Positions 1 to 64,000 of a stretch of DNA of 64,000 nt are shown here, one piece after another. Source of the DNA: Adineta ricciae (lineage: Eukaryota; Rotifera; Eurotatoria; Adinetida; Adinetidae). The notes beneath the pieces are model-generated. The model had not been told where the DNA came from, searched no databases, and saw only the letters and a list, made by a program, of their open reading frames with translations. Made by a program: the position numbers and the translations under genes. The stretch covers positions 1 through 64,000 of the forward strand of contig CAJNOJ010000102.1 in NCBI GenBank assembly GCA_905250025.1, written 5' to 3'. Position 1 is the first letter of the stretch. Each line of letters begins with the position of its first letter.

Positions 1-3000
1 AACTTCATCTTTTACATACCTCGGCAATGAAGAATGAATATCGATCGAGAACAAGTTGTTGTTCAATCTTTTCTTTTGATTCGATAGCATAGCGGATAAT
101 TTTCGCCATATTTTCGATACTCTCCGTTTCTTGTTTATATTTTTCGCCAAGCCATTCGTACATACGTGTGTATGTCTCATCAGCTTTACTTTTCAATCCA
201 ACAACCGCTCGAGTAGCAATATCCCGAATAAGTATCAAACGTTCTTGACAAATTCGTACTACACAAAAATCAAACTACATTCACTTGCTGTTCGAAATCG
301 AAAAACTTACCTTCATGTGCAATAGCAGCTAGATATTCCTCTTTTATTTTCGCTTTTAATTGTTGTTTCACTAACTGTTCAGGAGTCAATACTACAACTT
401 CTGAAATAGCACGAAGAATGAAAAAACATCGATTGAAACAAATGACCATAAGAATTATTGTCATACGTACGTTCGACAGGAGCTTCTTCTGTCTTCTTCC
501 CCTTTTTACCACTCTTTCCTGCAGAACCTTTTCCACCTTTAGCATCTTTACCGCCCTTCGCGTCTTTGCCTCCTTTAGCATCTTTACCACCGGGAGCAGC
601 AGCCGCCGCCGCTGCAGTGGCCGCGGCTGTCGGATCGATATCAATACTCGCTTGTTCACTGGTTTGCTAGAATCGAAACAAACGCCCGTTTTTACAGAGC
701 AATCTGAAAAGCAACAAAACGCTCACCATTTCATTAACATATTGATTAGCTAAACGATGTGCATCAAAGATCAACCGTTCATCCATATCTTCCGGTGGTG
801 CAGGCGAAGGTTCACCAGCATTGGCTTCTTCTAATTTCTTTTTCGCTGCAGCAGCTTGATTTGGACGTTTCTTTGGTTCGGGTGGTTCAAACGCTGTTAG
901 AGGTCGTCGCGGTACCAGAGGTAATCTGGAAATAATTATCATGGAATTTGATACTATTTATTCTATGTCTTTGCGTTTACTTTGGTTTGAGGCTTTTCGA
1001 AGAAGGATCTTGTTGAGATGCTTGTACAGTTGATTCCACCGTCTGCTGCGGTTCTTTTTCCTTTTTACCTGCTCCTTTCTTTCCACCTTTGGGTGACTTT
1101 GGTGGTGAAGGTGTTCGTTTACTATTCTTACTGGCTGATGCAGTTCGTTTGCCTTTTTTCGGCGTATCAGCTTGAGATCCGGCATCATCAGCATTTCCAC
1201 CAGGTGAAGCAGGTGTCTTTGTTGCATCGTAATCAACAAGGCTTTCTGCGACTGACGGTGGTCGTTGTTCTGCATCCATCAGCTCAAACAAAGGTAATCG
1301 AGCATATTCTTGTTTCATTTCGTCAGGTATTGGTTGTTGCATCGATTTATAATAATCGCGAAGCATGCGTAGAGCATCCTGATATCGATCGATTTCACTC
1401 TATGCAAACATTACGAACGTTTTTCTGATTCTCATCAAGAAAAAATATGTGTTGCTTACCTGCATCAATGTGATATAATGATTTGTAAGTAGACCAAGAT
1501 GATCAACAACCCATCCATCGTTTATGATACCATCACGTTCTTTTTCTGCTTCATCTTTGCGTTGTGTAGCAATGTCGTGCAGTGTATCGCTCAAATCTTC
1601 CACTCGTTGATGAAGTTCTTGTTTGAATTCATCATCATCACGAGCGTCTTCTGGTAAAGCGTTGAATTCCTACAAGATAACAAAAGAATATTGTCTTTTT
1701 TCTTGCTGAAAATACAGCCGAAACGATTACTTTAACAAACACGTCGACATATTCTTGTTTCGTATCTGGTCGATTAAGAAATACTTTAAAGTTCGCTTTC
1801 ACATCGTAGAAGTGATCGATCAAGTAGGAACGTTCGAAACGAATATTTCGAAAGACAATTTTACAAGAATCGACATAATTTATTTCCACAGCACCATAAT
1901 AATTTGACAGAATAGCAGCAATTTCCTAAAAACAGAACACTCTTATCAAATCTCATCGATGACGACTAATCTTACAGGATCAATCGGTTCCTGAACATAG
2001 ATCCATTCTTCAGTGCCAGGTTTTGGCGGAGGTGGACCTTGTGGTACAGGTGGTGGTGCTTCCACAACTGGTGGTGGCTCTTCTCCTGAAATCACGGAAG
2101 TATACAAGAATTGTTGTCTGAACTAATCGAGTTTACCTTTTTTGCCTTTTCCACCTTTCTTTGCACTAGCTGCAGGCGATTGAGCCTTCTTGGCACCCTT
2201 TTTACCTTTCTTGGCTGCTTCTAAAAAGATGATTAACAAATTACAATTAGTTCTGTATAGGAACAAAAACTAGAGCGAAACTGGAACTGAAAATGCAAAA
2301 GGGCAAGTGACTAATCACTTCGAGTCGATTTGCGTTGTTTACGATACTTGATTTTCTTTTTTCTACTCTTTCTTTTCGAATTCAAATCAGAATTGTCTAA
2401 AAGCCGTGTATTGCGTTGAAACTATCCAGAATAAAACCTACCGGCTTCAGCAGCTTCACGAGCAGCACGTTCCGCAGCAGCAGCGGCCGCCTGAAAGAAG
2501 ACAATCACGATATGGATAATAGATTAGTACGACATACGGCTTCTGCAGCTTGTTCTGCTTTGATCGCTTCTTCTTCTTCTGCCTTTCGTTTCGCTTCGAG
2601 TTCATCTTGTTCGCGAATTAAACGTTCTTCCTCCGCACGTCGTGTAGCTTCTTCTGCTTTTCTGACTTTCTCTTGCTCTTCATCTATATGGTTTTCGATT
2701 GCTCGAGTGAATTCATGGTACAGTTGTTCTTCATCCAATGGTGGATCGACTTTTGTTTCGTCAACAACAGCAACTTTCGAGTATTGTGAATAGAATTTCT
2801 CTATTCGAGGATACGATTCTTGAAATTGTGTTATACGATGTTGCAATTGTTCCATATCATTAGCAGCATCTTTTGTCGGGAACACCTGCTCTTGCCCATT
2901 GAATCCAGTTGCTGAACCACCCGGTGGTGGATTGTACTGTTCATGATATTCTTGATTCGCCAATGGTGCAACTAAAATACCGAAAGAGAGATGAAATGAT

Positions 3001-6000
3001 GAAAAAGATTGCTAGGATAGTTTCATACACGATCGCCCAGCTGCACGTCGAATGACAATATTGTTCGATACATGGAAGAGAACGACAAGATCAATCGCAG
3101 ATTTATATGGTTCAGGTGGCGGTGGTGGACGTGGATTCGGCGCTAAGAGTGGATCGAATTCTTTTGGTTTTTCTTCTTGATAATTAGATAATGCATTTTC
3201 CAGTAGTTTTACTTGATCATATGTCGTCGGAAATCCATCAATGATCCATCCTTCACCTTCTGGAACTCGTCTGGAAAGAGTTTTACAAATAGAAAACTTT
3301 ATGGAATTTCGAATTTCCATACCGAAGACGTTCGAGAATTAATTGTACAGCCATTTGATCACTAAGCGCTTCGCCGGATTTCATCGATCGATGTATCATT
3401 GCACCGAGTCTCGCGCGATCACTCAACTGCAAATATGAAATATGAATAGATTTCAATTCTTTGAAAACGATGGATTTTTTTCTACCTTGCTTGGTTTTTC
3501 CTGTGGATGGCTAAGGGCGTGTGTGTGTGTGGAATCGGTAAGATCATTCAATGTTGGAGGAGGTGCTGCTGGATGTTCATTCGTTGTTGTATCTGAATGA
3601 AAACATGCGCATTAGGTAATGAACAAGTAATGAGAGAAATGAAATGAGCAAAATTGACATTTGAGCAAGACCGAAAAACCTGAGAAAGAAATATTCGCTG
3701 TTTTCTTCTTGATTTTTCGAGATTTCTTCTTTTTCTTTGCAGTATTATTATTATTCATATTCAATTGATAAGAATTAACAGTGAAAATGCGTGAACACAA
3801 TGAAAAATTCCTTTCATCCGAAGAATGTTTGAAGATATTGAAGATATCATCTTCAGTTGTAACAATTATGAAATAGATCAATTTCAAACATCAATCCTAC
3901 CTGCGTGCTCCAAGAAAGCATTTCCTGTGGAAGCCAGTACATTCTCATGATCAATTTTCATTGAAGTATCCATTTCCGTATTATCTTCATCATCATCATC
4001 ATTCATTTCATTGTTGTTAAATGCTTCTACTGCTTCATGAAATAGCTGTTCAACGTTGATAACTGTCACGCCAGTTTCTAAAACAGATCGATGCATTTCT
4101 CAATTGTCAAAAACTTCTTCTATTAGTCAATTACCTTCACCATAGCGTCTCAATGCAGTCGATTTGCCTGAAAATGACTTTCCCAAGACAAGAATCTTCA
4201 ATCCAAATGCTGGAAATAATGGCAATGCAAGTTTCTCCTACGATATCCGTTTTATACTTTCGTAGTTTCGTCAACTCGACCAAATAACTTACCGGTGGTG
4301 GATGTACGAGTTGATACAATCGATTGATAATATAACCGAAAATTGGATTATCGAAAGGTGGTACATGTGTAATAATTATTGCACTTTGACTACTCGCTGG
4401 TGGTTCCCACTCACCAATCATGTTTCGATATTCGTTGAAGTCACCTTCGTCTAAAATTTTCAGGCTTTCTTCTTGTAAAACAGTTTGAGCATGCAGTTTC
4501 TCATTTTGTCGTTCGATTTCTGCGAGTTGTTCTTCAGTGAAGCGTTGTTCGTCGTCGAATAATGGTCGATCACCAATAAATAGAGCGTTCCATTCGCGCC
4601 AGACTTTCGGAGGGATCAAACTAAAGTTCAAAGAGAAACAATGAACGGGATTTCCAAAAGGAAAGCAACTTACTTTTCGGTTAATTCGCGATATTCGCCT
4701 ACTTTCAATGCGAAGTCAACTAATTGCCAAGTGACATGTGTACAGAAACCGACATTGTCCTTGTGTATCGTTTGAGCTTTTTCCGCCTGTAGAATATCAT
4801 GTAATTCTTTATCTTTCTGGATTTGTTCAGCATATTCAAGTCGGGCTAAACGTGCCAATTCCTACAGGAGACTTCTATGTTTGAAATCTTCGTGTCCACC
4901 AAAATTTCCTTACCGCTTCACGGTCCATAGCTTCAATAAAGTCTTGTCGTCGACGGATCTCTAATTGCTTCTCGTAAGCAATACGATTTTGACGAAGAAC
5001 ATCTTTTTCATGACGAGTTTGTAGTAATTCAACTGCCAGACGTCGCTCGAACTGAGACTGACGAAGTAGATGACTAACAAGTGATTCTTCACGTTTGGAA
5101 TCCTATTCGAGATCTGATAAGAATCATTTCGATTGAATGAATTCTTACTTCAATAGCTTCAAGTGCACGAAGTTGATCAACTAGAACTTTTCGACGTCGC
5201 TTTTCTCGTTCACGTCGAGCGTGAACATCTTCTTGTAGACGTCGTCGAATTTCCAGAATATACGGATCGACTTGACCTGTTTGTAGTTGTTTCGAGTATG
5301 AAACTAATTCTTTTGAACCTGTCGTGCCAGCCTTGATTAGAGACTCTTTCGTATCTTGTTCATAAGGTGAAGATATCTCCATGTCAGAAACGTTCATTGA
5401 ATCTCTAAATTTTTAAACAAAAAGACTTGCTTTGTTCAACTCTCTTCAATATTTCATACCCAGTGCTGTTTTCATCGAAACCTTCGTCATCATCGTATTC
5501 TGAATGTTGTAAAACACGTTTTTCGAATCGACGAATTTCGTTCATGGTATCCTAAATATCTCAACTCACATGAACTTCAAAAATCACTTTCAACCAAACC
5601 TCCATTTCGATTTCTTTCCTCAGTTTGCGTTTTTTCTCCAACGCCTGTTTAGTAAACAACGGCGGTGTCTTGGGAATCATCACCACACTTGCTCTAAAAA
5701 TAGAACAACAATCGAATTTATTGCTCGGATAAATCTTTCAATGTATATATAGATCGATAGATAGTAGCATGCAAAGCAATATAATATAATCAAAATGAAT
5801 AACGATTGAGAGAGACATGCATATAATGAGAGTTGACGAACGAACTTACGGCATTGGCTCGATTTCGAGCTCATATCCAAGATCGTGTTGTTGTGATCTA
5901 ATGTGAAAGGGTTGTTTTTTTTTGTTTCATTTTATCAAATATATGTCAAGAGATATCGAGGAATGTGTTTGAAATGACCGAGAAAGAAAACGGATTGATA

Positions 6001-6874
6001 TCTTACTTGATTCTAGCTGTGATTTCAGCATCTTTCATTCGTTTTTCTTTCGAACGATTGAGAAGGTACTGTCGTTTAGATTCGTATTCTTGTCGTTTTT
6101 CTTCTTCGGCAGCATTTCTATGATAGAAAACAATGGCATTATGACAAAATAAGTTCGAACGAATATCTTCATTTACTTTTGTTTGTTGATAATTTCACCT
6201 TGACGTTCTCTATATCGTTCGTATTTATTGACTACTTCTCCTAAACTAAGATCGCATTGACGAGCTGTTCGTTTTTTGATTGACTAAATAACAACAGTGA
6301 TTCAATTAGCAAGAAGTTCAAGTTTAGAACAAACATCTTCATATTGCTGCGATTCGACTTGTCCGAGGAACTTCGTGGCTGGTGCTAGCATTGTTTCCAT
6401 TGCTGTTCCAGTTAAATTTCGTTTCTTTTTTCGATTTAGAGCTGAGTAGAGTGAATAGAGAAGTTGCTGAATGGCTCCCTTCTCCATGGTCATTACTTTC
6501 CGAGCATCATTCGTATTAAAGGCAATTCCGAGAAGATGGAGTGTACGTTCTATTCGTGTGAAATTGTTCAATTGAGATTGTGGATTGCTAGATACGAGAA
6601 TCGACTTCAAATCATCGCAGAGAAAAGGCCTTGTCTACGCACTTGCCAGTACTAAACTGAGGGAAATCCTCTTGAAGACCATATTTTGAAAGAATTTCAC
6701 CGATAAGATAACCTGTAGCAAAATCACCAGCAAGAGTCTGACTGGAGTCTATCAAAAAACAAACATCGAGATTTAGTTTAATAATAAAAAACTTTTCATA
6801 GGAGAAAATTCTCTACCGATTTTTTGTGATAATTGAACATCATTATTGAGCCAGTCTATCAGAATATGAGACAT
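1..6874 (-). CDS. SPEF2: SPEF2 (sperm flagellar protein 2), 3' end outside window
   Basis: Large axonemal protein; in animals SPEF2 acts in the central-pair apparatus and in sperm tail and ciliary assembly. Twenty-eight exons join in frame into about 1596 residues: 6817-6874, 6643-6748, 6335-6587, 6177-6283, 6007-6117, 5850-5897, 5600-5693, 5460-5551, 5149-5404, 4914-5102, 4674-4861, 4293-4620, 4135-4237, 3901-4077, 3486-3592, 3323-3426, 3029-3270, 2538-2971, 2442-2490, 2137-2220, 1976-2085, 1731-1925, 1460-1669, 981-1399, 727-925, 471-666, 311-400, 20-258. The start MSHILIDWLNNDVQLSQKI and the following LNNF..IERTL..LG segment (about residues 1-105) match the family's calponin-homology-like domain. 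An adenylate-kinase-like domain follows, with P-loop LGKSFSGKST near residue 630 and GWIIDGFPTT near 785. Charged coiled coil and Lys/Gly/Ala-rich linkers fill much of the rest. A donor at 14-19 shows that it continues past base 1. Human SPEF2 has about 1800 residues, so roughly the last tenth is missing. Identity is recognised by eye. Confidence 0.93.
471..666 (-). repeat. Gly-Lys-Asp-Ala-Lys coding repeat inside SPEF2
   Basis: This SPEF2 exon encodes a run of alanines followed by about four near-identical GGKDAKG units and then a Lys/Gly tail. It is a basic low-complexity linker and a likely site of length variation. The antisense strand is also open here, which is a by-product of the repeat. 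Confidence 0.7.
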
Positions 6875-7842
6875 AGTTCCTGTTTGTGTTTTCCAAAACA
6901 CGAACCGTTGTTCGATTCAAATACTTGTGATCCAATAAACAGAAATAGTCGTTAAAACATTGCCATTTGCTTCTATTTGTTAATTCAAGTTACTTAGCAA
7001 CACGAAAGGTTCCGATTATCGTATGAGGTCGTTCATAATCGACTTCTTCGTATTATTCGGAACAATTAAGAATGAACGAAACCGATTTTCTGTCTAATTA
7101 TTACCTCTATATTGGTAACCTAGTTGCGTGGCGACATCTCTCGAAAGAAGAATGTTTCTGGGTCACAATTAAATTGTGTCTGTATACGTGATGTTTACTT
7201 AACTGAATAAAAGAACTGTTGAAATCGAATCAATTTTTACTCCGCGACACGTTCAGTCCAGGAAACATGAAGCAAAAACAAGTCAACATTGATTATACGT
7301 TAATGGTCTATTCATTCGTCATTAACTATTCTATTAATGTTTTCGAACATGTCAAAATATGCTCCCGCATCGCATATATTTATGCATTCAAATCAATTCC
7401 CGATCAAAGACTAATTTTTCTCAAACAAATCAGTTAATAATGCCAGATATGTTATTGTAAATGTTATATTCGGGTCTTAGTAAGAACATATGGCTTTTTT
7501 TTTCAAAACAAAAGAAATCAGATCTTTTCGACAGCATTTCAATAATAAATCAGAACTTGTTAGTTCTGTTCATTCGATAATTTCACATTCTTTTTTATAC
7601 GTGATGTGATTTCAGTCAAAAAGTCTCACAACTCCAGAGTTCGACTCTGCATTTGTGTAACTATCATATTGAAATTCAAGTATTTTGATTCATCCTGTTT
7701 TCTGCTGCTGAGTTCCTGTGTGATTTGACATGGAGCGGAAATATGATTTTCTTCGTTTTCCTTCATAGTTCTCTCTCTCTCTTCGTTCATTTCTCTTATT
7801 TCACACGTCTTGATAACATACATATAAAAAAAAAAACAAGTC
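6875..7842. other. Intergenic, divergent promoter region
   Basis: AT-rich stretch between the SPEF2 start (-) and the small secreted peptide gene (+). Short reading frames here have no domain or splice support. A TATA-like ATATAAAA run sits just upstream of the ATG at 7843, close to where a plus-strand promoter or short leader would be. Nothing else is recognised. Confidence 0.5.
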
Positions 7843-8145
7843 ATGTTAGCCTATATTTACTTATTTTTTATGTTTACAACACTGACTTATCTCAATGCAA
7901 TACCGGTATCATCAATAAATCTCGAATCTGATCACGATAATAGATTATTGGATGCAATTCTTCTTGAACGACTCGGTCTGGCTTCCACTTATCATTTGAC
8001 TCATCCACAGCACGAGAATGATTATCTAGTCGATAATGAACTTCTACATGGCAAACGAGATATCGAAAAGAAATGGGCCAAATTCCAAGCTGGACGAGCA
8101 GGATATACAATTGCTTTCCCCGCACTTATTCGTACTCGTAGATAA
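7843..8145 (+). CDS. Small secreted peptide precursor, candidate neuropeptide
   Basis: Single-exon frame of 100 residues. It begins with a hydrophobic signal peptide (MLAYIYLFFMFTTLTYLNA, about residues 1-19) followed by an acidic spacer. Processing sites follow: HGKR near residue 72 (dibasic with a preceding Gly, an amidation-type context), a Lys-Lys pair a few residues later, and a terminal Arg-Thr-Arg-Arg. The C-terminal segment WAKFQAGRAGYTIAFPALI is the likely mature peptide. It contains no cysteines. AATAAA lies at about 8239, consistent with a short mRNA. I do not recognise the peptide family. Signal peptide, spacer and terminal basic-flanked peptide suggest a prohormone, but a short secreted antimicrobial or structural peptide is also possible. 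The function is inferred from architecture only. Confidence 0.6.
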   Translation: MLAYIYLFFMFTTLTYLNAIPVSSINLESDHDNRLLDAILLERLGLASTYHLTHPQHENDYLVDNELLHGKRDIEKKWAKFQAGRAGYTIAFPALIRTRR

Positions 8146-8534
8146 CTCAAAAGATGAACGAAAAGATTTAGCATTAAAAGACACAAAACATCGATAAACT
8201 CAATTTATTTACTTATTTTATCTGTATGTTAATGATCTAATAAAAGAGAATTACTGGAAAAGAGTAAATTGGAGAGAAACAAATCGTTCTATGTGTCGAT
8301 CGCATAGATATAATTTCAAAATCGATTGTGATTAATCTGAAGTAATTGACGAAAATGATTCTTTTGATTGGCTATTTCGTAGAATTAATCTTTTTGTTTT
8401 TGTTATTGATATGTATCTCACAATCATTTTCAATAGGATTGTAGGAAAATGGTCTTAAATTAAAAAAATATCATTTCATTAATGTATATAAATACAACCA
8501 TATCTTAGGTTGAGTAAGCCATAAAATCGAAAAT
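8146..8534. other. Intergenic between peptide gene and first amidase
   Basis: Holds the 3' UTR and AATAAA (about 8239) of the upstream peptide gene, then AT-rich sequence leading to a TATA box near 8485. No other feature is seen. Confidence 0.5.
8485..8492 (+). promoter_or_regulatory. TATA box of first muramoyl amidase
   Basis: TATATAAA lies about 43 bases upstream of the ATG at 8535, so the 5' UTR must be very short. The second amidase and the small membrane protein at 16445 have a similar TATATAAG box. Confidence 0.55.
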
Positions 8535-9447
8535 ATGTCAAGTATTCGCTCTTTGACCATTGCTGTTTGTCTCGCTTTTATTTACGTAAAAGCTACCTAT
8601 GGTGCGGAGTGTTGGTCCAAAAATGCTTGTATAGACACGAGTGTGTGCGCATCGAAAGGTGGAAGTTCTCAACGCGGTCTTTGCAGTGGTGCTAGCAACA
8701 TTCAATGTTGTTCATGGTAAGCAAAATGATTATTATTATTCACTTCGAAGATTGATACTCTTCGCTTTCAGCTCAAATTGTATGGATGCAACTACTTGTA
8801 AAGCCCGAGGAGGTGTATCTCATACTGGCATTTGTTCCGGTGCAGCAAATATGCAATGTTGCAAAATGGGATCTGTTGTAGAACCTGTTAGTGGTACTAC
8901 ACCAACAAACCGAATGTTAACCGACTTAGCTGATATCCTTCGTGGAGCTGGTCTTACTGTTGTTGAAGTCGATGGTTGGAAAACACGTGGTCATGGAATA
9001 ATGGCTTCAGCTAAAGGCATTTTGATTCATCATACAGCTGGTCCAGCTTCAGGTGATTTTCCTTCGTTAAGAGTTGTTCGCGATGGACGAACAGATCTTC
9101 CCGGTCCACTTTCCCAACTTGGCTTAGGCCGTACTGGAACATGGTATGTCATCGCTGCCGGTCGTTCGTATCATGCTGGTGAAACAATTGACAATTCCAT
9201 ATTTGGCAATTCCAATGCAATTGGTATCGAAGCTGAAGCGACAGGTGTTCCATCAACGAATACTGGACATGCTCACTGGCCAGATGTGCAATACCAAAGT
9301 TATATTCGTGGTGTTAAAGCTCTTCAAGCTGCCTATGCTATTCCAACTTCGCGTGTACTAGGTCACAAGGAAGCTGCCGTACCTGCTGGACGCAAGCCAG
9401 ATCCAAACTTTTCTATGGATGAATTTCGTGCTGCTCTCAACCAATAA
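8535..9447 (+). CDS. Secreted bacterial-type N-acetylmuramoyl-L-alanine amidase with two Cys-rich repeats
   Basis: Predicted zinc amidase cleaving the lactyl-Ala bond of peptidoglycan, secreted. Exons 8535-8716 and 8772-9447 give 285 residues. Residues 1-23 are a signal peptide. Two copies of a Cys-rich repeat follow (about 24-61 and 62-92), each with the pattern C..sGG....GlCsGa.n.QCC. The single 55-bp intron falls between the copies. The catalytic Amidase_2 domain occupies roughly residues 105-285. It has the first zinc His in ILIHHTAGPASGD, a conserved SYHAG, and the C-terminal motif GHKEAAVPAGRKPDPNF that supplies the second His, the catalytic Lys and an Asp ligand. Animal PGRPs use a Cys in that last position, whereas Asp and GRKxDP are typical of AmpD-like, actinobacterial and phage amidases, so horizontal origin is inferred. 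Intron, TATA box and AATAAA (about 9500) show a eukaryotic gene. A paralogue lies at 18872. Confidence 0.88.
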
Positions 9448-9705
9448 ATTTCATTGAAAGCTAATTTCTCATAATCGCTTTGAGAAATGCTATTTCTTGA
9501 ATAAAATCGAATAAAATAGTTTTCTCTTCTACAAGTCGTTCTACTTCAGTCATGAATGAACAAAAGCGAAAGAATTTTATATTAGGAAAGATTTTTATTC
9601 AAATTCAAAACAATTTTGAATGATACACTGACAAACATTGAAAATCATCATAACTTGAATGAATGAATTGCGTCGTGATCTATTAATAAGTGTTTGGCAT
9701 TTCAA

Positions 9706-10747
9706 TTAAGCTAAATGAAAAAAATATCTTGACAATATGAATAAGTTCTCGATCCAACGAACCTGAAACGCAAGCACTTTTATCAATTGTATACATTTGA
9801 ATACGGTTGTTGTTTGTATCGGCAACATACAAATTACCGTCACGATCAAATGCAACATCACGTGGAAAATATAACTGAGCAGGACTGCTACCATATCCTG
9901 GTCCACCAATGATTACCTTACCAGCTTGAGCATTGTCTAACCAACGAACAACTCGTGTGTTGATGTACTCAACTACATAGACACTGCCCATTCCATCGAC
10001 GGTGACACCCATTGGTTTGTATAATTGATCGTCAGCATTTCCGAATCCTTTACTGGCAATTGCAAGTTGACCTTCTTGTGCACCGGCTAACCATTTCATA
10101 ATACGATTGTTGCCTCGATCGACAATGAAAAGTGTTCGACTTGCATCAACAAAGATATTATAAGGTGATGAAAGTTGATTCAATCCGTTGCCACGACCAT
10201 TGCCACCAGCAACAATAAGATTATCCGGCCATTTCATGACAAGATTTGCTTCTAAATCAGAGACGTACAGTGATCCTTGATTGTCAAGTGCCAAACCCCA
10301 GCATGAGATATCCTTCAGAATAGTTTCACCTTGTTTCTCATCTTTTCGATATTTCAACACCCGTTTATTGTCTCGATCGCAAACATAAACATTTTCATCA
10401 CGATCAACAACAACTTTGGTCAGTTGGCCTAATGGTTTACCATCGACCTGGTCATTTCCATTGACAATAACTTCGCCATTACTGGCACCCGATGACCATT
10501 TCATGACTCGATGATTATTTGTGTCAGCAATGTAAATACCACGATCATCAACGAACAATCCGTTTGGATAATACAGTTGATTCAATCCCGATCCAAGTCC
10601 GAGTCCTCCAGCGACAGTGATACCATTTCGATTCCATGTTGCACCTTGACAAACACTATCAATAGGAGTAGGAAGAGGAGATACTGCTTGATGGAGTGAA
10701 AAGCATGAGAGTAAAGAGAGAATTAAATGATATTGTATGCATACCAT
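9706..10747 (-). CDS. Secreted NHL-repeat beta-propeller protein
   Basis: About 329 residues; start taken at MVCIQYHLILSLLSCFSLHQ, a good signal peptide (an upstream in-frame ATG at 10768 would add seven residues). Six NHL-type blades follow, recognised by repeats such as GLFVDDRGIYIADTNNHRV, ..YVCDRDNKRVLKY and NLYVADTNNNRIQMY, so a beta-propeller is expected. NHL propellers bind proteins, RNA or ligands; no catalytic residues are evident. Exon 1 is 9763-10747. A 52-bp GT-AG intron (9711-9762) would place the stop at 9706. Without splicing the frame stays open to 9683 and adds a hydrophobic tail, which looks like translated intron. The gene converges on amidase 1 with about 260 bp between stop codons. 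Substrate and role are unknown. Confidence 0.82.
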
Positions 10748-12111
10748 TTTGGAAAATGTAACGTGCACTGAAGATTCTGTAATCTTTTAAATATGAGAAT
10801 ACAACGTGGGCGAGAAAAATCGAGGTGAGACGAAAGCAACGAAATGAATATGCGCGTACATTTCTTTAATCTTAAATGGTACTAGGTGCTTTGTGGAGAG
10901 AAATAGGCGATTCTATTTCACATGGTTATCGGCAAGATTCGATATGTCGAGGGTAGATTTCAAAGCGCTTAAAACCGATCGACTCAGTAAATATTATTAC
11001 AATATTATCAGGCCATATCATTAAAAAAAAAGATACTCTGCGATGATTTTTCAATAGAAGAAATGCTATTGTTTCCATACCAAACAGACGAATGAAAAGT
11101 ACATCGATTGAAAACTATAATCAGGGCATGTGATAAGGTCATATGTAATACCTTTCAACGATGAAAGCACCATTCGTTGCTTACTAAGTATAATTGATTT
11201 GATTTTGAGAGTTACGAACGATATAATGAAGTTTAGTTGGAAAGTGAAAAGACGAAAAATCGATTTTGTTCGCTTTTACCGTAAATGTCTGAATGAGAAC
11301 TGGCTTCGTTTTGTTATGTCATACCAGAATTTATGTTTTATGATAATTCAAATCGGTTTTCATCAGAGACGATAAATGCTACAGTTATCAGAACATGTTT
11401 TGATAGATTATTTGTCTTTGGTTGATGACGATCGAAACTTAAAAAAACATCAATATGCGAACTAAAATCCCTCTGTTGATATGTGTTCTGTAAATACATA
11501 TAAATTATATCCAAACATAATTCATTTGACAAAATACATAAAGAAGGGCAAAGAGAAAACAACTTCTCTCTGGTTGAGTGCATTTTTCTGATGCAATGAA
11601 GCTCATGCATCCACTCAGCTCATTTCTTAAGAACATACAAATGCCTATAGCTATAATCCTTAGTCAATGCAATTGAGAACAAATGGCCGAAAGAAAAGAA
11701 AAAAATGTACTTATACGCATGAATACATGGCTGATGCAATACCTAGAAAAAAAACCCTTTTTCTTATATTCAACGTCAAGAAGTGCATCGTTCGAGAGTG
11801 TATATATAAACGATACAGACGAACAAGCACACATTATTTCTCATACAAGTGCTGTTGGTCATCGGCAGCGTCTCGTATTCAAGCGTCGTTCGTTGTATTT
11901 GTTATACTCATATTTATATTAAATTCAACATCGAAGAAACAAACTCGTTTGGGTCCACCGATTTTATTACACATTCGTGTTCAATACTATTCTCCTACTT
12001 ACTTCGTCCTATCTGAGTAAGATCGTTTTGTATAAAGAAATCTCTGATCATTCGTTGTCATTTTATGTGTAGATTTATGTATTACTGGAGTTTTCTAAGT
12101 AACTCGTTTTC
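10748..12111. other. Intergenic, divergent upstream region
   Basis: 1.36 kb between two divergently oriented genes. Several short reading frames lack initiation context, splice structure or any recognisable domain. A strong TATA-like run at 11801 is the only clear signal. The rest is AT-rich and unassigned. Confidence 0.5.
11801..11810 (+). promoter_or_regulatory. TATA-like element upstream of P-type ATPase
   Basis: TATATATAAA about 300 bases upstream of the ATPase ATG at 12112. It could be the core promoter with a long or spliced 5' leader. The distance makes the link tentative. Confidence 0.35.
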
Positions 12112-15100
12112 ATGGCAAACAGTCGATCGCAAGATCCTCTGCCAGCAATTTCTATTTCTACTGATCATGTTATCGAAACATCGCTGGCTGAACAACCCGA
12201 ACCAGCTATTGAATCAGCAAATGATAATTTTCATATGTATTCTCGCGATGATTTATTTCTTCGTTTCCAAACAAATCAAACTACTGGCTTATTCACCGAT
12301 CAAATTCTTCAATTCGTAAAACAATATGGTGAAAATAAATTGACCCCACCTAAAAAACCGAATTACATTTGGATATTTTTCTCTCAATTATTAACTGGCT
12401 TTAATATCTTCTTATGGGTCGCAGCGATATTTGCTTTTCTTGCTTGGAAACCATTTGGCGAACCTGATCCTCAAATAGCCAATTTGGCGCTGGGCATTCT
12501 CTTGTGTTTGATTATCTTTCTCAATGGTATTCTCGATTCATATCAAGTTATTAAATCAATCAAAATTGTAGCCTCGTTCGCCAATCTCCTTCCAACGTTA
12601 ACAACTGTGCGACGTGATGGTGTTGAACAACAGATTATTGCAGAGAAACTCGTTCCAGGTGATATTGTACTCATTCGAATGGGAGAAAAACTTCCAGCTG
12701 ATTTACGTCTGATCAGTTGCGATGGCTTAAAGGTTTGTCTATAGAATTGGTAGGAAGAAAGTTGCAAGTATTGTTATTCATAGGTGAACAATGCGAATTT
12801 AACCGGCGAATCGAAAGCAGTTTCGTGTACAACTGAATGCACGCATACAATAATGCTAGAATCGAAAAATATTGTTTATTGTTCTTCAATGGTTGAACAG
12901 GGTACTGGAGAAGGTCTTGTTATTGCTACTGGAGATCAAACAATGATTGGTCGCATGTCGAAATTGACGCAAGGAAATGGTGGAGATGAAGTCACAGGTA
13001 AATTTAGAATTTAAAGCATAATGACAAGTCGATTGATGCAATTCTTATCTCAAGGACTTCATCGCGAATTCAATCGTTTTCTGTTGTTCGTTTGTGTTGG
13101 CACGGTCATTGCCGTCGCAATCCTATGGATAACTTGGGGCGCTTGGCTTCAACGAGATCATCCCACGTTTGTTACTTACAACAATAATATTGTAAATTCC
13201 GTTGGCATGATCGTTGCTTTTCTTCCTGTTGGTCTTCCATCATGTGTGACATTTGGTAAAGAAATATTTACAATGGAAATTTTTCATTTTGAATAACATC
13301 TCATTGATTTTAGTATTGACTATTGTGGCGAAACGAATGTATCGACAGAAAGTTCTTGTCAAAAGTCTTCAAATCGTCGAAACTTTCAATTCGGTTTCGG
13401 TCATCGCAACAGACAAAACAGGAACTTTAACACAAAACCAGATGACAGTTACACATCTGCTTTGGGATCTAGACAAGACATTAGCTCTTCCAAGTATCCA
13501 CTCGAACGAATCATCGTCTTCTCAACAACCGAATCCTTCCGATCGAAATACGCTGGAAATGATCGAACGTCGAGCATCACGTACAACCAATGTATCGATT
13601 GATGTTATTCATGACCTCTTACTTGGTGCCTGTTTATGTAATAATGCTGAAGTACAACTTGTTGCCAATGTTGAACTTGGTGGTAATACAGCTGACATGG
13701 TACGTGAAACGAAGATTGTTGGAGATGCTGCTGATACTGCTCTGTACAATATGTGTAGTCGTGCTTGTCAGATTGATATGATAGAAACACGTTCGAAAAA
13801 TCGCCGTTTACAAGTTCTTCCATTTAATTCTAACATGAAACTGATGATCTCAGCGAACAAACTAGAAAACTCTCCATCGATGGTTTTGATCCTGATGAAA
13901 GGTGCGCCTGATTATGTTATTCAACGCTGTTCCACGTACAAAACAAACCAGGGCGATGTGGAATTATTAACCAATGAGATTCGGCAGATGATTGTCAAAC
14001 GACAAGAAATCTTTGGAAAAGATGGCTATCGACTTATTGCCCTATGTCAACGAAGTCTTGGGGAAAACGAATTCAATGAATATGTCAACGAAAACCACTC
14101 CGATCATTTACATGGATTTCCATCGGATAACTATACTTTCATTGGCCTATATGCACTAATCGATCCTCCACGAGATGAAGTTCCAGATGCTGTTTTGAAA
14201 GCTCGTCATGCTGGTATTCGAGTAGCTATGGTCACTGGGGACCATCCAACGACGGCAAGATCAATTGCTAATCAAGTGAATATACTGTCGTCGGAAATCT
14301 CGCTCAATAACGGTATTGATACATTTCAATCGACAAAAGATCAAAGTGGTAAAATTATCGTTGATCTTTATCGAAATGATAATTTATTAGAGAAACATGA
14401 AGTTGCTCACATAACAAAACTTGACTTGGATATCAGAGAACGCAATCATTCCGATGGGAAGAAACTTTCCTGGTACAAACGAATGATTGGTGCATGTAAA
14501 AATAATTTTTCGGATCCAACCAGTGGAAATGCAAATGAAGGTGTCAATCGAATGAATTATGTACCGTATGGTGTTGTTGTAAGTTGAAAATCTTCATGAA
14601 TCAATTCGATCATTGTTCTTCTTACATAGGTGACGGGACGTGAAATCGAAAATATGGATGATTATATGTGGGATTGGGTTTTATTGCATCAAGAGATCGT
14701 CTTTGCTAGAACATCACCGGAACAGAAACTTAGCATTGTGACAGAATTTCAACGTCGTGGAGAAGTTGTTGCCGTAACTGGCGACGGAACAAACGATGCG
14801 CTTCCATTAAAATATGCTCATCTTGGTGTAGCCATGCAATCGGGTACGGATATTTCAAAAGATGCTGGTGATATGATATTACTTGATAATAATTTTTCAT
14901 CGATTATCCGAGCTATTGAAACCGGTCGATTAGTTAGTGACAATCTTAAAAAAGTTGCGATACATTTGCTCCCGGGAGGTACGGATGATATATTTGAAAT
15001 ACGTTTCTCTTCTTAATCATTTACTCGATTTAGGATCATGGTCACAAATATGGCCGATATTTTTCAATTTATGGTTTGGTATGCCGTTGGCATTGTCAGC

Positions 15101-15716
15101 TTTTCTAGCAATCACGTTCTGTATGATCAACGATGTATTTCTTTCATTAGCGATGGCAAATGAAAAACCCGAACGTGACATTATGGCACGTCCACCATCA
15201 ATTCGTTCGAAAGATCGAATGCTTAATCTACGTTTATTATTCCATGCATTCATGCTTGCTGGCAATGCTGCCACATTCGTCGGATTTTTCAGTTACTGCT
15301 ACTATTGGATTGATAATGGGGTGCCATTTTATTCGTTTATGTTTACATTTGAACACTTCGGTAAAGATCTTCCTCTTCCACAATCACCGGAAGAGCTACG
15401 ACGAATGACATCAGCTGCTCAGAGCGCTTACTATTGTTCGACATGCGTTTTTCAAATGATAAATTTTTTTGCTACGAGAACACGTTATGCATCGATCATT
15501 CAACACAATCCATTCTGGGGTCAAAGTCGAAATTGGTACGTCTTCTTGGCTATTATTGGGTCGACAGGCGTTCAACTTCTTGTTACGCGTATTGTCTGGT
15601 TCAACAATACATTTCAAACTCAGCCTATACCTGTGAAATACATCGCGCCCACGATTGGTTTTGGTATACTTTGGCTTCTTATTGATGAATTAAGGAAATT
15701 ATGTGTACGCAAATGA
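12112..15716 (+). CDS. Divergent P2-type (Na+/K+-ATPase-like) cation-transporting ATPase
   Basis: Six exons (12112-12732, 12784-12997, 13055-13255, 13314-14578, 14630-14978, 15034-15716) encode 1110 residues, near the usual length of P2C alpha subunits. The ATPase core is intact: actuator NLTGES, phosphorylation site DKTGTLTQNQMTV, nucleotide-binding KGAPDYVIQRC, MVTGDHPTTA and hinge VTGDGTNDA. Ten membrane segments are expected from the hydrophobic stretches. The cation-binding helices are unusual. TM4 reads LPVGLPS where Na/K and Ca pumps have PEGL. TM5 reads LLPGGSWSQIWP where Na/K pumps have SNIPEITP. TM6 reads CMINDVF in place of CIDLGTD. Ion specificity therefore cannot be assigned. The closest layout I recall is the fungal/protist Na/K-ATPase-like clade. 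A beta-subunit partner is not visible nearby. Confidence 0.88.
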
Positions 15717-16305
15717 CCAAAAGGCATTCTAGCTAAAATTGCTTGGTAAATTGGATATACTAATCAGAATTAGTTTAGATTCTAATCATTAATCAAGTTT
15801 TTAATGAGTTTGTCAATTTATTTCAGAACTAAACTATGTATTTTCTATTTCGTTGAATATCTTTCTATATATCAATAAACTCGTTTGAAAACAGATCATC
15901 AAATCCATCTAGACATAATAATTTGCAAGACAAATACGAAGAAGTCACATGGCGAACAAAATTTTCGAAAAATATTTCATTTGATTGGGAGCCTGTCAAG
16001 GACGAAGAACAAAAGTACTGTTCGTCGTGTTTTTTTCTTTTCTCTCTATTTCCAACTGTGTTTGCACGCCTCGAAGTAGTCTGACTCATCGCTCGTGATT
16101 AATACGATAATTATGCCGATGAGAATGATTTTTCTTGTTTAGTAGAATTCAACCACCTTCCCCGTCCACATGTAATAACAAAAGCTCGAAGATATTGAAT
16201 GTCGTTGCTGATTTACTCATCAGCTTACGCATTCGCTCAGACCGAAAAAGCTAGTAGAACAAAAAAGTCAATATTTCCCTATCTATGATACAGGAATAAC
16301 GAGAC

Positions 16306-16327
16306 GAGAGAGAGAGAGAGAGAGAGA
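16306..16327. repeat. (GA)n microsatellite
   Basis: About eleven GA units, 50 bp upstream of the TATA box of the next gene. Confidence 0.85.
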
Positions 16328-16378
16328 GTGGGATTTTGATTTTTGTCCCTCATTGTGACTCACAGCGAGAATCGTTTG

Positions 16379-16386
16379 TATATAAG
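16379..16386 (+). promoter_or_regulatory. TATA box of small Cys-rich membrane protein
   Basis: TATATAAG 59 bases upstream of the ATG at 16445, the same octamer as upstream of the second amidase. Confidence 0.5.
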
Positions 16387-16444
16387 CGACTAAATATTGT
16401 CGGATAAGCAGCAGAAATTTGGAAATTTTTATACACTTGAACGA

Positions 16445-16741
16445 ATGGCTATCGTTTGTCTTGGACTAATTGGTATTGCAGCTGTTGTTGCCATCATTGG
16501 CGTGGTTCTGTTAGCTATTTGTGTCGGCGGAGTCATTATTCTACTCTTGGTAATGCCATTGTCATCAAAATGAATTTCTTCTATCAGAATACTATTGAAA
16601 TTCTTATTTTCATAGACTTGCTGTTGCTGTCCAAAAGTCATCGCGATATGTAGAAAACGAAAAAAGTGCAAGCCACCACCGCCGCCTAAAGACGAAAGGC
16701 CTTGTGCCGAACGAATTAAATTTCGAGAGTGTTATATTTGA
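16445..16741 (+). CDS. Tiny single-pass membrane protein with Cys/basic/Pro tail
   Basis: Two exons (16445-16549, 16616-16741; 66-bp GT-AG intron) join in frame into 76 residues. Residues 1-35 are almost entirely hydrophobic (MAIVCLGLIGIAAVVAIIGV and onward) and form one membrane helix. The tail begins with TCCCCPK, continues with a basic stretch (CRKRKKCK), then five prolines and a short hydrophilic end with two more cysteines. The Cys cluster at the membrane edge next to basic residues resembles palmitoylated juxtamembrane sites, and the proline run could bind SH3/WW domains; both are inferences. A TATA box and AATAAA (about 16816) bracket the gene, which supports it as real. No family is recognised. 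Confidence 0.72.
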
Positions 16742-17297
16742 CTGTATTTCATTGGAAGATACTATTAACCTACGACATATAATGTTTGTTCGCCCGATCA
16801 GTACTGTAGCTTAATAATAAACTTCGTGCTATATATCTATAAATACATAAAGAACAATATTCCTTTGCTATTTGGTTCTCTAGAGATCGGGTTCTTATTA
16901 TCAGCTCTCCAAGATAATTCATTAACTCTAGAAGAACGTAAGAAGGTGGTAACTGGTTGAAATTTCATCCAGTTTCGACTATAACTGTTAGTTTTGAACC
17001 AATTCTCACAACTTCTGAAAAATCAGCTCAAATTTTTGACACATCAGTTGATATACGTAGGGTATAACAACATACACATTCACGCATTGTTCGCTACCAG
17101 TTTCCTATAGGGTATGAATGGCATGCATACGTACAAAGAAAGAGAAAAGATGTCTATCTCTTGTATCGATCAAGAGTATGAAGATGGAACAGAACGAGTA
17201 AAGAAACATGGATATGTAAACGAGTGTCTACTCAATACACTCTAATACATTATATAATTCAAGGAAAACAATCATATCCTTGGATTCTACATCTACG
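16742..17297. other. Intergenic
   Basis: 3' UTR of the small membrane protein (AATAAA about 16816), then AT-rich sequence up to the dehydrogenase. No coding or structural signal is recognised. Confidence 0.5.
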
Positions 17298-18366
17298 ATG
17301 GCTACAGCAACGTTTCATAGTAAATCTACGGCACTTGATGTTGTTCATAGTTTAAACGTAAACTTAGATGGTCAGATTGCTATTATTACCGGTGGTACAT
17401 CAGGTAAACCAATTACACTGTGAAATATGTAGAAAGAATTAATCGATCAATTCTAAGGTATTGGTCTAGAAACAGTACGAGCGTTAGCGTCGATACATGC
17501 ACATGTTATCATTCCTACACGAGATCTGACTAAAGGCAAACAAGTGGTAGAAGATATGAAAAAGTCAACTGGAAATAAAGCTATTGAAGCAATTGAGTGT
17601 GATTTGACGTCACTGGAATCAGTTCGTAGTTTTATTTCTGAATTTCATACTCGTCAACTACCGATCAAAATTCTTATCTGTATGTATTACTAGTTACTTC
17701 TCATTTTTATCGAGACATACATATGTAATAGGTAATGCAGAAACAAAGGCTTGTCCATGTTCGAAAACAACCGATGGCTTCGAATCACAATTTGCTGTTA
17801 ATCATCTTGCTCATTTTTTTCTCACAACAAGTCTTTTGCCAGAACTCGAAGCAGGCAAGCCATCACGTGTTGTCATAGTTAGTTCCGTTGCAAATAAACG
17901 TGGTGGTATCAACTGGCATGACATCAACTGGGACAAGAAGTACGACAAATGGCTTGCTTACAGTCAAAGCAAAACTGCTAATATTCTTTTTGCTAAGCAA
18001 CTGGATAAGTTATATGCATCCAAAGGTATCCATGCATACTCTGTTCATCCAGGTGGCATCATAACGAATTTGCGACAGAATATACCAGAGAAGGAACAAC
18101 GAGCGATGGGTTGGTACAAGGACGATGGAACATTAATTGAAGTCTTTAAAACTGTGGCACAAGCTGCATCAACAAGTGTCTACGGTGCTTTAGCACCTGA
18201 ATTGGATCATTTTGGCGGAGAACATCTGGAAGATTGTGCGGTTAGTAAAGGTGTCAATCCAGATAAAACAGCCTGGGGCATAGCACCGCATGCTGCAGAC
18301 ATGGAAGCAGCTGAGCGTCTATGGAAGTTAAGTGAACAAATGGTGGCATCGAAAATGCATCTTTAA
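17298..18366 (+). CDS. Short-chain dehydrogenase/reductase (retinol-dehydrogenase/WWOX-like)
   Basis: Exons 17298-17403, 17458-17679 and 17732-18366 encode 320 residues of a classical Rossmann-fold SDR. Visible motifs are the dinucleotide-binding TGGTSGIG near residue 31, CDLTS for the adenine-pocket Asp, the catalytic Ser in VVIVSSVANK and the catalytic Tyr/Lys in YSQSKTAN, followed by VHPGGI. The usual NNAG motif after beta-4 reads CNAE, a notable change at a position that stabilises the core sheet and carries the catalytic Asn. The family reduces or oxidises retinoids, steroids or lipid carbonyls with NAD(P)H. The substrate here cannot be read from sequence. No transmembrane anchor or signal peptide is seen. 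The second and third exons each begin by completing a split codon, and the three exons join in frame. Confidence 0.87.
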
Positions 18367-18871
18367 TCTCAGAATTTGAGTGTAATATACATGAACTAGA
18401 ACTTGATTTTGCTGTTTTTGTGAAAAATATGATTCTATATAAACAAAATGGAAGAACGAGAGACTACAAAAAAGTTCGGTGCGTCATTCAGCTATTATTC
18501 TTGTGTTCGACTGAATCGACCGAGAAAATTACTTCGTGATGTGTAGTTTTTTTTATCACGTGGTTATGACACTTTTAGAAAATGCACTGTCTCGTTTATA
18601 GGCTGCCTATTTTTCAGAACTAAGATTAGGTATTTTCTATCGTATTTGATAAATTTTCAAATTAAAAGAGTATTGAGGATTAATATTTTAATACCCTTTT
18701 GTCCTCGTTTTCTGCCTAATGGGTTATTTCTTCGTCTTTACTGATGTATATAAGGCGCCATCAGCCAAAGGCTTTCAGTATATTTTAGGAAACAGTGTAA
18801 GTAACTGCTAAATTGTCAAATATTCTTTATCTAAATGGTTTTTTTTCTTCGATAGTCTATCAATTGTAACC
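18367..18871. other. Intergenic plus 5' UTR intron of second amidase
   Basis: 3' flank of the dehydrogenase, then the amidase promoter (TATATAAG about 18747) and a probable 59-bp 5' UTR intron (18797-18855, GTAAGT...ATAG) just before the ATG. Confidence 0.5.
18747..18754 (+). promoter_or_regulatory. TATA box of second muramoyl amidase
   Basis: TATATAAG about 50 bases upstream of a probable 5' UTR intron (18797-18855) and 118 bases before the ATG. Confidence 0.5.
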
Positions 18872-19510
18872 ATGCTCGCTACCAACGTATTCTCGATTTT
18901 AGTTTGTTTTTTTCTGGCCCATGCCACTTATGCTTTTCATGGAAATATTTCCATGGCGGATGATGGTATTCAACCACGAGTTATGCTTACGAACTTAGCC
19001 ACTATTCTTCGAAATGCTGGCCTCGATGTCACAGAAGTTTCTGGCTGGGCAACACGTGGTCATGGCCAAATGACTGCCGTTAAAAGTATCATTTGTCATC
19101 ACACTGCTGGTCCAGCAACCGGTGATATGCCTTCATTAAATGTCATTCGTGATGGTACTTCAAGTCTTGCTGGCCCACTAGCACAATTGGGATTAGGTCG
19201 TAGTGGTAAATGGTTTGTTGTTGCTGCTGGTCTTTCCTATCATGCTGGCGTTGTTACTAATTCAGCTTTGTATTCGAATGCTAATGCTATTGGCATCGAA
19301 GCTGAAGGTACAGGTCTTCCGGCTACCAATAGCGGACATACATACTGGCCTGAAGTTCAGTATCAAAGTTATTTGAAAGGTGTTCGTGCTCTTATGAAAG
19401 CTTTTAATGTACCAAAGGCTAATGTTCTTGGACACAAAGAAGTTGCCTCACCATTAGGTCGTAAGATTGATCCAAACTTTTCTATGGATGAATTTCGTAA
19501 TGCTCTTTAA
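18872..19510 (+). CDS. Secreted bacterial-type N-acetylmuramoyl-L-alanine amidase (paralogue 2)
   Basis: Intronless coding region of 212 residues. Residues 1-21 form a signal peptide ending near HATYA. The Amidase_2 catalytic domain covers nearly all the rest: zinc His in IICHHTAGPATGDMPS, SYHAG, IGIEAEGTGLP and the terminal GHKEVASPLGRKIDPNF with the second His, catalytic Lys and Asp ligand. It is collinear with the catalytic domain of the gene at 8535, sharing long blocks such as HTAGPA.GD.PSL.V.RDG, but lacks the two Cys-rich repeats. Predicted to cleave bacterial peptidoglycan outside the cell or in the gut. The Asp ligand and GRKxDP point to bacterial or phage ancestry rather than animal PGRP. 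TATA box, 5' UTR intron and AATAAA (about 19569) indicate a functioning eukaryotic gene. Confidence 0.88.
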   Translation: MLATNVFSILVCFFLAHATYAFHGNISMADDGIQPRVMLTNLATILRNAGLDVTEVSGWATRGHGQMTAVKSIICHHTAGPATGDMPSLNVIRDGTSSLAGPLAQLGLGRSGKWFVVAAGLSYHAGVVTNSALYSNANAIGIEAEGTGLPATNSGHTYWPEVQYQSYLKGVRALMKAFNVPKANVLGHKEVASPLGRKIDPNFSMDEFRNAL

Positions 19511-19871
19511 ACTCAAGATGTTTCTATACTTTATTCACTTTTTATTGAACGAAGATTGACGCATTTTCAATAAAAATGAGCTCATATCAACATTTTATCA
19601 TCACTGTCATTCTAATTCCAGTAATACTCAAGATGAAAATGTTCTTTTTATCAAGTGTAGAATATCACACAGTATATTAAGTTATATAAAAGTAGAAAGC
19701 GGTAAATGTAGTTGCAAGCATCCTTTTAACATCTAATTGCTGCTTGTGAACAATAGTGACGATTCTATTTTTATTGCAAATAGCAACAATCTGCGCTTCG
19801 TAGTACTTCTTTACAACATAAACATTAGTTAGGTCTACATTCAGTTATTTCTTGTTCCATAAACACAATTT
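19511..19871. other. Convergent intergenic
   Basis: 3' flanks of the second amidase (+) and the PAN-like gene (-). AATAAA for the amidase at about 19569. Nothing else is recognised. Confidence 0.5.
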
Positions 19872-21178
19872 TCAACTAATATTAACATAGGCTTCCTGTT
19901 TTACGTCTCCATCGGTATACAACCAGAAACTTAGAGTGTAGATATGTCCGATTGTAACATTAAAATATTGATGTAAATAATCATAATTTCCTTGACATGC
20001 CCCTTCGTAACAGTTGGAACTATTGTGACAATTAGTTTGAACGAGACTGCTTTGTTTGCCAGAAAGACAACTTTGACTACTACATGCTATTTGCCAACCA
20101 ACTAATGAAGCTGCTTCAAAATTTCCGTTGAGTAACATTTCAATACCGGATGCATTTATATCAATAACACTAACATCATCGAGATGCCAAGTAAAGGATG
20201 GATTCTTAGCCTTGAAACCAAACTCAAGAAGAACAATTCCAGTAGATATCGCTGTGTAGTTGTACATTTGCCTTTGATAAGTAGTCGGTGATGTTGTATA
20301 TGTAGCAATACGTGCAGATGATGGCATACATGAAACATCTATGAAAAAATGTCAAAACTAAAGATTTTCCTGTTGTACTCACTCATAGTTGTAAATGGCA
20401 TTGTCGTCGTAGTATATGATAGCGTCGTATCTAGCTAAATAAAGTTTCTTTGCTGCTGAATCTCTCGTTATTACTTACTAGTAGGATATGCCTGAGTAAA
20501 GATGATTACTGTGTTCCTTTTACTTATAACAGTTAGCTGTAACCTTCCCTCCCATCTTGCTGCTGAGAAAAGTGAACATTTTTGCAAAACACCGTCATAA
20601 TTTGCAAGAGAACAAGTTGAATTAGGCATGCACCAATACCAAAACTAGTTTTGAAATTTTGGTATTGAAGTCTTGGTTTTGATGTGGTTTTGATTTCAGT
20701 ACTTTAGTATTGATTGGGTTTTGGTTTTGATCGCTTAGTTTCGGTTTTGGGTTTTGGATTTGAAAGTCTTGAAAGTTTTGATTTTAGTTTTGGTTTTGGT
20801 TGTTAAAAACAGTCTTATTAGATTTATCTTGAAAGACGAGCAACAGTATTGAAATCATATCAAGACCAAAACCATGTCAAAACCAATACCAAAACTGCCA
20901 AAACTTTATCAAAACCTATACTGCAAAACCCAAACTAAATCAAAACCAAATCTTCAAAACCCAAGAGGTTTGGTATTGGTGCATGTCTAAGTTGAATACG
21001 TATTGCATTGACAAGCGCATGCATCGATCGACGGTACACTAGGAACGATCGTCAATTGCGAAGTGGAATTGCTTGGATAAAACTGTGCATTGTCAATTCT
21101 ACTTATACGTATAGATTGTGTATACTGATGATGATAGCAGATCAAAAGTAGAAGGATTCTCCAAAACATTGTCAACAT
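19872..21178 (-). pseudogene. Secreted PAN-like/Thr-linker/lectin-like protein gene, exon broken by MITE
   Basis: The host gene reads as exons 20990-21178 plus 20479-20614 (one exon split by the insertion), then 20383-20430 and 19872-20338. With the element and one copy of its target duplication left out, the frame is continuous for 279 codons. Architecture: signal peptide (MLTMFWRILLLLICYHHQYT), a Cys-patterned PAN/apple-like domain (about 45-85), a Thr-rich linker and a C-terminal domain of the NGNFE...GW type found in carbohydrate-binding modules, with several N-glycosylation sites. As assembled, translation enters the element and meets TAG straight after the target duplication, truncating the product at 63 residues. 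Downstream exons and splice sites show no further damage, so the insertion may be recent or present on only one haplotype. Exact function unknown. Confidence 0.72.
20623..20989. mobile_element. 367-bp hAT-type MITE with 8-bp target site duplication
   Basis: The ends are inverted repeats starting TAGGCATGCACCAATACC on the left and, on the other strand, TAGACATGCACCAATACC on the right. The flanks are a perfect 8-bp duplication AGTTGAAT at 20615-20622 and 20990-20997. The interior is an imperfect long palindrome: the left half is rich in GGTTTTG and the right half in CAAAACC. There is no transposase frame, so it is non-autonomous. An 8-bp duplication with ends beginning TAG fits the hAT superfamily. 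It sits inside a coding exon of the PAN-like gene. Confidence 0.88.
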
Positions 21179-21461
21179 TCAAAAAACCAATTCTAAGATA
21201 CAAGATACACCGTGGAAAATATACGCACACTTCATTCTTACTCTCTCCTTTTCTTATTTGCTTTTCATTTCCTTACAGAGTGATCAATAATGACACACCA
21301 TTTTACTTTCTTTCGCCTTCAATGCGTAGTTCTGTCATACTTTGAAGAAGATGACATTAAGTTATACTTCAACTGAAGCAAAAATGATTTTAATGGTTCG
21401 ATGGAAAACGTAAACAGATATGGCCTCATTGTTCTACTTTATAATTACGCCAGAAGATATT

Positions 21462-23237
21462 TCAGCCGATTATTTGTAGTAAACCATAAATGATGAATGT
21501 TCCGATCAGGCTGAGTAGAAGCGTTGTTAGAAATCCGTACTTGAAATAAGTCCAGAATTGAAAGCGATATTTAAGAGGACTTGCCAATGCCTTTTGAGCG
21601 ACGATAAGATTGGCCACACTGCCAAACAGAGTCAAATTACCGGCAATTGTTGTAATAAACGCAAGATACAAGATCAAATTGAGATGGTCACCTGTGCGTG
21701 GAACTTGTTCAAGAACCAGTAACGTTAGAGGTACGTTAGAGAAAACATTGCTACCAATAAGAATAAATATGTAGAAAAGTAACAAAGAATTTAGATCTTT
21801 TAACGTTGCTCGGTCGAGTTTAAGTGCTACCCTAAACAAAATAGGATTCTTTAGAGAAATCAGTTGCATTTGAAACGAAAACATACCATAGCCAATGAGG
21901 AATACCAGTCGAATTCAACCCATCGAGCCAAACAAAAAGACCAAAAAAGAGAAGAAGAACATTCCAATCAATTCGTGTCAATATAAAAATCGGAGATCGG
22001 CGATTGATTAAAGTATCAGCAACGATGAGTATGATTGCTGCTCCAACTGGTATCAAACCTAGAAATAAAATTTGGATGAAATGAAATTGATCATATTCGT
22101 AGAAATATACCAATATCAAAATAAATTTTATCATTTGAGATAAATAATAGAACAATAACGAGAATGAGTAATGCACAAAGAATAATTTTAAAAGGTCGAG
22201 AGTGAGATGATTCTAGTGACACTTCGTATTCCTCGGCAAGCTCTTCTAGAGTTGCAAATGATGCAACTGAAACGCATCGATCTACCATCGCAGGTGCCGG
22301 TCGCAACGCTCGCATCGACGCTCTTTCCGATGACTCGCTCATCCGTTTCATTCGAAAACTCTCATTAAGCCGAGTCGATCTGGGTGTACTTTGACTAACA
22401 ACAACTGACGTTTGAACTTGTTCTTCTACTGTATGAACAGCAGTTGTTTCACTCGCCGTTTGCTTAGGCGATGTTCGATTTGATCGAAATCGGTTTAGAC
22501 GATAATAGAAGAAGAGAAAGAGCAAATTGAGTAGCCAAACAATTAAAGTTGGTAACCATAAATATTCAACACATGTTTTTAATTCCAATCGACTATGATG
22601 ATCAACAAATGCATTTGATTTCGATGCCATCAACGCCATTTGTGGATTGCCAAAAATCGTCAATGTACTTCCTAAATACAACTAAAAGCATAAAGACCCG
22701 ATGACATCTTTTGCGCTTACCAATATTCGCTTGAGTAGCTATTGCCAACAGTAACGTATCTAATTCATATTGGTCTCGTTCTTGTTCAATCCATTTCTTC
22801 AATATCAATGGTGTGAGTATCACACAAGCAACGTCATTAGTAAATAAAGCTGCGACAATGGAATCGATGATACTCAATCGTAGCAGCCACCAGTGAAATG
22901 CCAGTCCAGGTGGGAAAAGCTTGTTCAATAGATAATCAACTAAACGTTCACGTTCGAAATACGACGAAATCACCATCATACCCCAAAGAAGAAAGATCGT
23001 TTTTAAATTGTTTGCATCGCCGATAACTTTATAGACATGACTTTGGTCGATGACAGTGGTGGCAACCATCAGAAAAGCGCCGACTAGCACAGCGGCGGTA
23101 CTTCCCAATGGAAACCGCGAAAATGGGATTAAAACAAACGGTAAAACAAGAGCGAACGTTAAACAGCCAAGAATGATTTGGTATGTATGAGCTATGGAAA
23201 TCAAAGTGTCAGGAATCGGATCAGTATCGTTTGCCAT
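21462..23237 (-). CDS. ArsB/NhaD-superfamily anion permease (Lsi2/ArsB-like)
   Basis: Exons 22721-23237, 22111-22671, 21887-22058 and 21462-21831 give 539 residues with about eleven hydrophobic helices. Start chosen at MANDTDPIPDT; an upstream ATG at 23261 is possible. Family signatures are TNDVACVILTPLIL, ANIGSTLTIFGNPQ (the re-entrant motif of ArsB/Lsi2/CitM transporters) and the second-half counterpart NVFSNVPLTLLV..AGNLTLFGSVAN. A long hydrophilic Ser/Arg-rich loop (about residues 245-330) separates the halves. Members export arsenite, silicic acid or antimonite, or move dicarboxylates; animals also carry the related OCA2 protein. The TLFG/GNPQ pattern looks closer to the Lsi2/bacterial ArsB type, so efflux of arsenite or silicate is a reasonable guess but unproven. 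Plasma-membrane location is inferred. Confidence 0.82.
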
Positions 23238-23896
23238 TGCGATGTGACAACGATAGATCAATCGATCAGTGTGGAAGAAAAATGTTATGAATACTGAGTC
23301 CCTTGAATAAACAACTTTTCGTGCTTAAACGGCGAAAAAAATGTAATTTAGTATAAAATAAATCATTCAATTAGGCAATCAAAACGATTTCTTCTATTTT
23401 CGACGGTCATAAACGTTAATGTTTATCGACAAATGTGCGATGCTTTTTTTTTCTCTTTCTTTTCTTCATAGACTTCTTTGCCTGAACATCTACGATGGGT
23501 ACACATATATGGATGATAGGGTGTTAAAGTGCATCATGTATCAATAAAAGATGCTTGACCGAGCGCGATAAGAAGTTCATCATTATCGGATTACAAAAAC
23601 ATCGTAATATTATGTAAAATTGATTGCGTTGTCTTCACTTCCTGTAGACCATAAAAAAATCAACACGTGTCAAAAGAAATGCCAATGGAGTCTTATATTG
23701 CCCTCAAGATAATATGAATCTACTAAAGGGTATTAAAAATAAAATACCGAAGATGCACATGATACAAACATCGAAAGGTAAACAATGTTTACTTTACATA
23801 TTTTATTTCTCTTGTCTTTTTTCCTATGAACAACAAATTGAAATGAAAAATCCTCATAAAGAAACAAAAATAATTCGACATATTCCACAAGTTATG
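23238..23896. other. Intergenic
   Basis: Between the permease start and the NUP93 stop, both on the minus strand. A short plus-strand frame at 23714-23908 overlaps the NUP93 3' end and has no support. Nothing else is recognised. Confidence 0.5.
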
Positions 23897-26856
23897 CTAA
23901 TGAAATGACATTTCTTCATCGTAGTATTGATTCGCTTGTTCACAGAGCCGATCGATGGAACGTAGTTGTGTCCGTGTAAATAATTGTGATTGCATATGGG
24001 CAAATTCTGCTAGATGAGTCAAATCCATTGAAGCTGTTCGACGATAAAATTCATATTGATTTCTTTCCTCTTCGCTTAACGATGAATGTGATTCTTGTTG
24101 AATAACTGCTAGATGCGTTCGAAGTGCAGCGATACAAAGATGGGGAAATAAGTGTTGCAACTAAAATTAGTCATTAAAAAGAAAACAATCTATTTGGAAT
24201 CTATTCGATGTGACACCTACCCATTTATTTGATGTTAATAATTGTCGAACTTGTTCATCTTCGTCGTAATCTTTTCCGTACGGAAATAGTTTCAATTGTT
24301 TTAGAACAATAAAAGCTCGTTGCTGTTGTCCAGTTCGCAGATAATAATCAACGAAAGCATACGTATCTAATAGCAGAAAATAGTGGTGTTTTTCTTCAAC
24401 GATTTCAGTATTTGATAGAATTTGCAGTCGTTGAGCTAATTCATAGACAAATGGCAATGGTGTTGATGTTGATGAAGGCATTAATAGACGATCGAGAATA
24501 ATTTGTGTCATATATTCTGAAGCAAGTCGAATTGAGGGTTCGTATTCATGAGCAAGTTCATAGAGTGCAGATGCAACAAGTAAATGTGATCGGTGATGTT
24601 CTTCAATTGATTCCGCAAGTTGCATTAAAATATCGTCTATATCCGAGTCATCAAGGTGCGAGAATAATCGATGTAAAAGACCTGTTATGAACGAAATAGA
24701 GTGTGTATCAATTTTTTTACATGAAAACTTTTTCAATGTGATCGTACCTCGTTCAAGTTTCACAGTTTTATTCTCATCTCCATCATCGCCATTCGTAACT
24801 ATAGCCCATTTTCCATATACAATATGCAAATCATCTAAATTTGTGGTTAAATCAATTAATAATCGACGGAATTCCGTTCCGGCTTCTAAGTGTTCGATCT
24901 TAATCAACGCATACGCATAATTAATCAACTCCCAATATCGCCGTTGGTCATGGATTAATTTCTCTCTCAAATACGATTCAATCAGTTTAGGTAGATTCAG
25001 TACGGTGCTCGTTTTATTCTGTTGAGAACTGCCTGCGATCATAATCATGCATTCATCGACCGATGATGTTAAACCAAGTAGGTATTTCTCGTTGAAGTAA
25101 ATTGCTAAGTGAACTGAATGAACTTTGGTCGAAGGAAGTTTAAATAAGAATTCACAAGTAGATTCGAATGCACCGCAGAGAAGTAGAACGCGTGCATAAC
25201 GGAATGGTTGTTCATATGCTTTGAAATATTCTTCACCAAGATCACGTAGAATCCAACGTTGAAGTCGCGGAATAGTTAATTGAACATGAGTGCGATCCTG
25301 AAAAGCGGTTTCGTTGATGATCTGAATCTGTGCTAGTTTTATCCAGAGAAAATCTTCAATACATAATAAAACATCCTCATGGGCATCGACTAAATTCGTT
25401 CGATCCAGTATACAAATCACGGCACTAAAAATCGATGATTTTCTTCGCTTGAGAAAGAATTTAAAAGTTCGTCATACCGTTTATAAGGATTTCCTACAAG
25501 ACTGTATTCAATATTTTGAATATTTGAAGTTTTATTTGATGACATCGAGATATTTGTGACCGCCGTTTGATCTTTTGATAGATAGTTTTCAAGTAAAGTT
25601 CGAACATGAGGTAAACTAGAGCAGAAAATACGTGAAGAAATTTATTGCAAAGTATATCCTATTTACTTGGCTTTCTGAATGATTCGTAGAGCCAAATCAT
25701 TATCACCTGCTCTCAATGCATAGAAAATCAATGGCCATGCTGAAACGCCGTCGACAAGACGATCATCAACAGATTGCAAACCAGAAATCTTCTCGTTCGA
25801 TGTTATAAATGATAATAAACACCCATATAGATCAATATCATTGTAGGTAATTTCCAATGCTTGACGAAAACTTCGTTCAAGATAGTCACGTGCACAGAGA
25901 ACGATAGCGCGTTGTGCTTGAAATAGATCTTTTTTGTCATAATCATAATCAAGGACTTCAGACATCCATTCAGCTGCGTGCCACATATCAGCTACTCCCT
26001 AATTTCCAATAATAAACGACAGAATAATTTGGAAGAAAAAAAAACTCAGTATAATTGAAAATTACTTGTGTTTCACAATTCTTGGCAACTTGTTTATATT
26101 GTACAATCAATTGATCAGCGTCACCTGTACCGTCTGATGTTCTAGTTGAATTGTATCTAATCAGCTACAAATAGGAAAAGATCAGATCTGTACTCAAATC
26201 GGTCTCATTCATTTACTGTTTGAGCATATTGCTGTTCGACGGATGTTAGATCAGTAAATACAGATGATTGATTTGATTGAGATATCCAACCCTAGAGAAT
26301 AAAGAACTGGATGGACTTCTTTGAAAATATCAAACTAACCGATTTGAAGTCAGATGGAGGTGGAGATGTTGTGGAATCATTTAATATTTGTACAGTCTAT
26401 AATTTCAAAGATGAATCAATGTGTTTATCAAAGTAAACGAACTTTTGTCGATGATGCTGTATCGTACGAAGAAATTGAACGAGGACGAAGATCATCGGCT
26501 AATAGACAGTTAATTAAATTTCGTCGTCTTTTCAAACTATCATCAAAGATTTCTTCCCAGTAATCAGTGTCAGCTTGAGTTAACGACTATGAGGAACAAA
26601 AAGTCAATTATATGATGTTCTTGATTTGAAAAGAATGAATCATTACTTGTTGGGTTAAATATTCAAATAGTTCATCATTAAAACTTGCTCTTTCACTTTT
26701 CAAGTGTGCATCTAATTCTGTTTCATTGTTAACTTTAGCTACTCGATTTGTAGGTTTTACTGTGTACGACGAAGTTGATGATGTTGTTTCGATTGCTGCT
26801 AACTTCTTTTCAATGCTTGTTAAATTGAAAGAAGCTGATGGATTCGAAACAAACAT
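23897..26856 (-). CDS. NUP93: Nuclear pore complex protein Nup93
   Basis: Inner-ring scaffold nucleoporin. Ten exons (26647-26856, 26443-26586, 26340-26396, 26217-26291, 26066-26164, 25667-25998, 25478-25615, 24748-25424, 24221-24681, 23897-24160) join in frame into 818 residues, close to the 819 of human NUP93. Family landmarks in order: WISQSNQSSVF..EQQYAQ, ADMWHAAEWM, RALEITYNDIDLYG-like helices, NPYKRAVICILDRTN matching the vertebrate PYKRAVYCIIG block, and FKAYEQPFRYARVLLLCGAF matching NQQPFLYFQVLFLTAQF. The product is helical throughout, with no signal or membrane segment. An in-frame stop lies just upstream of the first Met, so the N-terminal coiled coil that binds Nup62 in vertebrates is apparently shortened, or sits in an exon not recognised here. 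Confidence 0.92.
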
Positions 26857-27269
26857 TTAGAACAATATCGTTCAAGTATTTTATTTCAGTATTAATCTTT
26901 AAAAAAAAAGTTCTTCACCTCAATATTCTGATTGGCCCGTCTATCAATGAATCAACAATGAGCGCTGTATGCAACAATTGCATTGTCTGAAATATCTACG
27001 AGATTAATAAGATATTCTAATAAAATACAATTCAGCAAATGAATAATTTATATGCAAAGAAATTTTATACGATCTTTTCTCTATTGGTCAAACATTGATG
27101 TACAGAGAAACAAATCAATCAATCAACATATTCTGGGTCTTCTTTATCATTATTTGTTTCTATCTGTCCGATTGACGTAATAAGGAGATAATACGAATTT
27201 TGTTTCTGTATGTGTATGTAATTGTTTTCAGATTATTTCCCGTGTCAGATCTGATCAAATTAGCGAAAC
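26857..27269. other. Divergent promoter region, NUP93 / LASP
   Basis: 413 bp shared between two housekeeping-type genes on opposite strands. AT-rich, no clear TATA box or repeat. Confidence 0.5.
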
Positions 27270-28604
27270 ATGTCAGTTGTACCAAATAAGAAATGTGGCC
27301 GTTGCGAAAAAATTGTCTATCCAACAGAAGAAATCAAATGCCTCGATAAAGTAAATAATCACATTTTTCTCCTATTCGGATATTCTTCACTTTTCTCTGT
27401 CGTTTTGACATTAGACAAGATAGTACATCACGTATGTATTCATCATCTCTAATCAGTTTTTCCCTTTATCTACGAGCCCATCGCATAGCACGATTCTTTT
27501 CACACGCTATCATAACGCTTATGCTTCACATTATTCTATTTCTAACTGTTTGCTTATTTTAGTACTGGCATAAAGGCTGTTTGAAATGCACAGTGTGCGG
27601 AATGACCCTCAATGTGAAAAACCTGAAAGGTTACGAAAAGATGCCATATTGTCATGCGTAAGAACTTCTTTAATATGTCATTGTTTCTATTCTAAATGAA
27701 AGCTTATTCAGACATTATCCTCAACCAAAACCAACTGTTGTCGTTGATAATCCTGAAATGCAACGTATTCGGTTATTAACTGATATTCAAAGCAATGTAA
27801 GATATTTTGTTTCGGAGTATGGAACGTACATGATTAGCGTTTGTTCAGGCAAAATATCATGAAGATTTCAACAAAAGTAAAGGAAAATTTACAGTCGTAG
27901 CTGATGATCCTGCTTTAACACGAGCCAAAGAACAACAACGTATAGTTAGTCAAGCAGAATATACTGGCAAACGAAAAGATAATAACTCACAAATAATCTC
28001 TAATAGTAAATGAGAAATGATTCGACTGTTTTTGGTTAAAGATTTCGTTTCCTGTAGACAACAATGGTTCAATGTCGAAATATAATTCATCGGAATTAAG
28101 AGTCGGACGTGGTAATTGAAAATACTTCTCAGTTTTCTATCATTTTTTTCTCGACATTATAGTTGCTGATTATGATCCAATCAATGATGATCGTGGCTCC
28201 TTGTCACGTGGTTATGAACCAACATCGAAAGCTATGCAAAATACCAGTATGTTTACTTTGTTTTTCGAAAGACGTCCTCATCATATCTTGCACCTAGAAT
28301 ACGATACGAACCAAAACAATAATTACAAATCCGACAATGGCAATCATAACGATACTCAATCTACATTGGTAAAGAAAGAGTTTTCCGAAACAGAAAGCTG
28401 TGACAAAGAAATTTGACGTATATTTAGATGAAAGTTCGTGCACTTTATTCGTATACAGCCGCTGAATCGGATGAAATCAGTTTTGCGGAGGGTGACACCA
28501 TCATCGAATGTGAACATATTGATGCTGGTTGGATGTTAGGACGTCATCCTCGAACGGGCAAACAAGGTTTACTTCCATCAAATTACGTTGAAATCATCGG
28601 TTGA
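27270..28604 (+). CDS. LASP1: LASP-type LIM and SH3 domain protein
   Basis: Actin-binding adaptor of the nebulin family. Eight exons (27270-27350, 27563-27657, 27712-27796, 27849-28005, 28058-28111, 28163-28246, 28298-28368, 28428-28604) encode 267 residues. The N-terminal LIM domain (about 9-60) holds the zinc-binding pattern C..C...CLDKYWHKGC..C..C and ends [13 protein letters not shown] as in LASP. One clear nebulin-like repeat follows ([20 protein letters not shown]), then a partial second one. After a short Asn/Ser-rich linker comes a C-terminal SH3 domain (about 209-266) with ALYSYTA, GWMLGR and LPSNYVE. Vertebrate LASP1 has 261 residues and the same order. The first intron (212 bp) is the longest. 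AATAAA lies at about 28844. Expected at cell cortex and focal contacts. Confidence 0.93.
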
Positions 28605-28975
28605 GAATCAATTCTTCATTGTTATGTTTTCCTATTCTCTTTTTCTCATCGAGAAGATCTTCTTGTGAATATATCTATACATAAAAATTGTTTTTATGCT
28701 ATGACATTCTTCTACTCTTATCCATTTGTTATCTCTCTTTTGCCGTGCGTGTGTGTGTGTGTGCTGTTACAGTTCAGGCGAGAACTCTTAGAGATGAACA
28801 AGGTGTTATGTACTTTTTTGTTCAAAACCAGCCAAACCTACTTAATAAAATTGAATAGTTATTCTTCTATTGTATGTCAATGTGGCCATTGGGAAAATCA
28901 TGGTTGATAACGATAAAATTTATTGACATTGAATCATTCGATAGATTACATATACGTGCGAAATGATAGTCATTA
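28605..28975. other. Intergenic, LASP 3' UTR
   Basis: 3' UTR of LASP with a short GT run and AATAAA (about 28844), then about 120 bp before the ankyrin-repeat gene. Confidence 0.5.
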
Positions 28976-29943
28976 ATGATGATGCCGACTTCTCGATTGG
29001 TAGCGCTTCTTTATCCGAATGAAACTTGTGCATATCGGAAAGTCCGTCAGTTGATTTCATCGAATCGACATTTTTCTCCGAATATTTGTGATGAATTTGG
29101 TTGCAATTTTCTTATGTATTGTCTTCGTTTTCAATATCATCGATTGCTTCATTTCTTGTTGGATGAAGTCTCACTTGATTTGGATTTTTCGGCAAAAGAT
29201 CAACAAGGGAATACCATTCTTCATTATGCAATCATTTACAGCGAAGGAAATCTTGAAACTATTGATAGATTAATCGGAAAGTACGAAGAATTTTACGTTG
29301 AAATCGATCAAAGAAATGCTCTTGGATTCACACCATTACTTTTCGGTAAAAACGATTTCTTTTTCAAAAAATCACACACGATTCACAAATAATTCTAGCC
29401 GCTTTTTGTGCTCGATACGATCTCGTTCATCTCTTCTTAATCAAAACTAAATCGTCGCCATTTGTTCGCGACTATGTTCAATACAAGAACTTATTCGAGT
29501 ACATCCAACACGATATCATAAAGAAGAAGCATGACAATGGCAAAACCATTTCAGACATCTTTCAACACTCATCCAACTTTTTCGAGAATCTCTTCCCCGA
29601 AATGACGCAAACTGAATTAGAAAGATTACGTTGTTTACTAAAAAAGCGATTCTATTTCCAATCTTTACCATTGGATCTATTACAGTTAGTAAATCAACGT
29701 TATTCGCAAATTAAAGTCAATCAAACATTCAAAATTTCGAAAACAAGTCATGAACAAAACAACTCGAAGATATCTATTCATCGTATTCTACAGTTATATG
29801 ATCCAAATCCACGACCGAAAATTCTACCACCACTCTCGCCACAAGCTTCGAACAAACCGATGAAATTCAAGCAGTTAGGGACTAAAATAACCAAATTAAA
29901 TGCTTTCGCTCGATCTTCAATAAGAAAAAAGTCTTCAGCATAA
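28976..29943 (+). CDS. Ankyrin-repeat protein
   Basis: Exons 28976-29345 and 29399-29943 give 304 residues. Two to four ankyrin-like repeats occupy about residues 35-150, clearest at DQQGNTILHYAIIYSEGNLE and RNALGFTPLLFAAFCARYDL; the latter spans the intron, which confirms the splice. The C-terminal half is basic and rich in Ser/Lys/Pro, with PRPKILPPLSP, and has no recognisable domain. No signal peptide or membrane segment. Three consecutive ATGs start the frame. Ankyrin repeats mediate protein binding; no partner is indicated. I do not recognise a specific orthologue. Confidence 0.78.
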
Positions 29944-30769
29944 ATATATCTTCCAGTTAGTTTCCTTTAGAAATAAAGTACAAAGTCGCTCAACTATAAA
30001 TGACGAGGTCTAAATTAAACGAGAAGATTTCCAAGAGAATATACTTAAACATGTTACCCTCGTTTTCATAACTGTGTGTATAAGTATAGTTCTTAATTAC
30101 GAAGAATATGTAAGAAAAGTTCGATGGAGATAGTCATTTCTTGAACGTTAAACACAATTATATAGTTCCTTTCGATCGTATGTAATAACATTAGAATGAT
30201 AGTAATCATCGTATGCTTTGTATCTATTAAAAAGAGATTGTTTCCGTTTTTGTCTTACAAATCAGAAAAGAAATAGCAAAGAATCGGTTGTTTGCTCGTC
30301 AGTACATCTTATATGAATGAATGGATTATCGAACGGGTCGGTTCGTTTGGAACACTGTCGAATACAAATGTTCTTCGATTGTTCGTCGCGCGAAGAAAGT
30401 GATTCCAAACGATTTTCATGTTTTGCACTCAGATGTCGATTGGTGCAAATTGCCTGTTTTTATTAAGTAATTAATAACATTTGTAAAAGACGAGATGATT
30501 CGAACATATGCGCGGAAACTCATTAAATCAGTATGATGTCTTATTAATAATCATTATTCACGATTCAAGGTAAACTTTGTCTGATTGATATGTAAAAGTT
30601 AGACTAACAAATCAAGAGATCTATCATGAACGATGAAATAAACAAATCGGAAAGTTTGCCTGTCACGAATTGATATAGGAAAACAATGTGAGATTCTTAT
30701 CTATGTCAAACATATCCAAACTTTCGATCGTAGAATGTTATTTACTTATCTGCTTTATCCATTAGCAAA

Positions 30770-31085
30770 TCATCTGCTACTCGAATAACCACCTGGAAAA
30801 CAGCTTTGACAATGGCTAAAGCTTGTATGACATTCTATTTCTTGACAATTAGGAAGATATTCTTTGTACAAAGCTTTAGTATCTGACAGCGCAGATTTTG
30901 ATTGTCCATTGATAAGAATTATTTCTTGGTTTGCTTTTCTCCCTCGATGAAACATTCACTATAAGGTTTTATTACACAAAAGCAACCGGTTGGATCGTAA
31001 GCGGCGACAAACGGTAAAATTCTATCTGTCACATAACATTTGTTGCCATAGTTTGTCGGAAAATAAAGAATTTATACATTGGTCT
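30770..31085 (-). pseudogene. Possible frameshifted remnant of a Cys-containing protein
   Basis: On the minus strand, one open stretch (about 31085-30929) reads ..NYGNKCYVTDRILPFVAA.. followed by several Cys, then stops. A second open stretch in another frame (30955-30770) ends with ..NCQEIECHTSFSHCQSCF. Together they look like two pieces of a small Cys-rich protein separated by a frame change, without a convincing start or splice sites. It could equally be chance. No family recognised. Confidence 0.2.
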
Positions 31086-31194
31086 GAATTTATTCACACC
31101 TTGTTATACTAACAGAATTAGAAAAGCATGTTTTTTTTTGTAGAAACATCCAATTAGCATATTGACGTATTTGGTTTAGCTTTGTCCTCTGCCT

Positions 31195-31233
31195 NNNNNN
31201 NNNNNNNNNNNNNNNNNNNNNNNNNNNNNNNNN
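31195..31233. other. Assembly gap (run of N)
   Basis: Thirty-nine undetermined bases; true gap length unknown. It falls directly upstream of the first visible exon of the G-alpha gene. Confidence 1.
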
Positions 31234-31269
31234 TTTCTTTGTTTTGACATACAGAATCTTGTCTTTTAG

Positions 31270-32304
31270 TCTTAGACAAAATCTCTCGTATGGCCGACAC
31301 TGAACCATTTGAAAGCGAACTACTCGATGCGATGAAAAAATTATGGAATGATGTTGGCGTTCAACAATGCTTTGCTCGTTCTAATGAATATCAATTGAAT
31401 GACTCAGCGAAATACTTTCTTGATAAATTGGACGAAATCGGTTCACCGCAATATTTACCAAGTATTCAAGATATTTTACGTACTCGAGTTAAAACAACTG
31501 GTATTGTCGAGATCAACTTTACATTCAAAGGTTAGTTTGTTTGGACGCACACGGTATTAATCATGACATATGCAAATGAAATTTAGATTTAAATTTTCGA
31601 GTATTTGATGTGGGTGGTCAACGATCCGAACGAAAGAAATGGATTCATTGTTTTGAAGATGTAACTGCAATTATTTTTATCGTTGCTTTGAGTGAATATG
31701 ATCAAGTAGGTTTAGCCAGTCGAATGAACTTTTTCTCGTCTAAGTCGTCTCGTCAATGCTTAGGTTCTTGTCGAAGATGAAACAACCAATCGTATGCATG
31801 AATCACTTCGTTTATTTGATTCAATTTGCAACAATAAGTGGTTTGTTAATACATCGATCATTCTCTTCTTAAACAAAAAGGATTTATTTGCGGAAAAAAT
31901 CACACGATCAAGTTTAAGGTATGCTGAAGAAAGTCATTGGTTAAACAATCGCATGGAATTTCTTCTGCCTTTTAGAAAATGTTTTCCAGAATATCAAGGT
32001 AAAGACGAATATACCGAGGCAAGCGAATACATTCAAGCTCAATTCGTGGCACAAAACAAAAGCGAGCAAAAAGTTTGTATCACGAAACTCTTCGACAAAC
32101 TCTGTTCTTATCTTTTCTTTCGCATCTTTAGGAAATCTATTGTCATCTAACGTGCGCTACAGACACCCAAAATGTTCAATTTGTATTGTAAGTTATTGAA
32201 TAGTACAGCAGCCATTTTCTTCATATTATTTTTCTCTTATTTCCAGTGATGCTGTTACTGACGTCATCATAACAAACAATCTCCGTGCCAGTGGTCTCTA
32301 CTAG
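31270..32304 (+). CDS. GNAO1: Heterotrimeric G-protein alpha subunit, Go/Gi class, 5' end missing
   Basis: GTPase that couples GPCRs to effectors at the inner plasma membrane. Visible exons: 31270-31530, 31587-31705, 31764-31918, 31976-32072, 32132-32187, 32247-32304. They encode about 240 residues from the helical domain ([20 protein letters not shown]) to the C terminus. Present are [15 protein letters not shown] (switch I with the cholera-toxin Arg), [20 protein letters not shown] (switch II, catalytic Gln), FLNKKDLF (guanine specificity) and [20 protein letters not shown]. The N-terminal myristoylation motif and P-loop are absent, most likely lost in the gap at 31195-31233. The tail NNLRASGLY resembles Go (NNLRGCGLY) but carries Ser in place of the Cys modified by pertussis toxin. 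Very close to Go otherwise. Confidence 0.9.
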
Positions 32305-34472
32305 ATGAAACATATACAATTACCTATTACGTTTTTTTCTTTTATAAAAAACAACCGTTCTCGCGTATATCCAGATACCAAGTATCGCCGTCGCTCAGCT
32401 TCTTGTTTCTTTAGCTTTCGTTTCTTTTGTCAATCTCGACAAGCGCCGGTCGATCCTTCTTTTATTCATATTTTCGCTTTTTTTTTCTCATTTTTTGTTT
32501 TCTTTTTTGTTCTTATTTTCAATCTATCTAGAGTGCGACTAGTCAAGTATATTGATGAGAGACGGCTTGATTTCTTTTGCTGTCGTATGTGTGTGGTGTA
32601 TCTTTTTCTCTTCTGGCTGCTTGTCGTCAATGTTGTTCTTGTTGTTTATTTGACGTATCTAACTTGCGCGTTTCCTTCTTCTTCTTCTTCTTTTTCTCTG
32701 TAAATGTATGCGTGTGCTTTTTTTCTTCTTTCTTTTCTCGCAATTATTTCATTATTTTTTATTGTATGACTTCTTTATTTTAAATGTCTGAGTTTTCGTT
32801 TTTCTTCTTTCTTTTTCGTAATTTAATGCCGAGAGCCAGACCTAAGAAATAATTATGATCATTAAAAGACAGACAAGTTTCCTTCGACCCATTGTATTAA
32901 GTAGGAGAAAACGAAGTAAATTGAGTGGGAAATATTTAAATTGCTTTCCGTCGTTTCTCGATACACAAAAGATTTCATTTCAAATCTTGAGGAGGCGTGT
33001 TTTTTTAATAATTGGATTCTAAAGGAAAGGAACATTTAGCAGGTCCTACTTAGTTAAAACCAACAAGATGACTTTGTATCTATTAAAAGGGAAAATCTGT
33101 CGTCCATACACTTGAGCAAAGTATCATAGCGTATATTGGAAATGATCTCGTAAGTAACCTCAATGAGATAACGACGTAGTTACTTTTAACATTGAATTAT
33201 ATATTTATATATCAGAAACGAATGGTAGCATTTCAAGACATTTTGCCAGGTTCTGTGCCTTGAATGAATCAGTTATTAATAGTAACAATTACATTCCTTG
33301 CTTGTTTACATTCCAATGATTTCGCTCCCGTAGGAAATCGATGAAAATATTTTGACTAATTTTCTTTAAATTGAGAGAACAATCAGAAAAAGATAGTTAT
33401 GTTATTGTTTAAAACAAGAATTCTCGTTCTTTGCAATGGTCATGACAACATTGAGCAGCTCGAGAAATGTTTTTCTTCAATGATAGATCGAAGCGGGAAG
33501 ATTTTCTGACGAAAACAAGCAGTTCCTATCAATAAATCAATTTGCATGTTTAGTTTAATTACTCGTTCGAAGTTTGCGTTAGTTTTCCGTAGGCTATAGA
33601 AAATGTTGTCGATGACGTTAATATTCATTCGAAAACGAGCAAGATTTCCGACATCTAATTGACATTCGGAAAATGTTCAAAACCGAGGTCGGCATGATCC
33701 TTGTCACTTTCGATCATAATAAGACACAATGCAAATTGAAGAATCGTTGTTTTCTATTAGAAACCTATCATATACATGAATAGCGAATGACAGAAGTAAG
33801 ATAAGATCAACAAGGACTTGAACTTTTGCTGATAATTCTCTTCTCTCCGATTGTCATACGAGAGAGATCTGATCTTTTACATTCGCATCCGTATGAAATA
33901 TTGAAAAAATATGTGACGTCTGGCGTTGTTTTGTGAATGAAATAATGCTATTTCATTATTTAATCAATCCTCTACTGTTCTAAATAACAAAAGGAAAACA
34001 TTTACAAACTCACATAATTCTTCTGGAATACACTAAACAAAAAACAGAGCACAAAACAAAATTAATCTATGCTCATAATAAATGAGGCAAACATTTATAT
34101 GATAACATTTTGAATTAGTCACAAGCACTTTTCTGCTTTGCTTACGGGGAACAAATAAGTTTGAAAACATTCATTGCGCTTCAAAAAGTCAGACGGTTCG
34201 GTACTTTTTTTAATCGACAAATTTGTTTTATCATGTCATCACAGTTGGCTCGATCCACAGAACTGATATCAAGGAAAACATTTACCACAGTAATTAGTGA
34301 CAAAACAATAGATATGACTTAAACCAGTCTGAGTCACCCGATGAACATGAAAACATTTCTGACAGTCATCAGCCGCCTCTGGTTCGATCGTAAGTTAACC
34401 AAATATTCTCGAAAATACAGCATGAATACATGCAGTATTTGTTAAATATGGAACAACTCCAACAATCCTATG

Positions 34473-34575
34473 CACTTCTTTCTAGTTCTATAGAAGAAAA
34501 AGATATCGCTATTGTCCTTCAGTTCAATCGTTTGGCATCTATTTGTTTCTTGCTCGATTGTTGAACATATGAACA
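34473..34575. repeat. Diverged dispersed repeat, copy 1
   Basis: Aligns by eye with 36057-36160: both carry CTTTCTAGTTCTAT, then a purine-rich segment, TTCAGTTCAAT, a T-rich stretch and AACATATG. About 100 bp, no coding capacity, no obvious terminal repeats. Confidence 0.5.
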
Positions 34576-36056
34576 ACAAATATTACATATTCGAAATCCA
34601 TATTACTTATGGGATAACCTCGTTGGAAAAAAATACTTTCATTGGATTCGATTTTAGAAGTTTCATTATTTCAAAACCCTTGAATACAATGATAACTTTT
34701 TAAGATGATACTGTTAAAAAAAAGATTAGTTTATAGTATGACGTTGTTTCCTAAGAACATTTTTTCAATTCTCTCGCACACAAAACAAACACAACTCGAA
34801 GCTTTTAACAAACGAATGTATCGAACTACGATAGGTTGGCACGATGCAACAAACGTTGAAATATCAAACACACAGAATTACAGGTCTATTCGGTCGCTCG
34901 CCGGGCATCACTTCAGCAATCTACTAGACTTTTTTCACTCTCTTCCTAAGTTCAATTTTGATGTAATCAAGGCCAACATTTAAATAAATAGATAATGATC
35001 AACTATACACGAAATAAGAACATTCTTACATTGCCTGATTCAATGTTCCATAAAGCTCAAACGACCGATAGTAGCAAAAAAAAGCGGTACTCAGGATATC
35101 ACAATACAAACCTACATCTTTTGTTAACTTTTCAACAGGTTAATATTCGATATAATCATGTTAGTACTTCTCTGAACGATGAGAAAACAATTTAAAATCT
35201 TGAACGAAAAACAGCTGTTTATCTTGCATCTAACACTTCTGCTCTCTCTTATAGATATAACAAAAAAAAGACACACTTTATCAGATTTGTATAATATAGA
35301 GCATTGACATTCGTGCTTGATAGATTTTCCATTGGTACAATGGGATTCTCTCACTGCCATACGTGGAATCGATGAGATTTTGACCAATTCGTTCAATTTT
35401 GCTTGAAGTCTTTTATTGCGAGCCTATATAAATTTCTCAATACACTTCTTAATTTCAAGTTGGTTTCGTACTCTATTATTGATAAAGCTGATTAATTGTA
35501 TTTCACTGGACAAGTATCAAAGTTATATGACAATGTATTTCAATACAATCTATTGCACCATGTACATCAAATTTTATGGTGAAATATCTAACAAAGAAGT
35601 CAGTGACAGAATAAATCTTTCTTTTCTTTCGTTCATCAAAAAAGAATCAGAAATCTCTTTTGTTTCTCTGATAGACATCATTCATATGATGGGATTCGCC
35701 TACGTCTGCACACGATGTGAGCAATGACATACTTAGGAGTTGTTGCCTCAAGAGATTGACCTGTCCATATCGATGACATATCTCATCTTATCCTAAGAGA
35801 ATCATTCACACACAAGTAATTTCTTTTTCATTTTTAACCGCTATTGCCTGTAGCTCATCATCATCATCATTCCCATTTGACATCGTCCAGCTGGTTCGTC
35901 CGTAATCTAATCGAACACTTCTCATTGGTTAATTACCGAAAAAACGTATATTTCTCTTTTCGTTTGGATAAAAAAAAGGAAGAAAAATCAAATTAAAAAA
36001 CAACATGATTATATCCAATATTTGCCAATCATTGAACACGTTCAATAAACATACTC

Positions 36057-36160
36057 GTTTCTTTCTAGTTCTATCAAAGAAGACATCTTTTCTGTTCTTC
36101 AGTTCAATTTGTTAGTATGTATTTTATTCCCTGGTGCGTTTTAAACATATGTTCAGATTG
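36057..36160. repeat. Diverged dispersed repeat, copy 2
   Basis: Second copy of the element at 34473, same strand, about 1.6 kb away, with several substitutions and small length differences. Confidence 0.5.
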
Positions 36161-37944
36161 TTAAACATATGCATAAAAAAAAAAGATTAGATGGTCTATT
36201 TCGTCTAGTTCACATACACACACACACTTCACAACTTGTATGTGTACAGAAGGTAGGATATGAATGTCAATGAAAAGATCGTCTTACATGACACTGCAGG
36301 TGTTCATATACTTTCTCGCAACAGACATTGTTTCAAATAAGCAATGACCTCTTTTATTTGTCTGTATAGTTGTGTGTAGGTTGACCTTCTCCCAAAGAGA
36401 ATGAGGCTAATTCCATATAATAAAGAAAGAAAGATGAGAGGAAAAATTGTTCTGTTTCTTTCCTTCCTTCTTTCTTTTTTTTTTTATCACTATACTTGAC
36501 AAATATTGGATCAGAGAAATCGATTGAACCAAGTAAGACAAAAGAATATACCATCTTCTTTTTATCTATTGAACCTTTTGATTTGAATGAACATTATAGA
36601 TAGATATATGTCTATGTTCCCCTATTCATTGAGGAAACACTATCATATACAAATGTTATGTATCATTGTATGCGCCAGCTTCTTCTTGTTTTGCATAATC
36701 ATTAGTAATAACAAAAGTTCAATGGAGCGAAAATGATATTTGAATAATGACTAGTATTCAAAGAATGATTTAGTGTCATCTTGACAATTCGAGTGAGTTT
36801 ATATCGATGATTTCGTTTGTATTAATTTATGTCGTCGGAATGAATAGACGATTCTTCAATCGTTATTATGTCTCAATTTCTTCTGCTTACATCATGTGGA
36901 GAATTCATAAGTTTTTACCACTAATATATCGAACAACTTTTGTGCATGTCTGTGGAGAGTTTTTTTTTCTTATTTACAAATCAATTGACTATATCTGCGT
37001 CGTAGATTAAAATCTTTACGTCTTAGTATTTGCGTGTATGATCATCTTAGGTGAACAGATAAGACCGAATAAGAGCTTCTTCTCTTCTTCGTTCTTGTTT
37101 ATTCAGTTAAAATAGTGATATAAGGTGTGAAGATGAGTTCATTGTATTTAATTAGATAGTTGCATAATGATAAGTTTCATTTCTCTTTCGATAGGAATAT
37201 AACTACGGACATTACTTTCCAGTATGTGGATCGAATAGCAAATAGGATTAGATTGATGTGCTATTCACTATCGTGTATCAGCTTAGCACAAGACGATTGT
37301 TTATTCGAATTGAAAGCATATCTAGGTTTTTTTTTCTTCTTTTTGATATTCGTTTGAATTGCCCTTGGCTTATTTTGATCTTGTCCTAATGAAAGGGTTG
37401 TCACATGTCATTAGTTGTTAATTGAAGGATGCACATTAATACTCATATGATGATAAACGATTGTTCAATTGTATAAGTGAATAGAAAAAGAATGACCTTG
37501 AGGGTATAACATTTTTTGAGTGTTTAAAATGACAATTCTTGTCGTTTTTCTTATTCGATTCAATTGAGATAAATCAATCATGAGTTATCATTGATTCTTA
37601 CTTCTCGGTTTTACATAATACATTCATCGTACGATGGAATATCAACTTGCACATGTGTTGACAAGGAATTTTCATCGATATGAACTTGTGTATGCATTGA
37701 TAACGGTTAGTGTTTAGATCATTCAATCGGTTTTCTTTTCTCGTTATTGTATATACGTAACTAGAAGAGAAGGAGGAAAATATTCTTTCGTATTGAATGT
37801 TAGCAGAAGAAACAAAATCGCATCTGCTTATCGGAAAGAATAAAGTATAAACGTTTAGTTTAATCTAAGACATAACCAAGGACAATATCTATTCTTTCTT
37901 CATTTTTTCATCCGCTATAATAAATAAACCTTTTCTCTTTTTCC

Positions 37945-37969
37945 CTCTTCTTCTTCTTCTTCTTCTTCT
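37945..37969. repeat. (TTC)n microsatellite
   Basis: About eight CTT/TTC units, upstream of the single-pass membrane protein gene. Confidence 0.8.
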
Positions 37970-38187
37970 CCCTGTTCGTTGTTTGTCAAGCGAAAAGGCG
38001 TTACCATCATCTTGAAATAGCATCTTAATAAAAATTCTTTGAGGCAATCGAGAAGAAAGAGGAGGGAAGGTCGGTATTTTAAGTGTATGATAATAAGTAT
38101 GTATAGTTCGTGACTTATCGATTCATTTCGACGGAAGAACTCTATTCTAATGAGATACTAACAACAAAATGTTATTGTCATTTTTAG

Positions 38188-39788
38188 ATGAATCAAGACG
38201 GGACATCTCGTCTTCCTCCTCCACCTCTGTTTACAATTCGACCACCACCAACACCACCAGGCTCCTTATTTGAGAACTTTCAAACAGTAGAGATTCTAAA
38301 TGGTCGATGTGTTCGACCATCGTTGAATCTATTGAATGCATCTTCGCCAGAAAGTGTTCTCCCAAACCATGAAGAATCTATCAATTGGTTAAATATTTTT
38401 CTTCTCATTTTGGCTGTAATTAGTGTTATTTGTTGTATTATCATTGCGATATTCATTTTCATTTGTCTAAAGTACGAATATCGAATGAAATCGTTTGCTT
38501 AATACTTATTGAACTGTTTTGTTTTCTATTCCAGAAAGTTACGCAAAGAAGAAAAACAATATCAAAATTATTTCATGTCTGGTACACTATCGTCGAAAAC
38601 GCATTACTATCGTCGTCATCCGTCTCAAGTTGATTCGTGTACAAGAACAAGTGAACATTACAAGGTAATATAATGCTTTCTAATTGATTAAACATTCAAG
38701 GTCAAAGCTATCATGTTAGTTGATCGAAGGAAAACACTTTAGAAAATGAAGTGTGCATGTAAAAGATCGCAGACAGGTGTGAAACATTTTACATCGAACG
38801 TTTCTCTCTCTCTCTCTCTCTCTCACTTCCTTATCGATCGATCGTATACGGAAATTGATAATAGACACTTGTCAACGATAAAATCAATAACATCTGGACT
38901 TTTTTTCTTCGAAAATCAAACAATTTAAAGCATAGATTAAAGTTAATGGGAAATGTTTTTTGATAATGTAATCGTTTACTTGTCTGTAGAGAGGAAAATA
39001 GGATTAACCTTGGAGGTGTTTTCTGTTCTTGTAAGCAGATACCGACTGAGCCATTTCAAACCAGACTTTTAATTATCTAAATAGATATAAAGGGGAAAAA
39101 ATGAGCTCAATGGAACATGATCATGGAAGGCAAAAACTGAGGGATTTCATGACATTTGTCAATCAAAAATTCATTATAATTTCTCTCATTTTCTTAGTGC
39201 ACATCTAATTGTTGTGATGATTATTATTCCCATCAATTAATGCCAATGACAAACATTTCCTCTCGTCATCCTGTCAAATCAAATGAAACTACTCAATCTT
39301 TATCAATAGATAAGGTCGCTAACGGACAAGATACTCCTCAAAATCATCAGTACGAATGTATACCTGAATATTTGTTAACGATGGCTCGACATCATCATTC
39401 GCCGCGTCCTTGTCATCATCCGCATAAAATATATCAACAAATGAGCACTTCTTGTGGAATACCTTACAATACATTCTCTCGTTCGTATCTTTTACCACAA
39501 GAATCAATGCCAACAACGAACGTCAGTGATGGTAGTCAATGTACATGTTCATCTGCATCGCAACCACCAGTTACTTCATCTGCACAGGCTATTCAAGAAG
39601 AATCATCCGTACCTTTACTGATACCGGCAGTATCGAAAGAATCTCGAAATACAGAAGAAGTATCATCACGATTACCATTAATTATCGGTTGGACACGACG
39701 AAATCCGTCGACAACGACAACGAAAAGAAAATCAACTGAACGACGACATAGTTTTCTAGCTCAATTACGCAAATCTTCTATACTATAA
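38188..39788 (+). CDS. Single-pass membrane protein with long Ser/Thr-rich cytoplasmic tail
   Basis: Exons 38188-38471, 38535-38664 and 39198-39788 encode 334 residues. The N-terminal about 65 residues are proline-rich (PPPPLFTIRPPPTPPG) with no signal peptide. A strong hydrophobic helix follows (NIFLLILAVISVICCIIIAI, about 69-93), then a basic stop-transfer KKLRKEEKQ. The long tail is rich in His, Ser, Thr and Pro, with Cys clusters (CTSNCCDDYY) and a basic C terminus (RKSTERRHSFLAQLRKSS) that contains phosphorylation-like RRHS. Topology would be type III/Ib, N terminus outside. The second intron is unusually long (533 bp) and contains a (TC)n microsatellite. An AG directly precedes the first ATG, so an upstream noncoding exon is possible. 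No family recognised. Confidence 0.7.
38803..38824. repeat. (TC)n microsatellite in intron
   Basis: About eleven TC units inside the 533-bp intron of the single-pass membrane protein gene. Confidence 0.85.
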
Positions 39789-40200
39789 TAATTGTTAATA
39801 TAAAATGCAGTGATTTATTTTTTTTCTCCTTCTCCTCCTTTTTTTCTCGTTTGTTTTTATATCGAATTCTTCATTTAATTAAAATAGTTCTATTTCAACA
39901 ATATCTCATTTTTCTGTCAAAACTCGGATGACGATTTGAACAAAGCAGATTAATTATCTGACAGTTCTTATCATTATCGTCATATCGAATCATAAATGCA
40001 CGTGTAAACGGTTACATGTATAGATAATAGCGAAAATCAATTTGTAAACATAAGATAGCACGAATCAAAACAAAAGCTAACGTTATGTTATTTGTGCGTG
40101 TTTTCGCACCGCATACATCTTCTCTTATCTTGTTTTTTTGGCTTCGTTACTTACCTTTATATGCTCGACTGAAATAGAAACATCGACTATTAAGATCAAA
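39789..40200. other. Intergenic
   Basis: T-rich 3' flank of the membrane protein gene and upstream region of AGXT2. No feature recognised. Confidence 0.5.
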
Positions 40201-42026
<1,826 letters not shown>

Positions 42027-43388
42027 TTGAATGTTTTCGTTCTGGTTTTCTCTAATTTCTGTTAGTTATATATTCTATAGATAGATCAAACTATATCTGT
42101 TTATATTTCATTCAACTTCTTTCTTATAAATAAAAACAGATTGTCCTTGAATGATCTAGCTTTTTCTCATGTAGGATGCACTGAGGACAAAACGTGCCTG
42201 CTTTTCATATGTTTGCATCCCAAGGTGTTTGTCATTGTACTGATAAGACGTTATAGTTTCTCTGAGTACAAAGATAAGAAAGGGTTTTAAAGGCAAAAAT
42301 AACATAAAATGGTAAGTTATATGCCGATCACGAAGAGATGTAATAGATATGTTGTTTTGATTTATTCGCATAAGTAGAATAACTATGACAAAGCAAGCAA
42401 ATGTCTAAAAGTGCACTACGAAATAACAAGAAGCTTTAGACAGAACAGAAAAGATACTTTAGCAAACGAATTGTCAATGAGAGTTGACTAAGAAATATTA
42501 CGAGTAGTCTTTCATCAACTGGTTAAAATCGTGTGGTATTTATCTGAATCAAACAAGCAATTAAAGCTGAGTGGCGAATATAAATATTTGCTGTATTGTT
42601 GTGATTTCAGATTCTTCCAAAAAATATCTGTAACTGTTTAGTGATGATTTCGATTATGCCAATTTGCAAGTGTTCAATTGAATAGAAAAAATAGTTTTAT
42701 TTGGCACTCGATTGGGCAAATGATTCTTGTTGATGTTTGTGGTTACTACATGATACGTGTGATTGAATAATATCGGCTTTTATGCATACAAAGATATTCA
42801 GTCTCACTATCTTTCGCTCGAGATCTTTTTGTGAAGCATGTTTCATACATATGTAGATGATTTTTATCGTGCTGGCCATAGTTTTTCTTTTTCAATGCGA
42901 ATGAGAGGAGCGAATACATAGGAAATAATTTGATCTCTGTTGATGCTTTAAATGTTTGTATTCTCACTGGTGAATACGATATTTATTTGATGGTTATCCG
43001 AAGATGTCGGTCCGCATTAGAGTTATGTCTCAAATAATTTGTCCGTCATAGTCATTGTTCTTTCGCATATAGTTTCAATGATTCATGCAGTGACGGCTGT
43101 ACTGTAATTCTGAAACTATGGGGAGAAAAGAACAGAGCGAAAAGAAAAGAATGTTGTTGTAGAATTGGACTATTATGTATATGATCCGATACGGTCATCG
43201 CAGACGACACCAATTCTTGAAGTTAGAGTTCAAACAGACAGAACCAGATAAAACCGAGTTAACCAATAAAAATTGACAAGAACATTAAAACGGAATCAAG
43301 TCATTCACATTTTTGTCTGTCCGTATTATATCGATCACTTCGATACGATAAACACACACACACACAAGTAAATCATCGAATGTGCACT
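42027..43388. other. Intergenic
   Basis: 1.36 kb. AATAAA for AGXT2 at about 42129 and a short (CA)n run at about 43351. Minus-strand short frames at 42697-42967 have no support. Confidence 0.5.
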
Positions 43389-45383
43389 ATGAATATGATC
43401 ACGTCACAGGTGTATGTCATCAGTTTAATTTTATTATTTGTCACTACGATTGAAGCTAGATCAAGTATGAAAAAAATGTTCACACGGAAAATCACTACTG
43501 TCTCAATAGTTTTAGACTTTCTACATATACGATTCAGCTCGACGCGAGTATCACCATCTTGTTCAACGTATTCTGATATTCCTCTAGTCGATCCAGTCAA
43601 AGCAGATATTCGAACATTGACAGACGATTTGTCAAAATGTCGATATTCATCATCAGATCTTGTTCGTTGGTACATATCTCGAATCGAGGAAGTTAATGAA
43701 CAAGGTCCTCATCCACTTCATGCTGTTATTGAAATAAATCCTGATGCATTGGATATTGCCGATGCATTAGATATCGAGCGACAAATCAATGGGACAACAC
43801 GATCATCGCTTCATGGAATACCTATTTTAATCAAAGATAACATTGCGACAGATGATAAAATGGAAACAACATCTGGTAGTTTAGCACTCGTGGGTTCTCG
43901 AGTACCACGAGATGCATTTGTTGTTGAACGATTAAGAAAGGCAGGCGCAATCATCCTTGGCAAAGCGTCATTGAGTGAATGGAGTAATTTTAAAGCAGAT
44001 AATACAACCAGAGCTGGATGGTCAGCACGAGGTGGTTTAGCTAGGTAAATACGTTTTATTTCACTTAAACTAGTGTTCGTACCGTGATGATATTGTTTTA
44101 GTTCAGCTTATGTGGCTGATGGTAATCCAGGTGGAAGTAGTAGCGGTTCTGCCATTGCTACAAGTGCCGGGTTATGCGCAGCAGCTATTGGAACAGAGAC
44201 GTGTGGTAGTACAGTTGTACCAACTGGTCGTGCGAATATTGTTGGTCTAAAACCAACAGTAGGCCTAACGTCACGTTCCGGTGTTATTCCATTATCACTC
44301 GATCATGATACAGTTGGTCCAATGGGTAAAACTGTTGAAGATGTTGCTCGTCTACTAGGTAACTGACGATATCCATTATTTCGAGTATTCAGTCGAGAAA
44401 ATCTTCACACTTTCCTTTCTATGTTGTAGAAGTGATACAAAGTGCTGACAGTCGAGATAATATGACACAAAAAGCCGGTATTGTTCGCCATCAAAATTAC
44501 ACTCAATTTCTGCAAGGTATTGCCGGACTTCGACATCTTCGCTTAGGTGTTGTCCGACAAGGTGGTAGTTTTCTCTTCTTCATATTCAGTGATCGAAACT
44601 TTTTCTTTCCATAGGCCTTAATATGTCACAAGAAAAGACTGATAGAGTACAACAAGCCATCGATGTATTACGTCTTCACGGTGCAATAGTAATTGATCCA
44701 GTGAATGTCACTGGTTTAGACGATGAAAATTTGACGAATTACTTGAAAACTATAATGTCCTATAATTTTCGTAAAGATCTTCGAAATTATTTATCTGAAC
44801 TTAGAAACACAAGTATTCGTTCATTGAAAGATATTATCGAATTCAACAACGAACACGCTGATAAAGAATTTCATGAAGAATATTCTCCGAATCAAGACGT
44901 TTTTCTTACAGCTGAAAACCGTACTAATTTAACGGCTGATCAATATGCAGCCTTATACGATCAAACGCAACACATGGGTGGTCGTGATGGAATCGATGCA
45001 ACGTAAACTAGTTTTTCTTGTGACTATTAATCCAATGCAACGCGCTGATTTTTAGGTTAAACGAATATGAATTAGATGCACTTATTGTTCCTGACCCAGA
45101 ACACGAAATAACGGTATTTGCGTCATTTGCTGGTTACCCATTAATTGTCGTTCCATTGGGTTTCAATCAATCAAATAATGAGCCATATGGTTTGATGTTT
45201 GCCGGAACGGCATGGTCAGAATCTACCCTTTTACGTGTAGCACATGGATTTGAACAAGCATTTCCGGTCAGAGATACGATCCGACCAAAGTATGCCGAAC
45301 GGCATAGTGCAATCTATGAATTTCTTTTTAAAATCATTGAATATTTTCGAAAACTTTTTACTGACTTGAAAGTTATTTTATAA
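43389..45383 (+). CDS. Secreted amidase-signature (GatA/FAAH-type) hydrolase
   Basis: Exons 43389-43464, 43516-44044, 44102-44358, 44430-44561, 44615-45002 and 45056-45383 give 569 residues. An ATG at 43380 would add three. A signal peptide (MNMITSQVYVISLILLFVTT) precedes the amidase-signature fold. The Ser-Ser-Lys triad is visible: Lys in HGIPILIKDN, cis-Ser in GGSSSGSA, and the nucleophile Ser in GTETCGS (usually GTETDGS). VGLKPTVGLTSRSGVIP and DTVGPM follow as in secreted fungal and bacterial amidases. It probably hydrolyses an amide; the substrate is unknown. It resembles the microbial LHAVIEINPDAL-type subgroup more than animal FAAH, so horizontal origin is possible. The first intron (51 bp, 43465-43515) has no stop and a length divisible by three, so retention would add 17 residues. 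AATAAA about 45409. Confidence 0.85.
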
Positions 45384-45790
45384 ATTTTCCTTTTTCTTTT
45401 AATATTTCAATAAAAATAATATACAGACAGTGGATTATTCACGGTAACATATTCTTTTGTTTCTTCATTTTGAAACACAAAAATTTTCAAAATATCTTTC
45501 ATCGTTTTGTTTATCTTATAGCAGAAGTAATTGATGATAAAAAATAATGTACACATGAACATTGAACTTTCGTTGTTCCATACACACACGCAGTATTCTC
45601 AGGGCGAACAAACAAACAAACTCAAACCACTGGTAACAACAGCGAACAAAAAAGAAGAAGAAGAGAAAAGCGTTATTTATTTGTGAAAGACGCGCGACTC
45701 AAAGAGAAAATATGATGCAAATAATCGAATAAAAAAGAGTGAGAGAAAGAAAGAAAGAAAAAAAATCAGATAAATGGAGTCGTGGTATTT
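45384..45790. other. Convergent intergenic
   Basis: 3' flanks of the amidase (+) and the kinase (-), with AATAAA for the amidase at about 45409. No other feature. Confidence 0.5.
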
Positions 45791-48530
<2,740 letters not shown>

Positions 48531-49867
48531 ATTTATACTTCTTATACAGCTTTTTTTTCTTCCCTTTCTTTCTCTTCTTTGATATTCAATGTATAACAGT
48601 AAATTTATTATAAACCACAACGAATATAACTCACCACATTGAGCAATATTATCAACGATGACGACAACGGCGGCGACAATAATAATAATAAGACATTATC
48701 AAAAAGAAAAAGTACGTAATATAATGTACATGTATACAGGAGTATGTGTCAATTTCAACCTCTCATGTATACTGTACAAAGGTATAATCGTCGTTTTATT
48801 TGAAGGAGAAATCAACCGTATGCGCCGATATTGACGAAGAAAAGAACGAAAGAAAGGATAGGAAGAGAAAACGAATCTATTCGATAATAATACTGATTCT
48901 CTTCGAAAACAGAACATAACCATGCAAAAGAGAGAAGAGGAAAAAGACGAAACGATGTATTACATGATTCAATCGTTTATTAACACATTCTTACTTCATT
49001 TTTCTTTTCTAATTAAAATCAATTAATGATTTTGCTTTCAAAAGATACGAAAGTAGTTAAGTTCTATTTCTATGATATGAAAAGCTTTTTTTCGTCTACA
49101 TCTATTTACGACCTTCGCATCGTTTCTTTTTTGTCTTCTTCCCTCTTTTTTTTTGTACATATGCAACATTGATTTTCTCTTCTATGAGTCATTAAACACG
49201 AGAGTGCATTGGCAAGCGCCCGCCAAGAAAGGTCGTATTATTGTATACAGATCGTATGCCAAGGCCAAGGCTTTTTGTATAAAATGATGACGAGCAATTG
49301 AACGAAACTCATTGCTTTTTGATGTCGAGACGTGTTCTAATTGTCTTTTTCGTTTCCTTCTTTCTCTTCGCCCCGTTTACAACAGGTTGACGGTGGTAGA
49401 GAAACAAAAATCAGATGAAAATAGTTCGCGTACTGGAACGCATGATACTATTTGTAGAGACAGAACAACGAAAAGGAGAAGAGAACGAGGAGGGGAAGAT
49501 GGACAGTTGTATACGTAGTTTGATGACAGACAAACAGGCATATCTGATGATGAATTCTCAAAGAATGCGTCAAAAACGAAGCACGTGATTGAAATATATA
49601 CTCAATGACGATTAATAATCATGGACGTCTTGTGATTATTTTTTTACTTCGTTGGGACAAAAATAGCAAACATCGCACCTTTTTTTCTCGATTGAATCTC
49701 CAAGCACGTATATTGTAATTTATACATAGAAGAATTCAAGGTAAAAGTTTCATCAAAACATAGGCTGCCAGGAAGAAAGATTGGTATTGGAATCAATGAA
49801 GGAATGAAGAAGTTTTTTTTTGAAAGGATTTTACTATTTTTAGAGTTTTGGATTACATTTGTGTTAT
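48531..49867. other. Intergenic
   Basis: Upstream of the kinase gene and downstream of the low-complexity protein gene, both on the minus strand. Contains polypyrimidine and trinucleotide runs. No convincing gene. Confidence 0.5.
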
Positions 49868-50506
49868 TTACCTTCTCAATGAACCTGTCGAGGCCGCCGG
49901 TGATGCCACTGGTGGTGGTGTTTTCGTTGTTGTTGTTGTAGTTGCAGGCACATTTGCTGTTGAGGAATGATTTTCCAAGGGTTTGGATAATTGTCTTCGG
50001 TATAAGGGTTGATCTTTTTGGTGTTCAATTTGAGCTTCAGTTTTTGGAGATGATGTAGTTGGTTTTTTAACAGGTGGCGCCGGTGAAACAGCTCGTTTCA
50101 GTGGAGCAGGCGAAGGTTCTCTGGATTTTGTCGTGGAATGATTGACATTGGTGGTCAATGAATTTTTTCGTTGACTCTCAACAGATGTGTTCAGAAGATT
50201 TGAAGTTGATTTACTTGTTGAAACTTTATCCGGAATTGGTTTCGAAACAGGAGAATGATTACTAGTCGATAGAAAACCATTTGTGTTCTTTTCCGTGCGA
50301 AAATCGTTAATCGTCTTATTTTTGGATACAATAGATAATCCAGTTGTTGCCGCCGTCGTCGTCGACGTCGTTGCCGTCGGTTTATAATCAATCGCTGATG
50401 TTGAAGGTCGCTTAGTTGAAGGTGCATCTTTAGGCTTCAATTGAATACCGAATTTATTAGCCACTTTATCCCTATTAAATGCACCAAGACCTGGTGTCGT
50501 ACTCAT
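49868..50506 (-). CDS. Low-complexity Ser/Thr/Pro-rich protein, possibly only a first exon
   Basis: Open frame of 212 residues from MSTTPGLGAFNRDKVANKFG to a TAA that overlaps a GTAAAT donor-like site, so the true gene may continue into further exons. The N-terminal AFNRDKVANKFGIQLKP looks ordered and motif-like. The rest is Ser/Thr/Pro/Lys-rich with APLKRAVSPAPPVKKP and a poly-Thr run, as in disordered cytoskeletal adaptors. No domain is recognised. Codon use resembles neighbouring genes and the opposite strand is poor in frames, which supports coding. It does not splice plausibly into the kinase gene downstream, since no pyrimidine-rich acceptor precedes that start. Confidence 0.55.
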   Translation of the reverse strand: MSTTPGLGAFNRDKVANKFGIQLKPKDAPSTKRPSTSAIDYKPTATTSTTTAATTGLSIVSKNKTINDFRTEKNTNGFLSTSNHSPVSKPIPDKVSTSKSTSNLLNTSVESQRKNSLTTNVNHSTTKSREPSPAPLKRAVSPAPPVKKPTTSSPKTEAQIEHQKDQPLYRRQLSKPLENHSSTANVPATTTTTTKTPPPVASPAASTGSLRR

Positions 50507-51799
50507 CTCTTATTTAAACTAACAACGACAATTTCATCAGTTGTTATTATGTTAGTATACGTCTCTACTTAGAATATCCTTTATGCTTTTCTCAATGCTA
50601 GGAATAGAGCCAAAAAAAACAAGATGCATTTAGAGAAGAAAATGCTCGGCAATTCTTTCTTATTGACTACACACACGCACACATCGACATACGCATACAG
50701 AAAGACAAGAAATATCTTCGTCGTTTTCTTTCGCTGCTTAGACGTATGTAAGTAGAAGCATCGCGATATCAAACTACATGTACAAAATAGAAAAATAAGA
50801 ATAGAAAAGAATACTAAGAAAAGAAGAAAACCTTGGTACTATTACTATGATTCGCAAATAGCGAGAGATATTATTATTATCATTGTGATTATGCTGACAT
50901 CAATAATGATGCTTGTTGTATTAGATCGGTGTTATTAGGCATAGCAAAGAAAAATAAGAAAGTTTTTGTATCATTTTTTTTCTTCTTGGCTAATAGTCCG
51001 GGTGTGTAGGAAAAGTAATTGAGTGATTTTTTTTGTATATTATGATAACAATAAAAAAAAATTAGCTGAATCAACTTTCCGTGCCCAGTTTTGCCTTTCG
51101 CAACTGGCATTTGTCGTGTGGCTTGAGTTTATATAATCTATACAATGTCAGATTGCTTCTTCTCTTTAAGTAGCCACATCGGAAAGAATGCATATCTCTG
51201 GTGACATTTAGTAATCTTTGTCTATATTTAACGTAACAGATGAATAATATCCTTCGATTTTTTTCTCGAAGTTGACTAAACTTCCATTATAATTATGAAA
51301 GATCTATTTATAAATATGTTAATTAAGGTGTTATCAAGTCATTAGTTATTTGATTGACCTTTGCCTTGAAAGAAAATAAATACAAGATAATTAATTAGAT
51401 CAGAGAAGTGCAATGCGAACGATCGCACTTGTTTGATTTCCAAAGTCATTAGTTGCAGATTGATGATAAACATCAGGCTTCGTTTTCTTTCATGTATACT
51501 TCTTTTAAACACCAAAAAAACACAAAAAGAACAAATGATACTTTTCTTCAATACATTTTTCCTATAAGCAAGAAAATTCACAGCTCACACATGAATAGAA
51601 GTACAAAAAAAACCAACAAATAAGCAAACAAATATTATTTAAAGAGAAGAAAAGAGACCAAAAACAAAACGAGTATAAATAATAGCTGAAACATACAAAT
51701 ATTCATAATAGGCTCTTCATACATTCTCTCTTTCTTTGTGATTCTTATCAAATACAAAAGAGCATCGCTAATAGAATAGAGTTCAACATAGTTTCCTTC
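50507..51799. other. Intergenic
   Basis: 1.3 kb AT-rich, includes the presumed 3' UTR of the RNA-binding protein gene. No feature recognised. Confidence 0.5.
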
Positions 51800-54390
51800 T
51801 CAAGCGGTATATGAACTAGTATCCGTCGCAGTTGTTGTTACTGTTGGTGTTGCATAACTGAATACGGATGGTTCGGGATTGTTTGTTGCTGATGGTGTTT
51901 GTGGCGTTGCTGTTAATTGCGGCGTTAAAAAGAAAGGAAAAGCGAAATTTGGTTGCGGATGAGCATGGAAAAATTGCTGAGTTTGTCCGTTATTATCTGT
52001 TGTTGTAAATACTAATGATTGTTGAGGAAATGGTTGAGCACCTGCTGGATGTCCAGCAAGAAGTGGATGTGGAAAGATAGCTGTTGGTTGAAACAACGGT
52101 GTACCAGGAGGAAAACCAAATGCGGTGGGAGCCAATGGTATCTATGAGAAAAATCGTAAAGAAAATTATCGATAGATATTCAGATGAGAATCAAATATAA
52201 GTATGAATTATTTTTTATCGAATAGAATAATGTGCAGCTGAACTCAATCTAGAGCGAAATTAACATGCAGAAAAAATTAAACGCAGGACAAAACAACAAT
52301 AGTCGTCATTGTTGTCTCTTTTCCTTTCGAAAATATCTTTATAATCTAACAATAGAGAAAGGAGAGAAATGGGAAGAGAGAAATCATGCCTTACTCCTCA
52401 AGCAGCTGCCTTATGATACTGAAAAGAATTGTTTATGTTAGTATAAAACCTCAGTAAAGCAATTACCTCTTCTGTCTGCTGCAGATGAGTTTGTTGTTCT
52501 GGTAAAATGAACTGAGGCGGATTGGGATCGATCATCATTATCGATGGAGCGACAGTATTAGCAGGTGAGCTGTACAGCGCAGCATCGGTCTCTTTATAAA
52601 GATCTTCAAGACATTTTTCCTAGGAGGAAAATTATAAAAACAAAACATAACAATTATCAATTTTAAGCCATGCGGAGCATTCAAATCAGATAAAAAAGAC
52701 AAACAAGATAGAATTCATGCAAGATGTTTTCTGAAGATGAGAACAATATTCAAAGGACACCTACATCAGTACGACGCGATGTTGGACGCAGAATTGTGTA
52801 ATAGGCACCACGATGGTGAACGATATTTGGTGATGGTTGACTTGGACGAGACGATGACGAAAGAATACCTGTTGGTGTGGTACGGTTTAATAATGGTGGA
52901 CTGGTATTACCGTTAGTAGATAGACGCCCAGTTGCATTGACACATCGACGGACATTTCTAATAGAAAAAGAAAAGATTCGATTGATTGACGACAGCAAAT
53001 GTTTAGAATTTACTTCTGTTGAAGAGGATTGACAGCAACTGGTATGACTGTTGTGCCATTAGTCATTGGAATATGAGTAGGATTTGCTGTTGGAATTGTT
53101 AAGTATGGAATAGCAGTCAAATCAAATGCAGTGGCTGGACCAAGAGCGCCTGCTGGTATTGCAAACTGAATATCGAGAAAAAACAAATCATTAGTTTTAC
53201 AATATATCTCTCGAAAATGATTTACAGGTACATTTCCGGCTAATGCGGATGGACTAACGCCACGTGTAAATCGAAAATATTGATTTTTATCAACTGGTTT
53301 TGCTAATGTAACTTCGACGATTGATCCATCCAATTCACAACCTAAGATAAACAGATAATAACAATTGAAACCTAATATAAAGAAATCTACCGTTCATCAG
53401 ATTCATAGCGTGCAATGCATCGTCACGTTGTTTAAAGTGAACAAATGCATAATCCTTCAATTTCTTCACACGTTCGATTGAATTTGGTTTAAATCGTTCG
53501 AAAACTTCCTTGATTTGTTCTTCTGTTGTGCTCATCATCAGATTTCTGACATATAAAACTCGAACCTAAACTCAAAATACGAATTCGAATGAAGAAAAGA
53601 AAAACAAAATTCTTTCGTTTACATTGGCCATAACATCTTCATCAACTTGATTCTCTGGTTCAGCCCAATCAACTGCAATTTGTTGTCCCCACAATTGAAT
53701 ATTTCCAGGCAACAATTTTCTTCGTGCCATTGCTGCCGATCGATGACTTTCATATTCGACGAAAGCAAAGCCCCGATTTTTTGTTTTATCATTTGCACTT
53801 GGATAAACAATCACATCCACAACACCTTCGGTTACTTTACACATTTCTTCGAGTATCTCTTCGCGTTTCTTAGTTTTCGGTATTCCACCAACGAAAAGTC
53901 GACAATTATCAACTGATTGACAAACGCCAATCAAATGATTCGAACGTATTTCATAGTTATTCAACTCTTTGACACAACGTTTTGCATCGTCACGATTGGT
54001 ATACGTTATAAATGCATAGCCACGATTACAACCAGAAAAATCCATCATCAAACGCATTTCATAGATTTGTCCACAACGTTCAAAGAGTGGAAATAATTCC
54101 GATTCGAAACAATCACGTGGAAGTTTACCTACAAATACTTCACAGCCGCGTCCAGGTGGATGACGAGTTGTTGGCCAGTCAGGTGGTGGACCTGTTTTTC
54201 GCTGGCCATTTTCTTGACGTACAGGATAGCCATTATCAGGATTGACACTCGTTATGATTTCGTTTGGATGCGTTCCAATAATATTTGCTGGAGATAAATG
54301 TGAATTTGATGATTCTTCGTGGGAAATGCTTGATGTATTATTTAGATTGGATTGATGATCAATACTGGACGAGGAAGATTCGAGATCCAT
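51800..54390 (-). CDS. RBM47: RBM47/A1CF-type RNA-binding protein (three RRMs)
   Basis: hnRNP-R/Q-like nuclear RNA-binding protein; vertebrate A1CF and RBM47 are APOBEC1 editing cofactors and splicing or stability factors. Exons 53623-54390, 53391-53565, 53226-53341, 53014-53165, 52765-52957, 52467-52619 and 51800-52141 join into 632 residues. RRM1 (about 82-160) starts [20 protein letters not shown], with RNP1 [12 protein letters not shown]2 (about 162-245) has [17 protein letters not shown] and [12 protein letters not shown]3 (about 257-330) has [20 protein letters not shown] and DYAFVHF. The C-terminal half is Pro/Ala/Gln/Thr-rich, with [12 protein letters not shown] and a phenylalanine-rich segment. 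The acidic/Ser N terminus (about 80 residues) precedes RRM1 as in the family. A 24-nt stop-containing cassette exon lies in the last intron (52395-52418). A1CF versus RBM46/47 cannot be separated by eye. Confidence 0.9.
52395..52418 (-). other. Candidate 24-nt stop-containing cassette exon of RBM47/A1CF gene
   Basis: Inside the 325-bp last intron. It is bounded by a good acceptor (TTTTCAG) and donor (GTAAGG). In the phase set by the upstream exon it reads YHKAAA then TGA. Skipping gives the full protein; inclusion would truncate it by about 114 residues. Confidence 0.4.
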
Positions 54391-56100
54391 TGATTAACTA
54401 AAATATAGAAATCATGTCCAAATTTCGAATATGAAACGGCGTATACACCATATGTGCTTGCCTTTTTTCGATTCTGTGTTGAGAAAAAAGAAAAGAGGGA
54501 TTATTAATCAGAAGAAGGTAGTAAAACAAAAACGAAAGGTGCTCTTATATTCTTTCTCTTTTAGTTTTTTTTCTTCATTGCTTGCCAACAGTGAGAAGAA
54601 AGATAGAGATAAGGTAGTCTCTCCTCTATTAAACAACGATAAAACTAACTTCAAATGAATATATACAAGGAGGGAGAGAGAGTGAGAGAGGGAACGAGAA
54701 CAAGACGACGATGATGATGACAGAGCAAACAAAAAAAAACGAATAAACGAACATTCCGAAAGCAATTCTCTCTGTATTGTATATTTGACCGTTCTTCAAT
54801 TTCGTTGATAAGAAAACAACAAATTAAAAATCATTTTTCATGCTGGTTCATTGATTAAAAAAAAGAAAGGAATCATATCGTTAAGACACCTGTTTTATCC
54901 AAATATCATTTATCTTTTTCGACATAACAAGAAGCAGAAAAAAAAGATTCGAATTATTATTTGAAAAAAGTCTTCCATTGCGTTTGACGCTTGTTCTAAT
55001 CTTCTATCGACGATATAAATGTGTACATAAATGAAAGAACTTTTATCTTTAACACGTGTACTTCATCTTTCATTTCACAACTAGTTGACTATCTCATCAT
55101 TATATATCTCTATATATATCTCACACATTCAGTCGAGAAAATACATTTAGCTACTGAATTAATGATTATAACATAGCGACTAATGATGCAAACCGATCGA
55201 ACTTTTATCAGTGCATTCCTTTTATTCTTTATCGAACTTCATTGTCGGAAGAATCACGTTTTATCCTGAGATATTAGAATTACAGAGCAACTGATCATTA
55301 CGTACTAGCAAGTTTGTTCGATTGATAGAAGAGATGATCTTTTATTTATTACATCGAACTATTTTTATTGTAGTTTTCAAACTTTGAGCGCATTGTCGAA
55401 GATTTTCTCGTAACAGCAGAGTACCAATTACTTTAAAGTGTACAACATTTCCCTGCCGATATTTTCATTTTGCAAACAATGTATCCGCCATCTTAAGATC
55501 AGCTACACACAATCTAGTATACGGGATTTAATTGGAGATGTTTATCATAGTTGAAAATTTTGGCGGCGTTTATAAATTTCGAACAATAATAAAAAAAAGA
55601 CTCGATTATCTTTGCAATGCTTTTCTTTGAGAATATGTTCACACCGAATGTTGAACATGTGTTTATGTTAAAGAATATAGATGTGAATGCGGGGAATGAA
55701 TAATTGGAAAACTTCAGCTATTCGAGTATAATATCTGTGATTTGTTTATCATCGTAAAAAGCTTAGATGAATACTTTTTTTTGTATAATTGCTGATTATT
55801 ACTAAGTGAATTTTGAGTAAAGGATGAGGTCGTCAATAAACATCAAAAGCATATTTGTTGTAGTGCCCATGTTTTCGATTGCAGTAAATCTGCGACACAA
55901 TCGTTAGAAAATAGATTGCACTCTGATGGAACTTTTTTGTCATAGATATAAGAAGCATCGAGAAAAATAAGTCCTCATTTTGAAGATATCCTATTTTCAA
56001 TTGGTATGACAGGATGAAGAGGCTGAAGACTGTCATCGTGACTTTTATAATTGTAAATGAATGCAGTTTTACTTTCATTTGGCAAAAAATAAACTTCGAA
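54391..56100. other. Intergenic, divergent
   Basis: 1.7 kb between the RNA-binding protein gene (-) and the GPCR gene (+). Contains purine and pyrimidine microsatellite-like tracts (about 54660-54720). Reading frames on both strands there are repeat-driven. No gene is supported. Confidence 0.5.
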
Positions 56101-57063
56101 ATGAACAACACAATTCTTTTACGCCGTGAACCCTCATCTTTTTACCTACATACTAGTTTTCTTCTGGTAGGAATAATGCAGATCATAAATATCTTCGTCT
56201 GTATGACTCTGATATTAACGATTAGTTTGAATCGAACTCTTTGGACGATCCCTAATTTGTTGACAATAAACTCGAGCTTTGCCATACTTATCTATACGAT
56301 AGTTATCATCATTCAACTGATCGTTGGTATGGCACGAAGTAATACAAATCATAGATATATCTGTTTAATCCTGTCATATTTTACAAGTATTTCAGCAGAT
56401 GCCATATGTTATTCATATCTTGTTACTGCTGTTAGTCAGTTTTTTTTCAATATTTTGTACCATCAAAAATATTTACTGACTCTTCGTATGCATTGTTTGA
56501 TCATATTTATTAGTTGGTGTATTAGTATCCTTCTTCCTTTATTTCTTTACTTATCGGGTAAGTCGAACGTTTTAGTGTTTTTAACACTCTGACTGATATA
56601 CATTGGTTTAGATGCATTTGAATATGCATCGGAGATGCATATGTGTACAATAGCATTTTCTACTCAATGGCTTTTGTTTGTTTATATGGGCACAGCGATG
56701 GGTATTCCTTTTTTCGCTATAACTATCATTTATCGATATATCGTCCGTCAGACACGACGTGTGAATGTCACACTCGTGTCTACAAATTTATCATTGACAG
56801 CAAATAGAAATATCCGTGTTCTAAAAAATGTCCTTACGCTAGTTGCTATTCTTGGTACAGCAGGATTACCTAATCTTACCCTTATAATATGGGCTACAGT
56901 AACACCTGGTAAAGAACCTGTTGAACTTTATCTCATTTGTGTAATGACGGTTAGTTTTTGTACTAATGCGCAAATTATATTTATTTTTATGATGAACAAA
57001 AATGTAAGGTCTGTTTTCTGGAAATATGTTCAGCGTGTATGTCATTGTGTTGTTTGTAATTAA
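56101..57063 (+). CDS. Rhodopsin-like seven-helix GPCR, orphan
   Basis: Exons 56101-56557 and 56612-57063 give 302 residues; an in-frame ATG at 56014 could add 29. Seven hydrophobic helices are visible: SFLLVGIMQIINIFVCMTLI (TM1), LLTINSSFAILIYTIVIII (TM2), LSYFTSISADAICYSYLVTA (TM3), MHCLIIFISWCISILLPLFL (TM4), a fifth in the second exon (WLLFVYMGTAMGIPFFAITI), then LTLVAILGTAGLPNLTLII (TM6) and VMTVSFCTNAQIIFIFMM (TM7). The N terminus begins with an N-glycosylation site (MNNT). The DRY motif after TM3 is not recognisable (VSQFFF) and NPxxY is replaced by NAQIIF, so this is a divergent receptor, of the sort expanded in rotifers and nematodes as presumed peptide or chemosensory receptors. The ligand is unknown. 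Confidence 0.8.
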
Positions 57064-57158
57064 TCGTTTGTTGCAGAGACTTGTATTTCTGACCATATCT
57101 TCGATCAAAAGAAAATCAAGCAAAAAAAAAATATATATAAAGCTCGATTATTGTGAGA

Positions 57159-57962
57159 TTATGTTTGCAATTTGACAACGACAGTGACAACGATGACAAT
57201 GGAGGCTAAGATAAGAAATGGGATCCAAGTGCGGAGAAGACCACCGAAACTGTAACGAGAGCAAATAAGAAAATGAAAGATTAGGATAAAGTAGATTTAC
57301 TTGACATATTTTCCACAAAAGAACATCCAAAATGCCAGTGAAACCATATTGTATGAATATTTTCGATCATAGCCCATAGTATTCAAGGCCATGGCAACAT
57401 GCGAATGACAATTATCACAGCAAAGATTATGCTTAAATAAAGAAAATTATTCTATTTCAGATGGAACTAATTTTCAAGTATTACCATTCGTTTCTTGTAT
57501 TCATCAGATGCCTGTTCAACGGCTTTATCCCATACATTTCGTAGATTGTTTGAACTGCCCAACGACGATACGCGATTTAAATCTAATTGAAGATAGCGTG
57601 TAGGTAAACCAAATGCCATGTTATCTTCCTTTTGAAACACGTTTTGCTATAGTTGAATAAATATATTTGTAAATACTTACGGAAACATAATAGGGCCCAG
57701 CAAAATCTCGAATGACGCCATCGGTACGTGCAATACCCATATGACCGATGAAGGGAAAGAGCCAAGTAAGAACTGGAATTGGTGTCCAAACAATACAATG
57801 AGGATATCGAACACGTTTAGTGTCAATTCGATCGGTTGAATTGTTCGATAAGAAATTGTCGTCACTCATTTGATTTACTTTCGATTTTGAAGGATTTTCA
57901 CTAGGAATAACAATCGCCGTGGTGATTTGATCACTAGTTGCTCCGCTCATCAACAAACTCAA
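57159..57962 (-). CDS. TMEM222: TMEM222 family membrane protein
   Basis: Exons 57681-57962, 57485-57628, 57301-57431 and 57159-57249 encode 215 residues, matching the roughly 208 of human TMEM222. The conserved core is unmistakable: [77 protein letters not shown], and the membrane segments [20 protein letters not shown] and [19 protein letters not shown]222 is a conserved eukaryotic DUF778 protein of poorly known function, linked to neurodevelopmental disease in humans. The N-terminal about 50 residues are variable and Ser/Asn-rich. A second Met (57950) could be the true start. The gene is convergent with the GPCR, with under 100 bp between stops. Confidence 0.95.
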
Positions 57963-58313
57963 AGTTAAAAAGTACTCATAGAAAGTTTCAGACGAAGAAG
58001 TAAGTCTCGACTACTACTCGATGATAAAAATGTTTATGAATGGCTTAGTTCAATACTCCATTCGTGAACCATACGAAGAAAGATGTCGCTACTCGGCGCT
58101 TCAACATAGCTTCTCGTCTCATACTGTTTCCGCTCTTCTTAAATGATTACTTACCATTTCAAATATAAGGAATCTCCTTAGAGAACGAGAATTTGATTCA
58201 ATCATCTCTATCAATCCTCTTGATTGAGAAAAACTTATACAACATTGTGTTTTCTCCTATTACCGACAATTTTATTAAATAAAAGTAAATCTTAAACAAA
58301 CAAGTATTTCACT
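57963..58313. other. Intergenic
   Basis: TMEM222 upstream region and VCBS gene 3' flank. Nothing recognised. Confidence 0.5.
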
Positions 58314-59623
58314 TCAACCGTCTATCAATCGATAAATATAGACTAGACCTTCATTGTAAGCTGGTACAAACATCTCAGGATGCCCGTCGTTGTCAACATC
58401 TTCGACACTAACTTGTCCAATAGTTGATTTGCTCGAACGATGAATAACCTTCTTTGAATATTCCCAATTTGATGGATCATCATCATGAAGTGCTTCTAAC
58501 AGATAAACACAACCATCATCATCACCTGATAGAATTAGAACTGGTTTCTTTCGAGGAGTAGAAAGCGACTTGAATTCAACTGCTACGGCTTGTCCTGGTG
58601 CTCCACGTCCTCGAGCTTGAGTTCGAGGGGCAAAGCCACTTGCAAGAACATGTTTCGTAAAGTTTGCTCGACGTATATCACCCGACGATGGTACTTCATA
58701 GGCAATTAACGATCCGTTAAATTCATCGTTAACAGTAACAAGAAGATCTGGCTTTTGATCACCATTGAGATCGTTTATTAATTGTACGTATCCATATGGA
58801 ACTGTTTCATAATCAATATGACGTACATGTATTTGAGCAGTGTCATTCCAAAGTGGATCGGAATCTGACCAGAACATTTGAAGTTTACGTGTAAAAAAAG
58901 AATTCGCGAAGAGAACCTAAAAATATCAAATCAAATCAAATTGAACCTGAAGCACTCAATCAATTTTACGTTTGTCGAATTAATTCGAACAAATTGAACT
59001 TGAATATCTGGACCACCTTCCCGTAATAAATAATTCAATTTCCAAGGACCAGTAATCGTATCATTGCCAGGATTTTTCAACCAAATCAATTGAGTTGTTG
59101 GTGCTCCAATAATCGGAACATTCGCTCGTCCCGTTACAATATCTAGATGACCATCACCATCCATATCCTTGAAGGCTGCATCATGGTAAAACCAATTAGT
59201 TTTATCATCTGGTACCAACGCGATTGGTCCGGATCGAGATATGTAATACAAATTTCCGTTGGTCTTTCCCGGAACAAGAAAACCGCTTGGCACAATCACT
59301 GAGTATTCAACTAACGGATCAGCTGGAACGATTCCATTAGGCCAGACGATTTTATTAGTAACCAATGTCGGTGTAATTTTCGTTGTCAATTGCCATTCGA
59401 TATTTGGAACGTTATAAACATAATCTGTTGTCTTTGGAATTGCATTGAAACAGGAGATCGTCAATGTCCATGAAGTGGAATTCAATGTCCATGACCGTGA
59501 AAGTGTCGAAAAGCCAGCATGTGGTAATTCAAATTTATTCAATAAAACAGGTTTTATTTCAGTTTTTGCTGGCAGAGGACCAAACAAAATAGTCACAATA
59601 AAGACAAACTGACGAAAGTGCAT
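58314..59623 (-). CDS. Secreted VCBS/FG-GAP-like beta-propeller protein
   Basis: Exons 58970-59623 and 58314-58916 give 418 residues. Start set at MHFRQFVFIVTILFGPLPAK, a signal peptide; an upstream ATG at 59644 is possible. Repeats of the VCBS/FG-GAP type carry Ca-binding-like DxDxDGxxD loops: DMDGDGHLDIVTGRA, DLNGDQKPDLLVTVN and DVDNDGHPEMFVPA. Several N-glycosylation sites are present. Proteins with this layout, common in bacteria, fungi and rotifers, are secreted and propeller-shaped; some bind carbohydrates, but no catalytic motif is visible. The single intron is 53 bp. Confidence 0.82.
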
Positions 59624-59841
59624 TGTATCAGTACTGGTAAACACAAAAAAAAGTGTTGTTCTTATATGCGTTTGCTTTTGTTATCATCAAGAAAGATGTG
59701 TAAGAGAATATGATGTTTTGTGATGTATATCGTACAGAATTATGTAACTATACTGTAATACATATCTTATCATAGAGATGTACTTTCGATGCGAAGGTAG
59801 TGTATTTTATTAGTCAAGTAAAATTTAAAAAAAGCAAATAG

Positions 59842-60503
59842 TTAGATTTCGGTGATCAATTGTCTGTTGCTTTTAAATAGTTTAGACAAGTGCAGTGCAT
59901 GTTGAATTGATACTGCCTATGGAAAAAAAGGACAGTATTCATTCAAAACGTTGAACTATGAAACATACCATGAAAACAAATCCGACAATCGAAAGAATTA
60001 TGAATAGGAACACGCCAGTAAATATTTCGACGGAATAAACTGATATCGGCGAGATTAAAAAGATGATAGCGAAGAGAATCGATAAAACAGCAAGAGTGGC
60101 AATGATATCGAGAACTGCTACTAACCAAGCAAACTGAAAATGAAACGATGTTCAATTATAAATACACGCATCGATCAATCATACCACAAGTAATCCTGTT
60201 CGAGAATGTTGATGAAGAACAAAGAGACCAAGTCCATATAGTCCGATTAAAATTATATTGATTATCATAATATAGATTCGTCGATAATAAACAATCGACC
60301 ATGTCGCATCGTTAATCATTAAAGAATATGTATTCAACGGTAAATGAATAAAACCGAGAACCTAAAGATTTATCCATAAACTATTTCTCTACAAATCCAT
60401 TGCGTGTATTTTTTACCAAGAGAGAAATGAATGTATTCAACATGTATCGATGTGTTCGTTTTACGTCCACATTTAATTCGCGTGAAATAGAATTGCGTGC
60501 CAT
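59842..60503 (-). CDS. Small four-helix membrane protein
   Basis: Four exons (60417-60503, 60185-60361, 59969-60133, 59842-59916) join in frame into 167 residues. A short basic N terminus (MARNSISRELNVDVKRTHRY) precedes four hydrophobic helices: about 22-46, IYIMIINIILIGLYGLGLFV, FAWLVAVLDIIATLAVLSIL, and the last IFTGVFLFIILSIVGFVFM. A short hydrophilic tail ends the protein. Three of the four exon junctions fall exactly between codons and each intron is 48-56 bp, which supports the model. The layout resembles tetraspan families (DUF-type, MARVEL or LAPTM-like), but no diagnostic motif is seen and I cannot assign a family. Confidence 0.72.
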
Positions 60504-61072
60504 TGCGAGTATGTATTCGAAAAGATGAGTTCACGTAGCGCGTATACTTCCCCGTCTTGGAAGGAAGTTTCGTAAAAATAATATCATATTTCTCCTGAGT
60601 TATCTCTCGGTTAAGACTGTATAATCATTAATTATTATGTCGTAGAAGACAGACAGGTTAGAAAGATCAGAGTTTTGATAAGAGATCATATCTGGAAGAG
60701 AAGCGAACGAGTTCACATTGTCATTTGATGATTGATTATCAAATGATCTTGGATTTCTTTTTGTCACAGTTCTTTCGATCATTGAAACGTGTATGACTAA
60801 TGATTTGCGTTCAGTTCATTGACTTCTTAGATAAACTAAGGCAACAGAGTCAATTATTGTTATACGATGCGAGAGAATTCTTCTATTAACAACTGACTGA
60901 TTTGTTAAAAGGAAAAAGAAATGAGAATAGAGGCTATTCATTCAGTCGAGTGCAGACAGAAAGGGAAGAAAGAAAAATCTGAAGGCACTTGTCTTGTCGA
61001 TTGAAGTCGAGCTATATGCCGCTCAATTAACAACCATTTTCTCTTTCATTTCACGTTCATCGACATTCATTC
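60504..61072. other. Divergent promoter region
   Basis: 569 bp between the four-helix protein (-) and the frizzled-type secreted protein (+). AT-rich, no TATA box that I can assign. Confidence 0.5.
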
Positions 61073-62085
61073 ATGAAGAGAATGCTGCTCGCCGTGTTCG
61101 TTTTACTTATCTCATGTCCATACATCGAAGGTTATGACTTTTTCCCAGGAAACATTCATCGTTGTCAAGAAATTCCGTCGAATTTCACTCTTTGCTATGG
61201 ACTTGGCTATACACAAATGCATTTACCAAATTTACTCAATCATGAAAGTATTACAGAAATTCTCTACGAATTACCTTTATGGCAATCGTTACTCAGTCTG
61301 GGATGTCATCCCAATGCACGATTATTACTTTGTTCAATTCTTGCACCTGTTTGCCTTAGTCAAGAAGTATCAACGAAGCCAACATTGGTTTCGTTTGATA
61401 ATAATCAAGATTCAGTATTGAACATGGCACATGATAATAAACGATTCTTATATCCATGTCGGACACTTTGTGAATCTGTAAAACAAAGTTGTGAACCGAG
61501 AATGATCGCTCAATTTGGATATAAATGGCCAACAATGAGTATATTTTCCCAATATGTTTGTTGTTCTTCGATTTTCAATCTATTTCTCGTTTAGTCGCTT
61601 GCGATCAATACCCAGCGGATACGGAACTATGCGTTTCACAAGCATCCACAACGACTACCACCACCACTACAACAACAACTACAACGACAACAACTCGAGC
61701 TCCACCAACGACGATCGTACAAGAAGACATCTGCTCCATGTGTCATTCACGCGCGAGTACTAGTGATCTACTTGATGATTATTGCCGTTCATCGACTGTA
61801 CTGCGTACGCGTCCAGTTAAGCATTCACTAACATCGGAGAATAATTATATCTTTGCCAATAAGCATAAAGTTCGATACTTTAAACGACTTGGCTCTAATG
61901 AATATCAACTTGACCTTCCATTGAAGACATGCCCATGTATTAAATTACATTCGCCAGTCGTTCTATTTCTGTCGGCAAACAATGAAATCATTCGGTTTAT
62001 TTCGGTTAAACGAAGTCCAAATGTTTTCAAACGATTTCGAAATACAATTGTTCTGCGAAAACCTCGTTGTCAACGACGATTCTAA
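61073..62085 (+). CDS. Secreted frizzled-related-type protein (frizzled CRD)
   Basis: Exons 61073-61538 and 61595-62085 encode 318 residues. A signal peptide (MKRMLLAVFVLLISC..) is followed by a frizzled Cys-rich domain (about 22-168) with all ten cysteines in order, including C.EIPSNFTLCYGLGY, SLGCHPNARLLLCSILAPVC, PCRTLCESVKQSC and ACDQYPADTELC; the last segment lies across the intron. A poly-Thr run (about 16 Thr) links to a C-terminal Cys-containing basic region (CSMC...YCRS... KTCPCIKL..., ending RKPRCQRRF) resembling the netrin-like domain of sFRPs. There is no transmembrane helix, so it is a secreted Wnt-binding candidate rather than a receptor. sFRP assignment rests on this layout. 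Confidence 0.87.
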
Positions 62086-63518
62086 ATTTCCAATTGAACT
62101 TATCTTTTCTCTAAACAACTCGATATTGTAAACATCATAGGTTTTTGTCTCTTGATTTGATCATTATTAACGTAGACTAATACAAATGTAGCACTTTTTC
62201 GAAACCCATGGAAGCGTATAAGGCTCCTTTTTAAACTCCCGAATTATTGTTTGTTTTATTGATTTTTCTTTCAACGAACAATTGCACGGGAAACTGATTC
62301 GTAGGTACGACAAGAATTTTCTATGCAGTGTAGAGGTAAATGAACTACTTCATTCTAGAGGACTGACGGTAAAACGTGAGATGATATGAGTATCAATGTT
62401 GATACATGTATATAAGCGAGGATATACGTTCGTATGTAAATTTATAATTATATGAAACATGGAAGATGTACCGCAGTTCGTTGACGACCATTAAGGGACG
62501 ATAGGGATAAATTTGATTTCAAATGATCGAATTCATGCTAGATTTGATGGATCTTCGAAGTTTATCCTTAGTGTAACTTATATTATTCATGATTAGGTTT
62601 TCATTGGAAGCGCTCGACGTAAGGAATTTCTAAGACTCAATATATGGTAAAAACAACTATTTGTATTCTACTATATATACATGAAAGTAGTAGCATGGGC
62701 TGAAAAGGTGGTGTATCGGAAAGATGATGATTGAAAGCTGATCTCGATTTAATAAGGACAACTTCTCTAGTTCCATTAACAGCAGTCAACACATTTAAAA
62801 CCAAAGAAATGAATATTTAGCAAATAAACTGCTACAAAGTCCACAAACATCTTCTTGGATTACTTTTTCATGGCCTGGCATGAGTCGAACTTCTATGTGA
62901 TTTATGATACCGAAAACCACTTAATAGACGAAAGAGAATCGAACTTTGCTTGATGCTCGATAAAGTCATGTTTTGCTCTTGAAAGCTTTCGAACACGTTT
63001 TTTTTAGAGTTTAAGCCGTTTTACTTTTTGATACTTTGATAATATCTTATCTTAGATTTTTTCAAATTTTAGTTGTTGGAAATATCATCAGAGTACTAGA
63101 TTCATGGGGGCGGGTGCATGCAACCAGAACCCAAAAACAGCGTTACGGGTCGGTTGAATGCTGAGATGCTAGTTGGGTGCTCAGGTGCTAAGAGTATCCG
63201 ATCTGCACTCACCCCTTGTCAGCGAACACACTATAAAAACGAGTAATCCAATGCGAACTTCATAAATTGTAAATCATCTGTATCAATTAGTTCATTCACT
63301 ACAAAATGAAATTAATCCTTTAATACAGGGAACATACTAATATGAATGCAAAGATCATTCTGGTTTTTTATACAATTTATTTCGCGTTATCTGGAATATT
63401 TGATGACAGTAAAAGTTTGAAAATAAAAAACGGTGTATTGTTATGGTAATCTACGCCTTCGAAAGAAAGTTAGAATACTCTTTAGTTGGGCAAGATAAAT
63501 GTATGCCATACAATTAAG
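62086..63518. other. Intergenic with GC-richer tract
   Basis: AT-rich to about 63100. A GC-richer tract of about 120 bp (63105-63225, starting GGGGGCGGGTGCATG) contrasts with the surroundings. After it come a TATA-like TATAAAAA (63232) and a short secreted-type frame at 63342, listed separately. Confidence 0.5.
63342..63449 (+). CDS. Tentative short secreted peptide or first exon
   Basis: Frame of 35 residues beginning MNAKIILVFYTIYFALSGIF, a typical signal peptide, then a short hydrophilic end. Upstream are TATAAAAA (63232) and a well-formed 60-bp GT-AG intron (63269-63328) that would lie in the 5' UTR. The frame ends ..LLW and TAA, where TATGGTAATC could instead be a donor leading to more exons. 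The 3' flank of a minus-strand gene overlaps this interval, which lowers confidence. It may be the remnant of a lost secreted-protein gene. Confidence 0.3.
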   Translation: MNAKIILVFYTIYFALSGIFDDSKSLKIKNGVLLW

Positions 63519-64000
63519 TTAACTTTTCAGAAACAATTGTTTCTTCTCTTTGTCGAATTCACAGTAATTGCCATCGATAAGTCGCTTAGTCATATCAAAT
63601 TCAGTAATAAATTCACCGTGTTCAAGGGCCTGTATTTTCTTTATCCCTAATCCAAGAGCTGCGACCCAAGTTTGAATAAAGTCTGCCACTCCACCGACAA
63701 TCGCAGCACCTGTTAAAAAACTAAAAAGTGACTCTCCAACTTCGCTATAAAACTCGAAAAGCGTCTTTGTGACATCCCAGTTGCCTTGTTTCTCCATGCT
63801 ACATAAGTTGAAGTCGACTGAATCATCATAGTTGACTCTGGCAATAAACATATACTTGTAGAATCTTTTAGAAGCAGGCTTCGATGAACCGCGGAAAACA
63901 TTTGCTTCACCACCTTTTTTTTGCATTTTAAGAATGTTAATTTGAGACTGAATTAACTTTTTAGCATCTTCATCCTCAAACATATCAACAATGTTGTCTA
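63519..64000 (-). CDS. Unrecognised protein, C-terminal part; runs off the window
   Basis: At least 154 C-terminal residues, open to the window edge, so the start lies beyond 64000. The N-terminal part seen here is hydrophilic and Lys-rich (DAKKLIQSQINILKMQKKGG). Then come FYKYMFIARVNYDDSVDF, an acidic/aromatic stretch, and a hydrophobic Gly/Ala-rich segment (SFLTGAAIVGGVADFIQTWV) that could be one membrane-inserting helix pair, ending in a charged tail (..YCEFDKEKKQLFLKS). AATAAA on the minus strand at about 63376 fits its 3' end. No family recognised; no function proposed. Confidence 0.55.
   Translation of the reverse strand, partial: DNIVDMFEDEDAKKLIQSQINILKMQKKGGEANVFRGSSKPASKRFYKYMFIARVNYDDSVDFNLCSMEKQGNWDVTKTLFEFYSEVGESLFSFLTGAAIVGGVADFIQTWVAALGLGIKKIQALEHGEFITEFDMTKRLIDGNYCEFDKEKKQLFLKS

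Follow-up and report, generated by a model that had tools for sequence, protein, structure and literature searches.

What interrupts the first exon of a predicted gene in the stretch of Adineta ricciae DNA analysed here (contig C102, 64,000 nucleotides, hereafter the window), how did it get there, and what has become of the gene? An initial annotation, prepared from the letters alone, had proposed a recent insertion of a hAT-type MITE into a coding exon, perhaps on one haplotype. Our analysis assigns a probability of roughly 93% to the explanation that a MITE-like hAT element inserted into one of two homologous gene copies after these had diverged, and that the outcome was probably a null allele. 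The evidence comes from the element and its target duplication, an empty site on a collinear contig, related copies in the same assembly, and longer relatives that carry transposase sequence.

The inserted element

The element, its ends and the flanking duplications are arranged as follows.

20615..20622, no strand: left 8-bp target-site duplication, AGTTGAAT
20623..20989, no strand: non-autonomous foldback element of hAT type (MITE-like), 367 bp
20623..20646, plus strand: left terminal inverted repeat, begins TAGGCATGCACCAATACC
20966..20989, minus strand: right terminal inverted repeat, begins TAGACATGCACCAATACC when read on the minus strand
20990..20997, no strand: right 8-bp target-site duplication, AGTTGAAT

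The coordinates of the 367-bp foldback element and both perfect copies of the duplication, as initially annotated, were verified. The two duplications match at all eight bases, an agreement that chance alone would produce at a given position with a calculated probability of about 1.5e-5 (assuming equal base use). The arms (20622–20646 and 20966–20990) are 25 nt long and 92% complementary; their outer T-A pair is part of the duplications, and without it they measure 24 nt. Folding of the element yielded z-scores of −9.2 as RNA and −10.4 as DNA, and in both cases none of the 100 shuffled sequences was as stable. By eye, much of the element consists of CCAAAAC/GGTATTG-like repeats, and positions 20623–20989 overlap no stop-to-stop frame that reaches 90 aa.

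Repeat sequence misjoined into the exon during assembly is an extremely improbable source of this arrangement: the window and the contig with the empty site (C239, see below) do both come from one draft assembly, but a misjoin is not expected to yield a perfect 8-bp duplication together with complete inverted ends, and the only run of N in the window lies elsewhere, at 31195–31233.

The ends of hAT elements follow the rule YARNG, and those of the window element, TAGRC, agree with it at four of the five places, the fifth base departing. The hallmarks of the superfamily given in the part of PMC3942097 available to us, an 8-bp target-site duplication and short terminal inverted repeats of 10–25 bp, are both present in the window element. 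The same source describes MITEs as short sequences without coding capacity that have inverted ends, lie in or near genes and reach high copy numbers; here the element is 367 bp long, folds back, contains no frame of at least 90 aa and sits inside an exon. We use the label 'MITE-like' in view of the copy counts, which are lower bounds: 17 places by BLAST and about eight independent insertions among the ten copies examined.

The interrupted gene

The host gene lies on the minus strand and is divided by the element as listed below.

20990..21178, minus strand: host exon 1, 5' part, from the ATG at 21178, codons 1–63
20987..20989, minus strand: TAG, codon 64, the first of eight in-frame stops of the interrupted exon
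20479..20622, minus strand: host exon 1, 3' part, the second target copy followed by the Cys64 codon
20339..20478, minus strand: predicted intron, 140 nt, GTAAGT...CATAG, equal in length in the C239 copy
19872..20338, minus strand: predicted host exon 2, open up to its stop

Exon 1 runs from 21178 to 20479, is ended by the predicted donor GTAAGT at 20478 and measures 700 nt with the element. The continuous host frame that had been claimed was recovered when the element and one duplication were left out, giving an open, in-frame exon of 325 nt and a predicted protein of 263 aa, the same length as in the C239 copy; both parts of the interrupted gene are still open. The 5' part of the exon has a start resembling a signal peptide (by eye) and contains about half of a match to the PAN domain. 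In the C239 protein the PAN_1 match covers residues 42–85 (E 2.5e-6, over the cut-off). The exon-2 part of related proteins shows weak similarity to the carbohydrate-binding domain CBM_4_9, over the cut-off in P0001 and below it in P0002; this domain was not found for the C239 protein.

The element was inserted between codons 63 and 64, directly before a cysteine (residue 64) that is invariant in the eight aligned sequences. Thirty related proteins were matched, the named ones being from Adineta and Rotaria and none of them bearing the name A. ricciae; eight of them were fetched and seven aligned (P0005, which is without the first-exon part, was left out), and all seven, some of them near-duplicates (P0001/P0002 and P0003/P0004, for example), are uninterrupted at the insertion site. 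Together with the intact copy on C239, this bears out the view that a coding exon was hit.

The addition of 367 + 8 = 375 nt equals 125 × 3, so that, as had been pointed out, the length is a multiple of three and the frame is broken by internal stops, eight in number, within the added sequence. Codon 64 becomes a stop because the element has TAG at its end and the last base of the target completed a codon, and the earlier reading of TAG as the first codon after the duplication was correct for the minus-strand exon. The frame ends near the middle of the PAN match and leaves out the whole of exon 2, which makes the window copy very probably a null allele, with loss of the protein to be expected from its sequence.

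The insertion would be tolerated if the spliceosome removed the element, the transposon serving as a new intron. Within exon 1, 36 GT-AG pairs (introns of at least 40 nt) would indeed keep the frame open, but the product would be 18 to 234 nt shorter and the donors of these pairs appear weak by eye, which leaves such splicing very unlikely. Precise GT-AG splicing of the element within exon 1 was rejected, as none of the 36 pairs removes exactly 375 nt. There is also a slender chance that transcription of the interrupted allele continues and that the element hairpin in the transcript is cut into small RNAs; were that so, the host promoter would drive the production of silencing RNA directed at the whole hAT family with the same repeats.

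The empty site on a collinear contig

Searching the assembly itself (130 Mb, 1033 contigs) with the protein sequence of the host exon returned 33 matches: the two halves of the window copy, 30 matches at 29–36% identity, and one intact exon, C239:21175-21495, 85% identical over 107/107 residues. The latter contig carries a single target, ATTCAACT, without the element, and its matching exon is open over all 107 query residues. The site reads ...GCGTATTCAACTTGTTCTC..., with one target and no footprint.

The two contigs correspond well beyond the gene. C239:42049-5913 is collinear with window positions 1–35252 in six main BLAST blocks at 92.0–95.0% identity, and the two gene copies differ by a Ks of 0.148 and a Ka of 0.063 (NG86). 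For A. ricciae, the portion of PMC5916493 at hand reports a mean Ks of 0.14 between homologues and of 1.27 between ohnologues, a median homologue divergence of 4.55% and a GC content of 35.6%; the GC content of the window is 31–40% in 2-kb steps. The Ks of the two copies fits the published divergence of homologues. Divergence and collinearity suggest that C102 and C239 may represent the two haplotypes of one clone. Taken with the empty site, they place the insertion on one homologue and after the two copies had separated. The suspicion that only one haplotype was affected is thereby supported. Both an empty site and related copies (see below), whose absence had been named as evidence against the proposal, exist in the assembly.

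How recent the event was is less clear-cut. The flanks, initially taken as a sign of youth, are perfect but a weak guide to the date of the event: with a divergence of about 7%, duplications of this length would remain identical in roughly one case out of two (0.93^8 = 0.56). The real bound on the age of the insertion is the empty site on C239, so 'recent' holds in the sense of postdating the separation of the two copies, and is not backed by a near-identical parent copy. Dating from the element's own arms was rejected, since arms need not be identical at birth. Of the 34 residues that differ between the two copies, four are derived in the window copy, eight in the C239 copy and 22 cannot be assigned; these small numbers are in agreement with a late loss of the window copy.

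Alternatively, an old element might once have been present on both homologues and been lost from C239 by precise excision or gene conversion. Excision is how hAT elements move, an insertion of this family common to two contigs exists (C67/C245, see below), and a study of recombination in Adineta vaga, as far as its available text goes, indicates that the histories of homologues may mix (PMC7749112). However, C239 has one clean target and no footprint, the seven aligned relatives are likewise uninterrupted at the site, and the window copy does not show excess decay. Loss of an old element from C239 is therefore hardly credible.

Under the preferred explanation, insertion on one homologue, the non-autonomous element would have been mobilised by transposase from a related hAT element with a BED finger, although which transposase acted can only be surmised from the relatives described below. 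The element would have been pasted into exon 1 of the gene for a PAN-domain protein on one of the two homologous copies, after these had diverged, duplicating the 8-bp target. The copy on C239 stays open and may mask the loss.

Related copies of the element

BLAST searches with the element retrieved 35 aligned pieces, distributed over 17 places of the assembly; these include the window's own element and folded-back arms, and the copy counts are lower bounds. The end pattern (with up to three mismatches) was found at 136 places, versus 17 for a reversed control pattern. Ten copies with both ends, picked by similarity and not by their duplications, were examined. Their duplications match at 8/8 positions in five copies, at 7/8 in two, and at 6/8, 5/8 and 2/8 in one each. 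The ten copies correspond to about eight independent insertions, as the C67 and C245 copies derive from one event and so do two copies on C280, which have common flanks and a common duplication and were counted as one insertion, itself duplicated. Five of the approximately eight insertions have a duplication of 7/8 or better. The search for other copies with 8-bp duplications, which had been recommended, was thus successful.

The insertion common to C67 and C245, whose flanks match at 91.8% and 91.5%, is older than the split of these contigs because both of them carry it. Among the copies in the assembly no near-identical parent of the window element was found; the removal of the donor by cut-and-paste transposition would explain this. 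The closest full-length relative, the C327 copy (C327:105089-105420), is 86% identical by BLAST and 95% over aligned columns when gaps are ignored, and partial pieces of other copies are up to 91–94% identical. The C327 copy is situated inside another repeat family (C139, C238), and paralogous copies of this surrounding repeat provide a second empty site. The composite of repeat and element is absent from C243, where its two flanks meet (87–91% identity; 40 of 636 candidates scored in the search for a C327 homologue). No collinear homologue was found for the C161 copy among the 40 of 71 candidates scored, or for the C648 copy among all 18. Nesting was also observed on C245, where the copy at C245:22530-23098 holds pieces of the repeat family that surrounds the C327 copy.

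Longer relatives with transposase domains

The hAT dimerisation domain has at least 144 matches in the genome (150 of 181 candidates scored). Two longer elements, pieces of which were read separately and not joined, are related to the window element. The first, C375:337-5324, is 4988 bp long, which is within the 2.5–5 kb given for full-length hAT elements in the consulted portion of PMC3942097, and is flanked by an exact 8-bp duplication, TATTTGAT. It contains zf-BED (4.6e-11) and hAT dimerisation (PF05699; 6.0e-12) domains, both over the cut-off, and provides the full-length relative with a hAT transposase. Its ends, TAGGYATGTCGCAATACC, are related to those of the window element without being identical (four and three mismatches to the 20-nt pattern), and its subterminal repeats are related as well. 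The open frames of this element (L066) are broken by stops or introns.

The second, C121:2737-7796, is 5060 bp long, and its ends are closer to the window element than those on C375, the terminal 74 bp being 88% identical. Its transposase is degraded: the hAT dimerisation match exceeds the Pfam cut-off only if read through a stop (27.8 bits), and the open pieces stay below it (18.3 vs 21.4 for hAT dimerisation, 16.9 vs 20.6 for BED). Its duplication is poor (AATACCTC / AGTACCCT, 5/8). The RNase H-like DDE catalytic core of a hAT transposase would lie in frames that are interrupted; one 344-aa transposase piece compared with solved structures gave two weak matches only (E 0.27 and 0.88). Poor duplications in three of the ten copies and in the C121 element, its degraded domains, the departing fifth base of the ends and the lack of a near-identical parent count against the explanation as a whole.

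Duplications of 8 bp are not unique to hAT elements and are also made by the P and Merlin superfamilies, to either of which a foldback element of this kind could belong. Such an origin is very improbable here, as BED and hAT dimerisation domains occur in the longer elements, whose ends and subterminal repeats are related to those of the window element; these domains, and the 8-bp duplications at other copies, endorse the hAT label given initially. By analogy with Hermes (see below), the CCAAAAC/GGTATTG repeats may be binding sites for BED fingers; this would account for the mobility of an element of such small size.

Comparison with known insertions

The closest precedent seen comes from Rotaria magnacalcarata RM9/RM15, where an LTR retrotransposon has entered a midasin-like gene (Nowell et al. 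2021, PMC7943196). According to the accessible text, that case also concerns a bdelloid in which a recent insertion in coding sequence creates a premature stop, and another scaffold carries a partial copy that is intact and empty, so that the insertion is possibly hemizygous, as here. The Rotaria element is, however, an 8.1-kb LTR retroelement and not a 367-bp DNA element, and its insertion was shown across individuals, whereas the present empty site was found within one assembly, on a contig collinear with the window. Mar MITEs, derivatives of hAT-Buster in Drosophila, resemble the window element in being short and non-coding, with inverted ends, 8-bp duplications and a hAT origin; their ends, CAG(G/A)GGTAGGC, and target, nnnTAnnn, as described in the portion of PMC3517528 consulted, differ from those of the window element, which has other ends, a target without central TA, and consists largely of CCAAAAC/GGTATTG-like repeats. 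In Hermes-type hAT elements, BED fingers bind subterminal repeats (PMC10368747, available in part). The longer relatives of the window element similarly combine a BED finger with a hAT transposase, and repeated motifs lie beside the ends; unlike in Hermes, any binding of these fingers to the family's repeats is conjectural. The literature searched, which was of limited coverage and partly accessible, did not describe this hAT family from bdelloids.

Events of this kind are already known, and the present example is an ordinary, well-supported one that leaves the understanding of such events unchanged. Its value lies in a clean and relatively dated movement of a DNA transposon in a bdelloid after homologous copies had diverged, and in one gene that occurs naturally in both an intact and an interrupted version. 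The case sets a hAT element beside the LTR elements already published as evidence for ongoing transposition in bdelloids, which the intact homologue may mask.

Neighbourhood of the gene

Collinearity with C239 ends from window position 35253 onward: among the five candidates, all scored, none was a good homologue of 35253–37400, and C239:1-5912 has no block with the window. The end of collinearity would reflect either a homology break or a missing contig. Between the blocks flanking the run of 39 N in the window, C239 has about 1170 bp (9953–11125), and the gap therefore probably hides more than 1 kb. Window positions 1–121 are a short repeat with two matches on C239, one in the main block and one at 47180-47060 with 100% identity. 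A frame for an ATPase near the host gene is 93% identical over 96% to an A. ricciae protein. Finally, two N-acetylmuramoyl-alanine amidase (Amidase_2) genes are located on the plus strand at 8635–9447 and 18812–19510; their DNA is about 72% identical over 476 columns, and the second adjoins the PAN gene.
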